A stretch of DNA of 64,000 nucleotides from Microscilla marina ATCC 23134 (lineage in GTDB: Bacteria; Bacteroidota; Bacteroidia; Cytophagales; Microscillaceae): assembly GCF_000169175.1 (NCBI RefSeq), contig NZ_AAWS01000005.1:124001-188000 (forward strand), in the 5' to 3' direction. The position numbers and the translations under genes were made by a program. The notes under the pieces were generated by a model that saw nothing but the letters and a program-made list of their open reading frames with translations, searched no databases and was not told the origin of the DNA. Position 1 is the stretch's first letter. Each line of letters begins with the position of its first letter. Positions 1-64,000 of this stretch are shown here, in pieces.

Positions 1-1
1 A

Positions 2-637
2 CATTTTACGTCTCATCTTGCCAAATACATAAGGGCAGACTATGTGTCGAACGAAATGTATGGCGAAACCCATGATTTAAACAGCGCTTATGCCTTTAGT
101 TTTAGCGTTAACGAAGCATTCAGGCATACCAACGAAGAGGGTATTCCAGCTGCTTTTACCTGTTTCAAAAAAGACCTCACCTCAGTCATTCAGTCCGACG
201 AAACCGTATTTATCATTAAAGCCAGCAGTGAACCCGAACATTTGAATTTGCATTTTGGTGGCAAAATAGATGAAAAAAGTTTTGCCATTTCTCACAACAC
301 CTTCAAGGATGTAGCTAAACTAAAGCTTTTTTACCAAGAGCTTAAGCAAACCTTTTCAGTGCCTAAGTTCAATTACTCTTTTGGGGTTCATAAGCATTAT
401 GACAATACCCACCCCAATAGTTTGCATCAATACATTGCCCGTACCACCGAAGCCGATGTGGTCACCATTTATATCAATGGTGACTTGATTGAATGGACAG
501 ACGACAACACCTACTTTTCTATTATCAAACACCTGGGCGATACTATTCGCCGGGTATTTCATTACCGTAGTCACGAAGAAGCCCAGGCGCTAATCAAAGA
601 AGACATTGATTATACCAAACAATGGGGAGAGGAGTAA
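2..637 (+). CDS. Unrecognised protein, 5' end cut by window edge
   Basis: The reading frame is open to the left edge, so the true start lies outside the window; the GTG at 44 is only an internal candidate. The visible 211 codons end at a TAA at 635-637. The sequence has a mixed alpha/beta composition with no signal peptide or membrane segment in the visible part. A stretch near the end (EADVVTIYINGDLIEW) and a basic, aromatic C-terminal helix are the only notable elements. I recognise no family and assign no function. The SDR gene follows on the same strand after about 100 bases, so co-transcription is possible but unproven. Confidence 0.7.
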   Translation, partial: HFTSHLAKYIRADYVSNEMYGETHDLNSAYAFSFSVNEAFRHTNEEGIPAAFTCFKKDLTSVIQSDETVFIIKASSEPEHLNLHFGGKIDEKSFAISHNTFKDVAKLKLFYQELKQTFSVPKFNYSFGVHKHYDNTHPNSLHQYIARTTEADVVTIYINGDLIEWTDDNTYFSIIKHLGDTIRRVFHYRSHEEAQALIKEDIDYTKQWGEE

Positions 638-742
638 GCTGTTGCTAAACCTGACACTTGCCAAAAAACTATATAAAAAACTGGGCTACTGCCTTTGGGC
701 TAATTACCTTTGCTTTCTTCTTATATCACCAAACCAAACTTC

Positions 743-1537
743 ATGAGTAAGGTCATACTAATTACTGGAGCCTCTTCAGGCATAGGCAACTCAATGGCTG
801 TTTACCTACAGCAGCAAGGGTATACGGCATATGGCACCAGTCGTCGTGCAATGCCTGACGGTGCCGTTAAAATGCTGAAAATGGACATTACCAACGAAAC
901 AGAGATAGTACAGGGTGTAAAGCAGGTGATAGAAAATGAAGGACACATAGATGTGTTGGTAAACAATGCCGGACTGGGTACTGCTGGAGCTTTGGAAGAA
1001 ACCCCGCTAAGTGACATCGAGCAGGTATTTGCGACCAATGTAATGGGGGTAGTCAGGCTTACTCAAGAGGTATTGCCTTATATGCGCAAACAACAATCAG
1101 GTAAAATAATCAACATAGGCTCTATAGGCGGAGTGATGGGTTTACCTTATCGTGCTACTTATTGTGCCAGCAAGTTTGCTATCGACGGGCTTACCGAGGC
1201 ATTACGTATGGAAGTAGCTCCCTTTGGGATACAAGTTTGTTCGGTATTGCCCGGAGACGTGCGCACTGGCATCAATGAACATCGCCTGACGGCAACCAAC
1301 GACACCTCGATATATAAAGAGTCGTTTGACCGTACTCACCAAATAATGAACGACGATGTGATGCAGGGCATTGCTCCCGAAATGGTAGCGAAAAAAATAC
1401 ACAAACTGATCAAAAAAAGACACATAAGCGGCAAATACCTGGTGGGTAAACCTTTGCAGAAGTTTACGGTATTTCTTAAGCGCAATATCCCCAACCTGGT
1501 GTTTGAGCAAGTGATTAAAATGTATTATAAAGTGTAG
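743..1537 (+). CDS. Short-chain dehydrogenase/reductase (SDR), classical type
   Basis: This is a 264-residue NAD(P)-dependent oxidoreductase of the classical SDR family. The ATG at 743 is preferred over an upstream TTG at 710, because the protein then begins directly with the first beta strand of the Rossmann fold. Visible motifs are TGASSGIG (residues 8-15, dinucleotide binding), NNAG (74-77), a catalytic Ser near 127 (NIGSIGG), and Tyr140 and Lys144 in YCASK. The Asn of FATN near 99 completes the catalytic tetrad. The basic SRR after the second beta strand (33-35) hints at NADP(H) preference, which is an inference. The C-terminal part is variable and the substrate cannot be read from sequence. 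Length and motifs are normal for a functional enzyme. Confidence 0.93.
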   Translation: MSKVILITGASSGIGNSMAVYLQQQGYTAYGTSRRAMPDGAVKMLKMDITNETEIVQGVKQVIENEGHIDVLVNNAGLGTAGALEETPLSDIEQVFATNVMGVVRLTQEVLPYMRKQQSGKIINIGSIGGVMGLPYRATYCASKFAIDGLTEALRMEVAPFGIQVCSVLPGDVRTGINEHRLTATNDTSIYKESFDRTHQIMNDDVMQGIAPEMVAKKIHKLIKKRHISGKYLVGKPLQKFTVFLKRNIPNLVFEQVIKMYYKV

Positions 1538-1674
1538 TTTTTTTACGTAAAAAATAGAAGCTTTATATGTTCCCCTCTGAACAACCCTATTTTGAAGTTA
1601 AAAATGAAGGGTTTATCATTGGGTACTCATGTCGCTAAAAGAACAGTTTCAGGTTTGATAAGATCATCCTAAAA

Positions 1675-2844
1675 ATGCAAGCAAAACAATCGCTACTGCT
1701 CACTCCTTTTGTAAGCACTACTGTGGTGCAAAAAGAGTATTACTTTCCCGAAAGAGGGGCTATGTGGCAAACCCAGTCACCCGCCCAGTTTGGCATCGAC
1801 TCCCGTAAGTTACAAAGTGCCATTCGCTTTGCTTTGGCAAATGAATACAAAGGCGATCGGGATTTAAAAACCAACTTGGCCAAGTGGTTTAGTCGTGAAC
1901 CTTTTCATCAAATGATAGGCCCCACCAAAAAAAGAGGAAACCCCTCTGGAATGATTCTCAAAAATGGATACATCATTGCCCAGTGGGGCAACAACCAACG
2001 CGTAGAAATGGCGTGCAGTGCTACCAAAAGCTATTTGTCTACTGTAGCAGCATTGGCTGTAGACATTGGGCTTATACGGTCGCTTGATGACCAAGTGTGC
2101 TTATACATCCAGGATGGAAAGTTTGCTGGTGCCCACAACTCAAAAGTAACCTGGGCACATTTGCTCACCCAATCGTCTGAATGGGCAGGGGAGCTGTGGG
2201 GAGGGCACGACTGGGCAGAACGACCACCCAAAACTGGCACTGTAGAAGACTGGAAAAAACGCCCCCGGTCTGAGCCTGGTACTTTGTTTAGGTACAATAA
2301 TGTGCGGGTAAATCTGTTGGCGTATGCCTTGCTCAAAGTTTGGCAAAAGCCATTGCCACAGATCTTGAAAGACTACGTGATGGACAAAATAGGAGCATCG
2401 TTTACCTGGAGCTGGCACGGCTACCCCACCTCTAAAGTAAATATCAACGGAAGAGAGGTAGAGTCAGTAAGTGGAGGAGCGCATTGGGGGGGCGGACTAT
2501 TTATCAGTGCCGAAGATCAGGCTCGTTATGGTTTACTGTTTTTGAACGATGGCAAGTGGAAAGACACGCAGGTGTTGCCCACAAATTGGGTGCATACTGC
2601 TACCCAACCATCAATGGCCAATGGCAACTACGGGTATATGTGGTGGCTTAACTGTAAGGTAGCCAACTATGTAGGAGACAAACCCCGACATTGGCAAGGG
2701 GTTCCCGAAAGTGTGTTTTATGCTTCAGGTTTTGGCGGCAACCTGGTGGTGGTAGACAAAGCCCACGATTTGGTAATTGTCACGCGTTGGCTTGACTATA
2801 CCAAAACCGGCGAAATGATCAGGCGAGTAATGGAGGCTTTGTAA
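1675..2844 (+). CDS. Beta-lactamase-fold serine hydrolase
   Basis: The 389-residue protein belongs to the beta-lactamase/penicillin-binding fold (class C-like, PF00144 type). The three active-site motifs are present: SxxK as S115-A-T-K118, the tyrosine motif YNN at 207-209, and an H-W-G-G-G box at 270-274 in place of KTG. These enzymes act through an acyl-serine on esters or amides; members are esterases, D-aminopeptidases or beta-lactamases, and the HxG third motif is usual for the esterase/peptidase side. The N-terminus has no convincing signal peptide, so it may be cytoplasmic. An internal Met at 30 is an alternative start. Aromatic residues are abundant near the predicted substrate cleft (WGGHDWAERPP). 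The substrate is unknown. Confidence 0.9.
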   Translation: MQAKQSLLLTPFVSTTVVQKEYYFPERGAMWQTQSPAQFGIDSRKLQSAIRFALANEYKGDRDLKTNLAKWFSREPFHQMIGPTKKRGNPSGMILKNGYIIAQWGNNQRVEMACSATKSYLSTVAALAVDIGLIRSLDDQVCLYIQDGKFAGAHNSKVTWAHLLTQSSEWAGELWGGHDWAERPPKTGTVEDWKKRPRSEPGTLFRYNNVRVNLLAYALLKVWQKPLPQILKDYVMDKIGASFTWSWHGYPTSKVNINGREVESVSGGAHWGGGLFISAEDQARYGLLFLNDGKWKDTQVLPTNWVHTATQPSMANGNYGYMWWLNCKVANYVGDKPRHWQGVPESVFYASGFGGNLVVVDKAHDLVIVTRWLDYTKTGEMIRRVMEAL

Positions 2845-2894
2845 CTCCTGCAATCTGTGCTATTTTTGAAGCAATATTCTGGATAAAACAGCTG

Positions 2895-3188
2895 TTATAT
2901 CACCTTGAGGGAGCATCCTCCTGAAATAGCCTGTAAAATAAAAACCTCGTCTTGTTCTTCTACTGTATCTTGCAGTGTGTCTTTGTCTTGGATGAGTTCT
3001 TCGCCAATAAAAATATTGACGTGTTGCCTTAACTTGCCCCTTTCGTCTACCAGATAATCTCTAATGCCAGGGTATTGTTGATTGAGTGCCTCTAGCACCT
3101 GTGCTATTGTGTTGCCTGGTACTTCTATCTGCTCCGCAAGGTGAGGGTAAAACCTCCTGAGCAAGTTGGTAAACTTTATTTTTGCCAT
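2895..3188 (-). CDS. MoaD/ThiS-family ubiquitin-like sulfur carrier with a C-terminal tail
   Basis: The 97-residue protein has the beta-grasp pattern of MoaD/ThiS: an N-terminal strand followed by LLRRF, a helix-rich centre (IAQVLEALNQQYPG), and the late strand DEVFILQAISGG. Family members carry a thiocarboxylate on a C-terminal Gly-Gly to donate sulfur to molybdopterin, thiazole or cysteine biosynthesis. Here the Gly-Gly is followed by six further residues (CSLKVI) before the TAA, so the carrier would need trimming before activation, or it has lost that role. No moaE, thiF or JAMM protease gene is adjacent. The flanking genes run on the plus strand, so it is probably transcribed alone. Confidence 0.85.
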   Translation of the reverse strand: MAKIKFTNLLRRFYPHLAEQIEVPGNTIAQVLEALNQQYPGIRDYLVDERGKLRQHVNIFIGEELIQDKDTLQDTVEEQDEVFILQAISGGCSLKVI

Positions 3189-3335
3189 TCGTTTAAGAGT
3201 TGCTTAAGCAGCAATATAAAACTTTTATTTGGTTACCCGAAAATCTCTGTTTAGGCAGGGGCTTAAGAAACGCCAGCCTTGTTTCCCTTCCCCCTATTTT
3301 TGTGTAGTTTTGAAGTTTAATCAAACGCCTGACTT

Positions 3336-6300
3336 ATGAAGTTTATTCATTTGAAAACTTTTGTTTTAATCGTATGTATACAAAGCATGTTTGCTTCATT
3401 TGCCATAGCTCAATCGGCGGCATTGGGACAGCTTGCTGCAAAAAAAAATGAGTTTGTAAAACAACAAGACTATAAAACCGCTTTGGTGTGGGGTAAAAAA
3501 ATGTTGGTGCTGGCTGCTAAAGAATTTGGGGAAGCATCGGCAACCTATGCCAATTATGCCCATGATATGGGTCAATTATATATGGCAAACAAAGCGTATG
3601 ACCAAGCCATTCAGCTATTTTCTCAAGCCAGTAATATTTATAAAGAGCAATTGGGCGAAAGTCACCTCTATTATGCTGTGGGGCTCAACTCGCTGGCAAA
3701 TGTATATTACGAACAAAAAAACTACACCAAAGCCTTACCCCTTTACCAAAAGGCGTTGAGCGTGTACAAAGCGCAACTAGGCAAAACCCATCAATACTGT
3801 GACCTGACTACCAATCGTATAGCAGCCATTTACGAACAACAGCAAAATTATACCGCTTTACTCCCTGTTTTACTTGATCAATTGGCTTTGTACGAAACCC
3901 AGAAAGGCAAAACAGCCAATGAGTACGCTTTTCAATTGAGTAAAATAGCCGAGGTATACAAGATACAAAAGCAGTATCCTAAGTCGGCAGAGTTGTACGA
4001 GAAGTCGGCAAAGATATTTAGTAAAAATGGTGTTTATGATAATCAGGCAGCAGTGTTGAGTAATTTGTCTACGGTATACCTGTTGATGAAAAAGCCGCAG
4101 AAATCAGCCAGGGTTGCCCAAAAATCATTGCGTATATTTAAAGATCAACTCAAAGATACTCAATCAGCCAATTATGCTGTTACTTTATCGGGTTTGGTAC
4201 AAGCTTATGAGCAACAAAATAAGCATCAAGCCCTTTTACCTTTATACCAGGAGCTATTGCCTTTGTTTAAGCAACAGAAAAACTTTACCAATTATGTGAC
4301 CTATGCCTATTCTTTTGGGAATTATTATCAAGAGCAACGCCAGGTAGCCCTCGCCCGAAAGTGGTACCAAAATGCCATAAGGGTTGCCAAAGCTCATCAA
4401 CTAAAAACTCCCGATTTGATAAAGGCTATGACCAATCTTGCCGTGATAGAAACAACCTATGCCTCGTATGCAGAAGCAGAACAATTACTGACAGAAGGGA
4501 TAAGTTTACACATAAACAAGTATGGCAAGAAAAAACGAAACTATTATACACTACTCACCAGCCTGGGAGCCCTTTATCGATTATTGGCAAAATATGAATT
4601 GGCAGAAAAAAACTTTTTAGAAGCTCAAAAGGTGGCTGCTGAGGTGTTGGGTACCCAAAGCACAGAGTATGGTAATATATACAATAGCCTGGGCTTGTTG
4701 TACAAAGACGTGGGAAATTATACAGCTGCCGAACAGCACCTGGAGTCTGCTCAAAAGTTTTATAAAAACAAACCAGGAGAAGAGTATGGCATAGTGCTCA
4801 ACAACCAGGGACTATTGTACACCGAGCAGGGACTCTATGAAAAGGCAGAACAGTTTTTTTTGAAAGCACTTAAACACCAGGCAAAAGCATTGGGGGCGCA
4901 GCATTATGAGTACGCCGCTGTGCTCAACAATCTGGGGTTGCTGTATTTTAATATGGGTATTTACTCTAAGGCAGCACCTCGTTTTCAACAGGCTTTAAAG
5001 ATCAAGTACAAGCACTATGGCAAAATGCACCCTTATTACGCCAATTCTTTGGGCAACCTGGGGCTGGTACACTTCAACACGGGTAATTATGGGGAGGCAG
5101 AAACTGCTTTTGACGAAGCCTTGCTTATTTATGAAAAAACTGTGGGTAAAGCCCATAATTTTTATGGTGCCTTTTTGTTAAACCTGGCAACATTGCATAC
5201 CACCTTGGGCAAGTACAAAAGAGCAGTAGTAACCTTGCAAAAAGCTGAAAAAGTTATCTTGAAATCGGTAGGCAGCGAGCACACATTGTACGCCTCCTTT
5301 TTATCGCAAATGGGCACTTTTTACCTGGCTACAAGAAATTATGAAAAGGCTGGAGATTATTTTTATTCGGTCATGTTAATGTATGAAAAAAAGTTTGGTA
5401 AAACCCACCCCAACTATTTTACTGCCTTGCTCAATTTACATTTTTCGTACAAAATGCAAGGCAAACGACAGTTGGTAGAAAAGCGTTTTCGCAATATTAT
5501 ACCATTGGCTGAAAAGGCGCTAAAAAATGACCTTACCATATTTGCCCATATTTTACGCAACCGGGCTTTTGATTATCAAACCCTGGGAAAATACAAAAAA
5601 GCTGAAGCATTGCTGAAAAAGAGCATGCGCGTGATTGAGCAATCGCTAGGGCAAAATAACCAAACGTATGTACATGCTCAGGGGCAAAACGCAGTGTTTT
5701 ATGCTGAAATAGGGGAGTCGGCTCGTGCCGAAAAACAATTTATAAGGTTTGCCAACTTATTTTTAGATTATATGGCGCACAATTACCCGGCAATGAGCGA
5801 AAAAGACAAACTTGCTTTTCAATATTCTTCGGTAGCGCATGTAGAAGCTTTCAAAGACTTTGCGGTAAAGCAAGGAAAGCAGTTTCCTGTGTTGTTAAAC
5901 AAATTGTTTGAGTTTCACCTGAAAACCAAATTGCTTGCGCTGAATTTTTCGAAAAAAATGCGTACCACTATTTTGCAACGTAAAAATGCTGAAGACCTTA
6001 AGTTATACGATCAGTGGATTGCACAAAAAGAATACCTGGCGAAGTTGTATCAATTGCCCAAGCTGGAGCTCAAAAAACGAGGGATAGACTTGATGGCACT
6101 GGAAGAGACCAATAATCGCATAGAAAAACAATTGGCAAAAAAATACCAACTGTTTGCTCGTCAGGCGTTTATACCCAAGCATGGTTGGCAAAAGATACAA
6201 AAAGCCTTGCAGCCCAACGAAGTAGTCATAGAAATGGTCAGAACATCAGACTGGACGCAACGTGCAAGTATATCGTATGGGATATGGGTGATCAAGGGAG

Positions 6301-7409
6301 GCAAGGCAGCCCCTCCCAAATTTTTACGCCTAAAAAATGGCCATCAACTAGAGCGTCGTTACCTTAGGTATTACCGGGGTAGAATTAAATACAAGGGAGC
6401 AGACAGGTATAGTTATGGCAAGTTTTGGCAACCCATTCAACAAGTGATAGACAGTTTGCCACAAGGCAATAAAGTAGAGAAAATATATTTTTCTTCTACC
6501 GGATTTTATAACCAGGTAAACCTGAATACGCTGCAAAACCCGGCAAATAAACAATACCTGATCGATCGCTATAAAATTGAGCTCATAAACACCAGCAAAG
6601 ATGTACTGAGCCTAAGAAAACAAGAAGTGTTGGGAGCCAACACCCTGGCAATATTGGTAGGTAGACCTGTATACAAACTACCCATAGACAGTCGTCGTAA
6701 GGCTGACACTACCCAGGTAGACAAACGTGGCTTGGACTCTGACCGTAGCCAGCGCCAGTTAGCCAGTGTGGTGTTTAAAGATTTGCCTGGCACCGAAAAA
6801 GAAGTAAACCAAATAGCAGCCATTATGCAACAAAACCAATGGCAAACCCAAAAACTAATGGGGAAAGAAGCATTAGAAAAACACATAAAAGAAGTAGAAA
6901 ATCCTACCATATTGCATATAGCCACGCACGGTTTTTTTATTGCCAGACGCGCCCACAAAAAGAACACCTTCTCGCTGATTGACAATGATGTAGACTATCA
7001 TGCCCCCATGCTGCGTTCAGGGATTGTGTTGACTGGAGTGTCAAACAAAAAATCGTTATTAGATGGGCAAGAAGATGGCATACTCACTGCTTATGAGGTG
7101 GCAAATATGCGTCTTGAGAAAACAAAACTCGTGGTGTTATCTGCTTGCGAAACCGGGTTGGGAGATGTGAGAATAGGTGAGGGGGTGTATGGGTTGCAGC
7201 GTGCATTAAAAACCGCGGGTGCCCAAAATATTATTATGAGTTTATGGAAAGTAGACGATACGGCTACTCAAAAACTTATGATATACTTTTATCGTAACCT
7301 GACAAAGTTCAAAAACCTGAAAAAAGCTTTTAGGGCAGCCCAACGAGAAATAAAACAAGCGTTTCCACACCCTTATTATTGGGGGGCTTTTGTGTTGTTG
7401 GGAGAGTAA
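3336..7409 (+). CDS. Exported TPR-CHAT protein (caspase-fold peptidase domain)
   Basis: The 1357-residue protein starts with a Sec signal peptide (about residues 1-26, ending SFAIAQ). Residues about 30-820 are a long array of tetratricopeptide repeats, many of the Kinesin-light-chain type with a 42-residue period (Y...LNNLGLLY...Y..A...F..AL). A helical linker follows, and residues about 1090-1357 form a CHAT domain. The His-Cys dyad is intact: His1198 in LHIATHGFF and Cys1271 in VLSACETGLG. CHAT proteins are caspase-like proteases; the TPR array probably acts as the sensing or docking surface. In contrast to cytoplasmic defence CHATs, this one carries an export signal, so its target should lie in the periplasm or outside. 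A strong terminator follows at once. No substrate is encoded next to it. Confidence 0.93.
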   Translation: MKFIHLKTFVLIVCIQSMFASFAIAQSAALGQLAAKKNEFVKQQDYKTALVWGKKMLVLAAKEFGEASATYANYAHDMGQLYMANKAYDQAIQLFSQASNIYKEQLGESHLYYAVGLNSLANVYYEQKNYTKALPLYQKALSVYKAQLGKTHQYCDLTTNRIAAIYEQQQNYTALLPVLLDQLALYETQKGKTANEYAFQLSKIAEVYKIQKQYPKSAELYEKSAKIFSKNGVYDNQAAVLSNLSTVYLLMKKPQKSARVAQKSLRIFKDQLKDTQSANYAVTLSGLVQAYEQQNKHQALLPLYQELLPLFKQQKNFTNYVTYAYSFGNYYQEQRQVALARKWYQNAIRVAKAHQLKTPDLIKAMTNLAVIETTYASYAEAEQLLTEGISLHINKYGKKKRNYYTLLTSLGALYRLLAKYELAEKNFLEAQKVAAEVLGTQSTEYGNIYNSLGLLYKDVGNYTAAEQHLESAQKFYKNKPGEEYGIVLNNQGLLYTEQGLYEKAEQFFLKALKHQAKALGAQHYEYAAVLNNLGLLYFNMGIYSKAAPRFQQALKIKYKHYGKMHPYYANSLGNLGLVHFNTGNYGEAETAFDEALLIYEKTVGKAHNFYGAFLLNLATLHTTLGKYKRAVVTLQKAEKVILKSVGSEHTLYASFLSQMGTFYLATRNYEKAGDYFYSVMLMYEKKFGKTHPNYFTALLNLHFSYKMQGKRQLVEKRFRNIIPLAEKALKNDLTIFAHILRNRAFDYQTLGKYKKAEALLKKSMRVIEQSLGQNNQTYVHAQGQNAVFYAEIGESARAEKQFIRFANLFLDYMAHNYPAMSEKDKLAFQYSSVAHVEAFKDFAVKQGKQFPVLLNKLFEFHLKTKLLALNFSKKMRTTILQRKNAEDLKLYDQWIAQKEYLAKLYQLPKLELKKRGIDLMALEETNNRIEKQLAKKYQLFARQAFIPKHGWQKIQKALQPNEVVIEMVRTSDWTQRASISYGIWVIKGGKAAPPKFLRLKNGHQLERRYLRYYRGRIKYKGADRYSYGKFWQPIQQVIDSLPQGNKVEKIYFSSTGFYNQVNLNTLQNPANKQYLIDRYKIELINTSKDVLSLRKQEVLGANTLAILVGRPVYKLPIDSRRKADTTQVDKRGLDSDRSQRQLASVVFKDLPGTEKEVNQIAAIMQQNQWQTQKLMGKEALEKHIKEVENPTILHIATHGFFIARRAHKKNTFSLIDNDVDYHAPMLRSGIVLTGVSNKKSLLDGQEDGILTAYEVANMRLEKTKLVVLSACETGLGDVRIGEGVYGLQRALKTAGAQNIIMSLWKVDDTATQKLMIYFYRNLTKFKNLKKAFRAAQREIKQAFPHPYYWGAFVLLGE

Positions 7410-7426
7410 ATAAAAGTACTAAAGCA

Positions 7427-7461
7427 AAAAACGAGATGGCAACACCATCTCGTTTTTTTTT
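7427..7461 (+). terminator. Rho-independent terminator after the TPR-CHAT gene
   Basis: A perfect 8-bp stem CGAGATGG/CCATCTCG (7432-7439 with 7445-7452) closes a 5-base loop and is followed by nine T residues. A run of A residues precedes it, so it could also work on the minus strand for the convergent gene ending at 7668. Confidence 0.9.
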
Positions 7462-7667
7462 CCTAACCACAAAGCTTATTAAATATCTTTGATGAATACT
7501 TATTCAAACCAAAGACCAAAAATGTTTGCAGCCAAAAATTAATCAATAAACTACTGGTAATCAGTGATATAAATATAAAAAATATTTTTGTTTACAGAAT
7601 TAGCCGTCTGGTGAATGTTGTTTTTTGTACGATATATCGTGTGATTAACGGAATATCGTTTCAATGT

Positions 7668-9983
7668 TTATTTGATTACTATCCGTTTCAACAATACTTG
7701 ATTGTCTTTAGTGTATACCCTTACCATATACAGCCCGGCAGGTGCATTTTCCATATTTACTTTTTGTTGTTTTCCTACCCTTACTTTTTTATTCTGAACC
7801 ATTTTTCCATTGCTGTTATATATCTCATAACGCACTATAGGGCTATGGCTACTTTGCAAAGTAAAGTTTCCGTTACTGGGGTTGGGGTATATGGCAGTAT
7901 TTGTAGTAGTTTGAGTGGTTTGGGTGGTTCTACCTTTGACAGACAACCCACCCAAATGGGGGTCTATAGTCTCTCTGCACATGTTCCATCGATTAGTAAA
8001 TGAATAAGTAGTCGTTTTATAACAACCCGTAGCCGTATCGGTTACAGTGAGGGTATACACCTTGTCAGAGCAAGGGTTGGTTACAAAATTGGTAATGCTT
8101 ACTTTTTGCCCACCTATCGCCCAAGAATACGTGTAAGTACCCAGCGGAGGGGTTGGCAACCAGGCAGTAAGTCTTGCAACACCTCCGTTTAGGTTAATTT
8201 GTTGAGAAATATAAATTTGGATAGATGGAGCCACAGTCAGATTTAGTATAGTAGTGCTTGGGCAACCCTGGGGGGTAGTAGTAGTATGTGTGTAAGTGCC
8301 ACTTTGCGTATAAGTGTCGCAGCCTAGCGTGTAAGACTCGCCTGCACATACTGTCGCATTAATTGTATTGACTGGCGAAGGGTTAATTGTTATAGTTTCG
8401 CTGTGACTATTAGTGCCTCCGTTGCAGTCGGGCACACTATATTGAACGGTGTAATTGCCCGGTAAACTGGCATTAAGGTCAATGCTTCCAGTATTAGCAT
8501 CAACTACCAAACTACTTGCATTGGCACCAGTGACTGTATAAGTACCACCCGGGTTAAAAGCTGAGGGCAATGCAGTACCACTGTTTTGGCAAAAGGCATT
8601 GCCGGTATAATGAAAAGAAGGTACAGGAGTAGTATATACCGTTCCCTGATATTCGTAAGCACCTGCATCTGTGTTCGTGTTTACTGTGCGAGGGTTTTCA
8701 TCATAATCTACGCTGATGTTTCCGCCAACACTACCATCCTGATTTATATCGTAATTAAAAAATGCCTCAGTTTGAATACTGGTCGCAAGGTTAATAGCAG
8801 GAGAGCAGGGCTGCAGGTGGGCATCATCATTTGCCAAATCAACAAACAATGGATCGATAGGGCTAGTATCGCTGCCCAGCAAGTCGTTGGCATGAGTAGA
8901 GGTTAGTCCATAGGTTCCTCCAGAAGCATCGCCTATAAAATTGCCTCCGTACATAGTATATGTACCAACACTTATAAACACATCATCTTTGTAAAGCGCA
9001 TGGGTTGCCCCCAGTATTGCCTGGTTTTTGGCAATGATGTTATTATATAAATGCAATGCCAAAGCCCCTCCGTTGTTGGTAAAACTGATCCCACCACCAC
9101 CACCTGTGGCAGTATTGCCCGCAATGGTAGAGTTAGCGATGTATAAATTCAGCCAACCTGTATTGGCATTGGCAATAGCTCCTCCATTGCCACTGTTAGT
9201 GCTGGTGTTGCCAGTGAAAATACTGTTAAAAATCTTTACATTACCCGCCAAAGACAAGGCTCCACCTCTGTCACCTGAATTATTTTTGAACTTACAGTTC
9301 ATAAAATGGGTAGTATTATGGTATCCTACGGTAAACGCTCCACCGTTATATTGGCTGGTGTTGCCAATAAACGAACAACGGTCAAAGTTGGTAGGAGCAC
9401 CACCCATATTGCCTATCATGACAGCACTTCCTCCTGCTTCGTTTTCTACAAATTGTACATTGATAAAAGTATTGGGCTGGTGTCCTGATAAATTTGCCAT
9501 GGAAAAAGCACCACCACCTCCGTTGAGCGCTTTGTTTTTGTAAAATTTACAATCTTTGAGGTAAAGGGAGCCCCTTACAAACATAGCACCGCCTGCCTGA
9601 AACCCTCCATTGTTTGTATATCCATTTTGGAACATGATGCCTTCAAAGCTTACAAAGTATTCATTGGAGGAGCCCCCTATGATAAAAATACGATCAGTTT
9701 GGTTGCCGTCCAGTATAGTGTTTTGAATGCCATTTCCTTTGAGGCTAATCTCTTTTTGAATAGAGATGGAGCCAAGTGTCAAGACAAAAGGAGTACCATT
9801 GGTGCTGGGGTCAAACGTAATAATATCGCCAGTAACTGCGGCAGCCAGTGCTGAGCGTAAAGTATGATCACCATTGATTGGGGTAGCTGAATCTACTGTG
9901 TTTTTTACCAAAATATTGGCTGCATTCGCATTAAAAATTGCCAACAGATACAATGCCGTGATGTAAATTAAGTTCTTTTTCAT
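7668..9983 (-). CDS. Beta-helix surface protein with T9SS sorting domain
   Basis: The 771-residue protein has a signal peptide (about 1-21, ending FNANA). Residues about 90-330 are rich in Gly, Asn and Thr with repeated turns (GGAF, NNTS, GGAI), the pattern of a right-handed parallel beta-helix of the polymorphic-outer-membrane or choice-of-anchor type. Residues about 450-640 look like Ig-like or Cys-containing modules (CAGESYTLGC, TATGCYKTT). The last 75 residues form a type A T9SS sorting domain (YPNPSNGNFTL near its start, GLYMVRV and a basic tail KRIVIK). The protein should be exported by Sec, then passed through the outer membrane by T9SS and displayed or released. No catalytic motif is visible; adhesion or carbohydrate binding is possible. 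Confidence 0.9.
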   Translation of the reverse strand: MKKNLIYITALYLLAIFNANAANILVKNTVDSATPINGDHTLRSALAAAVTGDIITFDPSTNGTPFVLTLGSISIQKEISLKGNGIQNTILDGNQTDRIFIIGGSSNEYFVSFEGIMFQNGYTNNGGFQAGGAMFVRGSLYLKDCKFYKNKALNGGGGAFSMANLSGHQPNTFINVQFVENEAGGSAVMIGNMGGAPTNFDRCSFIGNTSQYNGGAFTVGYHNTTHFMNCKFKNNSGDRGGALSLAGNVKIFNSIFTGNTSTNSGNGGAIANANTGWLNLYIANSTIAGNTATGGGGGISFTNNGGALALHLYNNIIAKNQAILGATHALYKDDVFISVGTYTMYGGNFIGDASGGTYGLTSTHANDLLGSDTSPIDPLFVDLANDDAHLQPCSPAINLATSIQTEAFFNYDINQDGSVGGNISVDYDENPRTVNTNTDAGAYEYQGTVYTTPVPSFHYTGNAFCQNSGTALPSAFNPGGTYTVTGANASSLVVDANTGSIDLNASLPGNYTVQYSVPDCNGGTNSHSETITINPSPVNTINATVCAGESYTLGCDTYTQSGTYTHTTTTPQGCPSTTILNLTVAPSIQIYISQQINLNGGVARLTAWLPTPPLGTYTYSWAIGGQKVSITNFVTNPCSDKVYTLTVTDTATGCYKTTTYSFTNRWNMCRETIDPHLGGLSVKGRTTQTTQTTTNTAIYPNPSNGNFTLQSSHSPIVRYEIYNSNGKMVQNKKVRVGKQQKVNMENAPAGLYMVRVYTKDNQVLLKRIVIK

Positions 9984-10166
9984 TATGTGAAGTAGGTTTG
10001 TAAGTGTATGTTATTGGCAACAAGATTACATATATCTTTTAGTAATTAGTTGATATACTTCACGAATGGGAGATTGGAAGGCATGAAATGCACACCTGAG
10101 TTTATTAAGCAACTGGCTTAAATGGAGTAGGGCACTTTTGTAAGGGTTGTTAAAAAGAAAAGATCG

Positions 10167-10195
10167 AAAAAAAATGCCCGTGTTCAATACACGGG
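10167..10195 (-). terminator. Rho-independent terminator downstream of the STAS-like gene
   Basis: On the minus strand a 7-bp stem CCCGTGT/ACACGGG with a 5-base loop is followed by CA and eight T residues. It sits about 75 bases beyond the stop codon of the gene at 10270-10671 and separates that gene from the beta-helix gene. Confidence 0.85.
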
Positions 10196-10269
10196 ACTTT
10201 TGCTGAAACCTATCCCTACATTCTGTATCAGAGCGTAGACTTTTCAATGTTTTTGGGTGTTATGTCTGT

Positions 10270-10671
10270 CTAGTCAAGCCAGTCAATGGCTTCTTCGGTA
10301 GAACTAAAGTAACGGGAGTGGTTTCCCTGAATACTATTTTCAAGCGATTGCTCTACCGATTTTTGGGCAAAAAAATCATCTGACGTCACCAACGCACTGA
10401 TGTTGGTCAGTTGTTGTTGTACTATCTTGTTTAAGAAGTGTTCTTTGACCCAACCCTGCATGTCAGGGTCTATAGTATAGGCAAATTTTTTAAGGTTGAT
10501 CAATGTTTTCTCAGGACGATACTTTTGTAAGTACTGGAGCGCTTGTTCGGTTTCTTTTTGGTACTCAATATCTTCCATTTTTAAGGTAGATGCATTCCAT
10601 CTGAAGTGCAATGTGGAGCTTTTTTTATGAAACGAAATTTCCTGATACTTACTTTTGTATATTATTTTCAT
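10270..10671 (-). CDS. SpoIIAA/STAS-like small cytoplasmic protein
   Basis: The 133-residue protein has no signal peptide. Its plan, an N-terminal beta hairpin, a central strand KTLINLKKFAY, a helix ending WVKEHFL, a later strand (SALVTSDDFFAQ) and the C-terminal helix SSTEEAIDWL, resembles the SpoIIAA-like STAS family, in which the last helix typically ends in AxxWL. Such proteins are usually regulatory or lipid-binding and have no catalytic site. It is monocistronic, with its own terminator at 10167-10195. The family assignment is by pattern only and the function is unknown. Confidence 0.72.
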   Translation of the reverse strand: MKIIYKSKYQEISFHKKSSTLHFRWNASTLKMEDIEYQKETEQALQYLQKYRPEKTLINLKKFAYTIDPDMQGWVKEHFLNKIVQQQLTNISALVTSDDFFAQKSVEQSLENSIQGNHSRYFSSTEEAIDWLD

Positions 10672-10802
10672 GAGTGTTGCATCCTGGGTTCAAACCTGAT
10701 CTATTCAGCAAAAAACGTACATCGAAAAGAAAAAGTTTAACTTTCCAGGCGGAAAATTAAACTTTTAGGGATTATTACTATTAAGAGATAAGTAAGCTTT
10801 AA

Positions 10803-11711
10803 TTAAAACCGTACATCACATTGAGGCAATGCATTGAGTATACGGTCTTTTTCGTCTTTTGAGAGTGGGTTGCCTACCAAAATCAAGGTTCTGAGTCCCT
10901 TCATTTTTTTTAGGTGAGCGGGCATAGTGGCAATTTTGTTATTGCTTAATACTAATAACTCCATTTTACTTAGCTGAGTAATGCTTTCGGGCAATTGTGT
11001 AAGGTGGTTGTTGGATAATATCAGGGCGTTTAAATTTTTCATTTGCCCTATATCCTTCTTCAACTCCTTGATTTGGTTGTGCTCTAGGTTAAGTTTGTGC
11101 AGTTGGGTCAGTTGATACAACTGAGCAGGCAAAGCACTAATGTGATTGTAGCCCACACTGATCAATCGGAGTTTTTGTAGCTTTCCCAAAGCCGCTGGCA
11201 AGCTCTTAAGTTGGTTATAGTCTAGCTCTAGTACCTGTAGGTTTTGCATAGTGCCCATGCTTTCGGGCAGTTGCTCTAAATGGTTGATCATCATGTGTAA
11301 TAAGCGCAACTTCTTAAGCTGACCAATGCTTGTAGGCAAAGCCTTGATTTTATTCTTGGCCAGGTTCAAGCGTTTCAATTGAGTCAGCTTTCCAATGCCT
11401 TCAGGTATATCAGTCAATTTATTTTGGCGAATATTGAGCACCTCTAGTTCGGACAGGGTAAATATAGAAGGGTGCCACTGGGTGAGCTTATTTTTCATCA
11501 AATTTAAAAACTTAAGCTGAGGCAGTTTGTCCAGTCCTTGTGGTGCTTCCTGTAGTGCTTGGTTACGCAAGTTGAGCAATGTACCCTGACCCTGAATGGC
11601 TTGTTGTACCGAGGTGTGTATCAGCCCGTGTTTAGGAGTAGGCACTTGTGCCAAAGCCAGTCCCGTTTGCAAAAAGCAAAAAACGAATATATAAAGAATG
11701 TTTTTTTTCAT
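10803..11711 (-). CDS. Exported leucine-rich repeat protein
   Basis: The 302-residue protein starts with a signal peptide (about 1-21, ending GLALA). From about residue 45 to 290 it is made of roughly ten 23-residue leucine-rich repeats of the form LxxLxxLxLxxNxLxxLP, such as LKRLNLAKNKIKALPTSIG. The short C-terminal end (CDVRF) has no T9SS sorting domain, so the protein may stay in the periplasm or be retained another way. LRR proteins of this class are ligand or protein binding surfaces with no catalysis. It is separated by about 110 bases from the T9SS cargo upstream and may share its transcription. Confidence 0.92.
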   Translation of the reverse strand: MKKNILYIFVFCFLQTGLALAQVPTPKHGLIHTSVQQAIQGQGTLLNLRNQALQEAPQGLDKLPQLKFLNLMKNKLTQWHPSIFTLSELEVLNIRQNKLTDIPEGIGKLTQLKRLNLAKNKIKALPTSIGQLKKLRLLHMMINHLEQLPESMGTMQNLQVLELDYNQLKSLPAALGKLQKLRLISVGYNHISALPAQLYQLTQLHKLNLEHNQIKELKKDIGQMKNLNALILSNNHLTQLPESITQLSKMELLVLSNNKIATMPAHLKKMKGLRTLILVGNPLSKDEKDRILNALPQCDVRF

Positions 11712-11824
11712 TGTTGTTAGAAATTTAAAAACAGGAGCACGGTATACTTGTGCCCCTGTAATGGTTCAATAATCAGAAAGATGTGTAGTGTAGATTGCTT
11801 ATTTTAAGGTATTCACACAATTGA

Positions 11825-14773
11825 TTATTTTTGATAGTTGATAACGCTTGTCTGTCGTTTTCCATTGGCAGTTACCACAATCAATAAGTTTTGATGTTGC
11901 GAAACGTGTCGGTTTAGGTCAAAAGCCAATTGATGTTTGCCTGCCTGCAGGTGTTTGTTGAACAAGGTCGTTATTTTTTGCCCCTGAGTAGTAAGCAAAT
12001 CAATCACTACTTTGCCCTCGTATTCGGTAGCAAAAGCCACATTGACTTTGCCCTGAGCCGGAGGATTTGGAAAAACCTTCATGGCTTGTGCTCCGGTAGC
12101 TTCCTGAGCAATGGTTGTTTGTGTAGTACGGTTGTTCAAAGTACCCAAGTTTTTGTTAAGCGCAATGACTACGGTAGACGATTTGTTAAAGCGTACACTG
12201 TTTCCGGCAGCATCTGTTTGGCTACTATTCCAAAAGCTTGGGTGTTGAATAGACAAAAACATAAAGCGTCCATCAGGCGAAAAGGTGATTCCGGTAGGCT
12301 CCGAACCATTGGGCGAAGATCCAAACAATTTTACCTTGGGATTGCTTTGTGTATGTCCGTTTTCTACCATCCAGATATAGTCTCTGCCGCCATCTTGCAA
12401 CACCCACAAGTTACCGTCATTGTCAAAAGCCAGGTTATCGTTGCCGCCGCCCCAAGACTCATTTACTGTACCACTGTTAGTAGCAATAGGGTAGCTACGT
12501 CCGCCTACAAACACTTCAAATCCTGATATTGTAGAACCGTTATCGTTGAATCTATACACTCTGCCATTTCCTTTAGAAGTGTAATAAACCTTCCCGTTAA
12601 TTGGGTGAATTTCTACATCCTCTACTCCACTAAAATTATTACCACCCAGCGAAGAAGCAATAGAAGAAGTATTATTACGGTCACTTTTGGTATTGTTAGG
12701 CACTTGTACCCAGCGCCCGGTAGATCTGGTAGGGTTTCCGCCACTTAGCCTGCCATCTAGTTTCAATACATACAGCCTTCCTCTAGACAGGTTTTGGGCG
12801 CTGTTTGCTACAAACTTATACACACAACTGGTGCCTCCGTCTTCGCCATAATATACCGTTCTGCGGTCACTTGCCACCACTACATTTTCGTGACGCATAC
12901 GTCCTAATGCCCATAGTTTTTCCTGTTTACCATTGCCATAAGATTTTACGCGTTTGGTAACTGGGTCAATCTCTACACACCAGCCTACATCTTCATAACC
13001 ATCGTTGTTGTTGTCACCACTATTGTAAGTTTCTTCACAAGTGATTACGGTACCCCAAGGTGTAATGCCACCTGAGCAGTTGCGGGTAGTAGTTACGAGG
13101 TTATTGTTATAAAAATCAACTGCCTGGTTGCTGTTTACATTCCATAGCTTAGACGTGTTGCTATAGCTTAGGCGCATCATAGATACACCACCAGGGGTGT
13201 TCTCATGGTTTACAGAAAGGTAACCATTGGTGCTACTGTTGTTAATGGGCACATACCCAGTAAAGTCGTGGTTGCCTGGTACATTGCCCCCGCCAGTAGT
13301 GTAGCTATCACCCTGCTTCATTAACATTTGAAAACGATGTGAAGAAGGAATGATAAGACGGGAGGTTTGACTGGTAGGACTGATAGAGGTAAAACAACTA
13401 ATCTTGTTACATCCTCCATTAGATGGGCTCACTGTAATGTAAGAGGTCTTAGTTTCAACATCACTGCCATAAGCATTGCGTGCCGTCAGCCTTACGGTAA
13501 ACCTTCCAGCGCGATTGTAAGTAACCACAGGGTTGGTAGCAGTGCTGGCAGAGGGTGAACCACCACTAAATACCCAACTGTAGCTGCTAGGATTGTTTGT
13601 TGACCGATTACTAAAGTTTACACTTTGACCTACTCTAATATTGGTACGGTTTGCTACAAATGCGGCAACCGGAGGCGTTCCACCACCAGAACCAATATTT
13701 ACGGTATAATCTTCTACTTCCCCATCTTGAAAGTTTTCACAAGCAGTAGCAGCCCCATTATACTTCATAGACACACGCATACGGGTACGGCGTGTTATGT
13801 TGGCAGGTATTCTGATAGAGCCACTTACTGTAGAACTAGCCGTAGATCCTGCGTCGTACACCAACTCACCTGCATCATTAAAGTCACAATCTCCGTTGTA
13901 ATCTATCCATACTTTGAAGTATTCTTGGTAACTAGAGCCAGAGAACCCTGGAGTAAGACGGATGTTGTAGCGTTGTCCAGCGCTTAAATTAATGGTTCGA
14001 TTGGTAAAGTTTGTGTAATTGTTCGCTCCTGATGAGTTAGAAAATCCTCCCACTTCTACTTTGGCAATGTGCTCATAAGTAGAACGATTACTGGTAGACG
14101 TACAATAGTTGCAACCACTGCCACCACCATTGGTATAGTTTACCACCAACAAAGGAGCCCTGCTACTGCTACCGTTGTAAGACTCAGCGGTGCGTTCTCC
14201 ACTACCATTAATGATAATAGCGATATTGTTGCCCGATACCCAGCCATTGCGGTTTACAATTTCTTGTACAATGCGCCTAAGGTCAGGAGTACGTTGTCTG
14301 GAGCCAGCTTCTCCTACACTGTTCCAGGCAGGTACATTGTTCCAGTTTACCCTCGAAGAAGTAAAGTTACGTGAAGAAATATTATTGTTGCTCGACGAAA
14401 AAGTACCTGCACTATTAGTGTCTTCTCCTCTAATCACAAGGTTAGTCGTTCCACTATTGGTTTCGTCAGCGGTAAACTGCACATAAGCCGATGTGATAAC
14501 GGCTCTTCGTGGAATGTTTAGGTTACGAAATAGCATGCCTACCCACTGGTTGCCTCTGGTGCTTCCGTCGCGTACCAGCTCAAGGTCAGAGCTATTGAGG
14601 TACATACGTCCTGGGCTGCTTCCGGCATTGCTGCCTCGCTCTTCAGCGTCATCGTTTGACGATGACACCCTTACCGAAATTCGTGTCTGAGCAATCGAGA
14701 TGTTGCTTATCCCAATCATCAGGCATATACAAAAAAATGTATACCACTTGGTGGTTAAGTAGTGATGTTTCAT
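11825..14773 (-). CDS. PhoX-like (DUF839) multidomain protein with T9SS sorting domain
   Basis: The 982-residue protein has a signal peptide (about 1-29, ending SNISIAQ). The order of domains is: a DNRLRE/CBM96-like beta-sandwich (about 31-213); a GEVED domain (about 219-360, with VWIDYNGDCDFND and ENFQDGEVEDYTV); a PKD domain (about 366-452, with SYSWVFSGG); a large PhoX/DUF839 beta-propeller region (about 455-880, with GYLSVNHENTPGG, TCEETYNSG, SGVEDVEIHP and EPTGITFSPDGRFMFLS); and a T9SS C-terminal domain (about 900-982, with VFPNPPAQGK). PhoX is a calcium- and iron-dependent alkaline phosphatase, so a role in phosphate release from organic esters is possible, but metal ligands cannot be confirmed by eye. 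It should be surface-displayed or secreted. Confidence 0.9.
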   Translation of the reverse strand: MKHHYLTTKWYTFFCICLMIGISNISIAQTRISVRVSSSNDDAEERGSNAGSSPGRMYLNSSDLELVRDGSTRGNQWVGMLFRNLNIPRRAVITSAYVQFTADETNSGTTNLVIRGEDTNSAGTFSSSNNNISSRNFTSSRVNWNNVPAWNSVGEAGSRQRTPDLRRIVQEIVNRNGWVSGNNIAIIINGSGERTAESYNGSSSRAPLLVVNYTNGGGSGCNYCTSTSNRSTYEHIAKVEVGGFSNSSGANNYTNFTNRTINLSAGQRYNIRLTPGFSGSSYQEYFKVWIDYNGDCDFNDAGELVYDAGSTASSTVSGSIRIPANITRRTRMRVSMKYNGAATACENFQDGEVEDYTVNIGSGGGTPPVAAFVANRTNIRVGQSVNFSNRSTNNPSSYSWVFSGGSPSASTATNPVVTYNRAGRFTVRLTARNAYGSDVETKTSYITVSPSNGGCNKISCFTSISPTSQTSRLIIPSSHRFQMLMKQGDSYTTGGGNVPGNHDFTGYVPINNSSTNGYLSVNHENTPGGVSMMRLSYSNTSKLWNVNSNQAVDFYNNNLVTTTRNCSGGITPWGTVITCEETYNSGDNNNDGYEDVGWCVEIDPVTKRVKSYGNGKQEKLWALGRMRHENVVVASDRRTVYYGEDGGTSCVYKFVANSAQNLSRGRLYVLKLDGRLSGGNPTRSTGRWVQVPNNTKSDRNNTSSIASSLGGNNFSGVEDVEIHPINGKVYYTSKGNGRVYRFNDNGSTISGFEVFVGGRSYPIATNSGTVNESWGGGNDNLAFDNDGNLWVLQDGGRDYIWMVENGHTQSNPKVKLFGSSPNGSEPTGITFSPDGRFMFLSIQHPSFWNSSQTDAAGNSVRFNKSSTVVIALNKNLGTLNNRTTQTTIAQEATGAQAMKVFPNPPAQGKVNVAFATEYEGKVVIDLLTTQGQKITTLFNKHLQAGKHQLAFDLNRHVSQHQNLLIVVTANGKRQTSVINYQK

Positions 14774-15113
14774 TGAGTATAGTAAAGTTTATATAAAAGT
14801 AAAAAAGTGTCCGTTTTTTCGGAGCGCAAATATGACGAGACCTCGAAGGGATTCAAACCATTAAACATTAACTTTTTATTATAAAAATGGGTAAAGTGGA
14901 GTAGCATGTTTACAATTTTTTGATGAAAGAAGCTTCGCCCTTGGGCAAATAAAAAGAGAGTTGCTGTATGAAACAGAGGGGGCTTTATGGTTGGGTAATT
15001 AGTCAAAGGTGCTATTAATTTTCTGTTAAAATTCATCGAAAACCCTACTTTCACTTATTTTTTTGTTAAGGTTGTCAGGCAATTATGTAACTTCATTTAC
15101 TACCATGTGCCCA
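14774..15113. other. Divergent intergenic region, no gene seen
   Basis: This AT-rich gap of 340 bases separates the minus-strand PhoX-like gene from the plus-strand amidohydrolase gene and must hold both promoters. I found no good TAnnTTTG with a matching upstream TTTG and no strong hairpin. A 94-codon minus-strand frame here has no protein-like features. Confidence 0.6.
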
Positions 15114-16301
15114 ATGAAAAACCTGATCATATTGATTTTGACCACTTTTTTGTTTGCCCAGTGTAATGGGCAAAATAAGTATGACCCTGACACCAACAAC
15201 AATCAAAAGTTTAAAGAAAGGTATGCTAAAAAACGTCCTAAAGGTTCACCTACCCAAATGGGGTTTCAAGAGTACAACCCAGCATCTACCTTGATAGTGC
15301 CCGAACATACACCTACCCAAGCCAAGTACCCCTTTATTGATGTGCATAATCATCAGTGGCGCATGGGTAACCAGGATTTGATTGCTTTGGCGGCAAAAAT
15401 GACAGCACTGAATATGAAAGTAATGGTAAACCTAAGCGGACGTGGCTGGAACCGAAATGGAGATAGTTTTTTGGCAAAAGTGATGAACAATGTCAAGACC
15501 TCCAAACACAAAAATAGATTCATTGTATTTACTAATATTAGCTTTAAAGGAATAGACGACCCTGATTGGACCAACACTACAGTAGCCCAGCTTGAGCGCG
15601 ATGTGAAAAAGTATGGAGTGAATGGACTTAAAATTTACAAAAACCTGGGGCTTACCGCCAAAGATAGTAAAGGCAAACGCATTGCGGTAAATGACCCTCG
15701 TTTGGATGCAGTGTGGGCAAAGTGTGGAGAGTTGGGGATTCCGGTGCTCATTCATACCGGAGAGCCCTTTCAGTTTTGGTTGCCACGCGACAGCCGCAAC
15801 GAGCGTTGGCTGGAGTTGAAACAAAAACCAGGGCGTTACCGCAATCCTAAAAAATTTCCTTCGTGGGAAGCGGTCATACAAGAGCAGCATTACATTTTCA
15901 AAAAACATAAAAATACCAAGTTTATCAACGCTCACCTGGGCTGGATGGGCAACGACTTGAATCGCTTAGGTAAGTTGCTCGACGAATGCCCCAATGTGTA
16001 TACTGAAATAGGGGCGGTACTTGCCGAACTAGGCAGGCAACCTCGCTTTGCCCGCAAGTGGCTCACCAAATACCAAGACCGGGTAATGTTTGGCAAAGAT
16101 ACCTGGAAGCCCAAAGAGTACGCCGTGTATTTTAGGGTGTTAGAAACCGAAGACGAATACTTTGACTACTACCGTAAGCGCCACGCTCACTGGAAAATGT
16201 ATGGGCTTAATTTATCCGATCAGGTCTTAAAAAAACTTTATTATAAAAATGCCTTAAAGGTGATTCCGAACATAGATAAATCTCTTTTCCCTAAAGACTA
16301 A
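15114..16301 (+). CDS. Amidohydrolase-family lipoprotein (metal-dependent hydrolase)
   Basis: The start is placed at the ATG at 15114, because it gives a lipoprotein signal peptide ending LFAQC, with the lipidated Cys at residue 17; the longer frame has no such sense. The mature protein of about 378 residues is a TIM-barrel amidohydrolase of the Amidohydro_2 type. Metal-ligand candidates are the HxH of DVHNH (His78, His80), the His of VLIHTGEP, the His of INAHLGWMG and the Asp of MFGKDTW. Family members are hydrolases or decarboxylases of small organic rings or amides. The lipid anchor places it in the envelope, facing the periplasm or surface. The substrate is unknown and no pathway partners are adjacent. 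Confidence 0.88.
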   Translation: MKNLIILILTTFLFAQCNGQNKYDPDTNNNQKFKERYAKKRPKGSPTQMGFQEYNPASTLIVPEHTPTQAKYPFIDVHNHQWRMGNQDLIALAAKMTALNMKVMVNLSGRGWNRNGDSFLAKVMNNVKTSKHKNRFIVFTNISFKGIDDPDWTNTTVAQLERDVKKYGVNGLKIYKNLGLTAKDSKGKRIAVNDPRLDAVWAKCGELGIPVLIHTGEPFQFWLPRDSRNERWLELKQKPGRYRNPKKFPSWEAVIQEQHYIFKKHKNTKFINAHLGWMGNDLNRLGKLLDECPNVYTEIGAVLAELGRQPRFARKWLTKYQDRVMFGKDTWKPKEYAVYFRVLETEDEYFDYYRKRHAHWKMYGLNLSDQVLKKLYYKNALKVIPNIDKSLFPKD

Positions 16302-16403
16302 GAAAAATTGTGTATTACAATTAAATTTTCAAGAAGTAGAGTGAGTGTGTGGTATAATTAATAAAAAAAAGTATTTTTGTTGTTCAAAGGTGTTTTCTAT
16401 AGA

Positions 16404-16620
16404 AATACTCCGCAGTGATTTTAGTCAAAGTTGTTTGTTGGTTATCAGTTATTGATGAATTTAAAAACTATTTAACTGGGTGTTTAGGCGTAAAACCAAA
16501 ACACTTTTAAAAATAAAGTGAGTACACAATCTTAATATAAAATACTGGTTTACAGCATTTAACAAGGTGAACATTTACTCGAATCAGCTATCGACTATTG
16601 ACTAAATACTATGGACTATT
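16404..16620 (+). repeat. Dispersed intergenic repeat, copy 1 (217 bp)
   Basis: This segment matches 46185-46459 in reverse orientation along its whole length with only scattered mismatches. Shared landmarks are CAGTGATTTTAGTCAAAG at one end, AACTATTTAACTGGGTGTTT in the middle and ACTAAATACTATGGACTATT at the other end. This copy lacks two inserts of 27 and 32 bp that the 46-kb copy carries. It contains no reading frame of note and fills the gap between the amidohydrolase and desaturase genes. Confidence 0.9.
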
Positions 16621-16669
16621 GATAGTACAAATACTATAAAGCCATAAGTGTCATTGATTGATGTAGAAA

Positions 16670-17629
16670 ATGAACGCAAACGATTATTTAAGCCCGGAAG
16701 AAATAAAACTATTGACCAAAAAAAATGACTGGAAAGGTTGGTGGATGGTATTGAAAATATGGGGAAGTATAGCTGCCATATTTACCCTATTGGCTTTGTT
16801 TCCCAATGTTTTCACCATATTACTTGCTTTGGTTTTATTAGGAGGCAGGCAATTGGCCTGTGCCATTCTTATGCACGACATGTCGCACCGTGCTGTGTTC
16901 AAATCAGCCCGTTTAAATGCCTTTGTGGGCAATTGGCTGGGAGGCTACCCAGTCATCAACGATTGTGTGCGTTATCGTCCCTACCATATTAAACACCACG
17001 TAAACGCCGGAACTGCCAAAGATCCTGACTTGTCGCTTACTTACGGTTACCCTACTACCGTCATGAGCTTTCTCCGTAAAGTAGCCCGCGACCTGGCGGG
17101 TATTACTGGAGTAAAAACTCAACTGGGGGTAGCTTTAATTAATTTTGGTTATATAGAGTATACCGCCAGTCGCACTGTTCATAAGATAGATCAAAGCAAC
17201 AGGAGTAAATGGAACGTGATAAAAACTGGAGTAAACTATTATTGGCAACCCCTTTTGGCAAATGCAATGATATGGTGTATACTGTGGTTATGTGGCGCGG
17301 GCTGGGTATTTTTAGTCTGGGTAATGGCCTTGTTTACTACTTTTAATTTTTCATTACGGGTGCGCTCTATTGCTGAGCATAGTATGGTGCCCGATCTGGA
17401 AGACGCCCACCGTAACACCCGCACTACCTATGCCAGTTGGTGGGAAAAACTCCTTTTTGCCCCCAATAATGTGAACTACCATGCTGAACATCACTTGCTT
17501 ATGACAGTGCCTCCTTACAATTTACCCAAAATGCACCAAATCATCAAGGCAAGGGGTTTTTATGAACAAGGAGTGCTGGCGCAAAACTATTGGCAAATTA
17601 TAAAAATGGCGGTGAGTAAAAAAGCATAA
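16670..17629 (+). CDS. Membrane fatty acid desaturase / hydroxylase-like di-iron enzyme
   Basis: The 319-residue protein carries the three histidine boxes of the membrane desaturase family: HDMSH (69-73), HIKHH (106-110) and HAEHH (271-275). Hydrophobic segments at about 28-58 and 200-228 fit membrane spans. The His boxes bind a di-iron centre on the cytoplasmic face, which inserts double bonds or hydroxyls into acyl chains or related lipids. Desaturases adjust membrane fluidity, and the convergent neighbour is a cold-shock protein, which fits temperature adaptation, though the link is only by position. A terminator follows directly. The exact substrate (acyl chain, carotenoid or sphingolipid-like lipid) cannot be decided here. 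Confidence 0.92.
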   Translation: MNANDYLSPEEIKLLTKKNDWKGWWMVLKIWGSIAAIFTLLALFPNVFTILLALVLLGGRQLACAILMHDMSHRAVFKSARLNAFVGNWLGGYPVINDCVRYRPYHIKHHVNAGTAKDPDLSLTYGYPTTVMSFLRKVARDLAGITGVKTQLGVALINFGYIEYTASRTVHKIDQSNRSKWNVIKTGVNYYWQPLLANAMIWCILWLCGAGWVFLVWVMALFTTFNFSLRVRSIAEHSMVPDLEDAHRNTRTTYASWWEKLLFAPNNVNYHAEHHLLMTVPPYNLPKMHQIIKARGFYEQGVLAQNYWQIIKMAVSKKA

Positions 17630-17633
17630 AAAA

Positions 17634-17664
17634 AACAGGTTACCTTGCGGCACCTGTTCTTTTT
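17634..17664 (+). terminator. Rho-independent terminator after the desaturase gene
   Basis: A 7-bp stem AACAGGT/ACCTGTT (17634-17640 with 17652-17658) encloses an 11-base loop and is followed by CTTTTT. It lies just after the TAA of the desaturase gene and before the stop of the convergent cold-shock gene. Confidence 0.8.
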
Positions 17665-17694
17665 AAAGATCATCAACTTAGATTATGACAGGAA

Positions 17695-17889
17695 CTATCT
17701 ATCAAGTTTTACATCGGTAGCTTGCATTCCTTTTTTTCCGCGGGTTTCTTCGTATGTTACGTTGTCATTCTCAAATAATTGATCCTGCGTATCAGAAACG
17801 TGGAAGAAAATATCCTCACCAGTGTCTGAGTTAGTTATAAAACCATAACCTTTGTCTTCTTTAAAAAATTTTACAACTCCTTTATTCAT
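17695..17889 (-). CDS. Cold-shock protein, CspA family
   Basis: The 64-residue protein is a single cold-shock domain (OB fold) that binds single-stranded nucleic acid and acts as an RNA chaperone. The start MNKGVVKFFK at 17889 is chosen over a longer frame because it matches the conserved N-terminus of the family. RNP1 (KGYGFI, 13-18) and RNP2 (DIFFHV, 26-31) are intact. The gene is followed by a gap of about 350 bases upstream, leaving room for a structured 5' leader as is usual for cold-shock genes. It converges on the desaturase gene. Confidence 0.95.
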   Translation of the reverse strand: MNKGVVKFFKEDKGYGFITNSDTGEDIFFHVSDTQDQLFENDNVTYEETRGKKGMQATDVKLDR

Positions 17890-17968
17890 TTTTTTACTAA
17901 TTATTATAAAATACAAAAGAGGCTCACAAACCTAGTTTTAAAGGCTTATATTCCCCTAAACTTTCATC

Positions 17969-17976
17969 CAAAGTTA
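17969..17976 (-). promoter_or_regulatory. Possible -7 element for the cold-shock gene
   Basis: On the minus strand this reads TAACTTTG, a match to the Bacteroidota -7 consensus TAnnTTTG. It would start transcription about 70 bases before the ATG. No TTTG was found at the expected upstream distance, so the call is weak. Confidence 0.35.
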
Positions 17977-18144
17977 CACTTTTAATTGTATGAATGGGTA
18001 TTTTATTTCTGAAATTGTCAGTATTTATCTGATTTTAATTCCGAGCGTCTATAAAAGCTTGAAGTAGAGCTACTAAGCAAGCTTTATTTCTCTATTTAGC
18101 CTCAGTAAAGGGGCTTTTTTATAAAGAATAAGCCCGTTATAAAC

Positions 18145-18191
18145 AACAAAAAGCCACCTTCAACCTTCGCGAGTGGTTCAAAGTGACTTTT
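18145..18191 (-). terminator. Terminator after the thioredoxin-crystallin gene
   Basis: On the minus strand a long, slightly imperfect stem (about 17 bp; arms 18148-18164 and 18175-18191, three non-Watson-Crick positions) is followed by TTTTTGTTGTTT. It lies some 55 bases beyond the stop of the gene at 18245. Confidence 0.75.
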
Positions 18192-18244
18192 GCTTGTATA
18201 TCTTTTATTTGGTAACTTCTAATCTGTCATATCCGATACAATCT

Positions 18245-19642
18245 TTACCTTACTCTCATTACTTTGAGAGACGAAGCCTTGTCGTTCCAGGCAGTACCTA
18301 CAAAAGCTGAAGAACTTGTGAAATCCCTGTATCTGCCCCGGAAGTTAGCGTGCTCATATATGCGTACTTTGTAACCTCTTGGTATGCGTATCGAGCTCAA
18401 TTTATCATTGCCAATACGTATTTGGTTTACATTGTAGCTTCCTATACCTACACTTTGCTTGTTGCCACGATAATTGCTATCCTCATAAAGTACTATCCGA
18501 CTACGGGTGCCCCTGTTTGTTGTGCCAGATTTCATTATTCTCATAGATGATACCTTATCGTTCCAGGCAGTACCCACAAAACCCGATGAACTTGTAAAGT
18601 CTCTGTATCTTCCACGAAAGTTGGCGTGTTCAAAAACCCTTACTTTATACCCCCTGCGTATTTTTATTGAGCTTAACTTGTCGTTGCCAATACCTAGTTG
18701 GCTAAAGTTATAGTTTCCTGTATTAAATGACTTATTTCGTCCCTTAAAGTTGCTGTGTTCATAAATAGTAACCAAACCAAAAGAGCTGTTCCCCGAGTTA
18801 CCGCTATTGCCTCCTCCCACATTGCCTCTTTTATTGACATACTTACTCATAGTTCTTATAAAGTTACTGGCGTTTTGGTAACCTACCGATCTGCCCACCA
18901 GGTTGCCACGAGCATCAAAAAACAAAACCGTAGGGTATGCCCTTACTTTGTATTTACGGGCAATAGAAGGTCCTTCTCCTTTTTCAGCATCTAATTTATA
19001 AGCCACAAAGTTACGGCTGGCATATTGTCCTACCGACGAGGCACTAAAAGTATTGCGAGTCATTGATTTACAGGGACCACACCAAGTGGTATATACATCT
19101 ACAAAAAATGGCTTGTTTCTACGACTTGCCTGCGATTTCATATTGTTCCAACTTCCCTTAAAAAAGTTAACACCAGCCGATTGATAACTGTTGCCACCAC
19201 TGGTGCGCCCACCATACTTACGTAAAGTGCCCAAAAAAGCATTGGCATTCTGATAGCCCACCTGACGTCCTTTTAATCTGCCCTCGTGGTCAAAAAACAA
19301 AATAGTAGGGTAAGCATTTACCTGGTATTTTCTTGCCAGCCGGGGGCCTTCCCCTCGTTCAGCGTCTAATTTATAAGGCACAAAATTTCGGTTGGCATAA
19401 GTACCCACGCTATTGTTTGAAAAGGTATTGCGGGTCATTGCTTTGCAGGGCCCACACCAAGTAGTGTACACATCTACAAAAAATGGTTTTTTCTGACGGC
19501 GGGCTTTTGCCAATAGTGAATTCCAATTGCCCTGGTGAAAATTGACCCCAGCCACGGTGGTAATGTCTTTCTTGACAGGTGGTTTGGCAAACGCCCAGGC
19601 GCTCCATACCATCAATAAAGAGAGTATAATAGATCGTTTCAT
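18245..19642 (-). CDS. Exported protein with two thioredoxin and two beta/gamma-crystallin domains
   Basis: The start at 19642 (MKRSIILSLL) gives a signal peptide cut after WAFA (about residue 19) and a 465-residue precursor. Two thioredoxin-like domains follow (about 30-145 and 155-270), each with an intact WCGPCK (62-67 and 187-192) and a cis-Pro motif (AYPT). A Gly/Asn-rich linker (about 272-288) leads to two beta/gamma-crystallin-like modules (about 289-370 and 382-463), each with a YEHSNFKG or YEDSNYRG type motif and a GNDKLSSI strand. The two halves of each pair are close copies, so both pairs arose by internal duplication. Exported thioredoxin domains act in disulfide reduction or isomerisation; crystallin modules often bind calcium or sugars. 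The combined role is unknown. Confidence 0.92.
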   Translation of the reverse strand: MKRSIILSLLMVWSAWAFAKPPVKKDITTVAGVNFHQGNWNSLLAKARRQKKPFFVDVYTTWCGPCKAMTRNTFSNNSVGTYANRNFVPYKLDAERGEGPRLARKYQVNAYPTILFFDHEGRLKGRQVGYQNANAFLGTLRKYGGRTSGGNSYQSAGVNFFKGSWNNMKSQASRRNKPFFVDVYTTWCGPCKSMTRNTFSASSVGQYASRNFVAYKLDAEKGEGPSIARKYKVRAYPTVLFFDARGNLVGRSVGYQNASNFIRTMSKYVNKRGNVGGGNSGNSGNSSFGLVTIYEHSNFKGRNKSFNTGNYNFSQLGIGNDKLSSIKIRRGYKVRVFEHANFRGRYRDFTSSSGFVGTAWNDKVSSMRIMKSGTTNRGTRSRIVLYEDSNYRGNKQSVGIGSYNVNQIRIGNDKLSSIRIPRGYKVRIYEHANFRGRYRDFTSSSAFVGTAWNDKASSLKVMRVR

Positions 19643-19901
19643 AGTAAATATTGAATAAATAGGTAAAGTATAAGTTGGTTGGTTGTTGTGTAGAGTTTTT
19701 ATCATAGATTGTATTGGTTAATAAATAACAGAGTATTGACATCAAGTGGGAACTCCACGGAGAGTGAGTATGACCTGATAAAATATAAAATTACGTATGC
19801 TTCAATTTACGCATGTTTTAGACAAAACGTTAAAAAAATACGATGTTTGGTGCCATAAGTTATAGTAAGCAGTATGTTTTGCCTATAAAATATACAATTG
19901 A

Positions 19902-21098
19902 TTAAACCTCTCTTCGTTTCCTTTGCTTGTCAAAGTGCGTTTTTACCAGGTTGACTACTTGTAGAGTGATTTTTTCTCTGGGAAACTGACTTTCAGCCAC
20001 CTTTCGGGCATTTTGCTGGTACTTCTCCAACAAGTCAACCTGGATTACAAAAGGCATTAACTGATCTAAAAAATCGTTTGGCTTGTCAGGTGCAGCATAA
20101 AAACCACATTGATTCTCTTCCACAATTTCTTTAAGCCATCCTGAAGTATTTACAATGGTGAGCTTGCCCGCTGCCAGCGAGTCAAAAAACTTATTAGGGC
20201 TACATGTGGCCAATACTGGCTTGGCCAAAAACGAGGTATAGGTAGCCTGCGATTGATCCAATAACCTTCTGGCAGTGCCTTTGTCAACCGCCCCGTATAG
20301 TTTTACGTTGGGGAGTTTTTCTGCCTTTTGCCGAATATTTTCCAATGCTTTGCCTTCACCTATTATCCAAAACTCTATTTGATTCATGCCCCTTTTTTCA
20401 GCTAAATACGCAATTTGGAGTAAATAATCTAAATGGTTGGCTTTGCCTATGGTGCCAATATAACTAACAACAAAAGGGAACTTAGCAGGAGGAGAGGAAG
20501 GAGAAAAGAAATGACAGTCGGCCATATTGGGAGCAAGCAAAATATCCTTTTCAGGGGCTTTTTGTTGCACAGCAGCCTGCATTCCAGGCGATAAGGTTAC
20601 AATTTGTAACGATTTGTGGTAAATTTTAGCCTCCAGCGCAAATAGCCTTCGCCGGAGCCAACCATTGTTGATTATCCCCATTTCTATGGGTGCTTGCGGC
20701 CACAAATCCCTTACTTCAAACACATAAGGGATACTGTGCCAACGCTTGAGCCAAAGAGCTACCCATCCAATGGTGAGCGGGGTAGAAGTAGCATAGCAAA
20801 TGCAAGGAGCATTTACCGTTTGTTTTTTTATTTGACGTGCCTTTCGATAGCATTGCCAGGTAAACTTTATAAAAGAAATAATTCTTTGAACAGTGCCCAG
20901 TTTGTTATCATAATACACTGGTAAGTAGTGCACTTTTATCCCATCAATTACTTTATAGGCGTGTGTTTTTTTGTTATGAGCAGTAATCATTTCCACCTCA
21001 AACCCAGCTTCAACCATTGCCTTGGCAATAAACAAAGAACGATGACTACCTCCTTCTTCTTTAGTTTTGAAGTATTGATGTAAGTATATGACTTTCAA
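19902..21098 (-). CDS. Glycosyltransferase family 4 (WbuB/WcaI-like)
   Basis: The 398-residue protein is a GT-B glycosyltransferase. The N-terminal Rossmann half begins MKVIYLHQYF and has GGSHRSLFIAKAM; the C-terminal half has the donor-binding strand FVVSYIGTIGKANHLDYLL, EFWIIGEGKALE and a GT4-like LAAGKLTIVNTSGWLKEIVEE. GT4 enzymes transfer sugars from nucleotide donors with retention of configuration and are typical of exopolysaccharide and O-antigen synthesis. It lies 12 bases after the asparagine-synthase-like gene and is the last gene of an apparent nth-asnB-like-GT operon. The donor and acceptor cannot be deduced. Confidence 0.92.
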   Translation of the reverse strand: MKVIYLHQYFKTKEEGGSHRSLFIAKAMVEAGFEVEMITAHNKKTHAYKVIDGIKVHYLPVYYDNKLGTVQRIISFIKFTWQCYRKARQIKKQTVNAPCICYATSTPLTIGWVALWLKRWHSIPYVFEVRDLWPQAPIEMGIINNGWLRRRLFALEAKIYHKSLQIVTLSPGMQAAVQQKAPEKDILLAPNMADCHFFSPSSPPAKFPFVVSYIGTIGKANHLDYLLQIAYLAEKRGMNQIEFWIIGEGKALENIRQKAEKLPNVKLYGAVDKGTARRLLDQSQATYTSFLAKPVLATCSPNKFFDSLAAGKLTIVNTSGWLKEIVEENQCGFYAAPDKPNDFLDQLMPFVIQVDLLEKYQQNARKVAESQFPREKITLQVVNLVKTHFDKQRKRREV

Positions 21099-21110
21099 TG
21101 CTTTGTGTAG

Positions 21111-22967
21111 TTAAAATTTTGCTTTTAGCCAATAGTCAAGCACAACAACTGCCCAAATCTCTGAAGTATAATCCCTTTTTTTATGCTGGTGTGTTGCCAA
21201 CATCTTTTCAAACTTAGGGTAATCTACCCATTCATATATCACTGGGTGCGGTTTTTTGAGCGAGTTTGTTATCCAAGGTAGCTTGCCTTCCTGTAGCCAT
21301 TTGCCAAAAGGCATGCCAAACCCTTCTTTTGCTCTTTGGGTGTATAGTTGCCCTCCTCGTTTGTTGAGCCATTCTTTCAGCAACGTTTTTTTGCCTTTTT
21401 TCAGTAGTTCAAGCGCTGGGTAGTGTTGGATGGCTTTTGTGAGTGCTTGTGATAAATAAGGTACTCGCACCTCTAGCCCTTGTTGCATCGACATAGCATC
21501 AGTCATTGCTAACACATCATTTGCCAGGTAATGTGTTTTATCATAACACAAACACCAACGTAGCCACTTCTCGGTAGTAGTATGTTGTATCTGTGGTGGT
21601 GTTAAGTGGAGGTGCTTTCTGAGCGGAATCGTTTGTAGCTGGGTAAAGTTGACAAAAGTTTGGGCAGGGTGTATATCTATTTGTTCAAAAAACTTTTGAG
21701 TAAGCCTGATTTTATTACGCCAAGGGTAAGCCTTTCCATCTGATAACCCTTGGCCTAACCACTGGGCATAAGGCTTTAGGGCATTGAGCAAGGGGCGTTT
21801 TTTGAGGTATTGGGCAAAAGCCCAATGACGGTTATACCCTGCAAAAAGTTCATCTGCCCCCGCTCCTGAAAGTATCACTTTTACTTGTTTGCGGGCTTTT
21901 TTTGCCAATAAGTAAGTCAGCAAAGCTGCCCCATCTGCTATGGGTTGATCCAGGCAAGCCACCCAATGCGCCAAATCTTTTAAATCGGTGGCGTCAATGG
22001 TGTATTCGTGGTGTACGCTTTGGTATTGTTGGGCAGCAAGCCGGGCAAAGTGAAAATCTTTTGTACCAAAGTTTTGGTTATTAACCGTGTTGACCAGAGA
22101 AAAGGAGGGAAGGTTTTGAATGCCCAGTTCCTGAGCAATGCTTAGCAACAGAGTAGAGTCAACCCCACCGCTCAAAAAGATGCCTACTGGTACATCAGCT
22201 TGCAATTGCTGTGCTATAGAGGTAATCAATAACTCTTCAATTGATTGACTATCAGGTGTTTGAGTGTCAATTGAAGAAGTGCTATAAGTGGGTGTTGTAT
22301 TAGTCGGTATTTCCTGTAATTTTTGGGTGTTTACATCAAAGTTTGCCAACAGGGGTAAGTGGTAAATATTCTGACAGAAGGTTTGAGGAGGTTGGGCATA
22401 CTTAAAACGCAGATAATGCCCGACTTGTCCTTCGTTTAATCGGTTAGGTGCCACGCCGCTTGCTACCACGCCGCGTATTTCAGATGAAACCACCAGGCAT
22501 CGTTCGTCCTGATAAAAATACAAAGGCTTAATCAAAAAAGAGTCACGCCCCAATAAAATTTGCTGTTGTTGTATATCAAGCAAAGCAAAAGCAAACATTC
22601 CCTCTAGTGCTGCTATGCCATTGGCTCCGCGGGTTATCAACCAATACAGCAACACCTCTGTATCGGTGTTAGTTTTCCAATGGTAAGAAGTTGGTAAAGC
22701 TGCTTTGAGCTGGAGGTAATTGTAAATTTCGCCATTAAAAATAAGCACATAACGCCCATCTTCTGAGAAAAAAGGTTGATTGCTGGCACTACTCAAGTCA
22801 ATGATTTTGAGGTGGTTGTGCCCCATAAATACTTGTGCACTGGCCAAATTTAAATGTTCAACATAACTGCCGTCGGGTCCCCGGTGTTGGGTAGCCACAT
22901 TCATTTGCCGAACATTGTCTATATTTAAATTCCCTCGAAAATCAACAATCAGATTGAGCCCACACAT
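21111..22967 (-). CDS. Asparagine synthase-like amidotransferase (AsnB family)
   Basis: The 618-residue protein has the two-domain AsnB plan. An N-terminal class II glutamine amidotransferase begins MCGLNL, with Cys2 as nucleophile, RGPDG (29-33) and NGEIYN (78-83). The C-terminal ATP-pyrophosphatase domain has the PP-loop SGGVDS (266-271) and a later GAGADELFAGYNRHW. The segment RDSFLIKPLYF (141-151) departs from the usual RDRFGIKPLYY. The enzyme would transfer glutamine nitrogen to an acyl-adenylate. Its neighbour is a glycosyltransferase, and AsnB-like genes are common in polysaccharide clusters, where they amidate sugars, so asparagine need not be the product. Its ATG overlaps the stop codon of nth by one base (TAATG on the minus strand), which indicates translational coupling. 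Confidence 0.92.
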   Translation of the reverse strand: MCGLNLIVDFRGNLNIDNVRQMNVATQHRGPDGSYVEHLNLASAQVFMGHNHLKIIDLSSASNQPFFSEDGRYVLIFNGEIYNYLQLKAALPTSYHWKTNTDTEVLLYWLITRGANGIAALEGMFAFALLDIQQQQILLGRDSFLIKPLYFYQDERCLVVSSEIRGVVASGVAPNRLNEGQVGHYLRFKYAQPPQTFCQNIYHLPLLANFDVNTQKLQEIPTNTTPTYSTSSIDTQTPDSQSIEELLITSIAQQLQADVPVGIFLSGGVDSTLLLSIAQELGIQNLPSFSLVNTVNNQNFGTKDFHFARLAAQQYQSVHHEYTIDATDLKDLAHWVACLDQPIADGAALLTYLLAKKARKQVKVILSGAGADELFAGYNRHWAFAQYLKKRPLLNALKPYAQWLGQGLSDGKAYPWRNKIRLTQKFFEQIDIHPAQTFVNFTQLQTIPLRKHLHLTPPQIQHTTTEKWLRWCLCYDKTHYLANDVLAMTDAMSMQQGLEVRVPYLSQALTKAIQHYPALELLKKGKKTLLKEWLNKRGGQLYTQRAKEGFGMPFGKWLQEGKLPWITNSLKKPHPVIYEWVDYPKFEKMLATHQHKKRDYTSEIWAVVVLDYWLKAKF

Positions 22968-23629
22968 TACTTATTTTTGAGATCTTTCGCTACGTTTTTA
23001 TCATAATAACGACACAAATTGGTCAAATTACATTCACCACACTTAGGAGCCCTTGCTACACATACGTAGCGCCCATGCAAGATAAGCCAATGGTGTGCTT
23101 TAGGAATAAGTTCTTCAGGAATGTATTTTACCAGCGTTTTTTCTACTTCCAGAGGTGTTTTCAAGTTTTGGTTTACCAGCCCCAACCGTTTCGATACCCT
23201 AAATACATGGGTATCTACCGCCATAGTGGGTTTATTATAAATCACCGAGGCAATCACATTGGCAGTTTTACGTCCTACACCAGGCAATTTTTGTAGTTCA
23301 GCTACCGTACTCGGAATCTCAGAGTTAAAATCATCTACCAGCATTTTTGCCATGCCAAGCAAGTGTTTGGTTTTGTTGTTGGGGTAAGAAATACTTCTTA
23401 TATAAGGAAACAACTCGTCAAAATTACTTTCTTTGAGTAGTTCAGGGGTGGGGAATTTATCAAAAAGGGCAGGAGTTACCATATTTACACGTTTGTCAGT
23501 GCATTGGGCACTCAATATTACTGCTACCAGCAGTTCATAAGGCGTTCGGTAACTAAGCTCAGTTTCAGGCTCTGGAAGATTCTCAGTAAAATAATTGATC
23601 AACTGCTCATAACGTTCCGCTCTTCGCAT
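22967..23629 (-). CDS. nth: Endonuclease III (DNA glycosylase/AP lyase)
   Basis: The 220-residue protein matches endonuclease III in length and motifs. The helix-hairpin-helix reads LPGVGRKTANV with catalytic Lys121, the catalytic Asp139 lies in VDTHVFRVSKRLGL, and the 4Fe-4S cluster ligands are Cys190, Cys197, Cys200 and Cys206 (C-x6-C-x2-C-x5-C). It removes oxidised pyrimidines from DNA and cuts the abasic site by beta-elimination. It is the first gene of the three-gene unit with the asparagine-synthase-like and GT4 genes; the overlap with the next gene suggests co-translation even though the functions differ. A terminator from the sigma operon lies just upstream. Confidence 0.97.
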   Translation of the reverse strand: MRRAERYEQLINYFTENLPEPETELSYRTPYELLVAVILSAQCTDKRVNMVTPALFDKFPTPELLKESNFDELFPYIRSISYPNNKTKHLLGMAKMLVDDFNSEIPSTVAELQKLPGVGRKTANVIASVIYNKPTMAVDTHVFRVSKRLGLVNQNLKTPLEVEKTLVKYIPEELIPKAHHWLILHGRYVCVARAPKCGECNLTNLCRYYDKNVAKDLKNK

Positions 23630-23649
23630 AAAATCTCAGGTTTAAACAT

Positions 23650-23700
23650 AAAAAAATTGCTTTGCAATTAACGAATTTTCATCATTAACCACAAAGCAAT
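23650..23700 (-). terminator. Terminator of the ECF sigma factor operon
   Basis: On the minus strand ATTGCTTTG pairs with CAAAGCAAT, with TTAA/TTAA extending the stem after a small internal loop, and seven T residues follow. It ends the sigma-factor/small-protein unit before nth. Confidence 0.85.
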
Positions 23701-23738
23701 CGAATGTAGAATAAAATTTTGAGAAAGAATGACAAAAC

Positions 23739-23972
23739 TTACACCGAATGCATATCAAGCGATTGCGCGCTACTTATAATCTTCCGAATCACTTCATCTG
23801 AAGGCGATTCCATTAAATCGTCCAGATCGTGCTGGGAAGAAGTCATTTGGTCGTACAATTTCTTGAATTTGGTGTCAGTTTGTAATAAAATTTCAATAAT
23901 TTCATTCTCTACCTGTGAGGTTTCTCCGTAAATATACCTCACGAGGTCATTTGGGGTATACATTTTTGTCAT
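23739..23972 (-). CDS. Small protein overlapping the sigma factor gene
   Basis: The 77-residue acidic protein begins inside the last codons of the sigma factor gene (26-base overlap) and is therefore translationally coupled to it. It has no transmembrane segment; predicted helices are NDLVRYIYGETSQVENEIIE, TKFKKLYDQMTSSQ and DEVIRKIISSAQSL. The position after an ECF sigma gene suggests an anti-sigma or other accessory role, and the N-terminal part resembles the cytoplasmic end of zinc-less anti-sigma factors, but there is no HxxxCxxC motif. The function is inferred from context only. Confidence 0.8.
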   Translation of the reverse strand: MTKMYTPNDLVRYIYGETSQVENEIIEILLQTDTKFKKLYDQMTSSQHDLDDLMESPSDEVIRKIISSAQSLDMHSV

Positions 23973-24546
23973 ACGTAATTTTATATTTATTCATCTGCTT
24001 TCTAAGGTTGATGAGCGCGTAACGCATTCTACCTAAAGCCGTGTTCACACTAACATTAGTAGCATTAGCAATCTCTTGAAAGCTCATTTCTGCATAATGT
24101 CGCATTATAAGAACTTCCCTTTGTTTTTCGGGTAATTTTTGAATTAAAACCCTTAGCTTGCTATATGTTTCTTTTTTAATTTGGGCAGCCTCTATTGAAT
24201 CTTCCGAAAAATTAAGGGTATTCAATACGTTTGCTCCTTCTTCGAGCAATACTTTTGGATAACGTTTTTCTTTACGGAAGTAGTCAATGGCAAGGTTATG
24301 TGCAATGCGGGTGATCCAGGGTAAAAATTTCCCTTCCTCATTGTATTTACCCGTTTTGATAGTTTTTATTGCTTTAATAAAAGTATCTTGTAGTAAATCT
24401 TCTGCAATAAAATGATCTTTAACGATTAATAAAATAGTTGTGTAAACTTTGGCCTTATGCCTGTGAACCAACGTTTCGAACGCTTTTTCATCTCCATTTT
24501 TGTAAAGTGATACTAATGTACTATCACTTATCTGATTGTGCGCCAT
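23947..24546 (-). CDS. ECF-type RNA polymerase sigma factor
   Basis: The 199-residue protein has region 2 at about 20-92 (AEDLLQDTFIKAIK, then ITRIAHNLAIDYFRKEKR) and region 4 at about 135-185 (LPEKQREVLIMRHYAEMSF, helix-turn-helix with TNVSVNTALGRMRYALINL). This is a normal extracytoplasmic-function sigma factor that redirects RNA polymerase to a set of stress or envelope promoters. A small protein overlaps its 3' end and may control it. Upstream there is a 700-base non-coding region, room for complex control including self-activation. Confidence 0.95.
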   Translation of the reverse strand: MAHNQISDSTLVSLYKNGDEKAFETLVHRHKAKVYTTILLIVKDHFIAEDLLQDTFIKAIKTIKTGKYNEEGKFLPWITRIAHNLAIDYFRKEKRYPKVLLEEGANVLNTLNFSEDSIEAAQIKKETYSKLRVLIQKLPEKQREVLIMRHYAEMSFQEIANATNVSVNTALGRMRYALINLRKQMNKYKITYDKNVYPK

Positions 24547-25255
24547 ATTTTCTTGTACATTTGATTAACGCGGACTTCTATGCCTTATTGTTTTGCCTCG
24601 CGAAAGTTTATAAAACAGTGGCAAACCACGTTTAGATTTTAAAATTTAACACCTGAATGCGAACAGTTGCTTGTTACGAATGTAATTAGATTATAATATT
24701 ACTTTTTAAAGATATTATGATTAGATTTCAAGAGTGTGACAAACACCTTGCAAAACAATCAAAATTGTAGTTACCAAATTATTTAAAAGATATAATAAGT
24801 TTGTTAGTATGTTGTTTTGACAAAAGAATTCAACAAAAAGCAATATAAACGTAATCTAACTATTTTTATTACGAAGTACACCTTCATTTGGTTTGTTTTT
24901 AACATTTCGAGTTTGGTGTATTTCTAATAATTCCACTCACTTTTAAAAGCAAATCGCAATCACTATTACGTGATATATTTTAGTTTGTTATGGTTTTTAG
25001 GTAAAATACCTATAAATCACCTAGGGTTTTATGAGAAAAAAAACCATGTCTATAGGGCTTTTAAGCAAAAGCCTGTTTGGTGGTGCTTGTACTGAGTCTA
25101 TCCTGTTTTTATGAAACCTTGCCTGCCTTTTTAGGTGCTTTTTCACAACTATTTAGTATGTTAGAATGTAAAAACACGTAGACTAATTCATAATTAGACT
25201 AGTTTTTGTATAACGAACTATGATCCTTATTTTCAACTTTTACGAACGATATTGA
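24547..25255. other. Long AT-rich divergent intergenic region
   Basis: This region of about 709 bases lies between the divergent sigma factor and MscS genes and must hold their promoters. I see no coding frame of note. A 7-bp hairpin GGCTTTT/AAAAGCC with loop AAGC lies at 25056-25073, and a shorter AGGT/ACCT hairpin near 25000. Nothing more can be supported by eye. Confidence 0.6.
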
Positions 25256-26605
25256 ATGGACTTTTTCGCTAAAAGAAATAGCAACTTATCGACAAAAAAA
25301 AATGTAATCAAAAGCCCGCAAAGGTGGTCTGTGTTTATATGGGCATTACTGATTATTGGTTGTTTGTCGGTTACTGTAACCGCACAGGATAACAAAAAAC
25401 GCACAGATTCTATCTCAAAAAGTAATACAGAGAAGCGTCAAGGCTCAACAGCTAAGAAACAAGAGGTAAAGGCGGCAAAAAAAACAAAATCTTCAGGTTT
25501 TTTCTCTAAAAAGTATTATGGCAGTACAGTCAAGCAATGGCTCATAGCACTTTCTATTATTTTGGGGGCAATCATTGTAGGGCGAATACTCTATTGGTTT
25601 TTCACTAAAATAGTGAGGATTTTTACTGATAAAACAGAAACCAAGCTCGACGATATCATCATTGATAAAATTGAAGAGCCTATAGTGGCAGCCATTGTGA
25701 TTGGAGGTTTTTGGTGGGGAATCAGCTACTTGCAATTTGCAATCAAGACAAGAAATCAGATTGAAGGTATTATCTACCTGATCATTATTTTAGATATAGC
25801 CTGGCTCATTGTTCGTACTATTGACGGTCTCATAGAGGAGTATATAGTACCTATAGTAGAAGAGTCGGAGAGTAACCTCGATGACGCTATTTTGCCCATT
25901 GCCCGAAGGGGCTTCAAGGTAATTGTATGGGTAATTGCCGTAGTTGTGGGGCTCAACAATGCAGGCTATGACGTGGCCACAGTGTTGGCTGGTTTGGGTA
26001 TTGGTGGGGTGGCGCTTGCTATAGGTGCACGTACTACCATTATGAATATTTTTGGAGGGCTAAGTGTATTAATCAATCAGCCTTTTAAAATTGGTGACCG
26101 GATATTGATTAGTGGACACGATGGGTATGTACAAGAGATTGGTTTAAGTAATACTCGTTTGAGAACTTTTATAGATGACTATTTGGTGACAATTCCTAAC
26201 AAGGTTTTTACTGACAAAGAGGTTGTCAACATTTCGGCCGCATCAGGTGTTAAAGGCGTGTTTTTTCTCAATATTTCTACCAATACTGTTCCCGAAAAAA
26301 TAACAGGCCTGACCAAGTTCTTGCAGCAACTATCAATCAATCACGAGCATTTAGAAGAAGACAACAAAACTACTTTACAAGAGTTTTCCGACTTTTCGGT
26401 CATGGTAAGGTATGTATTTTATATCAAAAGTACTTCTCCCTATTGGGACATTAAAACAGAACTTGGGGTAAGAATTATGCAGTATTTCAGAGAAAATGAT
26501 ATTATGTTTGCCCAGCGTAGAATGACATTCGAGTCTGAAAAAAAGGCAGCCTCTTCACCACCAGACGTAGATGATGACAAAGATGAATCTGGTTTTGGGT
26601 TTTAG
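25256..26605 (+). CDS. Mechanosensitive ion channel, MscS family
   Basis: The 449-residue protein has a first hydrophobic segment at about 24-43 that could be a signal peptide or an anchor, a charged low-complexity stretch (about 45-80), and membrane segments at about 94-116, 143-160, 170-187 and 218-236. The pore-lining TM3 is about 238-272, with the Gly/Ala-rich pattern VLAGLGIGGVALAIGA. The cytosolic beta domain follows (FKIGDRILISG, GYVQEIGLSNTRLRT, VTIPN). MscS-like channels open on membrane tension to release solutes during osmotic downshock. The C-terminus is acidic (DVDDDKDES). It converges on the SpoIIE phosphatase gene. Confidence 0.95.
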   Translation: MDFFAKRNSNLSTKKNVIKSPQRWSVFIWALLIIGCLSVTVTAQDNKKRTDSISKSNTEKRQGSTAKKQEVKAAKKTKSSGFFSKKYYGSTVKQWLIALSIILGAIIVGRILYWFFTKIVRIFTDKTETKLDDIIIDKIEEPIVAAIVIGGFWWGISYLQFAIKTRNQIEGIIYLIIILDIAWLIVRTIDGLIEEYIVPIVEESESNLDDAILPIARRGFKVIVWVIAVVVGLNNAGYDVATVLAGLGIGGVALAIGARTTIMNIFGGLSVLINQPFKIGDRILISGHDGYVQEIGLSNTRLRTFIDDYLVTIPNKVFTDKEVVNISAASGVKGVFFLNISTNTVPEKITGLTKFLQQLSINHEHLEEDNKTTLQEFSDFSVMVRYVFYIKSTSPYWDIKTELGVRIMQYFRENDIMFAQRRMTFESEKKAASSPPDVDDDKDESGFGF

Positions 26606-26617
26606 CAGAAAGCAAAA

Positions 26618-26650
26618 GGGTATTAAACCTAGACTGTAAATTTAATACCC
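26618..26650. terminator. Hairpin between convergent MscS and phosphatase genes
   Basis: A perfect 10-bp inverted repeat GGGTATTAAA/TTTAATACCC (26618-26627 with 26641-26650) with a 13-base loop lies right after the MscS stop and overlaps the last codons of the minus-strand gene. There is no T tract, so its work as a terminator is uncertain. Confidence 0.45.
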
Positions 26651-28122
26651 ATTACTAAAATATCGTCTATTTGAGACTCATTACCTACTTGCATCCAGTT
26701 TTCCAGCGTTGATTCCAGTATAGACTTTTGTTGACTAAGAGGTTTTTGATAGTTTTCTTTCAATGCTTTTTCAAAACGTGCATTCATAAACTTTCTGCGG
26801 TCTGGACCTCCAAACTGATCTAAATATCCATCTGAAAAGAGATAAACCATGGTAAGTTGGCTATAGGTAATCGTGTGTGCAGTAAAAGGATTTTCTTGGA
26901 TATTGTCTCCACCTATTGCAAACCTATCTCCTTTGATCTTATGAAGCTCATTATTCTTTATATATACCAACGGGTTTTTTGCCCCCGCAAAATGTATTTC
27001 ACTTTTATCTTTGGGTTTAGAAATTAGTGAAATATCCATCCCATCTTTATTATCATTATCTTCTTGATGAAGTGTTTTTCTAACTTTCTGGTGCATTTCA
27101 TACAATATTTCGTTTGGCTCAGTAATCTTTTCTGCCTTTACTATATCGTTTAAAATAGCAACCCCAATCATAGAAAGAAAAGCCCCTGGTATGCCATGCC
27201 CTTGACAATCGACGGCAGCTGCTATGTAATGGCTTTCTGTTTCCACCAGGTAGTAAAAATCACCAGAAACTACCTGAAGAGGTTTAAATAAAATAAACAA
27301 GTCTTTATTCAAGTAATTAGAAATACTTGAGTCTATGGATAAGCAAGCATTTTGGATGGTTTGAGCATATTTGATAGAAGCTATGAGGTTGTCATTTTGT
27401 ACTTGAGTTTTTACTAATACCTGGTTGAGCATTTGATTTTGGGCTTCTATTTCTTCTTTATTCTCCTGTAGTGCGACTGTATTTTCATTGATTTGCTTGA
27501 AAGTTGGTCGGAAAATAAAAAAACCTTCGATACCAAGTAATAATAAGGTAACACTCATTAGCATCATCTCTAAGTTACGAAACTTAGTGATGTTGTCTTT
27601 ACTAAGTTTAGCAAATTGAAACGTGATATGATTCATGAGCTTTAGAAACTCTTCTTCATTATTTAGTATTTGATCGACATAGGCTTTTTGCTCTAAGGTA
27701 TTGATTGAAAAACGAGCTTGGATGAGTTTTTGGGAAGCTTGAGTTATGCTGTCTTTATAGGGTTTTATTTGTCTGAATTTCTTTTTGTTGACTTGATCGA
27801 GGTCGGGTTTAGGTAAGTTAAGCAGTGCATCCCCTTTTAAAAGACCTTGATGGGAATGATTCCAAAGGTTTAAAGCGAGTTTGAGTTTTTGTTGATGCTG
27901 ACTAAACTCGGTGATGTTTTTTGCCCTCAGGATCAGTAGTGCCTCTTTGGTAATTTTCTGGCTAAACATTCTTTGACGCCCCGAAATATTGATAATGTGA
28001 GAATTCTCTTCTTCTTTATGCAGGTATATTTGTAAAAATAATTGGCTCCCAATTGTAAACGCTGCAATCATAAATAGGGCAACTATGTATATGTATGTAT
28101 ATTTCCTTGTATGTATTTGCAT
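26629..28122 (-). CDS. SpoIIE-type PP2C phosphatase with PilJ-like sensor
   Basis: The 497-residue protein has a membrane segment at about 8-34, then a PilJ N-terminal-like helical sensor (HIINISGRQRMFSQKITKEA at its start), a second membrane segment (about 186-207), a coiled coil (about 210-250), and a C-terminal SpoIIE/PP2C-like serine phosphatase from about 255. Metal-binding acidic motifs are visible: VSGDFYYLVE, AAVDCQGHGIPGAFLSM, DGMDISLI and VYLFSDGYLDQFGG. Proteins of this design turn an envelope signal into dephosphorylation of STAS anti-sigma antagonists or similar targets. A SpoIIAA/STAS-like protein is encoded at 10270-10671 in this window, but no direct link can be shown. A second SpoIIE protein lies at 42494. 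Confidence 0.92.
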   Translation of the reverse strand: MQIHTRKYTYIYIVALFMIAAFTIGSQLFLQIYLHKEEENSHIINISGRQRMFSQKITKEALLILRAKNITEFSQHQQKLKLALNLWNHSHQGLLKGDALLNLPKPDLDQVNKKKFRQIKPYKDSITQASQKLIQARFSINTLEQKAYVDQILNNEEEFLKLMNHITFQFAKLSKDNITKFRNLEMMLMSVTLLLLGIEGFFIFRPTFKQINENTVALQENKEEIEAQNQMLNQVLVKTQVQNDNLIASIKYAQTIQNACLSIDSSISNYLNKDLFILFKPLQVVSGDFYYLVETESHYIAAAVDCQGHGIPGAFLSMIGVAILNDIVKAEKITEPNEILYEMHQKVRKTLHQEDNDNKDGMDISLISKPKDKSEIHFAGAKNPLVYIKNNELHKIKGDRFAIGGDNIQENPFTAHTITYSQLTMVYLFSDGYLDQFGGPDRRKFMNARFEKALKENYQKPLSQQKSILESTLENWMQVGNESQIDDILVMGIKFTV

Positions 28123-28545
28123 AATTGCAATTTTGATAAAATCTAAAGCATCATTTAGAGGTATACATATTGTGCAGTAAGTTTTTTTTAAAGAATTGTC
28201 AAAACAATGATTTAGTATAAGTCCAGAGCCCTGTTTCGTTAGTAACTAACGAGTGTGTAAGTTGCTTATTTTTAGATATTTATAGTTAGAGGCTGCTTTG
28301 CCCATTCTCTTTTTTTGAGTACTGGCACTTTTATCACAAATGTTCAAAAAAAAGAAGTTACCCAGTTAAATTACTGGTAATCAGCAGTTGGTTTTATATA
28401 AAGTGATGGTGAATGGTTAGTATAACTTATGTTTGCAAAAACTATACAAGGCATTGCTTTTTACTTTTGCCAGAGGAAAATAAAAAGTAAGATAAAGAGT
28501 TTTGATGCAGCAGTCAGCTCTACCAAAGAAGAGTATTGAAAACAC
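28123..28545. other. Intergenic gap, nothing recognised
   Basis: This AT-rich stretch of about 420 bases lies upstream of the SpoIIE gene and downstream of the small gene at 28546, both on the minus strand. No reading frame, strong hairpin or consensus promoter pair was seen. Confidence 0.6.
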
Positions 28546-28806
28546 TTACTCTTCTCCTTTAATCTCCAGATAATCTTGCCACATAGCCCTTAATGTACCC
28601 AAGCGGGCTTTTTCTTTGTCTTTAAGCAATACATATTTGGCTGGTTTACTGCCTTCAGTAGTCGTTTGTTCAGGGGTATAGATAAAGGTGAAAACACTGT
28701 CGTGGCGTCTAAACTTAATATATGTTTTATTGTTTTTGGTTTGTTTACTCACCGTGTGGTACAGCCTTGCTTCATCTATAGCCTGGTATATATCTTTTAC
28801 TTCCAT
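28546..28806 (-). CDS. Small unrecognised cytoplasmic protein
   Basis: The 86-residue protein begins MEVKDIYQAIDEARLYHTV and has a predicted alpha-beta-beta-alpha layout (KTYIKFRRH and FTFIYTPEQ strands, C-terminal helix LGTLRAMWQDYLEI). It has no signal peptide, membrane segment or metal motif. It lies 13 bases after the outer-membrane barrel gene and so is probably in the same transcript. I do not recognise the family. Confidence 0.75.
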   Translation of the reverse strand: MEVKDIYQAIDEARLYHTVSKQTKNNKTYIKFRRHDSVFTFIYTPEQTTTEGSKPAKYVLLKDKEKARLGTLRAMWQDYLEIKGEE

Positions 28807-28819
28807 TGATTTACTTTGG

Positions 28820-29896
28820 TTAAAATTTAAGTGCCATTGAAAATGTCACAAAAGCATCATTGTTACTTCTCATGTTTTCTTTAGGGAATAACTCATCTGG
28901 GGCAGTGAAAAATTTGCCTTCCAACCTGATAGCCATGTTTTTTTGTGGGCGATAAGCCAAGTTGAGCGACCCAGTATTGAGCATAAAACCATTGGGTGTT
29001 CCTGTATTCATCAATACTTCACTGGGGTCGTTGTAGTTTTCAAAAAACGCGGCTATTGACCACTTGTCAGAGAGTTTGTAACGCAACCATACAAAAAACT
29101 CGGTAGCTGTATCATAAGCCGAGGTGCCCAGCTGTTCTTTTGCGTGATACTCTACAGTAGCGGCTACCTGTAGTCGGTCAGTAATGTCATATTTTACATA
29201 AAAGTCATTAAAAAAAGCAATTTGAGCCGAGAGACTGTCTAGGTTATCGTTTCCTATATAGTTGCCATAACCTATCAAGAGCTGATCGTTGACCTGATAA
29301 CTGGCGGTGAGCATCAGTGACTTAGCTGAATTATTGTCTTGTATTTTTTGTAGTCCGTTTACCAGCGAAACATCCAGGGTAAATTTCTTAGAAGGAGTCC
29401 AGGTGAGGGCAAGCCCCGATTGGTAATAAGGCATAATATCGGCAGCAAAAGACCGTGAATACACAGGGTTTTCGATAGATAAGTTACTTTCAAGGTTAAT
29501 GGCTGCTTCTCTGATGCCTATAGTAGCTTTGAGTTCATTGGTAAGCTTATAAGACACGTTTGCCAAGTAAATGTTTCTTAAAAAACCGGGCTCTCCAGCG
29601 TAATTGTTTCTCACGAAGGTTCCTTCTTGTAAAGCGAAGTTGGCTTCTACTTTTCCTTTTTGATAATTCGCTTGTAAAATCCCCCAGTTAAGGTTAAATT
29701 CATTATGCCGGGCAGGTTGGGTAAAGTATGCTAGGTTTTTGCTAGTGGGATTATTAAAGGTATAAGTATAATAACTGTCAACAAACCCAGAAATGGTGAA
29801 AGGGCTTGTTTCTTTGCTTTTTTGTCCCTCTTCCTGGGCAAAACAATTACATTGTGCAATGATACAGCATAAGATAATGAGTAAGCTTGGTTTCAT
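28820..29896 (-). CDS. Outer membrane beta-barrel (porin-like) protein
   Basis: The 358-residue protein has a signal peptide (about 1-20, ending NCFAQ) and then alternating amphipathic strands with aromatic girdles, for example ISGFVDSYYTYTF at the start of the barrel and a C-terminal strand ending VTFSMALKF with a terminal Phe, the usual outer membrane assembly signal. The pattern fits the outer-membrane-barrel porin family with an opening FVDSYY motif that is common in Bacteroidota. It would be a small-solute pore or carbohydrate/phosphate porin, but the specificity is unknown. It heads a two-gene unit with the small protein at 28546. Confidence 0.88.
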   Translation of the reverse strand: MKPSLLIILCCIIAQCNCFAQEEGQKSKETSPFTISGFVDSYYTYTFNNPTSKNLAYFTQPARHNEFNLNWGILQANYQKGKVEANFALQEGTFVRNNYAGEPGFLRNIYLANVSYKLTNELKATIGIREAAINLESNLSIENPVYSRSFAADIMPYYQSGLALTWTPSKKFTLDVSLVNGLQKIQDNNSAKSLMLTASYQVNDQLLIGYGNYIGNDNLDSLSAQIAFFNDFYVKYDITDRLQVAATVEYHAKEQLGTSAYDTATEFFVWLRYKLSDKWSIAAFFENYNDPSEVLMNTGTPNGFMLNTGSLNLAYRPQKNMAIRLEGKFFTAPDELFPKENMRSNNDAFVTFSMALKF

Positions 29897-30118
29897 ATAA
29901 AAGGTTTGTTAAGATTTTTGTTGAAAACAGCATATACCCCCAAGCGCACAGCTTAGGGATAAGCGCTAATGATTGCCAAAAATATAAAAAAAGAGCAGAT
30001 GGGAAACTATTATGTTTTTTTTAAGCAATTTTTAAGTTGTAGGCGCACAAGTACAACATCATAGTATTGTTTATTTTTCAGATAGTTTCTAAAGTTTATT
30101 ATCATAGTTTAATACTTT

Positions 30119-31492
30119 ATGGCAAAGAGTCAAACCACTCCACGTCGTTTTTATTTATTTGTGTTAGGGCTTATGGGAGCCTTCATCATCGTTTTTGTGT
30201 ATTGCCTGAGTATTATGCTATTGGCAAACCGCAAAGCGGAGCCATTGACCAAAAGCGAAAGAAGTATTAGGGCGTTGGGCAAAGCTTATATACAGTTTGG
30301 ATACTATGAGTTGAGAGAGTTTTACCTGACTTTGGCAGCAAAAGAAGAAAAAAGGGCTGACTTGATTAAAGAAACAGATAGCCTTTGGGCACACATTGAA
30401 ACAAACATCGCTCAGTACCAAAAGTATACTATGTTAGAACAGCCTGCTGCAACTACGCTTCGTAAAATGTTGCAGGCTTACCGCCAAAGTTCCCTTACCA
30501 GAAGAAAGCTGTTGGAGTCGGGGCAGTTCAATCAGGCGTTAAGTCATTTAACCTCAAACCAACACCAGCAGGTATTTTATAAGCAAGAAGAATTGTTTGG
30601 TGATATAGGTGACTTGTTGCCTTACCAAATGCAAAAGTTATTGAAACCCGAAGCGTCAGCCTATGTCCATGGGCTCTCGGGTATGGTAAGCGCTGGTTGG
30701 GTACTTATAGTGGCTTCAATTATAATCTTTATTTTTATTCAATTAGCATTTGATGCTTTTGAGCGCAAGTTGTTGGTCAAAAGAATATTGCCTTTACTTA
30801 TTCTTATCAATGTAGTTGTTCAGGGCATTGTATTGTTTAAGCCTTCCCCTCGTTTTGGTGCCAAGTATCAACTGGTACAAGACCATACCCTCTTTATCAA
30901 TTTTATGAGCTATTTTAATCATTATACCCAGTTAGAGTTTAAGCATGCACTAGACTCATCACGCTTGGTAAAAAAACAAATAGAGGAGGAGATGGCTGTA
31001 TATCACCGCTCGGTGCGTCAGACATTGCGCGATAGCCAGCATAAGTTGGGCTCAAGGTTTAAACATGAGATCTCGCAATTAAAAAAGCTCAGAAAAGAGT
31101 ATTTCACCAAGCAAAGGATTCCAGCACTGGTTTATTCGTTCAACAGTGGAGAATTGGCTGCTTTGAGATTATTGATGCCGAGTGGACATTTGTCAGACAG
31201 CACCTTAAACAGTCTTGACCCAGAGTCGGTAATATATGAAGAAGGACAAAATGCCAGGATTATTCGTGAGTTTCACCAAAGTTTTGATAAAATATTGCAG
31301 GGGCTAGATACACATTACCCCGTGGCTGTTCAAAAACTTTGTCAAAAGAATCCATATCGAGGGTTTTACTGGGGAGGAATTGGCTTGTGTGTGTTAGGCT
31401 TGATTTGGCTTTTATGGCGTTTTAGAAAGCCCAAGAAATGGGTGGTATACAAAGCAAAAAGTCATTTTTTAGTCAAAAAGCAATTAAGTTAG
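30119..31492 (+). CDS. Orphan membrane sensor with two helical-bundle domains
   Basis: The 457-residue protein has membrane segments at about 11-37, 188-210, 219-237 and 422-440, giving two extracytoplasmic helical domains (about 40-185 and 240-420) of the four-helix-bundle MCP-sensor kind. The second domain is clearly related to the sensor domain of the next gene: both share the run KKQIEEEMA, preceded by an EF(K/R)H motif and followed by similar helices. No kinase, cyclase, HAMP or methyl-accepting output is present, only a short basic C-terminal tail. It may therefore act as a partner or decoy receptor for the hybrid kinase encoded 136 bases downstream. The function is inferred from this shared domain and adjacency. 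Confidence 0.85.
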   Translation: MAKSQTTPRRFYLFVLGLMGAFIIVFVYCLSIMLLANRKAEPLTKSERSIRALGKAYIQFGYYELREFYLTLAAKEEKRADLIKETDSLWAHIETNIAQYQKYTMLEQPAATTLRKMLQAYRQSSLTRRKLLESGQFNQALSHLTSNQHQQVFYKQEELFGDIGDLLPYQMQKLLKPEASAYVHGLSGMVSAGWVLIVASIIIFIFIQLAFDAFERKLLVKRILPLLILINVVVQGIVLFKPSPRFGAKYQLVQDHTLFINFMSYFNHYTQLEFKHALDSSRLVKKQIEEEMAVYHRSVRQTLRDSQHKLGSRFKHEISQLKKLRKEYFTKQRIPALVYSFNSGELAALRLLMPSGHLSDSTLNSLDPESVIYEEGQNARIIREFHQSFDKILQGLDTHYPVAVQKLCQKNPYRGFYWGGIGLCVLGLIWLLWRFRKPKKWVVYKAKSHFLVKKQLS

Positions 31493-31499
31493 TATTGAA

Positions 31500-31529
31500 T
31501 TTGTGCATTGATAAAAAAACGTATCTTTG
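31500..31529 (+). promoter_or_regulatory. Bacteroidota-type promoter of the hybrid kinase-cyclase gene
   Basis: TTTG at 31500-31503 and TATCTTTG at 31522-31529 (consensus TAnnTTTG) are separated by 18 bases, close to the usual spacing of the main Bacteroidota sigma factor. Transcription would start near 31536, leaving a leader of about 90 bases before the ATG at 31629. It implies separate transcription from the upstream sensor gene. Confidence 0.7.
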
Positions 31530-31628
31530 TTAGTAAAGGGGGCATTATATCCCACCCTCTCATTGACAACTGCATATGTGAAAATATAAAACCTCATTAC
31601 AGGAATTTATAACCTAAAAGAAAAAGGT

Positions 31629-34600
31629 ATGAACAGATGGTTTTCTAAACTTCCTATCTACATAAGGCTTCGCATAGGGTTTGGTGTTGTGCTGGTGCTT
31701 ACCCTGGCCATGACCATCTTCTCTATCCAGCAGTTAGAGCAGCTCCACAAGAAAACTAAAGAAATCAACGAGAAATGGTTGATCAACGTGAGAGAAATCT
31801 CAGAATTTAGTACCAACCTGGGGTACTATTCTATCAGTGAGTTTCGTCACATTAATTCGAGCGACCCAGTAGCAAAAAAACAGATAGAAGAAGAGATGGC
31901 AAACATTCGCCGTAAGCTCCGTAAAAGCCTGGATCGTTATGAAAAACTCGTAGTCACTAACAAAGAAAGGGCTTTACTGAGAAGTGTTAAAAAAATGCGC
32001 CAAAACTATTTTTCTGTTCTTTCGGCACCTGTGCTGGAGCTGTCGCGCCAGGGTAGGACAGAAGAAGCTACTAAACGGGTGTTGTCGGGAGCCAATGCCA
32101 AGGCGATTCAAGACATTAAGGAAAAGCTGGATGAGATTGTATTAGAAAATAAAAAAGGAAGTACCAAAGCTGCCAGCGACAGTGAAGCCATTTACGAGCG
32201 ATCTACTACTGAGGTGTGGGCTATTTTGATTGCAGCTATTTTTCTGGGAGTTTTAATTTCTATGATGGTATCGAGCAACATCAGGAGGCAAATAGGTGGT
32301 GAACCACATATTATAGCCAATATTGCCCAGAAAGTATCATCAGAGGGAGATTTGGATATTCACTTTGATGCAGGACAAAATGCTGGTATTTATGGTTCGG
32401 TCAGGCAAATGGTCAATACTTTTAGAGAGATTGGTAGTGTAACAGCTGACTTATCCAAAGGGCACTCTGCTGAAACGCTTAGAGTAAAAAGTGATAAAGA
32501 TACGCTTGCTTTGTCTATCAATCAGATGATTGATAATTTTAAAAAGGTGATCATGCAGGCGAATGAAATAGCCAAGGGTAATTTTTTGGTGCAAATAGAT
32601 TTACGCAGCGAACAGGATGAGTTGAGCATTGCTTTGCAGCAAATGACTAAAAGTTTGAGTGAAAACAAACTGAAAAACGAGCAGGAAAATTGGGTAAAAG
32701 ATGGAATCAACCAGTTGAGTAAAGATATTTCCAGCGACATTTCTCTTGAAAAAATTTGTCGTCAATCCATTAGTTTTATTTCCCGTTATGTAGAAGCTGC
32801 CCAAGGGGTGATCTATTTGTATGACAAAGAAGATGAATATTTGAGCTTGTATGCTACCTATGCGTTCAAAGAACGCAACGACATTTCTAACAAATACAAA
32901 TTGGGAGAGGGGCTGGTAGGACAGGTAGCCCTTGAGCAAAAACCTATTTTGTTGAAAAACGTGACCCGCAAAGAGTCGGTAGTGCATACTGGAGTGATTA
33001 GCGAAGCCCCTCTGTATATTTACGCCCTCCCTTTGGTGTTCGAAAATGAATTGCATGGGGTTGTCGAGCTTGCCTCATTTGAAGAATTTACCCAGCTTAA
33101 GCAGCGTTTTTTGGATGAAGCCGATCGTATTTTGACTACTTACCTACATTCTGCCCAACAAACCGAGGAGGTGAGGCGTTTACTGGTGATTGCAGAAGAG
33201 GCAAAACAAGAAGCCGAAACTAAGGCCCAGGAGCTTGCCCAATCGCAAGAAGAACTAAGGGCTACCTCAGAAGAGCTACAGCACCGCAACGAAGCCCTGG
33301 AAAAGCACACCAACGAAATAAACGAGGTAAACGTAAGGTTGGAACAAAACCAGGAAGAATTGCAAAGCCAACAGGATGAACTAAAAAATCAAAATGCCAC
33401 GCTCGAAAAAGCCCGTCTTGAGCTTGCTAGACGCACCGAACAACTAGAGCTTGCCAATAAATATAAATCAGAATTTTTGGCAAATACTTCTCACGAAATA
33501 CGCACTCCTTTGAACGGAATCATTGGGCTTACTGAATCGTTGATTGACGGAGCAGCCGGACCTTTGAACGAAAAGACCATGAGTAACCTTGAGTTGATCA
33601 ACAGTAGCGCCATCCGTTTGTCTACCTTGGTAAATGATATTCTTGATTTTTCACGAATGGAAAACCACGAATTGGGTATTCAAAGGAAACCTACCGATTT
33701 TTATGCCATTGTAGATGTGGTGGTACGAGTAAGTCGAGAGCTGATAGGAGACAAAGACTTGGTGCTGGTAAATACTATAGGCAAAGACATTCCAATTATA
33801 GAAGGAGACGAAAACCGATTACAACAGATATTATATAACTTGATAGGCAATGGTATTAAGTTTACCGAAAGTGGCCAGGTAACTTTATCGGCTAAAACGA
33901 CCGATGCCTTTTTAAGCGTAAGCGTAAAAGATACAGGGATAGGTATATCGCCCGAAAGTCAAGACCGGATTTTTGAGTCGTTTGAGCAAGAAGATGGTTC
34001 TACTTCCCGTAATTATGGGGGAACTGGCTTGGGGCTGGCCATTTCTAAAGAATTGGTAGAGCTTCACGGAGGAACCATTCAACTGAAGTCGGAAGTGGGC
34101 AAAGGATCGGAGTTTATATTTACTCTGCCAATATCTCAAAACCAAAGCATTGCAAGAAAGAGCAAAGAAACGCCATTATCTATAGATCCGCCACCATTGG
34201 CAAACAATGAGGAAGAAACAGCCGTTAGTTCGTTATTGAATCAAAATATTTTTGATAAGTCTGCAGTCGTATCAGCTCCTGATTTGGAAAGTATAGAGAG
34301 CAATGAACGATTAATTGCCCATATAAATAGCAATTATCAGGTGAAAATTTTGGTGGTAGATGATGAACCCGTAAATTTACAGGTCTTAGAAAATCATCTT
34401 TCAATTCAAAATTACAACATCACTCAAGCATCAGACGGCTTAAAAGCACTAAAAATTATTAAGGAAAGCAAAGAGCCATTTGATATTATTTTGCTGGATG
34501 TGATGATGCCTAAAATGTCGGGTTATGAAGTATGCCGAACTATTCGGGAGCGGTTTCCACTGGTTGAATTGCCAGTATTGATGCTCACTGCTAAAAACCA

Positions 34601-35498
34601 GCCTAAAGACATCGTAGAAGGTTTTGACGCTGGAGCAAACGATTACCTTACCAAACCTTTTTCTAAGGTAGAGTTACTATCACGTATTAAAACCCATGTA
34701 TTACTAAAACTGACCAGCGAAAATCTGCAGACCGCCAACGAAAAACTACAAGAGTATAATGCTACTCTTGAGCAAAAAATAGAAGAGCGTACGGAGGAAA
34801 TCAATACCTTATTGTTGAATATTTTGCCAGAAGAAGTAGCCAATGATCTAAAAACCAACGGCAAAGCACCTGTAAAGTATTATGCCATGAGCACGGTGTT
34901 ATTTACTGACTTCCAAGGGTTTACCAAGCAAGCCTCAGAGATGGACAGCAAAGAGTTGGTAGAAGACCTAAACGAGTATTTTGCGGGTTTTGATGACATT
35001 ATGGAGCAATATAACCTGGAAAAAATCAAAACTATTGGTGATGCGTATATGGCAGCTGGTGGTATACCACAGTCTAATACAACCAACCCAGTAGATGCAG
35101 TACTTGCCGGACTGGCTATTCAACAGTTTGTAGCAGCAAAACGAGCCGAAAGAAAAGCAGAAGGCAAACAGTTTTGGGATGTTAGGCTAGGCGTTAATAC
35201 AGGAGAGGTAATAGCGGGCGTTATAGGTACAAAGAAATTTGCCTATGATGTGTGGGGCGACTCGGTAAATACGGCGGCTCGAATGGAAAGCGGTGGTAAA
35301 GTAGGAGAGGTGAACATTTCGCATAATACGTATGAAATGGTGAAAGACTATTTTGATGTAGAGCACCGTGGCAAAGTAAACGCCAAAGGTAAAGGAGAGG
35401 TAGATATGTATTTTGTGAAAAGGATTAAGTCTGAGTTGTCAGCAGATGATGCCGGAACTAAGCCTAATCAGGCTTTTTGGGTAAAGCTAGAGGGGTAA
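31629..35498 (+). CDS. Hybrid histidine kinase / response regulator / adenylate cyclase
   Basis: The 1289-residue protein joins a complete phosphorelay to a nucleotide cyclase. In order: TM1 (about 12-30), a four-helix-bundle sensor (about 31-195), TM2 (about 197-218), a HAMP-like linker (about 218-345), GAF (about 360-520), coiled coil (about 520-610), HisKA with His622 in SHEIRTPLNG, HATPase_c (about 725-840, with intact GTGLGLAI), a REC domain with Asp957 in LLDVMMPKMSG, and a class III cyclase (about 1075-1270). The cyclase metal ligands are Asp1094 (FTDFQGFT) and Asp1138 (IGDAYMAAGG). The Lys of EKIKTIGDAY and the Asp of YDVWGD favour ATP over GTP. The plan resembles cyanobacterial CyaC: kinase autophosphorylation should control cAMP synthesis. 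Confidence 0.95.
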   Translation: MNRWFSKLPIYIRLRIGFGVVLVLTLAMTIFSIQQLEQLHKKTKEINEKWLINVREISEFSTNLGYYSISEFRHINSSDPVAKKQIEEEMANIRRKLRKSLDRYEKLVVTNKERALLRSVKKMRQNYFSVLSAPVLELSRQGRTEEATKRVLSGANAKAIQDIKEKLDEIVLENKKGSTKAASDSEAIYERSTTEVWAILIAAIFLGVLISMMVSSNIRRQIGGEPHIIANIAQKVSSEGDLDIHFDAGQNAGIYGSVRQMVNTFREIGSVTADLSKGHSAETLRVKSDKDTLALSINQMIDNFKKVIMQANEIAKGNFLVQIDLRSEQDELSIALQQMTKSLSENKLKNEQENWVKDGINQLSKDISSDISLEKICRQSISFISRYVEAAQGVIYLYDKEDEYLSLYATYAFKERNDISNKYKLGEGLVGQVALEQKPILLKNVTRKESVVHTGVISEAPLYIYALPLVFENELHGVVELASFEEFTQLKQRFLDEADRILTTYLHSAQQTEEVRRLLVIAEEAKQEAETKAQELAQSQEELRATSEELQHRNEALEKHTNEINEVNVRLEQNQEELQSQQDELKNQNATLEKARLELARRTEQLELANKYKSEFLANTSHEIRTPLNGIIGLTESLIDGAAGPLNEKTMSNLELINSSAIRLSTLVNDILDFSRMENHELGIQRKPTDFYAIVDVVVRVSRELIGDKDLVLVNTIGKDIPIIEGDENRLQQILYNLIGNGIKFTESGQVTLSAKTTDAFLSVSVKDTGIGISPESQDRIFESFEQEDGSTSRNYGGTGLGLAISKELVELHGGTIQLKSEVGKGSEFIFTLPISQNQSIARKSKETPLSIDPPPLANNEEETAVSSLLNQNIFDKSAVVSAPDLESIESNERLIAHINSNYQVKILVVDDEPVNLQVLENHLSIQNYNITQASDGLKALKIIKESKEPFDIILLDVMMPKMSGYEVCRTIRERFPLVELPVLMLTAKNQPKDIVEGFDAGANDYLTKPFSKVELLSRIKTHVLLKLTSENLQTANEKLQEYNATLEQKIEERTEEINTLLLNILPEEVANDLKTNGKAPVKYYAMSTVLFTDFQGFTKQASEMDSKELVEDLNEYFAGFDDIMEQYNLEKIKTIGDAYMAAGGIPQSNTTNPVDAVLAGLAIQQFVAAKRAERKAEGKQFWDVRLGVNTGEVIAGVIGTKKFAYDVWGDSVNTAARMESGGKVGEVNISHNTYEMVKDYFDVEHRGKVNAKGKGEVDMYFVKRIKSELSADDAGTKPNQAFWVKLEG

Positions 35499-35608
35499 GC
35501 GCTTGTTTAAAGTTAGCCTATAAGCTTTAAGGTGGACGAAGAATAATACTTAAATGAGGTACAGGGGCAACCCAATGGCCTGATGCTTTAAATAAATGTT
35601 AATTGACG

Positions 35609-37345
35609 ATGTATAATAAACTAAAGGTAGGTCTGTGTTTGTGTGTAGTGTTGTTGAGTAGTGTGGCAATGGGGCAGTCAGGCTCTAAGCTCACCAGCCA
35701 ACCTGCAGGAGAGGTAAGAACATTGATGGCAGCTGCAGATGCTTTTATGAAAAGTGGGTCGTATCGCAATGCTTATAATACCTACCTAAAGTTAGTCAAT
35801 GTATACAAGCAAAAAAATAACCAGGCAGGGGTAGTAGCCAATGTAGATAAAATTATTGCGTTACACGAACAAAAGAAAATCAACCTTCCCTCTAACACCC
35901 TGATCAACTATTATGCTACCCGAAGTAGAGCTGCCAATGCTCTTGGACTGAAAACTACCCCCAAGATGTACTTGAATATGGCTGAAGTGTATGCCAAAGC
36001 AAAACAGATGAAGAAGGCTGTATACTTTGCCGAAAAAGGCTTGAGGTTATCTAACAACACCGAAACCGCTGATTTGCTCAATACCCTTTTGCGTAACCTG
36101 GATGTAGACAAAGTGGACTATAACGGTAACTATGGATTAAAGGCAAAGCTGAAGGCAGTACAACAGGAACTGGTACGCAAAGAAAATGCTTTGCAACGTC
36201 TAAAACGTCAAAGTGCTTTATTACGCAAGCAAATACTTGGGCAGGCAGAAGACTTAGAAAAAATGGACAGAAACCTTAAGTCTCAAACTGCCATTGCCAA
36301 GAACCGCCACCGAGTGAATGAACAACTCGAAGACTCTAACAATAAACGTAAGTGGTGGAACATTGTATTGGTATTTTTAGCATTGGTAGGTTTCATTGCT
36401 GGAGGTTACTCTGCCGCAAGGCTCTATTTCAATGGGCGTCAGCGCAAGCAAATAAATAGTAAGCTAATGAATAAAGAGGCTGCTTTGCTCACTGCCAAAG
36501 ATAAGCTACTGGATGCCAAAGACACCATCCAGTCTCAAAAAGAAGAGTTGCAAGATAAAAAATATACTATTCAACGCCATTTGTCAGAAATAGATGGTAG
36601 AAAAATAGAGTTGGTAGAGCTTACCGAGCAAGCACAGTTGCAAAAACGCCAATTGGCATATATGAAAGAGTCTAAGGTACAACTTGCCGAAACCATTGCC
36701 CAGGATTTAAAGAAGCCTTTAGATGTGATTTTGCGCAGTAAAGATTTAGTAGCTATTCAGGGAGCTGGTGACCAAATGAAAAAGTATACTGAAGAAATGC
36801 TTGCCATTCAGCAATACCTCAATGGCCACCTTGACTTAAAAATTGCTGATTTTAACTTCCATTATGTAGTGCAACAAACCATCGCTCCCTGGCTGGCTCA
36901 GGCAGAGAAGAAAGGCGTCATTGTGGTAAACCAGGTACCTGCGCAATATTGGGGTACTTTTGACAAAGGTTTGATTAGTCGTGTGATAGAAAAACTTTTT
37001 CGCAAGGCTATACAACATACCCTCACTGGAGGTAAAGTAGCTATTTCAGGGAAGCCAATACACCCCACAGAGACAAACGACCATTCAATTGGTGGGTTAG
37101 AGTTATCCATAGCCGACGATGGTGCCAGTATTTTGTATGATGAATTTCAGAAAATATTTCAACCATTGATGGATTTAAATGCCAGAGAGTTTTCTGACAA
37201 AGCATTGGCTGGTATTGACCTTACCTTTTGTAAAGTAGCACTAGAAGCACATCAAAGTAATATAAAAGTAGCATCAGAGACTGGAGTTGGCACTACTTTC
37301 ACTTTTCAATTGCCACTGGGTTCTCCACAACAAATGATTGATTAA
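35609..37345 (+). CDS. TPR protein with degenerate histidine-kinase core (pseudokinase)
   Basis: The ATG at 35609 is preferred over the TTG two codons earlier. The 578-residue protein has a signal peptide (about 1-23), a helical TPR-like region (about 30-170), a coiled coil, one membrane segment (about 252-272), a second coiled coil, and a kinase-like end. In the dimerisation motif the phospho-accepting His is replaced by Gln365 (IAQDLKKPL). In the ATP-binding domain the N-box Asn is Lys466 (FRKAIQHT), the G1 box reads DDGAS and the G2 box is GIDL, not GLGL. Catalysis is therefore unlikely, and a scaffolding or allosteric role is the simplest reading. It follows the kinase-cyclase by about 110 bases on the same strand. 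Confidence 0.88.
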   Translation: MYNKLKVGLCLCVVLLSSVAMGQSGSKLTSQPAGEVRTLMAAADAFMKSGSYRNAYNTYLKLVNVYKQKNNQAGVVANVDKIIALHEQKKINLPSNTLINYYATRSRAANALGLKTTPKMYLNMAEVYAKAKQMKKAVYFAEKGLRLSNNTETADLLNTLLRNLDVDKVDYNGNYGLKAKLKAVQQELVRKENALQRLKRQSALLRKQILGQAEDLEKMDRNLKSQTAIAKNRHRVNEQLEDSNNKRKWWNIVLVFLALVGFIAGGYSAARLYFNGRQRKQINSKLMNKEAALLTAKDKLLDAKDTIQSQKEELQDKKYTIQRHLSEIDGRKIELVELTEQAQLQKRQLAYMKESKVQLAETIAQDLKKPLDVILRSKDLVAIQGAGDQMKKYTEEMLAIQQYLNGHLDLKIADFNFHYVVQQTIAPWLAQAEKKGVIVVNQVPAQYWGTFDKGLISRVIEKLFRKAIQHTLTGGKVAISGKPIHPTETNDHSIGGLELSIADDGASILYDEFQKIFQPLMDLNAREFSDKALAGIDLTFCKVALEAHQSNIKVASETGVGTTFTFQLPLGSPQQMID

Positions 37346-37528
37346 TTCCATCGATCGTAAGTATTAATACTCAGATATTTAGCCTTTTTATTCTATAAAA
37401 AATTACGCTGTAGCACCTTTGTTGCAGGTAAATCATCGCATCCCCTCTTTGCCCCCCTTACCTTTGTAATATACAAATCAGACCTATTTCTGTTTTCATA
37501 TTACTTCATTAAACTATACAGTGCAAAG

Positions 37529-38302
37529 ATGGAAAATCATATTGCATATACCCTACTTCAGAACAATCCAGGCAAATTAATTTGCTCTCCAGCATTTCAG
37601 GCAAGCATCCGTAAAGTTGTAAACAAATGGGTACAACGCGGTTTTATTAAATATGGTCATACCGATGATTTAACCCAAGAGGTAAATGCCCTACTCTTAG
37701 AAAAACGTTGTTACCAGATTCAGAAAAATTATAAACTTGAATATGGTAGTCTGGTACTTTATTTTGAGCGTGTAGTGTATAACCTTTGTGTAGACTTGAT
37801 AGTAAAACCTACCAAAATAGACAAATACTGTTATTCTCTGGATGATGTTAATCCGCGTTTTGTGGCAATGCACAGCCAATATGAAAACGACTTATTAGAG
37901 ATAGAGAAAAGCCGACTGGTATTGCTTCTCAATAAATTTAATGAGAACAAAGACAAGTTTTTACTGTTGCTAAAATTATACAGCAGGCTTCCTCTGACTA
38001 CCAATGACATAAAAGACATCAGCCAAAAGGTCAATCGTAAAGCGACCAAAGAGTTGTTGAAAAACTTTGGGAAGTCTTATACAGACATAGAAGATCGGGA
38101 AATTTTTGAAAAAATAACCCCCATTTTTAATTTGGCAGAGCAGAAAAAAGTATCACCAGACGCCACCAGAAGGTGGTTTTCGTCTAAGGTAAATTTATTA
38201 ATTGAAAAAATGAACCGAAAAACACAAGGCATTGAATATGACCGTGAGGCATTGAAAAACCTTACCCAGATTGTGTTTAACAGAGTGTCATTGTCTGCTT
38301 AA
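37529..38302 (+). CDS. Divergent sigma-70 region-2-like protein
   Basis: The 257-residue protein has, in its first half (about 24-105), the pattern of sigma region 2: IRKVVNKWVQRGF, then TDDLTQEVNALLLEKR, then YFERVVYNLCVDLI, matching the helix with DxxQE and the aromatic-Arg-Asn-Asp promoter-melting motif. The rest is helical and basic, but a canonical region 4 helix-turn-helix is not evident (the segment around SPDATRRWFSSKVNLLIEKM is a candidate). It could be a divergent ECF sigma factor or a protein derived from one. It sits between the pseudokinase and the REC-kinase genes, which suggests control by this signalling cluster; this is inferred from position. Confidence 0.8.
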   Translation: MENHIAYTLLQNNPGKLICSPAFQASIRKVVNKWVQRGFIKYGHTDDLTQEVNALLLEKRCYQIQKNYKLEYGSLVLYFERVVYNLCVDLIVKPTKIDKYCYSLDDVNPRFVAMHSQYENDLLEIEKSRLVLLLNKFNENKDKFLLLLKLYSRLPLTTNDIKDISQKVNRKATKELLKNFGKSYTDIEDREIFEKITPIFNLAEQKKVSPDATRRWFSSKVNLLIEKMNRKTQGIEYDREALKNLTQIVFNRVSLSA

Positions 38303-38317
38303 ATTTTGTGTTGTTTT

Positions 38318-38430
38318 GGGGCGGTCTCATAATCATTTCATTAGCCCACACTTGCCAGGTTTTTAAAATCTGGCAAGTGTAATACTTTAAAACCCATTTT
38401 TTGGTAATGTTTGAGTCATGAGATAGCCCC
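38318..38430. mobile_element. MITE-like element with terminal inverted repeats
   Basis: This 113-bp non-coding segment is bounded by imperfect inverted repeats, GGGGCGGTCTCAT at the left and, read inward from the right, GGGGCTATCTCAT. A near-perfect internal palindrome (CACTTGCCAG/CTGGCAAGTG, 38349-38358 with 38370-38379) lies inside. It has no reading frame. The ends look like those of transposases whose tips begin GGGGCTGTCTCA, from memory of such IS families. No target duplication is clear. Confidence 0.55.
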
Positions 38431-38696
38431 AAGGGTAAAATCTTCGTGTTGTAAACCAAGCATTTTTATACATTTCCTGTATTATTGTCTAAAAGTATCA
38501 CCTGTTTTGATTTGTTACTTAGTCAAGATTAAATTTAAGGATATACTTGCGAAATAGTGTTACACTTCTTTGTTGATAAAAATTCATATAACTCAGCGGA
38601 ATTCAAAAAGCAAACTGTAGCGCCCTGAATTATTTCACTAAATCTTATCTCCAATTCAATCCTTGACTATTTGGTACCCAAAAGACCTCATAATGT

Positions 38697-40013
38697 ATGA
38701 AAGAGTATAGCATTCTTGTGATTGATGATCAATACAATAATTTAAAAACTATTACGGCTTATTTTGATGCCTCACTAGAGCCTTATGCCATCTTGGGAGC
38801 CACCAGCGGCATGATGGGGTATCAACTGGCGCTTGACAAACGCCCTGACCTGATTATTATGGATTGGGAAATGCCAGAAATGAGTGGAATTGAGGCGGTA
38901 AAAAAACTAAAAGCATCACCTGTTACCAAAGACATTCCCATTATTATGGCTACTGGGGTAATGACTCATCCCGATGACCTGCGTACAGCACTGGAGGCGG
39001 GTGCCATTGATTATGTGCGTAAACCTATCGACAAAGTAGAATTACTGGCTCGTACCCGTTCAGCTATTGCCTTGTCAGAGTCTTATCAGCAAATCAAACT
39101 TTTGTCAGACTTTAAACAAGCAATGACCCACATGCTGGTGCATGATCTCAAGAATTCATTGGGGGTAGTGATGAATTTATCTGAAAAGCCTAAAGTAATA
39201 GAGGCTGGACGACAAATGACTCATTTGGTCATGAACTTGTTAGATGTACAAAAGTTTGAAGATGCCAACATTGAAGTACAAAGTGTACCTTATCCGTTTG
39301 TGCAGGTGTTGGCGCAGGCAGTGTCTCAGGTAGACTATTTGCGGATGCAAAAAAACATTGCCTTGGACTATGACAATCATTTAAAAGCCTTGGTGTTGAT
39401 AGATGAAGGCTTGATTTTAAGGGTTTTGGTAAATTTATTACACAATGCCATTAAGTTTAGCCCTCAAAACAGCACCATCAGCATAAAGGCAGAAGCAGTA
39501 AAAAGCGAATGGCTTAAGGTGCAAATCACGGATCAGGGAACAGGAATAGCTACGTCACATATTGAGAAGATATTTGATAAATACTATCAGGTAGAAGTAA
39601 AAAACCAAGAACAGATTCAATCAACAGGGTTGGGGCTTACTTTTTGCAAATTTGCGATAGAAGCTCATGGAGGCGAAATAGGGGTAGAGTCGCGAGAAGG
39701 AGAGGGGAGTACTTTTTGGCTCACTTTGCCTATGTCTTTCAGGGCGTCAGCTGCTACTGTTGGTGGTGTGCTGGAAACTGCCAACCTAGGGAACGATATA
39801 ATGCTTACGGTAGATGATCAACAGGCGTTGGCTACTTTCCGGGCAGACATAGTTGTGCTGAAGTTTTATGAGGCCTCCAAACTCAAACGTTTGTTGAATA
39901 ATATTCCTGCCCAAAGTGCCTCTGTTGAGCGTTGGAAAGAAGCCATTCAACAAGCTGTATTAAACTCAAATAGAACACAATTCGAGTACTTGAAAAGCTT
40001 ATTAATTGGATGA
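38697..40013 (+). CDS. REC-histidine kinase (response-regulator-linked sensor kinase)
   Basis: The 438-residue cytoplasmic protein has an N-terminal REC domain (about 4-120) with the acidic pair Asp10/Asp11, phospho-accepting Asp56 (IIMDWEMPEMSG) and Lys109 (YVRKP). It continues into a HisKA-type helix with His149 (MLVHDLKNSLG) and a HATPase_c domain with intact N-box (LLHNAIKFSP) and GLGLTFCK box. The last 70 residues are extra (RRLLNNI-type helices). This arrangement, REC before kinase, lets one phosphorelay gate another kinase. The stop overlaps the ATG of the next REC gene by four bases (ATGA), so the two are made together and probably form a relay. Confidence 0.94.
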   Translation: MKEYSILVIDDQYNNLKTITAYFDASLEPYAILGATSGMMGYQLALDKRPDLIIMDWEMPEMSGIEAVKKLKASPVTKDIPIIMATGVMTHPDDLRTALEAGAIDYVRKPIDKVELLARTRSAIALSESYQQIKLLSDFKQAMTHMLVHDLKNSLGVVMNLSEKPKVIEAGRQMTHLVMNLLDVQKFEDANIEVQSVPYPFVQVLAQAVSQVDYLRMQKNIALDYDNHLKALVLIDEGLILRVLVNLLHNAIKFSPQNSTISIKAEAVKSEWLKVQITDQGTGIATSHIEKIFDKYYQVEVKNQEQIQSTGLGLTFCKFAIEAHGGEIGVESREGEGSTFWLTLPMSFRASAATVGGVLETANLGNDIMLTVDDQQALATFRADIVVLKFYEASKLKRLLNNIPAQSASVERWKEAIQQAVLNSNRTQFEYLKSLLIG

Positions 40014-40834
40014 AAGAATATAGAGTTTTAGCCATTGATGATGAACAGTATAACTTAGATGTTTATTTACAACTGTTTGAAGATAAAACTAACTATGAGT
40101 TAATGGTGGCAAACAATGGCACAATGGGGTATGAAATCGCCATTGAGCTATTACCCGACCTGATCATTACCGATTGGCAAATGCCTGATATTGATGGTAT
40201 TACGCTTATTACTAAGTTTAAAGCTGAAAAAAACACCCAGGACATTCCCATTATAGTAGCCACCGGAGCCATGACCTCCCCCAAAGACTTAAAAACAGCG
40301 TTGACTTCGGGTGCTATTGATTATGTACGCAAGCCCATAGATGAGGTAGAGCTACTTGCCAGAGTAAATGTGGCGTTGCGTTTAGCAGCTGCTTATGCAG
40401 AAGTCAAACTTGCCAAAGAGCAACAGCAAAGGCAGTTGGCAACCCTTACCTTACAAAGCAATCATAAAGATAAGCTACTTACTCAAATTCAGCAGAAGCT
40501 TGAACAAGCCCCCATATCGGTGAAACCTTTTCTGAAGCCCATTATCAAAGAAATTAGCAGCGAGGTTCGGTTTTCCCAGGATTGGGACTCTTTTAAAATG
40601 CATTTTGAACAAGTGCATCCACAGTTTTTTGCCCGGCTGCAAAGAAAATATGCCGAGCTGACACCTTATGAGCTGAAGTTTTGTGCTTATACTAAGATGA
40701 ACTTGAGCACAAAAGAGATAGCCGACTTGCTCAACATTACTCCCCGGTCAACACAGGTAACCCGTGGGCGTATTAAAAAGAAAATGGGACTAGACAAAAC
40801 GTGTGATTTCAGAGAATACTTTTTGAAATATTAA
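40010..40834 (+). CDS. Response regulator with C-terminal LuxR-like helix-turn-helix
   Basis: The 274-residue protein has a REC domain close in sequence to that of the preceding gene (Asp56-type acceptor in IITDWQMPDIDG, conserved YVRKPID), which indicates duplication. A coiled coil of about 60 residues follows, and the C-terminal part (LTPYELKFCAYTKMNLSTKE, then IADLLNITPRSTQVTRGRIKK) is a LuxR/GerE-type helix-turn-helix of the kind found at the end of Bacteroidota sensor proteins. It is likely the DNA-binding output of the REC-kinase, with which it overlaps by four bases. Confidence 0.94.
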   Translation: MKEYRVLAIDDEQYNLDVYLQLFEDKTNYELMVANNGTMGYEIAIELLPDLIITDWQMPDIDGITLITKFKAEKNTQDIPIIVATGAMTSPKDLKTALTSGAIDYVRKPIDEVELLARVNVALRLAAAYAEVKLAKEQQQRQLATLTLQSNHKDKLLTQIQQKLEQAPISVKPFLKPIIKEISSEVRFSQDWDSFKMHFEQVHPQFFARLQRKYAELTPYELKFCAYTKMNLSTKEIADLLNITPRSTQVTRGRIKKKMGLDKTCDFREYFLKY

Positions 40835-40946
40835 TATTGTGAGAAGATATAGAACATAAAAGTGAGAGGGTGTTTATACAAAGTTGTTGGGTTTTTATAG
40901 ACCTTTTCTATACTTTTGTTTTTGCGCTAAAAAATCTCCAATATAT

Positions 40947-41927
40947 ATGCTCGAATCTTTTAAAACCATTATAAGCCTCATTGCCTATGTGTCGCTTGGT
41001 TTTACTTTTATGGAAGTTTATTTGACCCTAAATAAGCTTTGGAAGAGGAGACATGATCGGAAAGTAGCAGAGAGTATTTCGATTACAGGTAAGTTTATTG
41101 GCTTTTTTACCAGCTCGGTATTTGTGCTTAATTTTTCTTTTGCTTATCACTGGCAAGGTGCCATCAATGCTTCTTTTTGGGCTTTTGCGGCAGTTGTTCA
41201 GATATTTATTGGTGCTGGTTTGTGGGTAGTGGGTCAGCAAAAAGCTGGTTTTTGGACCCTGGTCAAAAGGGCTTTGAAGCTAGAGCGAAAAGAAGCAGGT
41301 GATCTTGCTAAATCGTTTTTTAGACCATCGCAAGCCTATAAAGTAATAGAAATATTGAGTAAAGTGGCTATGATAGATGAAGTGCTCGACGATAGTGAAA
41401 AGGAGTTTATTCAGCAATTTGCCGAACTATGGGATATTCACTTCGACTGGGAAGAGTTTACCAAAGAGAACGGGCAACATAGCCCTATTTCTTTTACCGA
41501 GTTGCGCAACGCTATGGTAGAGTACTTGCATACTTCGCCACCCACCGACCAAGTGTCTCAATTGGGCGACGTATTGAATATGTTGGTAAGAATAGATGGG
41601 GTAGTGTCAGAAGAAGAAGAGCTGGTACTGGAAGAGTTAATGGGGCTTATAAAACAATACGAAGACGAAGATCCTTCTACTGTGTTGTATAGCATAGCCA
41701 TTGTGCCACAAAGTGCTGAACAGGAACAAGCCATACTACAAACAATGCCTACCTTGCGCAAAAGCCAGGTGGCAGGTGGACACGCATTTCTAATTGGTCC
41801 CTTTCACTCTCAAAAATATGCGCAGATTGTATGCAATAAATATCGTATGTTGAGGTGCTTTAGTGTTGTTGTAGAGATGGAAGACAGTCTCGATCTTTCC
41901 CAAAGTACACTTCCTGATCATTCCTGA
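40947..41927 (+). CDS. Membrane protein with TerB-like helical domain
   Basis: The ATG at 40947 (MLESFKTIISL) is chosen because the upstream frame has a poor start. The 326-residue protein has three membrane segments (about 7-27, 50-70, 78-97) and a cytoplasmic acidic helical domain (about 120-235) with two repeats of the form A-(M/L)-(I/V)-D-(E/G)-V-(L/V)-(D/S)-(D/E)-x-E, as in TerB-like domains (AMIDEVLDDSEKEF and VRIDGVVSEEEELV). The C-terminus has a small alpha/beta region (SIAIVPQSAEQEQAI and FLIGPFHSQKYAQ). TerB domains are linked to envelope stress and metal tolerance, but are also used as generic interaction modules. Specific function is unknown. Confidence 0.75.
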   Translation: MLESFKTIISLIAYVSLGFTFMEVYLTLNKLWKRRHDRKVAESISITGKFIGFFTSSVFVLNFSFAYHWQGAINASFWAFAAVVQIFIGAGLWVVGQQKAGFWTLVKRALKLERKEAGDLAKSFFRPSQAYKVIEILSKVAMIDEVLDDSEKEFIQQFAELWDIHFDWEEFTKENGQHSPISFTELRNAMVEYLHTSPPTDQVSQLGDVLNMLVRIDGVVSEEEELVLEELMGLIKQYEDEDPSTVLYSIAIVPQSAEQEQAILQTMPTLRKSQVAGGHAFLIGPFHSQKYAQIVCNKYRMLRCFSVVVEMEDSLDLSQSTLPDHS

Positions 41928-42493
41928 GTTTATTTCCTTTATAAACTACTTTTTAATTGGCCAACAGGTGACAGGTAGGCTGTTCAAAATTAGGTGATTT
42001 CTTCCCCTCATTTTTTCTAAATTTCTGTAGTAAATACCAAAGTAAATTCACCCACAAAACACCCTTTCCGCCTCGGTTGTGTGTTTTCACCAACCGATCG
42101 ATACCCCGAAAAACAGCGTTTAAGCGTAGATTCGTGTCAGTCGGTGTGTCACGCGACCGAGGAGAATGACGTTTAATGACGTTTTTTGAAAATTGGTTGG
42201 ACTCTGAATAAAACAGCCCCATATTGAGTAAATAAACTCGCCATAATAATTAAGGATGGCTTAAATGGGGCATTTTTTTAAAATTTTGAACAGCCTAGAT
42301 GACATGTTAGTGCTGGACACGTACCTTGAGTTTACTGATAGGGTGGTGGTTGGCATGTAAGAAATTTTGATTTTTAAGACACATTTTAAAGTTTCTATTT
42401 AGCTTTGCATTTCAAAGATGACTTCTGAGGGGGTTGAATAAGGATAAAATAAGCATCAAAACAGTTGTAGGTTTTTGATGTGGAGGTTATAGA
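41928..42493. other. Intergenic region upstream of the 7TMR-DISM gene
   Basis: Apart from the family A repeat at 42069-42170, this gap of about 566 bases shows no gene. An 89-codon minus-strand frame over the repeat is a shadow of its palindromes. The promoter of the downstream gene must lie in the last 250 bases; no consensus pair was recognised. Confidence 0.55.
42069..42170. repeat. Palindromic repeat, family A
   Basis: A GCCTC tag leads into a 7-bp stem TCGGTTG/CAACCGA (42073-42079 with 42091-42097). A second, inverted half (around 42142-42164, ending CGACCGAGGAG) faces it across a spacer. The layout matches the copies at 59.8, 60.9, 62.3 and 62.5 kb, although the stem arms differ. Confidence 0.75.
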
Positions 42494-44692
42494 ATGCAAA
42501 ATAAATGGTTTATTAAAGTATGGTTTGTGGCAAGTATAGTTTGGCTACTGTTGACAGAGAGCGTTGCCCAACCCAATTTGTCGGTAATGAAGCTATCAGG
42601 CACCAAGCCAAGCTATACCATAGGCAAATATATGGCTGTATTGGAAGACAAAACCAATCAGTTGAGTTTTGAACAGGTGCGGGCGTCTAAAGCCAAATTT
42701 ACATTGTCATCTACTAAAAACCTTAACCTGGGGTTTTCTGATGCTACCTATTGGCTGAAATTTAGGGTAAAGAAAACGGATTCATTGCTCAATAGTTGGC
42801 TGATCAATCAAGACTACCCTTTGATTGACCAAGTGATACTGTATTATAAAGACGCCACGGGTAATTGGCAAAACAAACGCAATGGTGACATGTTGCCCTT
42901 ATACGCCAAAACGCTTCCATACCGTACCATTGTTTTTCCTTTAAACGGACTGGTTACCAACAAAACCTATATTTTTTATCTCAAAGTACGTTCTTCAGGC
43001 ACCATTCAGTTGCCGTTGTATATTCAAAAAACCGACTACTACCACCAGCAACAAGTACGCACCGAAATGTTTTACGGCATTTTTGTAGGCATTCTGTTCT
43101 TGATTACCATTACTAATGTATTTCTGGGCATTATCTTTAGGCAACGAGTATATTTTTTTTATGTACTTTATATTACCGGGTGCTTGTTGTTATACACGTC
43201 GCTTAGTGGGCACGCCTACCAGTATATTTGGGGTAACCTGCCTGAAATTAATAACCCCATGCTGATAATCTCTATGGGCATGTTTATCACTGGCTTGGCG
43301 TTTTTTGTCCAGGATTTTATTCGAATAAAAAACACTTTAATTAAAGTGACCCTCAAAACCTTGGCGTTGGTAGGGGTTTTATTCATGGTGATAGCTTTTG
43401 TAGTGCCCTATAATAAAATTGTACGTTGGGCCACCTTAGCGTCGTCGTTTACCTTGTTGGTTACCCTTATTGCAGGTATTTATGCCTTGGTGCGAAAACA
43501 AGCTTCAGCCCGGTATTTTGTGCTTGCTTTTGCTATCTATGCCTTGGGTGCATTAATGGTTGTTTTTAGGGCGATGGGACTATTACCCGTGAGTTTTTTT
43601 GCTACCCACGCCGTAGAGATAGCCAATGTAATAGAAATAGTGCTTATTGCCTTTGCGTTGAGTGATCGTTATAGACGAGAACAAATACAAAATCAGAAAG
43701 CTAAAGCGCAGGCACAGCGAGAAGCCCTGTATGCGCAAAAACAGGCCCTATACATTCAGAAAGAGGCCAACGAAAACCTGGAAAGTAAAGTACAGGTGCG
43801 CACCAGCGAGCTGGAACTGAAAAATGAGGCGCTACTCAAGATAAGCGAAGAGCTAAGAGAAAACCTTGACGCCCTCAAAGCCACCCAAGAGCTGGTAAAA
43901 TACAACGCTAACCTGGTATCGCAGAAAAACCGCCGTATTCAAGATAGTATTAAGTCGGCATTGAGCATTCAACGCGCCATTTTACCCAACAAAGAAGAGC
44001 GTGCCCATATACTAGGGGAACATTACATTATATACCGACCCAAAGATGTGGTGTCGGGCGATTTTTACTGGATAAAACAAATAGGAAACAAGGTTATGTT
44101 GGCGGCAGTAGACTGTACTGGACATGGGGTACCAGGTGCCTTTATGTCTTTGATTGGCTACAATGCCCTGGAGAAAATAATTGTGGGCAATCAAAATACC
44201 GACCCTGCCCATGCATTGAATGAACTCCACGAGGAAATTCGCAGCTTATTTGCCAAACAAAAGCATTTTACAAGTAGTGGAATGGACATTGTGCTCATAG
44301 CCTTGGAAAAACAACCTAATGGCGATACTCAGTTGGTATTTGCCGGAGCCAAATCTGACGTATATTATATAGAGCCTCCTTACCGAAGTTTGCATCGCCT
44401 TAAGGGAGATAACTTATACATTGGAGACTTGAATAAATCACAAAAAAAGTTTGCCAACCAAAGCTTAACGCTTAAAAAGGATAGCCTGGTGTATACAGGT
44501 TCAGATGGTTTACGTGATCAGAACAACGTAAATCGCAAAAGGTTTGGAGGAGGGCGTTTACAGGTGGTGTTGCAAGAGCATGCCATGCTACCACTGAATG
44601 AACAAAAACGAGCCCTTGAAGAAATACTAGATCAATACCAACGCGACACTACCCAAAGAGATGATATTCTGTGGATGGGGGTAAAGCTATAG
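42494..44692 (+). CDS. 7TMR-DISM receptor with SpoIIE-type PP2C phosphatase output
   Basis: The 732-residue protein has a signal peptide (about 1-26, ending ESVAQ), an extracellular 7TMR-DISMED2-like beta-sandwich (about 40-185, with YWLKFRVKK and KTYIFYLKVRSSG), seven membrane segments (about 193-400), a long coiled coil (about 400-480) and a SpoIIE/PP2C phosphatase (about 490-732). Acidic metal motifs are VSGDFYWIKQ, AAVDCTGHGVPGAFMSL, SGMDIVLIAL and VYTGSDGLRDQNN. 7TMR-DISM receptors are thought to sense carbohydrates or other small ligands and drive varied cytoplasmic outputs. The target should be a phosphorylated STAS protein, none of which is adjacent. Confidence 0.95.
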   Translation: MQNKWFIKVWFVASIVWLLLTESVAQPNLSVMKLSGTKPSYTIGKYMAVLEDKTNQLSFEQVRASKAKFTLSSTKNLNLGFSDATYWLKFRVKKTDSLLNSWLINQDYPLIDQVILYYKDATGNWQNKRNGDMLPLYAKTLPYRTIVFPLNGLVTNKTYIFYLKVRSSGTIQLPLYIQKTDYYHQQQVRTEMFYGIFVGILFLITITNVFLGIIFRQRVYFFYVLYITGCLLLYTSLSGHAYQYIWGNLPEINNPMLIISMGMFITGLAFFVQDFIRIKNTLIKVTLKTLALVGVLFMVIAFVVPYNKIVRWATLASSFTLLVTLIAGIYALVRKQASARYFVLAFAIYALGALMVVFRAMGLLPVSFFATHAVEIANVIEIVLIAFALSDRYRREQIQNQKAKAQAQREALYAQKQALYIQKEANENLESKVQVRTSELELKNEALLKISEELRENLDALKATQELVKYNANLVSQKNRRIQDSIKSALSIQRAILPNKEERAHILGEHYIIYRPKDVVSGDFYWIKQIGNKVMLAAVDCTGHGVPGAFMSLIGYNALEKIIVGNQNTDPAHALNELHEEIRSLFAKQKHFTSSGMDIVLIALEKQPNGDTQLVFAGAKSDVYYIEPPYRSLHRLKGDNLYIGDLNKSQKKFANQSLTLKKDSLVYTGSDGLRDQNNVNRKRFGGGRLQVVLQEHAMLPLNEQKRALEEILDQYQRDTTQRDDILWMGVKL

Positions 44693-44771
44693 TTGAGTTT
44701 TTAAGTGGCTGGCAGTTTACTTAGTAAAACGTAAAAAATAAAGTACTCCAAAAGGACAAAATATTTGGTGG

Positions 44772-44826
44772 GAGGACGAGCGAAAAAATCTTTGCATAGC
44801 TAAAGCTATGGAACTATTTTTTTGAG
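44772..44826. repeat. Palindromic repeat, family C
   Basis: GACGAGCGAAAAAAT on one side and ATTTTTTTGAGAAGTA on the other enclose the hairpin CATAGC-TAAA-GCTATG (44795-44810). The same plan recurs at 50.3 and 53.8 kb. It also lies where a terminator for either convergent gene would be expected. Confidence 0.65.
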
Positions 44827-44877
44827 AAGTACCCCTGCCAGAGATGCCGTTCTATGGATTAGGTTATTTTTGTAGTT

Positions 44878-45960
44878 TTACTTAAAAAGTTTGATAATAA
44901 AGCTTGTACCCTCGTTTACCTTACTTTCTACCGATATTTCACCCTTGTGCTGATCTATGATGTGTTTGGTAATAGACATGCCTAACCCGGTCGTTTTTTC
45001 ACCGCTGGTGCCTGCCCGCCGAGCTTTGGTAAACTTGTCAAACAAAAAAGGAATTTTATCGGCTGGAATGCCAATGCCCGAATCTTTGACGCAAATAGTG
45101 GCATAGTTGGAGGCGTCGTTGAGTGTTACTGTTACTTGCCCATGGCGAGAGGTAAACTTAATGGCATTAGACAGCAAGTTGTTGACCGCCTGAATGATTT
45201 TGGTGGCATCTAGCGTCATTTCACTGTCGTGCGCAGCATCTATAATCAAGTTCAATGATATATTCTTTTTGATGGCTTGTTGTTCAAACATGTGGCAAGA
45301 CTCGGTCAATAGCTTGCTCAGTTTGGTTTCTGATAAGTTTAGTTCACCTTTGCCCTCTTCAAGCGAATGAGTATCTAAGAGGTCAGCCATCAGGTTATTG
45401 GCAAAGTTACAGCTCTCTTTGATTAACTGAATGTACTTGCTTAAGTCTTGATTGTCTAAACTATGGGTTTCCATTTCCAGCAATTGGGTAAGCCCCAAAA
45501 TAGACTGAAGGGGGCTGCGTAAGTCATGCGACAACATGCGCAACATTTCATCTTTTGATTTGGTCAAAGATGTAAGGTCTTTTTCTACCGTTTTTTTATA
45601 AGTAATATCCTCTATAATGCCCGCCTGACAATACAATTCACCTTGGGTGTTATACACAGGGAATGTTCTGACCCATACCCACTTTTCATTGTTTTTCGGG
45701 GTAATGATACGGTACTCGTCGTTTCTGCGGGTATCGCTCTTGATAAATTTATGGTGATTTGCTTCTACCCGAGCTTTATCGTCAGGGTGCACAAAGTTCA
45801 AAAACGAATCGGTTTGTTCATTCCAATCAACTTCTTCCACCTCCCATATTTTAAAAAATCCAGGACTATAATAAATGGCTTCTTTAGTAGATACATCTCG
45901 TAAAAACAAACCTGCATCGATATGGTTTACAATATTTTCAATCAGGTGAGTTACTTCCAT
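44878..45960 (-). CDS. PAS-domain histidine kinase
   Basis: The 360-residue soluble protein has an N-terminal PAS fold (about 10-125, with IYYSPGFFKIWE and a PAC end GIIEDIT), a HisKA domain with His145 (MLSHDLRSPLQSI), and an HATPase_c domain (about 225-360) with the N-box LLSNAIKFTS, VKDSGIGIPADKI and TGLGMSITKHI. All catalytic motifs are intact. It probably senses a cytoplasmic small molecule or redox cue through the PAS domain. No response regulator is adjacent, so the partner is unknown. It converges on the 7TMR-DISM gene. Confidence 0.95.
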   Translation of the reverse strand: MEVTHLIENIVNHIDAGLFLRDVSTKEAIYYSPGFFKIWEVEEVDWNEQTDSFLNFVHPDDKARVEANHHKFIKSDTRRNDEYRIITPKNNEKWVWVRTFPVYNTQGELYCQAGIIEDITYKKTVEKDLTSLTKSKDEMLRMLSHDLRSPLQSILGLTQLLEMETHSLDNQDLSKYIQLIKESCNFANNLMADLLDTHSLEEGKGELNLSETKLSKLLTESCHMFEQQAIKKNISLNLIIDAAHDSEMTLDATKIIQAVNNLLSNAIKFTSRHGQVTVTLNDASNYATICVKDSGIGIPADKIPFLFDKFTKARRAGTSGEKTTGLGMSITKHIIDQHKGEISVESKVNEGTSFIIKLFK

Positions 45961-46093
45961 ATTATCATCTTTTTATCTCTGTTGGGAGTGTAGTTGGCAA
46001 AAACTACGGCAAATCCACCACTTTTAACTAGTGCATTAGGGATCATAGCTGCCTAACTTTTTTACGAGGAAGTCAGGTGGCAAAAGTCGCCAA

Positions 46094-46139
46094 ATAACCG
46101 AGCCTACAGCTCTGCTGTGGCGAGCTCTGCGAAGCTAAT
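46094..46139. repeat. Palindromic insert, family B (full-length form)
   Basis: Read on the minus strand it starts TTAGCTTCGCAGAGCTCG, passes a hairpin ACAGC-AGA-GCTGT, and ends GGCTCGGTTATT. Related copies lie at 46259-46285, 46394-46425, 53780-53820 and 62256-62301. Confidence 0.7.
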
Positions 46140-46184
46140 ATGTGAGTAACTTAGTCCCTGATGTACTAGTGATAGTAGAACTAC

Positions 46185-46459
46185 AATAGTCCATAGTATT
46201 TAGTCGGTAGTCCATAGCTGATTCAAGTAAATGTTCACCTTATTAAATACTGTAAACCGAACTTGTGAGCTCAACGAAGTTAATCAGTATTTTATATTAA
46301 GATTGCATACTCAACTTTATTTTCAAAAGTGTTTCGGTTTTATGCCTAAACACCCAGTTAAATAGTTTTTAAATTCATAAATAACTGATAACCGAGCCTC
46401 TGGCGAGCTCAACAAAGTTAATCAGAAACCAACTTTGACTAAAATCACTGAGGAGTATT
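46185..46459 (-). repeat. Dispersed intergenic repeat, copy 2 (275 bp)
   Basis: This is the reverse-oriented partner of 16404-16620. It is 58 bases longer because of two inserts, at 46259-46285 (27 bp) and 46394-46425 (32 bp), each placed just after an AACC and each a short form of the family B element (both contain GAGCTCAAC followed by AAAGTTAATC or GAAGTTAATC). Outside the inserts the two copies agree with scattered substitutions only. Confidence 0.9.
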
Positions 46460-46640
46460 GAGAACTAAAGAAGTCAGAAAAAAACAATAATCCTAGAGGA
46501 GAGGTGTTTTTTAGCCAGTTACTTTTTTTGTTGCCAAACTAAAAACACCACTTTTGGCGGGGTTTGTTATCTTTAGTACAAGGCTCCTTACTCGATTTTA
46601 ATTTATAAATTAGCCACAAAAAAAGGCATTTGATGAGAAT

Positions 46641-46672
46641 ATTTGTAACCTTGCCTTTGTTTATTTACTTTT
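46641..46672 (+). promoter_or_regulatory. Bacteroidota-type promoter of lysS
   Basis: TTTG at 46641-46644 and TACTTTTG at 46665-46672 (consensus TAnnTTTG) are 20 bases apart. Transcription would begin near 46680, about 65 bases before the lysS ATG. Confidence 0.65.
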
Positions 46673-46744
46673 GTAGCCTCCATCTAAAAAACAAGCTTTT
46701 TAATTGATTAATAGCTATTTATAATCTTAATTTTAATAAATTAA

Positions 46745-48493
46745 ATGCAATTTAACATGAGACCTGAGCAGGAACGCGTGCGCATAGAGAAGCTGGAAGA
46801 GCTGCGCAAGTTAGGGATAAATCCTTATCCTGCCGATTTGTACGAAATCAATGCCTCCAGTGCTGACATCAAAACCGACTGCGATCATTTGGCCGCAGGT
46901 GATAAGGTAGAGGAAGGTAAGTACAAACAGGTTTCTGTAGCCGGGCGTTTGATGAGCCGTCGTATTCAGGGCAAAGCAGGGTTTGCTGAATTACAAGATT
47001 CACAAGGACGTGTACAGATTTATATGAACCGCGATGAGATTTGTCCGGGAGAAGATAAGTCTTATTACAACAATGTGTATAAAAAACTAGTTGACCTGGG
47101 CGATATTCTTGGTGTCAAAGGCTACGTTTTTAAAACTCAAACGGGTGAGTTGAGTATCTGGGTAACCGAGTATATCTTGCTTACCAAGGCAATCAAACCA
47201 TTGCCCCAGCCCAAAACCGACGAGGATGGCAAAGTGCACGATGCTTTTACCGACCCTGAATTGCGTTACCGTCAGCGTTATGTAGACTTAGTTGTAAACC
47301 CACAAGTAAGAGATACTTTCATTAAGCGTACCAAGCTGGTAAACACCATGCGGGACTACCTCAATGATAAAGGGTATTTAGAAGTAGAAACCCCCATACT
47401 ACAGCCTTTGTATGGAGGAGCTGCTGCCCGACCATTTAAAACTCACCACAATACGTTGGACATGACATTGTACTTACGCATTGCCAACGAGTTGTACCTC
47501 AAAAGACTAATTGTGGGTGGCTTTGATGGAGTATACGAGTTTTCTAAGGACTTTCGTAACGAAGGCATGAGCCGTTTTCATAATCCGGAATTTACTCAAG
47601 TTGAGCTATACGTGGCTTACAAAGACTATGAGTGGATGATGAACCTGGTAGAAGAAATGGTAGAAAAAGTTGCCATTGCTTTGCACGGCACTACTGAGGT
47701 GCAAGTAGGCGCCAATACCATCAATTTTCAACGCCCCTGGAAACGTTATACGATGTTCGAAGCCATTGAGCACTTTACGGGCATTGATATTTCTGAAATG
47801 AACGAAGATCAGCTGCGCGAAACGTGTAAAAAGCTGGATGTGGAAACTGACCCTTCTATGGGTAAAGGCAAGTTGATTGATGAGATTTTTGGCGAAAAAT
47901 GCGAAGGCTCCCTTATCCAACCTACCTTTATTACCAACTACCCAGTAGAAATGTCGCCTTTGGCTAAAAGCCACCGCGATAAGCCTGGTTTGGTAGAGCG
48001 TTTTGAAGCTATAGCCAATGGAAAAGAGATTTGCAATGCTTTTTCTGAACTGAACGATCCCCTGGATCAACGCCAGCGTTTTGAAGACCAGGTAAACCTG
48101 GGCAAACGAGGCGATGATGAAGCTATGACTCTTGACGAGGATTTCTTGCGTGCGCTTGAGTATGGAATGCCACCTACAGCTGGTTTGGGTATTGGCATCG
48201 ACCGTTTGTCTATGATCATGACGAACTCTTCTACTATTCAAGAAGTGTTGTTTTTCCCGCAGATGCGTCCCGAAAAGCAACCAGTCATTGCTACAGTAGA
48301 AGATTACAAGTCGATAGGTGTGCGTGAAGAGTTAGTGCCTATTATTCAAAAACTAGGGTACTTTGAAATAGAAAAACTAAAAGAAGCCAACGCTAATAAA
48401 TTGCATCAGGAAGTGTGCGGAATGCGCAAAAAACTCAAACTGAATGATGTGAAAAACCCTTCTAAAGAAGAAGTAGCCGATTGGCTGGCTTAG
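46745..48493 (+). CDS. lysS: Lysyl-tRNA synthetase, class II
   Basis: The 582-residue enzyme charges tRNA-Lys with lysine. It has an N-terminal OB-fold anticodon domain (about 60-155, with [19 protein letters not shown]), the class II catalytic core with motif 1 (about 200-225), motif 2 ([18 protein letters not shown]) and motif 3 ([14 protein letters not shown]). A C-terminal extension of about 70 residues after LPQMRP-type core ([14 protein letters not shown] to the end) is longer than the E. coli enzyme and fits the extended form I associate with Bacteroidota. An internal ATG at residue 5 is an alternative start. It appears monocistronic with its own promoter. Confidence 0.97.
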
Positions 48494-48607
48494 TATAAAT
48501 AACTGATCTTTCGCAGTACGTATTTTTGTTTTTAAGCAAAAAAACACAGTATAGGACTAAGGTTGCGTCAGCTGGATTCAGCCTTAGTTTGTTGCCGTTA
48601 AGAATCT

Positions 48608-48960
48608 GTGAAACGAAGCCGTAAAAACAGGTCACTGTTTGAGCCACAGGCGAGTTTGAGCTGTTTCGGCGTAGTGCAACAGATTTAGGCGAAACAAACT
48701 ACAGCTGCGGGTTTTTTGATTACTTTTTTACCTGTAGAAAAAAGTAATGGCTCACAGATACTCGAATCATTGCTTTTTATAAGCATATTTTGCTGAGTGG
48801 TATTTTTTCACAGAAAACAAATTTTTAACCTGCGAAAGGTCAGTAAATAATAAAACAAAAACCGACAACTTTACAAAGTGTCGGTTTTTGTTTTTATAAG
48901 CGGCACTGTTTTGATGACTCAATTTTTTTGGCTCGAACTTGCCGTAAGGCTTCGTTTCAC
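48608..48960. repeat. Non-coding segment bounded by 13-bp inverted repeats
   Basis: GTGAAACGAAGCC at 48608-48620 and its exact reverse complement at 48948-48960 bound about 350 bases with no gene. Inside are an 11-bp hairpin ATTACTTTTTT/AAAAAAGTAAT (48719-48729 with 48738-48748) and the terminator-like hairpin at 48856-48890. It may be a transposon remnant or MITE-like element, but no second copy was seen in the window. Confidence 0.5.
48856..48890. terminator. Strong terminator-type hairpin
   Basis: A perfect 12-bp stem CAAAAACCGACA/TGTCGGTTTTTG (48856-48867 with 48879-48890) is followed by TTTTT. It could end the lysS transcript, although it lies 360 bases downstream of the stop. The A-rich left arm allows action on the other strand too. 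Confidence 0.75.
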
Positions 48961-49193
48961 ATTTTCTTTTCTAGCCTCCCACGGCTTCAATGTGTTTCTT
49001 TGACATATACAGGAGCGTACACAGGTTTACCCCAGCGATGAATATACACAACCAATAAATAGCCCTACCTTTTACGGTTTTGGTTCAAATCTACACGAAT
49101 ATAAACCCATCTCTTACGGATATATATTGCCTGTTTACAACCATTGCTTTTGTACCTACCTTTGAGAAAAATATCCACAATAGATTTAATTTT

Positions 49194-49433
49194 ATGGAAT
49201 ACATCAAGGCACAAATCGGGCGATTTGGAGGAATACTGGCATTGTTTGGGGTTGCTTCATCTGTACTATCTATTTTTGGTTATAACCTTAAACTGCTCAT
49301 GTGGGTAGACCTTTGGGGCAATACAATGGGGTGGTTGCTCCGGATAGGGTTTATTGTTGCAGGAGTAGCATTGCTCTTTATTTTTGGTAAAAGTGAAGAC
49401 GAAGAAGAGGAAACCAAAACTGTTAGTAACTAA
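49194..49433 (+). CDS. Small membrane protein with two membrane segments
   Basis: The ATG at 49194 (MEYIKAQIGRFGG) is chosen because the upstream frame has only a rare TTG start and no sensible N-terminus. The 79-residue protein has hydrophobic segments at about 12-27 and 45-64 and an acidic tail (KSEDEEEETK). It is of unknown function, and its size and topology fit a small inner-membrane protein. It is followed after about 100 bases by a lipoprotein gene on the same strand. Confidence 0.75.
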   Translation: MEYIKAQIGRFGGILALFGVASSVLSIFGYNLKLLMWVDLWGNTMGWLLRIGFIVAGVALLFIFGKSEDEEEETKTVSN

Positions 49434-49539
49434 TCTCCAAGTGATCAATTTTTATGAATGCCCAATAGGGCAATCAGGCTATTTCAAAAACTGTGTTGTA
49501 TGACAGCATACAACCGCTATTATTTCTTATTATATTATT

Positions 49540-50190
49540 ATGAACAGCAAAGCTTATAAAAGTATGTGGTTTGCCACAGTGTTGGCAGTATTTACCTTGT
49601 TTTTGTCTTCTTGCGAAGGCGGAAATCCTTTGACAGGTGGTGGTGCACCAGACATGGCATTGAACAATGGCGAACATTTGAACGAGTTGAAACAACTCTT
49701 AGAGCGCAAGTTTGGGGCGGATAAAGCAGTATATGAACTGTCACTGCATTCAGAAAATCACCTGACCAGCGAATTTGGTAATGCCACGATTAGTTACCTT
49801 GACAAAGGGGTAGATTACTCTCAGAGTTACCTGGTAGCGTTGGGCGATGGTCAAGAGTTGCAGGCTCCTAAAATGGCGTCTAAAGGTTTTCAGAAAAAAT
49901 TCTTCTTAAAAAACAAGCAAGGCAAAGTAAAGCTGAAAGAACTGGACTTTGACCTGATATTGACCAAGTATGACGAAGCCATAGGAATGATTCCGAAAGA
50001 GTTTGAAAACTTTGAGCTGGTACAGTGGAGTTTCAGGGTAAATAACCAAAATAAAGTAGCGGCAAGCTTTAAAATAGAAGGTACCAAAAAAGGGGAAAAA
50101 AGTACCCGTCAAGGACGACAAAGGGTGACCAACTATTATGAGTTCTCTTTTAAAATGAATGAAAAAGAAGACCTCAAAATAGCCAACTAG
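49540..50190 (+). CDS. Lipoprotein of unknown function
   Basis: The 216-residue protein begins with a hydrophobic signal ending in a lipobox (LFLSSC, lipidated Cys near residue 25) and a short GG-rich tether (EGGNPLTGGG). The mature domain is alpha/beta with a helix (HLNELKQLLERKFG) and long charged strands, for example FSFKMNEKEDL at the end. The lysine-rich segment KIEGTKKGEKSTRQGRQR near residues 170-190 is probably a loop. It should be anchored in the inner or outer membrane. I recognise no family. It may share a transcript with the small membrane protein upstream. Confidence 0.85.
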   Translation: MNSKAYKSMWFATVLAVFTLFLSSCEGGNPLTGGGAPDMALNNGEHLNELKQLLERKFGADKAVYELSLHSENHLTSEFGNATISYLDKGVDYSQSYLVALGDGQELQAPKMASKGFQKKFFLKNKQGKVKLKELDFDLILTKYDEAIGMIPKEFENFELVQWSFRVNNQNKVAASFKIEGTKKGEKSTRQGRQRVTNYYEFSFKMNEKEDLKIAN

Positions 50191-50573
50191 CCACCATTGT
50201 AATTTGCTAATTCTACTACAAAACCTAACGAGTGCTCTTTCAACGTTTGAATTGGGGGGAGAATGTGGAAGAATGGTGTAGTCAGACAAGGCGTAAAAAA
50301 TGAGCATAGCCATAGCTACGTAAATTTTTTATAACGAAGTATGACAAAACCAGTTGCCATAGGAACCCATAAATATAATCTTGACAGAGCACTAATGATT
50401 CTTAAATCCTTCGGAGCTTTTTTTAATGTGTGATATACTTTGAAAAGAACATCCGAAAACATCAGAGATAAGGGATAAATGTGGGTGATCAACTTTTGAG
50501 AGAATTATTATTGGTTCAAGTATTTGAGTATGATTACTTTTTGCTTGAACCATTTTTTCTTTTGCATACACCT
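50191..50573. other. Intergenic region with a family C repeat
   Basis: Between the convergent lipoprotein and LytTR genes lie about 380 bases without a gene. Other than the family C palindrome (50272-50340) nothing is recognised. Confidence 0.55.
50272..50340. repeat. Palindromic repeat, family C
   Basis: GACAAGGCGTAAAAAATGA leads to GCATAGCCATAGCTACG, an imperfect GCATAGC/GCTACG hairpin, and ends AATTTTTTATAACGAAGTA. The outer flanks match those at 44.8 and 53.8 kb. Confidence 0.65.
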
Positions 50574-51308
50574 TTAATGAATACCTGCTTTGAGCAATAG
50601 CGCCACAAAGCTTTCTTTTTTACGGCTCGATACTGGAATTGCCTCCCCATTGCGTAAAATCACATAGCCGTTTTTGTCATATTTGTCTATGTAATTGAGG
50701 TTAACACAATAAGACTGATGTGTGCGCACAAAAGTAGCCGAGGGTAGTTGCCCTTCATAGTCTTTCAGCGATTTGGAAGCCACAAAAGATTTGCCATTTG
50801 CCAAATAAAAAGTAGTATAGCCTTTGTCTGATTTACAAAACATAAGTGTTTTCAAATCTATAATCTGTAGGCTGTCTTGTAGCCGAAGCACCAGCTTGTC
50901 TTTGTCGTCGTTCCATTGTTTGGGGTTGGTTTCAGGGGTGTTTTTTCGGGAAAGGCTCACCAAAGCCTTGTCTATAGCAGTTTCCAGTTCATCCAAATCT
51001 ACCGGCTTTAGTATATAATCAATAGCGCCTTGTTTCAATGCCTGCAGTGCATATTTTTCGTAGGCAGTGGTAAAAATAACCCTATGCGCCAATTGCGAAG
51101 TTTTTTCTAAAAACTCAAAAGCGTTGCCATCTGCCAGGTTAATGTCCAGAAAAACCAAATCTGGCTTACAGGCCTTACTTACCGTAATGGCTTCTTGCAC
51201 CGAGGCACACTCCCCAATAATAGTGAGCCCCTTATCGAGCATCTCAATCATACTAATCAGTCCTTTGCGGATATACTCTTCATCTTCTATAATGAGTGTT
51301 TTAATCAT
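50574..51308 (-). CDS. LytTR-type response regulator
   Basis: The 244-residue protein has a REC domain (about 1-120; acidic pair in IIEDEE, Asp55 in LVFLDINLADG, Lys101 in YILKPVD) and a C-terminal LytTR DNA-binding domain (about 145-240; MFCKSDKGYTTFYLANGK, SFVRTHQSYCVNLNYI). LytTR regulators bind direct-repeat promoter sites, and in Bacteroidota usually pair with a LytS-type kinase. The start overlaps the stop of the upstream TPR-kinase gene by eight bases, so the two are a cognate pair. Confidence 0.96.
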   Translation of the reverse strand: MIKTLIIEDEEYIRKGLISMIEMLDKGLTIIGECASVQEAITVSKACKPDLVFLDINLADGNAFEFLEKTSQLAHRVIFTTAYEKYALQALKQGAIDYILKPVDLDELETAIDKALVSLSRKNTPETNPKQWNDDKDKLVLRLQDSLQIIDLKTLMFCKSDKGYTTFYLANGKSFVASKSLKDYEGQLPSATFVRTHQSYCVNLNYIDKYDKNGYVILRNGEAIPVSSRKKESFVALLLKAGIH

Positions 51309-53505
51309 CCTTCTTTATTTTATAAGGTAATACCAGTGTCACAATAGTTCCTTTTTCGTTAAAATTAGCCCGGTTCTGGATGTCAATGGCTGTTTTTACT
51401 TTAAACTCTTTTGAAAATATCTTGAGGCGTTCGGTGGTAATGGCAGTGGCAAGCGATTTTTTTGACTCATTTTTTTGTAGCATTTCTTCCCCAATGCCCA
51501 CCCCATTGTCTACTACTGCACACGTCAGCTTTTGGTTGGCAAATGCTATGTTTACTTGAATTCTCTTATCTTCTTTTTTGCCTGTAAAACCGTGCTCAAT
51601 GGCATTTTCTACAAAAGGTTGAATCATCATAGGCGGAATCAATATATCTTGCGGGTTAATGTGTGCCTCTAGGTCAATGCTATAGTTGTAAGGTTGGCTT
51701 GCGCCTAAATTTTGTACAATTAAATAGTTTTCAACTGCTTTTAGTTCATTGTCCAGTGGTACAATTTTATCGCGGGAGTTTTCCAGCACAATGCGTAGCA
51801 ACCTCGAAAACTTAGACAAATAAGTAATGGCTTTTTTATACTCTTTGTTGAGTATAATACCTTGCAATATCGACAGGGAGTTGAATATAAAATGAGGGGT
51901 CATTTGCGAACGCAACAGTTTTTGCTCTACCTGGGCACGTGTACGCTCCGACTTTGCCGCTTTCCAGATCAACCATACAATGACTGCCCCGGCACATATC
52001 AAAAATACCAAAAAGCCAATGATGGCCTGTAGGGTTTGTTTTTGAGATTGTGCCAGGTTTAAATCTGCTACTTCTACTTTTTTTACCAACTTCAGCTCTC
52101 TTTGACTTGCCAAAGCCAATTCCTTTTGGTACTTGTATTGGGACTCTAGCTGTGTAATCTTTTGAATTTTCTTTTTATTAAAAATCTCATCGTGTAGCTT
52201 TTTGTAAGCCACATGGTTTTCATAAGCATTTTGGTATTGCCCCAAGGCACTATATATCTCTGCCAAGGCTTTATAAACCTCCTTTTGTTGGGTTTTTATT
52301 TGGTGGGCATCCGCTATTTTTTTTGCTGTAAGCGCCTTATCCAATGCTTGTGGGTACTCTTTCTTATAAATATGCACATCGCTTAGCCCCAAATATGCCA
52401 GACTGATCCCTTTTTGGTCACCAATTTTTTGCTTAATAGCTAACCCCCTTTCGTAATACTGGTAAGCCAGGACTGGTTTGCCAGTGGTAAGCATAATATC
52501 GGCAATGTTGGTCAGGCATTGAGACGATAAGTGTTGGTTACCGATTTGTTTGCTGAGTTTTAAAGATTTTTCCAGGTATTCTACCGCCTTTTGATTATCT
52601 CCTTTCTTTTTATAAATCAACCCCATGTTATTCAGGCATTTGGCAACATTGCGTTTGTCTTTAAGTTGTTTGCCCAAACTCAATGATTGCTCATAGTATT
52701 GCAACGCCTTGTCGTACTCTAGCTGTTTTTTGTAAATGATTCCCAAGTTGTTGAAGCATTTCGATATACCCGGCTTATGCCCCATTTCCTGATAAGTTGC
52801 CAGGGATTTGTGATAGTATTCTACGGCCAGGGGGTAATTGCCCTGGTCATCGCAAACTGTACCCATATTGTTATAGCAACTCGCAATGCCCTTTGTGTCG
52901 TCAATTTTGCGGTACACCTCCAGTGCCTCTTTATAAGTTTGTATCGCTTGTTCATACTTGCTTAGATCGGCATAAGCACTGGCAAGCCCGTTGAGCGCCG
53001 TCGAAAGTGTTTGTTGATCATTTATTTTAGTGGCCAAAGCACGCGATTTTTCAAAATACTTCTGGGCAGTCTTGTAGTTGCTTTGAAAGTAGTGCGCCAA
53101 GCCTATAGAATACCAGGCAAGCCCCACATTTCTTTGGTCACCTACTTGGGCAAATGCCTGACGCGATTTTTCGAAATATTCGACGGCTTTAGAAAAGTCT
53201 GACTTTTGGGCGTGTAGGCGCGCCTGTATATTTAGGCTATAAGCCTTGCCTTTAGTAAACTTGAGTTGGTGGGCAAGTTCTTGGGCTTTTGCTACATATT
53301 GGGCAGCTTCGTCTGCCTTTTTAAGCCTTAACTGAACTCTTGCCAATGCATTCAAAATATTTACCTTGGTAGTATCAGCCGTTGGGTGTTTTTGCAATAC
53401 TTGCTTCAGGCTGTCTATAGCTAATTTAGACTTTTGCCCCCAGGCAAAAAAAGGGAGCGCCCAGATAAACAATGACGTGAGTAGTTTTAAAGAGTAATTT
53501 GTCAT
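51301..53505 (-). CDS. TPR-linked LytS-type histidine kinase
   Basis: The 734-residue protein has a signal peptide or N-terminal anchor (about 1-23, ending FAWGQ), about ten tetratricopeptide repeats (about 30-440; consensus YNNMGTVCDDQGNYPLAVEY), a coiled coil, one membrane segment (about 490-510), and a His_kinase (PF06580) domain with His538 in MTPHFIFNSL and a HATPase-like end (VENAIEHGFTGK, VVDNGVGIG). The TPR array should lie in the periplasm, and the kinase domain in the cytoplasm. It phosphorylates the LytTR regulator encoded next to it with an eight-base overlap. Confidence 0.95.
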   Translation of the reverse strand: MTNYSLKLLTSLFIWALPFFAWGQKSKLAIDSLKQVLQKHPTADTTKVNILNALARVQLRLKKADEAAQYVAKAQELAHQLKFTKGKAYSLNIQARLHAQKSDFSKAVEYFEKSRQAFAQVGDQRNVGLAWYSIGLAHYFQSNYKTAQKYFEKSRALATKINDQQTLSTALNGLASAYADLSKYEQAIQTYKEALEVYRKIDDTKGIASCYNNMGTVCDDQGNYPLAVEYYHKSLATYQEMGHKPGISKCFNNLGIIYKKQLEYDKALQYYEQSLSLGKQLKDKRNVAKCLNNMGLIYKKKGDNQKAVEYLEKSLKLSKQIGNQHLSSQCLTNIADIMLTTGKPVLAYQYYERGLAIKQKIGDQKGISLAYLGLSDVHIYKKEYPQALDKALTAKKIADAHQIKTQQKEVYKALAEIYSALGQYQNAYENHVAYKKLHDEIFNKKKIQKITQLESQYKYQKELALASQRELKLVKKVEVADLNLAQSQKQTLQAIIGFLVFLICAGAVIVWLIWKAAKSERTRAQVEQKLLRSQMTPHFIFNSLSILQGIILNKEYKKAITYLSKFSRLLRIVLENSRDKIVPLDNELKAVENYLIVQNLGASQPYNYSIDLEAHINPQDILIPPMMIQPFVENAIEHGFTGKKEDKRIQVNIAFANQKLTCAVVDNGVGIGEEMLQKNESKKSLATAITTERLKIFSKEFKVKTAIDIQNRANFNEKGTIVTLVLPYKIKKDD

Positions 53506-53986
53506 TCAGTATAGATTTATGAGATAAGTAGTTGTAAGTCTTTAGATACCAGTGCAATGAGCGATATTAAGTTGTTTTAGCGTGGGGTTTAGGTAACATT
53601 ATAAAAAGAAGGAGGGAAGTACCCTCAAAATTAATGAAATCAAACAGGAAATCATATCTTTGGTAAAGCTTTGTTTGATAAGGATGTGGACAATGAAGGT
53701 GCCTTTCAGGAATTGTTCAAAAATAAACTTACACTCTGAGAGGTGATTTTTCGCCTTGATACTTCGTTATTTTTCGCCGTTGGCAGAGCTCGGCACAGCG
53801 TAGCTGTAGCCATCGGTTATTGCCCGTAGCGCTGCTATGGGCGCAAAAAATAGCCTCGTCTCAAAACAAAACCTCTACCTCAAGAATGGTAATTTAATTT
53901 CTCACCATTCCTTAGACATCTTACAATTTGGCACAATATCAAATAGCGAAAATTTAAACAAGCCCTCATCCAACAACAATAAACCA
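53506..53986. other. Intergenic region before the sarcosine-oxidase-like gene
   Basis: This holds a composite repeat (53752-53861) and the promoter regions of two divergent genes. The reading frame of the downstream gene stays open into the repeat, which would add 50 unnatural residues, so that extension is not accepted as coding. Confidence 0.6.
53752..53861. repeat. Family C repeat carrying a nested family B insert
   Basis: The outer part (CTTGATACTTCGTTATTTTT at the left, GCAAAAAATAGCCTCGTCTC at the right) matches family C read in reverse, with hairpin GCCCGTAGC-GCT-GCTATGGGC (53822-53842, one G-T pair). A B-type sequence (53780-53820; GCAGAGCTCGGCACAGCG, GCTGTAGCCATCGGTTAT) lies inside it. 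Confidence 0.7.
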
Positions 53987-55159
53987 ATGCAAGATACTCT
54001 ATACGATGCCATTGTAATAGGTGTAGGCGCCATGGGCGCTGCGGCTACTTATTACCTGGCCAACCAAGGGGCGCAAGTGCTTGCCCTTGAGCAATACGAC
54101 ATAGTACATCCGCATGGATCGCACTTTGGGCAAAGCCGCCTGATAAGAAAAGCCTACGCTGAGCACCCCGATTATGTTCCTTTGCTGGAGCGGGCTTACA
54201 CCAATTGGACAAGTTTAGAACAAGCCACACAACAAAAGCTGTATCATGAGGTGGGGCTTGCCTATTTGGGTACACCCGAAGCCCAATTTATTAAAGACGT
54301 GAAGGCGTCTGCTCAACAATATGATATTCCATTGGAAACCTACTTGTCCGAAGTTGCCCAAAAGCGTTTTCCTCAGTTTAAACTTTTGCCCAACCAAGAG
54401 GCCGTATGGGAGCCCAACGCTGGGTATATCACTCCTGAGCGTACCCTGACTGTTTTGACCCAAGCCGCCCAACAACAAGGAGCTGATATTCGTACGCGTG
54501 AAATCGTGTTTAACTGGCAGCTCAAAGAAGGAAAGGTAAAAGTAAGTACCAATCAAGGCACCTACTTTGCCCACAAGCTGATCGTGACCGCAGGTGCCTA
54601 TACCGCTAAAATATTGCCTCAGCTTGCCGATGACCTTCAGGTAACCCGCCAATTGATGGCGTGGATAAAACCAAAGAAAGCTATAGACAACATGCCTTGT
54701 TGGATTGTTGATTTACCTGAAGTACCAGGCATTTATTATGGTTTTCCGTGGCTGCCGCCCGAATGGTTGGCCACAGAAGCCAATCAAACCGTGGGTTTTA
54801 AACTAGGGCATCATACTCCAGGGCAGGCAGTGCTACCCAAAGACTTACCTCTGACCGAAAATAAGGAACTTATTGCGCAGGAAAAAGCCAACTTACAGGC
54901 GTTTATTGCTCAGCACTTACCCGATTTACAGGGCGATTTTGTAGAGGTGAAGCATTGCTTGTATACCTACTCGCCCGACGAACACTTCATCATTGATTAC
55001 TTGCCTGAGACCCATCAAAAAGTAGTGATAGCGGCAGGCTTTAGTGGGCACGGGTTTAAATTTGTGCCTGCTATAGGTGAAATACTTGCCGACCTTGCCC
55101 TCAAAGGCAGCACCAACCTACCTATTGGGTTTTTATCGTTGTCGCGGCTGCAGCAGTAG
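53987..55159 (+). CDS. Sarcosine oxidase-like flavoprotein (MSOX/MTOX family)
   Basis: The ATG at 53987 (MQDTLYDAIVIGVGAMGAAA) is chosen because it places the FAD-binding GxGxxG (12-17) near the N-terminus as in the family; the longer frame adds residues encoded by a repeat. The 390-residue enzyme has the covalent flavin Cys324 in CLYTYSPDEHFIID and the oxygen-activating Lys272 (GFKLGHH). Monomeric sarcosine oxidase and N-methyltryptophan oxidase oxidise N-methyl amino acids with O2 to give formaldehyde and H2O2. The exact substrate is uncertain. The gene is monocistronic, with a hairpin after the stop. Confidence 0.93.
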   Translation: MQDTLYDAIVIGVGAMGAAATYYLANQGAQVLALEQYDIVHPHGSHFGQSRLIRKAYAEHPDYVPLLERAYTNWTSLEQATQQKLYHEVGLAYLGTPEAQFIKDVKASAQQYDIPLETYLSEVAQKRFPQFKLLPNQEAVWEPNAGYITPERTLTVLTQAAQQQGADIRTREIVFNWQLKEGKVKVSTNQGTYFAHKLIVTAGAYTAKILPQLADDLQVTRQLMAWIKPKKAIDNMPCWIVDLPEVPGIYYGFPWLPPEWLATEANQTVGFKLGHHTPGQAVLPKDLPLTENKELIAQEKANLQAFIAQHLPDLQGDFVEVKHCLYTYSPDEHFIIDYLPETHQKVVIAAGFSGHGFKFVPAIGEILADLALKGSTNLPIGFLSLSRLQQ

Positions 55160-55173
55160 TTGGTTAACTAAAA

Positions 55174-55214
55174 ACAGGTGTTAATGAAGGCACAACGCCA
55201 ATATTAACACCTGT
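55174..55214. terminator. Hairpin between flavoprotein and HTH genes
   Basis: A perfect 12-bp inverted repeat ACAGGTGTTAAT/ATTAACACCTGT (55174-55185 with 55203-55214) with a 17-base loop lies between the two convergent stops. There is no T tract, so it is a possible bidirectional terminator or a binding site. Confidence 0.5.
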
Positions 55215-55244
55215 AGACCAATAAATCAATTGTAACTAATCTAA

Positions 55245-55538
55245 TTAAATATGTTTAATGCTCTCCTTCACTTTGTCAATGCGATTGCGCAACATATCTA
55301 ATTCGTACTGTTTTTCGATATAACTCAGGTAGTGAAAAGCAGCCACCAACGCATATTGCGGGATGGTAAAAGAACGAGGTTCACGTAAATGATTGGCAAA
55401 TGTAGTATATGGTACACCTACCGCTTCAGCTATGTTTTCACGAGTTACTTTTATGCCTACTTTTTTTAATCTCCTGATCTCTTGTTTGATAAATTCAGAA
55501 TTGATTGTGTCCAATTCTGGCAGTTTTTGAACGAGCAT
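55245..55538 (-). CDS. Small helix-turn-helix protein
   Basis: The ATG at 55538 (MLVQKLPELDTINSEF) is used; three codons upstream is only a TTG. The 97-residue protein is fully helical and has a helix-turn-helix-like segment (about 30-60; VTRENIAEAVGVPYTTFANH) and a C-terminal coiled coil (YELDMLRNRIDKVKESIK). It could be a small DNA-binding regulator. Flanking genes do not give a target. The long gap beyond its start may carry its operator. Confidence 0.75.
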   Translation of the reverse strand: MLVQKLPELDTINSEFIKQEIRRLKKVGIKVTRENIAEAVGVPYTTFANHLREPRSFTIPQYALVAAFHYLSYIEKQYELDMLRNRIDKVKESIKHI

Positions 55539-56067
55539 AGTAATCAACTTTTTATATATATTAACATCCTTACATTAAATGCATATCGGTAGTGATCACT
55601 TAAGTAGTGGCACAAGTGGCTGAAAATATCATAGGCTATATTGAAAACGTCTCTAAATTTATGTATGTACAGCTTATTTTCATAAGTGGTGTAATTTTTT
55701 TGCTATTTATGCACCATAATTTACCCGTTTTTAGGCTAAACACGACAAGTTGTCGGGTAAAAGGCCTGTAGCCACCCTACAGCTTTCATACATAATTCGT
55801 AGGTTTTATAAGTGTAAATCAAAATTATATTTTGCTAAAACCTGCTTTTGCTGCGGTTATTTGACGATTTTTACAAAATAAATAGGGAATTGCTTCATTT
55901 TTGGGCAGCACATTGTGAAATTCCCTGGTATTCACTTTTCTTCCGAGGATTTTTTTGAACTTTTTTCTTAGCGTCAGTATTCCCACTTGCCCCACTTTAT
56001 AAACACCCACTTGTGCTGACCTGACAGTGTAATATTGTAGTAGCTGATATTACCTTGTTTTGGGCAG

Positions 56068-56097
56068 GTTCTCTGTTGATGCTGGGAAACAGAGAAC
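56068..56097 (+). terminator. Orphan 10-bp hairpin in a gene-free region
   Basis: GTTCTCTGTT/AACAGAGAAC (56068-56077 with 56088-56097) encloses a 10-base loop and is followed by GTTTTGC. It resembles a weak terminator on the plus strand, but no gene lies upstream of it on that strand for almost 1 kb. Confidence 0.45.
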
Positions 56098-56439
56098 GTT
56101 TTGCTTTACCAAATTGTTGCAAAAAATGTTGAGTGCATGACAATTTTAATAGGAGGTTGCCCGAAATAGCTGTCATTTGGGTGCAGTAGTACCAGCCGTT
56201 TTTTGTTGCTCAATTGAACATTCTTTGGGGTGTAATGGCAGAAGTAGAGCTTTGATTTGGACTGGATTTTCTATGAGGAAAACCTGAGCAGGGAGGCAAA
56301 CTGTAAATGACTTATGATGTCTTGGGAACTTTTTGCTTGCTTAAGTTTATAGAGAAGAATTTTTTAACTTTCGTTCAACGGCAAGTTATACGCTTATCCC
56401 TATTGGCAGAGACTAAGAAGGAAGCCTTCAACCAGTAAA

Positions 56440-56482
56440 TTAATAAAAAGATAAAACCCCAGATATTGTAAAATATTTGGGG
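56440..56482 (-). terminator. Terminator after the small membrane protein gene
   Basis: An 11-bp stem CCCCAGATATT/AATATTTGGGG with one G-T pair (56457-56467 with 56472-56482) is followed, on the minus strand, by TTTTATCTTTTTATT. It ends the gene at 56508-56732. Confidence 0.85.
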
Positions 56483-56507
56483 CTTTGAGCGGGCGCTGAG
56501 TGAATGG

Positions 56508-56732
56508 TTATTGAAACTTAATATATTGAATCTTTACTTTATCAATGAGCTTTTTACCTGTATCATTACTTACTTCTTTTGTGATGTTTTTCTTGCCCGA
56601 CTTCCAGTTGCCGCTGGCTTGCTCCGACGAATCACCACTATGTAAGGTAACTGTGATAAGCATACCAAGTATAATTGCCACCAAAACAAAAACTCCTAAT
56701 AAAGAGGGGGTAGCTGCCGTGTGATTTTTCAT
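56508..56732 (-). CDS. Small single-span membrane protein
   Basis: The 74-residue protein has one hydrophobic segment (about 10-31; LLGVFVLVAIILGMLITVTL) and a basic C-terminal half (GKKNITKEVSNDTGKK). A clear terminator follows the gene, which supports its being real. The fold and function are unknown. Confidence 0.7.
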   Translation of the reverse strand: MKNHTAATPSLLGVFVLVAIILGMLITVTLHSGDSSEQASGNWKSGKKNITKEVSNDTGKKLIDKVKIQYIKFQ

Positions 56733-56955
56733 GGTGATAATATTTTATAGTTATATAGATTGATTGATTCAAATTTCACATGATTATATCATTTTTCTAA
56801 AAAAAGATGATTACCTACTAAGATTACATGACCAAAGCCGTTCATCAAGTGACCAAAGCAGTTGATCATATTTAGTTGTTTTATTGTGATAAATATAAGT
56901 GTTTTGTAGTGGTGGTGATAGGTGAAGATGTTTGAATAGCGAAAAATCAACAACT

Positions 56956-57981
56956 ATGGTAAGCACTTTTAAAGAGAGTTCCAAGGCACTGAAGGCAAAG
57001 TTTGGCTGGAGCGATTTAGTTATTTTTGTGGTGGTAACTGTGCTGCTTGGAACAATGAGTCGCATAGAAAAGCCCGAAAAAACTTTTAGTCTACTGGACA
57101 CCCTGATCAGTACTTCTTCAGTATTGATACCCATTTATATCAATCACTTTTTATTGGTGCCTCGCTTTTTCGACAAGGGACATTTTACTCGTTACGTCAT
57201 CGTTTTTGTCGTTTTTTGGGGCATTGTTACTACCCTGTCAGCATTGTCGCTAGATGCCCATGACTATGAAAAATATGGTACCATTTGGCAATTTATCCCA
57301 TTGTTGGCAATTGGGCAATTGATGATACTATTGGTGGGACTGACCATGTTGTTTACCAAACGTGCTATTTTGCAAACCCAGGTAAAGCTCAAAAACAAAG
57401 TGTTGATTCAGCAAATGGAAATGAAACTGCTCAAGGCACAGCTCAATCCACATTTTTTATTTAATTCTCTCAACAATATTTATGCATTAAGCCTCGATAG
57501 CCTGCCCGAAACCTCTGATACTATCCTCAAACTGTCTGAGCTGATGCGTTACCAATTGCAAAGTAGTCAAAAACAAACTTTACCTCTGGCCGACGAGTTG
57601 CAATTTGTGCAAAACTACATAGATCTGGAGCGTATCCGTCTCACTGAAAAATCGGATGTACAGTTGCACATAGAGGGAGAGGTTGCTCACCAGCAAATAG
57701 CCCCTATGTTGCTCATTCCGTTCATCGAAAACAGCTTTAAGCACGGCATAAATACCATACAAGATAATTTTATTCACATATTTATTCATGTACAGCACCA
57801 CCACCTAAGCTTTGACATTAAAAATAGCATTCCTTCTAAAAATGCAAAACGAATTTCTACCAAAACAGGACTGGATAACACCCAGCGTAGACTCAATCTT
57901 TTGTATAAAAATCAATATGACTTGAATATTACTGCAGAAAACAATACCTTTAAAGTACACCTTGAGCTAGAATTGACCTGA
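56956..57981 (+). CDS. LytS-type sensor histidine kinase
   Basis: The ATG at 56956 is preferred to the TTG at 56932. The 341-residue protein has four membrane segments (about 20-34, 47-68, 80-98, 112-133), a short linker helix and a His_kinase (PF06580) domain with His166 in LNPHFLFNSLNN, followed by a HATPase-like region (LLIPFIENSFKHG, GLDNTQRRLNLLY). It probably senses membrane or envelope state. The cognate LytTR regulator starts 48 bases downstream on the same strand. Confidence 0.95.
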   Translation: MVSTFKESSKALKAKFGWSDLVIFVVVTVLLGTMSRIEKPEKTFSLLDTLISTSSVLIPIYINHFLLVPRFFDKGHFTRYVIVFVVFWGIVTTLSALSLDAHDYEKYGTIWQFIPLLAIGQLMILLVGLTMLFTKRAILQTQVKLKNKVLIQQMEMKLLKAQLNPHFLFNSLNNIYALSLDSLPETSDTILKLSELMRYQLQSSQKQTLPLADELQFVQNYIDLERIRLTEKSDVQLHIEGEVAHQQIAPMLLIPFIENSFKHGINTIQDNFIHIFIHVQHHHLSFDIKNSIPSKNAKRISTKTGLDNTQRRLNLLYKNQYDLNITAENNTFKVHLELELT

Positions 57982-58029
57982 CATGTTGACTCTACCATCC
58001 ATCATCATTGATAATTAGATAAAAAGTGT

Positions 58030-58761
58030 ATGAAGTTAAAATGTCTACTGGTAGATGATGAACCTTTGGCACATAAAATCATCCAAAATTATATAGCCCG
58101 CCTCAACACCCTCGAGGTGGTGGGCAGTTGTTATAATGCCATAGAGGCGCTTAACTTTTTATATGAGCATGAAGTAGACCTGATGTTTTTGGACATTCAG
58201 ATGCCTGAACTCAACGGGCTGGATATGCTCAAGACCTTGCCCCATTCGCCCAAAGTTATTTTGACCACTGCTTATACCGAATTTGCCTTAGAGAGTTACG
58301 AGTTTGGAGTGGTAGATTATTTATTAAAGCCCATTGCCTTTCCTCGGTTTCTGAAGGCGGTAAACCGGGTAATAGATGACTCTTCAGAGCTGCAAAGATC
58401 AGAAAAACCCCCAGTCATCAATCAACAGTACTCCAACGCTAACGAAAGCTTGAACGGCTACTTGTTTTTGAAAGAAAACCAGGTGACCCACAAAGTATTT
58501 TTAAACAATATATTGTTTATACAAGCTTATGGTAATTATCTGAAGTTTTTTACGGAGGATAAAATGATTATGGTGGCCGATACCATGAAAAACATTATGG
58601 CACAATTGCCCGAAAGTGATTTTGTAAGGGTGCATAAATCTTACATTGTTTCATTGAGTAAAATAGATCAGATAGAAGGAAACCAAATCAAAATTATCAA
58701 CCATACTTTGCCGGTGGGTAATAAGTACCGTTTGGTTTTTGAGCAAAAGTTTAAACGATAG
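58030..58761 (+). CDS. LytTR-type response regulator
   Basis: The 243-residue protein has a REC domain (acidic pair in LLVDDE, Asp55 in LMFLDIQMPELNG, Lys in YLLKPIA) and a LytTR DNA-binding domain (about 145-240; LFIQAYGNYLKFFTED, FVRVHKSYIVSLSKI). It is the output partner of the upstream four-TM LytS-type kinase and is probably co-transcribed with it. Target promoters are unknown. It is a paralogue of the regulator at 50574. Confidence 0.96.
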   Translation: MKLKCLLVDDEPLAHKIIQNYIARLNTLEVVGSCYNAIEALNFLYEHEVDLMFLDIQMPELNGLDMLKTLPHSPKVILTTAYTEFALESYEFGVVDYLLKPIAFPRFLKAVNRVIDDSSELQRSEKPPVINQQYSNANESLNGYLFLKENQVTHKVFLNNILFIQAYGNYLKFFTEDKMIMVADTMKNIMAQLPESDFVRVHKSYIVSLSKIDQIEGNQIKIINHTLPVGNKYRLVFEQKFKR

Positions 58762-59100
58762 TTTTTTTGTATGCAACTTCATTCATGCCAAATATAATGG
58801 GCAAATATTTCCCTACTTGTCTTTGATGACTCCCGTTGAGCCCACAATGTATTTTGCTCCGCTAAAAATAGCAGACTAAAACGCGCCTATCCCACCAATT
58901 AAATCAATAAAAGGACTTCCGTGCTTAAGGCACAAAGCAGGTGTATAGGGCAAGTATTGTTTTTAGCCTTCGGGCATTTCTCTGTCGTTAGGCTAAATGA
59001 TTTTAAAATTCCTTATAGGTTTGAAAAAGAGGATTTTATGATTTGAAAAGCGGGGAGAGGTTTCTATTTTAGTGAGCATATAGACTAATAACCGAAAAAA
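58762..59100. other. Intergenic stretch leading into the AT-rich accessory region
   Basis: About 340 bases with no gene recognised. A short palindrome around TAGCCTTCGG...CGTTAGGCTA (58967-58994) is the only structure of note. Confidence 0.5.
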
Positions 59101-59505
59101 ATGAGTAATAATATCAGGCTGGAATTAACCATATTTGGAGATGCATTTGATCTAAATGAGTTGACAAGCTTAATAACTATCAAACCAACAAAAACCTATT
59201 TAAAAGGAGAAGTTGTAAAGGGGTATAATAAAACTATTAAACGTAAGGAAATGAGCTGGAGTTATTCAATACCGCCTCTTGACACGCTATATTTTGAAGA
59301 GTACGCAAACAAATTACTTGATAAGTTTGAAAGCAAAGCGGCTTCGCTAAAAGGTTTTTTATTAAAAAATAATTTGAAGATGAAGCTATTTGTAGTATTA
59401 GAAATCTCAGGTGATCAAACTCCCGCACTTTATTTAAATAACAGGTTTTTAAATTTTATAAATGACTTAGAGGGAGAGATTGATGTTGATATTTATGCTA
59501 TATAG
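59101..59505 (+). CDS. DUF4279 family protein
   Basis: The 134-residue protein has the layout of DUF4279: an opening strand (LELTIFGDAF), a helix with IKPTKTYLKGE, a W-containing strand (MSWSYSIPP) and a C-terminal alpha/beta part (LKMKLFVVLEISGDQTPAL). Function is not established; I recall such small proteins turning up near polymorphic toxins as candidate immunity proteins, which is inference here. It has its own terminator (59618-59652) and higher A+T content than the surrounding signalling genes. Confidence 0.85.
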   Translation: MSNNIRLELTIFGDAFDLNELTSLITIKPTKTYLKGEVVKGYNKTIKRKEMSWSYSIPPLDTLYFEEYANKLLDKFESKAASLKGFLLKNNLKMKLFVVLEISGDQTPALYLNNRFLNFINDLEGEIDVDIYAI

Positions 59506-59617
59506 CCAACCAACCTGTCTTGTTTTTAGTCTCTGGTCTATGTCTAAGTAACAATAAGTTAACTCCTTGTGAAAATAAGTTTTCTTTGTGCAAGGCTATT
59601 GATTTCGCTAAAAACCA

Positions 59618-59652
59618 AATCCTGAATTACCCACTTGAGTCAGGATTTTTTT
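59618..59652 (+). terminator. Terminator after the DUF4279 gene
   Basis: An 8-bp stem AATCCTGA/TCAGGATT (59618-59625 with 59640-59647) with a 14-base loop ends in a run of T residues to 59652. It is similar in sequence to the terminator at 60729. Confidence 0.85.
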
Positions 59653-59779
59653 AACAGGGGCATAAGTTAGCAAAACAGGAAATGTCGAGGTATCATACTG
59701 GTTTAATTGGTTTGGTAAGGGTAGAAAGGGATAATATTTTTTTTGAAATCGTAATTATCTACTTTATCCATATTTTTTG

Positions 59780-59850
59780 AAAAAATACCGTCCTCGCCTC
59801 GGTTGCGTGTCCTCACCAACCGATTGGAACCCTAAAATCAGCTGTTTAGG
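59780..59850. repeat. Palindromic repeat, family A
   Basis: ATACCGTCCTCGCCTC leads into stem TCGGTTG/CAACCGA (59799-59805 with 59817-59823) and then GATTGGAACCCTAAAA. It represents one half of the double-hairpin element seen at 60.9 and 62.3 kb. Confidence 0.75.
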
Positions 59851-59941
59851 TAGAGTATTAATTAGCTTTCATCTATAGCTCCCCATTGGCTGGACAAGCT
59901 CACTCTATGACACTACGGGTTTAAGTAAAAAAAAGAACTTG

Positions 59942-60634
59942 ATGATGCTGATTCATATTTATTTAAATGAGGCTTTGATAGCGGAAGCTCAAAATATTCG
60001 TTTGGAACCTTACTCAACAACTACATTGAGGAAGCTGTATTTTTCAAAGGTTAAGCAAAAAGCTGATGAAATATTGCTTGAGCACGAGGATCAAGTTCAA
60101 ATAGAAATTTATGCCTTAGATAAGCAGTTAATGTACTTTGAGTTTGAATTGTATGATGTAAACTATTTAGATTTGAATTTCTGGACTTTTGAAGGTTTTA
60201 TAAAAAATAATGTGATATATAGACAAGGTTTCATAGATGTATATAATTATTGGATATCAGGAAAAGAAGTACAGTGGTATAACCTTCCAAAAGGTATTTC
60301 AATAATTGATTATATATTAGCTTGCATGAATTATTCTTCACTTCAAATTACTCCAAAAAAGGACGTTTTTGAAATCGATTTTGAATTGGTAAAATCAGAG
60401 TTGGACTTTGCCTGTGCATTTGCAGAAGAGTTTCTTGGTAAACGAAGTTATATGGGGCGCTATTTAGACACATTCGAAGACTGCCTTTTGACCTTATACA
60501 AGCATAGGGGAAGGTATTTTGAAGACAAAACTATTAAGCTGAAGCACATAAATAAGAATGAAGATATTCATTCACTGATTGATGAAGTGAAGCTTATTTT
60601 AAAAAAGTATAGATTCAATATTATTGAAGCTTAA
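59942..60634 (+). CDS. Unrecognised protein in the AT-rich accessory region
   Basis: The ATG at 59942 is used, not the TTG one codon before. The 230-residue protein has no signal peptide or membrane segment. It opens with a strand (MLIHIYLNEAL), has a FWTFEGFIKNNVIYRQGFID segment and a helix-rich C-terminal half (KSELDFACAFAEEFLGKR, LIDEVKLILKKY). It is AT-rich and is followed by its own terminator. Size and setting, next to a DUF4279 gene, fit an immunity-type or orphan accessory gene, but I do not recognise the family. Confidence 0.8.
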   Translation: MMLIHIYLNEALIAEAQNIRLEPYSTTTLRKLYFSKVKQKADEILLEHEDQVQIEIYALDKQLMYFEFELYDVNYLDLNFWTFEGFIKNNVIYRQGFIDVYNYWISGKEVQWYNLPKGISIIDYILACMNYSSLQITPKKDVFEIDFELVKSELDFACAFAEEFLGKRSYMGRYLDTFEDCLLTLYKHRGRYFEDKTIKLKHINKNEDIHSLIDEVKLILKKYRFNIIEA

Positions 60635-60728
60635 TACCAAACTGTTTTGTCGGTAAATATCGAAAATATCGTATGCCTTTCTCAAAAAATAAGTTCGATG
60701 CTTCTAATTTCCATCATAAAAACCAACC

Positions 60729-60759
60729 CCTGACTTATTCCTTTGAGTCAGGCTTTTTT
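60729..60759 (+). terminator. Terminator after the gene at 59942-60634
   Basis: A 7-bp stem CCTGACT/AGTCAGG (60729-60735 with 60746-60752) is followed by C and six T residues. It resembles the terminator at 59618, which suggests duplication. Confidence 0.8.
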
Positions 60760-60865
60760 AGACTTAAAGATGTTGTAAAACCTTTAGCAGGTGCTAGTAG
60801 CGTTACGGTATTAAAGGCTAAACAAGCTTACAAAGAAGTGAAGGTAGCAAGAAATAATAAGTAAT

Positions 60866-61294
60866 ATGAAAGGCTTTAAGATTAGTAACTGGAGATTCTT
60901 TTGGATACCTATCCTACTTCTTATAGTTAGTGTTTCTTCGCCTCGGTTTGTGTCTTCACAAATCGCCTCGTCGTAGCGCCTGTAAATAGTGTTTTTCAGG
61001 GTTCCAGTCAGCTCGTGGAGACACGAGCTGAGGCGATGACGGTACTTTTGAAAAAAAGCTGGGTAGAGTAGGTCGGGGTCTATTAGTAAAACATTTAACT
61101 TTATTATAATTGCCTTCCCTTCACTTATTTTGGCGAAAAACCTCGCAGAAGTGATAACACTCACTTGGTACTCTATTGAATATAAAGAAAACCTATTCAC
61201 AATAAAAAAAGTACTATTCATTGTAATTAGTTCGCTGGCAATCGTTTTATTTTTTTGGTTAATAGGCTTTGACCCATCCAAATTAAAGTCGTAA
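60866..61294 (+). pseudogene. Small membrane-protein gene interrupted by a family A repeat
   Basis: From the ATG at 60866 the frame encodes a basic N-terminus and a membrane segment (WRFFWIPILLLIVSVSS), then runs into a family A repeat and stops at TAG 60974. Beyond the repeat the same frame reopens after a TAG at 61064 and reads a second convincing protein part (FNFIIIAFPSLILAKNLAEV, then KKVLFIVISSLAIVLFFWLI) to TAA 61292. Both parts are in the same frame and have membrane-protein character, so the repeat has split one small gene of about 100 codons. The frame downstream also stays open to 61435 in the same phase, possibly a further relic. Confidence 0.55.
60935..61070 (+). repeat. Palindromic repeat, family A (two hairpins)
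   Basis: Two hairpins face each other: CGGTTTGTG/CACAAATCG (60944-60952 with 60957-60965) and CAGCTCGTG/CACGAGCTG (61009-61017 with 61022-61030), joined by a spacer with GCGCCTGTAAATAGTGTTTT. It ends AAAGCTGGGTAGAGTA. Read on the minus strand it matches 62240-62395 apart from a B insert there. Confidence 0.85.
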
Positions 61295-61576
61295 AAAAAA
61301 CTGCTTGTTGAAGCGAAGGTGAATGAAAATAAAAGAATTCAAACCCTCGCTCTTTTAACCCTTCCTTTAGGAGACTTAAAAGTGTTGATGAATACAAGCC
61401 TCCCGACTTGTTTGCGAATGCAAAGCCAGACATAGTTAAAATCTGTTGAGCCATAGCATAGGTTTTGTTTTCTCTCAAATATGCAAATGTAATACTGATT
61501 GAGCCAAAACCACTACCCAGCCCGTCAGCTTCGATAGATAAAACAAACCGAAAAAATCACATAAAACTAGTAAAAC

Positions 61577-62059
61577 ATGCACTTAATCAAGAAGTTTTTA
61601 TTTTTTTGTGGGTGGTACGAACCCTTAGCAAAAGATGTAACCAAGTGGAAGGAACGAGGTAACATTGGAACCTTGACATTTGTGATCAAAAAGATATCTC
61701 GTATTCCTGAAAGCAAGCAGCCCTACATGACTGTAGCCATTATAGAGGCTTTCACAGATTTGAAGGCCCATGCAGCCTTGCCTATTTTATTAAAAAAAAT
61801 AGATAGTAATTCTGAGGCTGTTTCTCGTGCCGCAATTACCGCGATACAAAAAATGGGCTTGATAAATCTCAGGATTGAAAAAGTCATAACCAACAAATTA
61901 GATTATTGGGATTCCCCTTGTTTTATCCCATTCAAGGGGAGTGTACTTAAAAGTAGTTTTAGCGAAGACACTTCATTTCACAATAGGAAAAAGGGAGCTG
62001 AGAGACTGCATGAGATATTTGAAGCTCAGAAAAAAAATAGCGGTTATGGGTATTATTAA
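61577..62059 (+). CDS. HEAT-repeat-like small protein
   Basis: The 160-residue protein is mainly helical. The segment about 45-100 has two HEAT-like helical pairs (MTVAIIEAFTDLKAHAALPI and SNSEAVSRAAITAIQKMG), typical of scaffold repeats. The C-terminus (ERLHEIFEAQKKNSGYGYY) is copied again at 62531-62623. No signal peptide is present. The function is unknown. The gene is AT-rich and its terminator appears to have been split by a repeat (see 62237-62400). Confidence 0.78.
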   Translation: MHLIKKFLFFCGWYEPLAKDVTKWKERGNIGTLTFVIKKISRIPESKQPYMTVAIIEAFTDLKAHAALPILLKKIDSNSEAVSRAAITAIQKMGLINLRIEKVITNKLDYWDSPCFIPFKGSVLKSSFSEDTSFHNRKKGAERLHEIFEAQKKNSGYGYY

Positions 62060-62236
62060 CTGAAGTTACGCAGACCTACTTATTTTGATGGTCATACAGT
62101 TTTATTGCTCAATGGTTTGGCTACGCATTGCGCAACAATATAGCCATTCAACAATAGAAACAAGTGACCTTCAGAAAACTAAGTAACTTGAGTGATTAAT
62201 CTAAAAACCTATTCTTTAAACTAAAAGCCCAAACCA
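61965..62236 (+). repeat. Direct repeat, copy 1 (gene 3' end and downstream DNA)
   Basis: About 270 bases, covering the last 30 codons of the HEAT-like gene and about 175 bases after it, are repeated at 62527-62800 with few changes. Shared landmarks are TTATGGGTATTATTAACTG and TTGGCTACGCATTGCGCAAC. The copy ends within a terminator left arm AAAGCCCAAACCAGTA. Confidence 0.9.
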
Positions 62237-62400
62237 GTACTCTACCCAGCTTTTAACTTCGTTGAGCTCAGCACAGTAAAACTGTAGCTTCGGTTTTTCA
62301 AAAGTACCGTCATCGCCTCAGCTCGTGTCTCCACGAGCTGATCGGAACTCTGAAAAACACTATTTACAGGCGCTACGACGAGGCGATTTGTGAAGACACC
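62237..62400 (-). repeat. Family A repeat with nested family B insert
   Basis: Read on the minus strand it aligns with 60935-61070. It has hairpin CAGCTCGTG/CACGAGCTG (62319-62327 with 62332-62340) and only half of the second hairpin. An extra B element (62256-62301) lies within it. It starts exactly where the terminator of copy 1 of the direct repeat is broken. Confidence 0.85.
62256..62301. repeat. Palindromic insert, family B
   Basis: TTAACTTCGTTGAGCTCAGC, hairpin ACAGT-AAA-ACTGT and AGCTTCGGTTTTT make up the element. The equivalent site in the 60.9-kb family A copy lacks it, so the insertion can be dated after the split of the two copies. Confidence 0.8.
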
Positions 62401-62455
62401 ATAGCCGTCAGGTTAAGCAAACAAGTGTAGAAAATTCACCCCAAAAATACCGCCA

Positions 62456-62530
62456 CCACCTCAGCGAGTGGAGACACTCGCTGATTGAGTCACAGTCTGG
62501 TCTCTTGTGAAGACACAAGCGACGGCGGAA
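62456..62530. repeat. Palindromic repeat, family A (divergent arms)
   Basis: Two hairpins: CAGCGAGTG/CACTCGCTG (62462-62470 with 62475-62483) and CTTGTG/CACAAG (62514-62519 with 62524-62529). Arms differ from other copies but are fully complementary; the loop-side core GTG-NNNN-CAC is kept. Confidence 0.8.
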
Positions 62531-62800
62531 GATATTTCATTTCACCATAGGAAAAAAGGCACTGAGAGGCTGCATGAGATATTTGAAGCTCAGAAAAAAA
62601 ATAGCGGTTATGGGTATTATTAACTGAAGTTACGCAGACCTACTTATTTTGATGGTTATATGGCTTTATTGCTCAATGGTTTGGCTACGCATTGCGCAAC
62701 AATATAGCCATTCAACAATAGAAACAGGTGACTTTCAGAAAACTGCGTAACTTGAGTGATTAATCTAAAAACCTAATCATTAAACTAAAAGCCCAAATCA
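62527..62800 (+). repeat. Direct repeat, copy 2
   Basis: This is the partner of 61965-62236. In contrast to copy 1, its end runs intact into the terminator at 62788-62825. Confidence 0.9.
62531..62623 (+). pseudogene. Orphan 3' fragment of a HEAT-like gene copy
   Basis: The frame encodes DISFHHRKKGTERLHEIFEA and a tail identical to the C-terminus of the protein at 61577-62059, ending at TAA 62621. No start or upstream part is present; a family A repeat abuts its left side. It is a remnant of a duplicated gene. Confidence 0.75.
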
Positions 62801-62825
62801 GCATAACTGGTTTGGGCTTTTTTTT
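62788..62825 (+). terminator. Intact terminator of direct-repeat copy 2
   Basis: A 14-bp stem (AAAGCCCAAATCAG with CTGGTTTGGGCTTT, one G-T pair; 62788-62801 with 62807-62820) and five-base loop are followed by T residues to 62825. The matching left arm in copy 1 is separated from its right arm. Confidence 0.9.
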
Positions 62826-62948
62826 AGCATATTGGCAAACATATAAGCACACAAATAGGTGTACATAATACCAAATTGTTGCCATTACTTGTACACTAAA
62901 TTCTTTGTCTACATCTAAAAACCATCAACAAGCTTGTCTCCTCCTCTT

Positions 62949-63017
62949 GGTCTTAAGCGCAGCTGACCAAGAGAGCGGGTAACGATAGCGAAGAACTTGG
63001 TCGGCTGTGTTAAGACC
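62949..63017. repeat. Large imperfect palindrome, likely small structured repeat
   Basis: The arms GGTCTTAAGCGCAGCTGACC plus AAG (62949-62971) and CTTGGTCGGCTGTGTTAAGACC (62996-63017) are complementary except at a few positions and enclose 24 bases. An inner hairpin CTCTTGGTC/GACCAAGAG is an alternative fold. It lies upstream of nothing obvious and downstream of the flavoprotein gene stop by about 55 bases. Confidence 0.55.
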
Positions 63018-63070
63018 ACTACAAGTGAGTTTGTATAGGTTTTCAATCAGACTTGGTATAAGACTATAAA

Positions 63071-64000
63071 TCAGTTTTCAGCAAGGTACTCATGCACAAA
63101 TTTGATCGCCATAGCCCCTTCGCCTACTGCCGATGCTACCCGGTTCATAGCCCCGGCGCGCACATCGCCAGCGGCAAATATGCCAGGCACGCTGGTTTCG
63201 AGCAAAAAAGGCTCACGTTGTGGTATCCAGGCTTTGTGAAACTCATGGTACTTGAGCAATTCGCGTCCGGTTTCTAAAAAACCCCGTTGATTGCGCAATA
63301 CCTCTAAGTCTATCCACTCGGTATAAGGTTTGGCGCCAATAAAAATAAACAAAGCCCCCGCCTCACGTTCTTCCTCAGCTTTGGTTTGGGTATTTTGCAA
63401 TACTACCTGCTGAAGGTGGTCGCTCCCCTTGGCAGCTGTGATAGTGGTGTAGGGCAACAAGGTAATATTTTCGGTGCCTGCTATTTGGTCTATCAGGTAT
63501 TGCGACATGCTGATGCTGAGGTCGGGTCTGCGAACAACAATGTATACGTGATTGGCAAATTTTGCCAAATACATAGCACCCTGTCCGGCAGAGTTTCCAC
63601 CGCCTACTATATATACATCTTTGTTGCGGCAGGCGGCAGCTTCAGTAGTAGCAGCCCCATAGTAAATGCCTGCTCCAGTAAAGTCATTCATTCCGGGAGC
63701 TTCCAGTTTTCGGTAGTCTACCCCGGTAGTCACTATTACCGCACGGGTATGAATGGTTTTGCCATCGTCTAAAGTGATAATTTTGTAATTATCTTTGGTC
63801 TCTATATTATTCACCTGCACTGGAGACAAAAACTCAATGCCAAAGCGAGTAGCTTGAGTAATGGCGCGCCGCGACAAGTCCTGCCCGCTTAAGCCCGACG
63901 GAAAACCCAGGTAGTTTTCAATACGAGAGCTGGTACCTGCTTGTCCACCGGGTGCCCTCCGCTCTATCAACAGGGTTTTTAATCCTTCCGACCCTCCATA
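63071..64000 (-). CDS. Thioredoxin-reductase-like FAD/NAD(P) oxidoreductase, 5' end cut
   Basis: The frame is open to the right edge, so the N-terminal FAD GxGxxG lies outside; the TTG at 63970 is not the real start. The visible 309 codons begin YGGSEGLKTLLIERR, then GGQAGTSSRIENYLGFP, typical of the thioredoxin reductase family. The NAD(P)-binding GGGNSAGQGAMYLA and the FAD-binding C-terminal GIFAAGDVRAGAMNRVASAV are intact. In the place of the redox CxxC only a lone Cys is present (ATTEAAACRNKD), so it is not a classical thioredoxin reductase. Relatives often have N-terminal regulatory domains such as cyclic-nucleotide binding; whether this one does cannot be seen here. Confidence 0.92.
   Translation of the reverse strand, partial: YGGSEGLKTLLIERRAPGGQAGTSSRIENYLGFPSGLSGQDLSRRAITQATRFGIEFLSPVQVNNIETKDNYKIITLDDGKTIHTRAVIVTTGVDYRKLEAPGMNDFTGAGIYYGAATTEAAACRNKDVYIVGGGNSAGQGAMYLAKFANHVYIVVRRPDLSISMSQYLIDQIAGTENITLLPYTTITAAKGSDHLQQVVLQNTQTKAEEEREAGALFIFIGAKPYTEWIDLEVLRNQRGFLETGRELLKYHEFHKAWIPQREPFLLETSVPGIFAAGDVRAGAMNRVASAVGEGAMAIKFVHEYLAEN

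Follow-up and report, generated by a model that had tools for sequence, protein, structure and literature searches.

The protein encoded beside a histidine kinase-adenylyl cyclase in the window (the whole 64,000-nucleotide stretch of Microscilla marina DNA analysed) is an output-less membrane protein, here called the orphan, with two 4HB-size extracytoplasmic bundles, of which the second is, to judge from the alignments, specifically related to the sensor of that kinase. A functional link between the two proteins is plausible, given this specific relatedness, the purifying selection on the orphan gene and a gene order that is conserved in both available genomes of the genus, the second being that of an uncultured Microscilla (L007, the sister species). 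On the whole reading tentatively preferred here, which we infer at rather less than an even chance, a single ligand or binding protein is recognised by both the orphan and the kinase-cyclase, whose response the orphan tunes.

Table 1. Predicted features of the orphan, the adjacent kinase-cyclase and the spacer between them (positions are those of the window).
Feature	Residues	Position	Strand	Basis
Orphan, output-less tandem 4HB membrane protein, 457 aa		30119..31492	+	ORF, hydropathy, charge
Bundle 1, generic, 4HB_MCP_1-like	37-190	30227..30688	+	Pfam, hhalign
Bundle 2, putative twin of the kinase sensor	242-415	30842..31363	+	hhalign; no Pfam match
Segment of bundle 2 common to the kinase sensor	262-341	30902..31141	+	Smith-Waterman, column matches, hhalign
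KKQIEEEMA in bundle 2	285-293	30971..30997	+	Smith-Waterman alignment, genome pattern scan
RKEY of the orphan, aligned with MCP2201 R135/Y138	R325, Y328	31091..31102	+	alignment
Promoter-like site TTTG-N18-TATCTTTG, in the spacer just past the orphan stop		31500..31529	+	pattern; kept in sister
Kinase-cyclase, 1289 aa (4HB_MCP_1, GAF, HisKA, HATPase, receiver, class III cyclase)		31629..35498	+	Pfam
KKQIEEEMA in the kinase sensor	83-91	31875..31901	+	Smith-Waterman alignment, genome pattern scan
RQNY of the kinase sensor, aligned with MCP2201 R135/Y138	R124, Y127	31998..32009	+	alignment

Hydropathy predicts four TM helices in the orphan, at about residues 18, 189, 223 and 415, which delimit extracytoplasmic segments of ~150 and ~173 residues. 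The in-out-in-out-in topology that these helices suggest agrees with the distribution of positive residues of the K/R type, which number 3/12 at the N-terminus, 4/14 in the loop 209-222 and 9/24 in the C-terminal tail. Since this layout fills the chain, no space is left for an output domain, and Pfam gives none: apart from a sub-threshold 4HB_MCP_1 match, the search returned five weaker, unrelated names, all below threshold, which bears out the initial annotation in describing a receptor that lacks a signalling output domain. The 4HB_MCP_1 match (PF12729) falls on bundle 1, at 23.3 bits (E 5.2e-5) or 26.2 bits in a genome-wide search, in both cases below the gathering cut-off of 27; bundle 2 has no credible match in Pfam. 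Both bundles would fold as 4HB domains, each complete within the single chain. They are unlike one another in sequence, and the score between the N- and C-terminal halves (28) is not significant, being reached by 456 of 500 shuffles. The AlphaFold2 model of the orphan (pLDDT 39.3) predicts helices, whose arrangement is untrustworthy at such confidence. A search of solved structures with the orphan pair gave no match at E up to 1, and a plasmid search gave none.

The kinase sensor is a clear member of 4HB_MCP_1 (89.2 bits; cut-off 27), and bundle 2 resembles it more than it resembles other 4HB domains. The Smith-Waterman score between the two (BLOSUM62) is 117, which none of 500 shuffles reaches (maximum 56); the N-terminal half of the orphan (residues 1-215, TM parts included) scores 76 against the same sensor (0/500 shuffles, maximum 62). 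When 52 4HB sequences are ranked against bundle 2, the adjacent kinase sensor comes first (117, z 14) and the next scores 63 (z 5.3), the other 51 being 20 sensors from homologous kinases and 31 candidates of short or tandem size. Compared with these 20 homologs, for which z is at most 5.5 and identities in the aligned block at most 17/77, the adjacent sensor reaches z 15.4 and 26/78. Profile comparison by hhalign gives E 6.7e-8 (probability 94.6) for bundle 2 against the kinase-sensor pair and just 6.4e-5 against a 17-row sensor family. Bundle 1 appears to be a generic 4HB relative, with z ~5 to several sensors and an hhalign E of 1.4e-4 (probability 53) against 17 kinase sensors. The likeness of bundle 2 is partial, covering ~80 residues at ~35% identity, so that the sensor domain first described as shared is common in this block and has not been copied as a whole. 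Counts of rare residues do not single out the adjacent kinase over the whole alignment (9/73 vs 9/69 for the homolog L068); in the common block alone it has 7/30 and the next sequence 4/30. The sensor tree neither demonstrates nor rejects a grouping of bundle 2 and the kinase sensor in one clade (p-AU 0.416), and the best tree weakly unites the two bundles of the orphan (49/67).

The presence of the motif KKQIEEEMA with common flanks in both proteins, as initially annotated, is confirmed. A degenerate DNA pattern for it finds two sites in the 9.77-Mb genome, in the orphan and kinase genes only, and the same pattern read backwards, as a control, finds none. Nineteen distinct homologous kinase sensors match the motif columns at 1 to 5 of 9 positions, and among the aligned sensors the motif is exclusive to the orphan and the adjacent kinase. 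The two 26-base copies show three silent differences, and each has its own codons unchanged in the sister species; recent gene conversion of the motif is therefore ruled out, as these differences are kept in both species.

The distribution of identities over the helices was compared with the chemoreceptor MCP2201, the helix limits of the kinase sensor being taken from this alignment and from an AlphaFold2 model of low confidence (pLDDT 55). The common block runs from distal helix 1 through helix 2 into the early part of helix 3: orphan and kinase are identical at 6/17 positions of distal helix 1 with the tip, 12/28 of helix 2 and 12/39 of helix 3. Elsewhere identities are low, at 1/24 in proximal helix 1 and 5/24 in helix 4, which is poorly alignable. 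MCP2201 is reported to hold its ligand inside one bundle, where helix 3 contributes R135, Y138 and R142 and helix 2 contributes T104, T105 and T108; R135 and Y138 bind the malate carboxylates, and helices 1 and 4 build the dimer, with contacts also at distal helix 1 and the tip (PMC10735184). Kinase R124 and Y127 align with R135 and Y138 (phmmer to 5xub/6its, E 0.0014). The pocket Arg is present in the orphan and the adjacent kinase and in none of 20 homologous sensor rows, and the Tyr is widespread (15/20, the remainder having Phe). A one-residue insertion in helix 3 is common to the orphan, the kinase and one homolog (L067). T104, T105 and T108 are kept in neither protein and R142 is not kept in the kinase; orphan and kinase agree at the pocket positions F, Y, R and Y and differ at the others. 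The alignments thus indicate that the two proteins have a lineage-specific distal, or pocket, side in common. The orphan resembles MCP2201-type chemoreceptors and kinase sensors (4HB_MCP_1) through bundle 1, by the sub-threshold Pfam match, and through bundle 2, by its likeness to the kinase sensor, but differs from them in having two bundles per chain and no signalling domain.

A full-length orphan occurs in 2 of 57 relatives (its own genome counted), both in the genus, and among 390 genomes sampled from the order in these two only, as far as a scan of genome contigs with exact peptide patterns, which detects close relatives alone, and genome searches that scored few candidates per genome, and whose absences are not strict, can tell. 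With the gene in two species only, there is no independent co-occurrence with the kinase. Twins beside other kinases were sought with phmmer at 20 loci in 18 genomes, and none of the neighbouring ORFs of at least 100 aa matched the orphan at E up to 10, contig ends having removed the upstream genes at L067 and L073 and the downstream genes at L068. At L070 the kinase homolog lies in two ORFs, a sensor of 240 aa and a kinase part of 546 aa, 75 bp apart, either a true split or a sequencing error. The orphans of the two Microscilla species differ by 38 changes (91.7% identity, dN 0.038, dS 0.230), and the gene is under purifying selection; an intact frame in both species and a dN/dS of ~0.17 rule out a pseudogene. 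The kinase is 99.0% identical, with 13 changes, one of them within sensor residues 30-190. Constraint on bundle 2 is uneven when it is divided at residue 355, a split chosen after seeing the alignment: 4/101 residues have changed in 255-355 vs 12/60 in 356-415 (Fisher p 0.0018), and the ratios of replacement to silent codons are 4:17 and 12:8 (p 0.011). Bundle 1 is conserved about as well as the common part of bundle 2 (6/101 changed).

The closest architectural parallel is GlnX of Corynebacterium glutamicum, whose topology was confirmed by fusions and which acts upstream of the kinase PknG, described as cytoplasmic (PMC9769921). Its two 4HB segments are predicted to pair in the fashion of a chemoreceptor dimer, and its authors, who state that they know of no further case, call the arrangement a "helical tandem module" (PMC9769921), a term that was not found beyond that paper in the literature searched. 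The orphan matches the layout of this module: its one chain has four predicted TM helices, two membrane-anchored segments that are extracytoplasmic and as long as a 4HB, and no output domain. GlnX likewise has four TM helices and no output domain; its two periplasmic 4HB segments, each ~155 residues long and dissimilar in sequence, are joined by ~11 cytoplasmic residues (PMC9769921). GlnX acts on a protein kinase, and the orphan adjoins a histidine kinase-cyclase (PMC9769921 for GlnX); the orphan also differs in lacking the long cytoplasmic N-terminus and in having a neighbour with its own 4HB sensor, related to bundle 2. Membership of the GlnX sequence family is ruled out. The orphan scores 16.4 bits against the family model NF058618 (18.2 in a genome search) at a cut-off of 250, which nothing passed in 395 genomes of the phylum, and 33 places among the matches listed for these genomes, ordinary long 4HB proteins included, had better E values.

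Single-bundle output-less 4HB proteins, which resemble the orphan in lacking an output domain but have one bundle and two TM helices, are common in the Bacteroidota. Among 31 ORFs selected mainly for short or tandem-like length from the matches listed, 15 are complete two-TM ORFs of 208-272 aa, from 14 genomes of the phylum, and the four-TM tandem layout occurs in none of the 31. One genome of the same order (L127) carries two such single-bundle genes within ~5 kb. The missing output domain is therefore ordinary, and the unusual part is the combination of a tandem with a kinase-like bundle beside that same kinase. These proteins, together with the existing work on GlnX (PMC9769921), weaken the original view that output-less receptor twins are seldom described; decoy receptors with histidine kinases yielded no related case in the literature searched. 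The orphan is a candidate second case of the GlnX-like layout, in another phylum, and its bundle 2 indicates which sensor it is tied to. The pair amounts to a natural experiment, in which two sensors, probably of one descent, adjoin, one with and one without output, and allows ligand binding and signal transmission in 4HB receptors to be told apart.

Under the preferred reading, the orphan would be an output-less tandem 4HB receptor, with two membrane-anchored domains in one chain, most likely packed together as in a chemoreceptor dimer by analogy with GlnX. Bundle 2 would retain the distal side of the kinase sensor, where the ligand pocket lies, its helix 4 having diverged; helix 4 is the helix through which kinases and chemoreceptors pass the signal into the cell. 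Most likely a single small ligand, possibly a carboxylate, or else a single binding protein would be recognised by orphan and kinase alike. The orphan would set the strength or level of the kinase-cyclase response, either by ligand uptake or by lying alongside the kinase in the membrane. A ligand common to bundle 2 and the kinase sensor, though itself inferred from aligned residues, fits the original proposal of ligand titration, and equally a sharing of the ligand, as the common block carries the part of the pocket aligned with MCP2201. The rather unlikely full form of this reading is that a tandem 4HB pseudo-dimer arose beside the histidine kinase-adenylyl cyclase, kept the ligand-pocket side of its sensor, lost the signalling helix and became a co-receptor tuning cAMP output. 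If true, a GlnX-like module in the Bacteroidota would be wired to a two-component cyclase, reading the same ligand from within the membrane.

The mixed bundles also proposed in the initial annotation, in which bundle 2 would pair with the kinase sensor and so block or bias the kinase dimer, draw on the fact that the likeness takes in distal helix 1 and the tip (6/17), which are dimer contacts in MCP2201 (PMC10735184). They are made improbable by helix 4 (5/24) and proximal helix 1 (1/24), which are not in common, and by the GlnX analogy, under which the orphan's own bundles would pair together (PMC9769921). Because the common block is the pocket side and these dimer parts are not common, a common ligand is favoured over mixed bundles, though the two proteins may touch at the bundle tip. 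It is unlikely that the orphan is instead an independent receptor in the style of GlnX, whose short tails act on another cytoplasmic partner and whose likeness to the kinase sensor reflects ancestry only. Such a role would suit the GlnX layout, GlnX itself controlling PknG with no output domain reported (PMC9769921), as well as the basic 24-residue C-terminal tail with its 9 K/R and the presence of further kinases downstream (35603-37345 and 38697-40013); it leaves the greater constraint on the sensor-like part of bundle 2 unexplained, and the orphan has no long N-terminal cytoplasmic region of the GlnX type. Quite improbable is a generic 4HB likeness functionally unconnected to the kinase. 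The coiled pattern common to 4HB domains, the abundance of output-less single 4HB proteins in the phylum and the failure of the sensor tree to place bundle 2 (p-AU 0.416) would all be expected of it, but the kinase sensor outscores the 51 other 4HB sequences by a wide margin, and KKQIEEEMA is confined genome-wide to the two neighbours.

The spacer between the two genes differs in length (136 bp here, 363 bp in the sister) and may provide the kinase with a separate promoter, which weighs against the preferred reading. It contains no forward terminator-like site, and the promoter-like site in it is weak, since the window has seven sites of this type where 5.5 are expected by chance, which is no excess. 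In the sister, whose spacer (L007:11375-11737) is 227 bp longer, the inserted sequence lies downstream of the promoter-like site and ahead of the kinase start. On the other side of the orphan, a BBP2-type beta-barrel porin gene (28820-29896, minus strand; Pfam) is divergent from it, and beyond it lies the gene of another receptor (26629-28122, minus strand; Pfam), in which a PilJ-type sensor is joined to a phosphatase domain of the SpoIIE type; this gene is kept in the sister. Downstream of the kinase, a TPR protein (35603-37345, plus strand) has a HATPase domain and no HisKA match in Pfam; its H-box place reads AQDLKKPLD by eye, which may leave the protein without a phospho-acceptor His. A receiver-HATPase protein follows (38697-40013, plus strand), with a HisKA match in Pfam that is sub-threshold.
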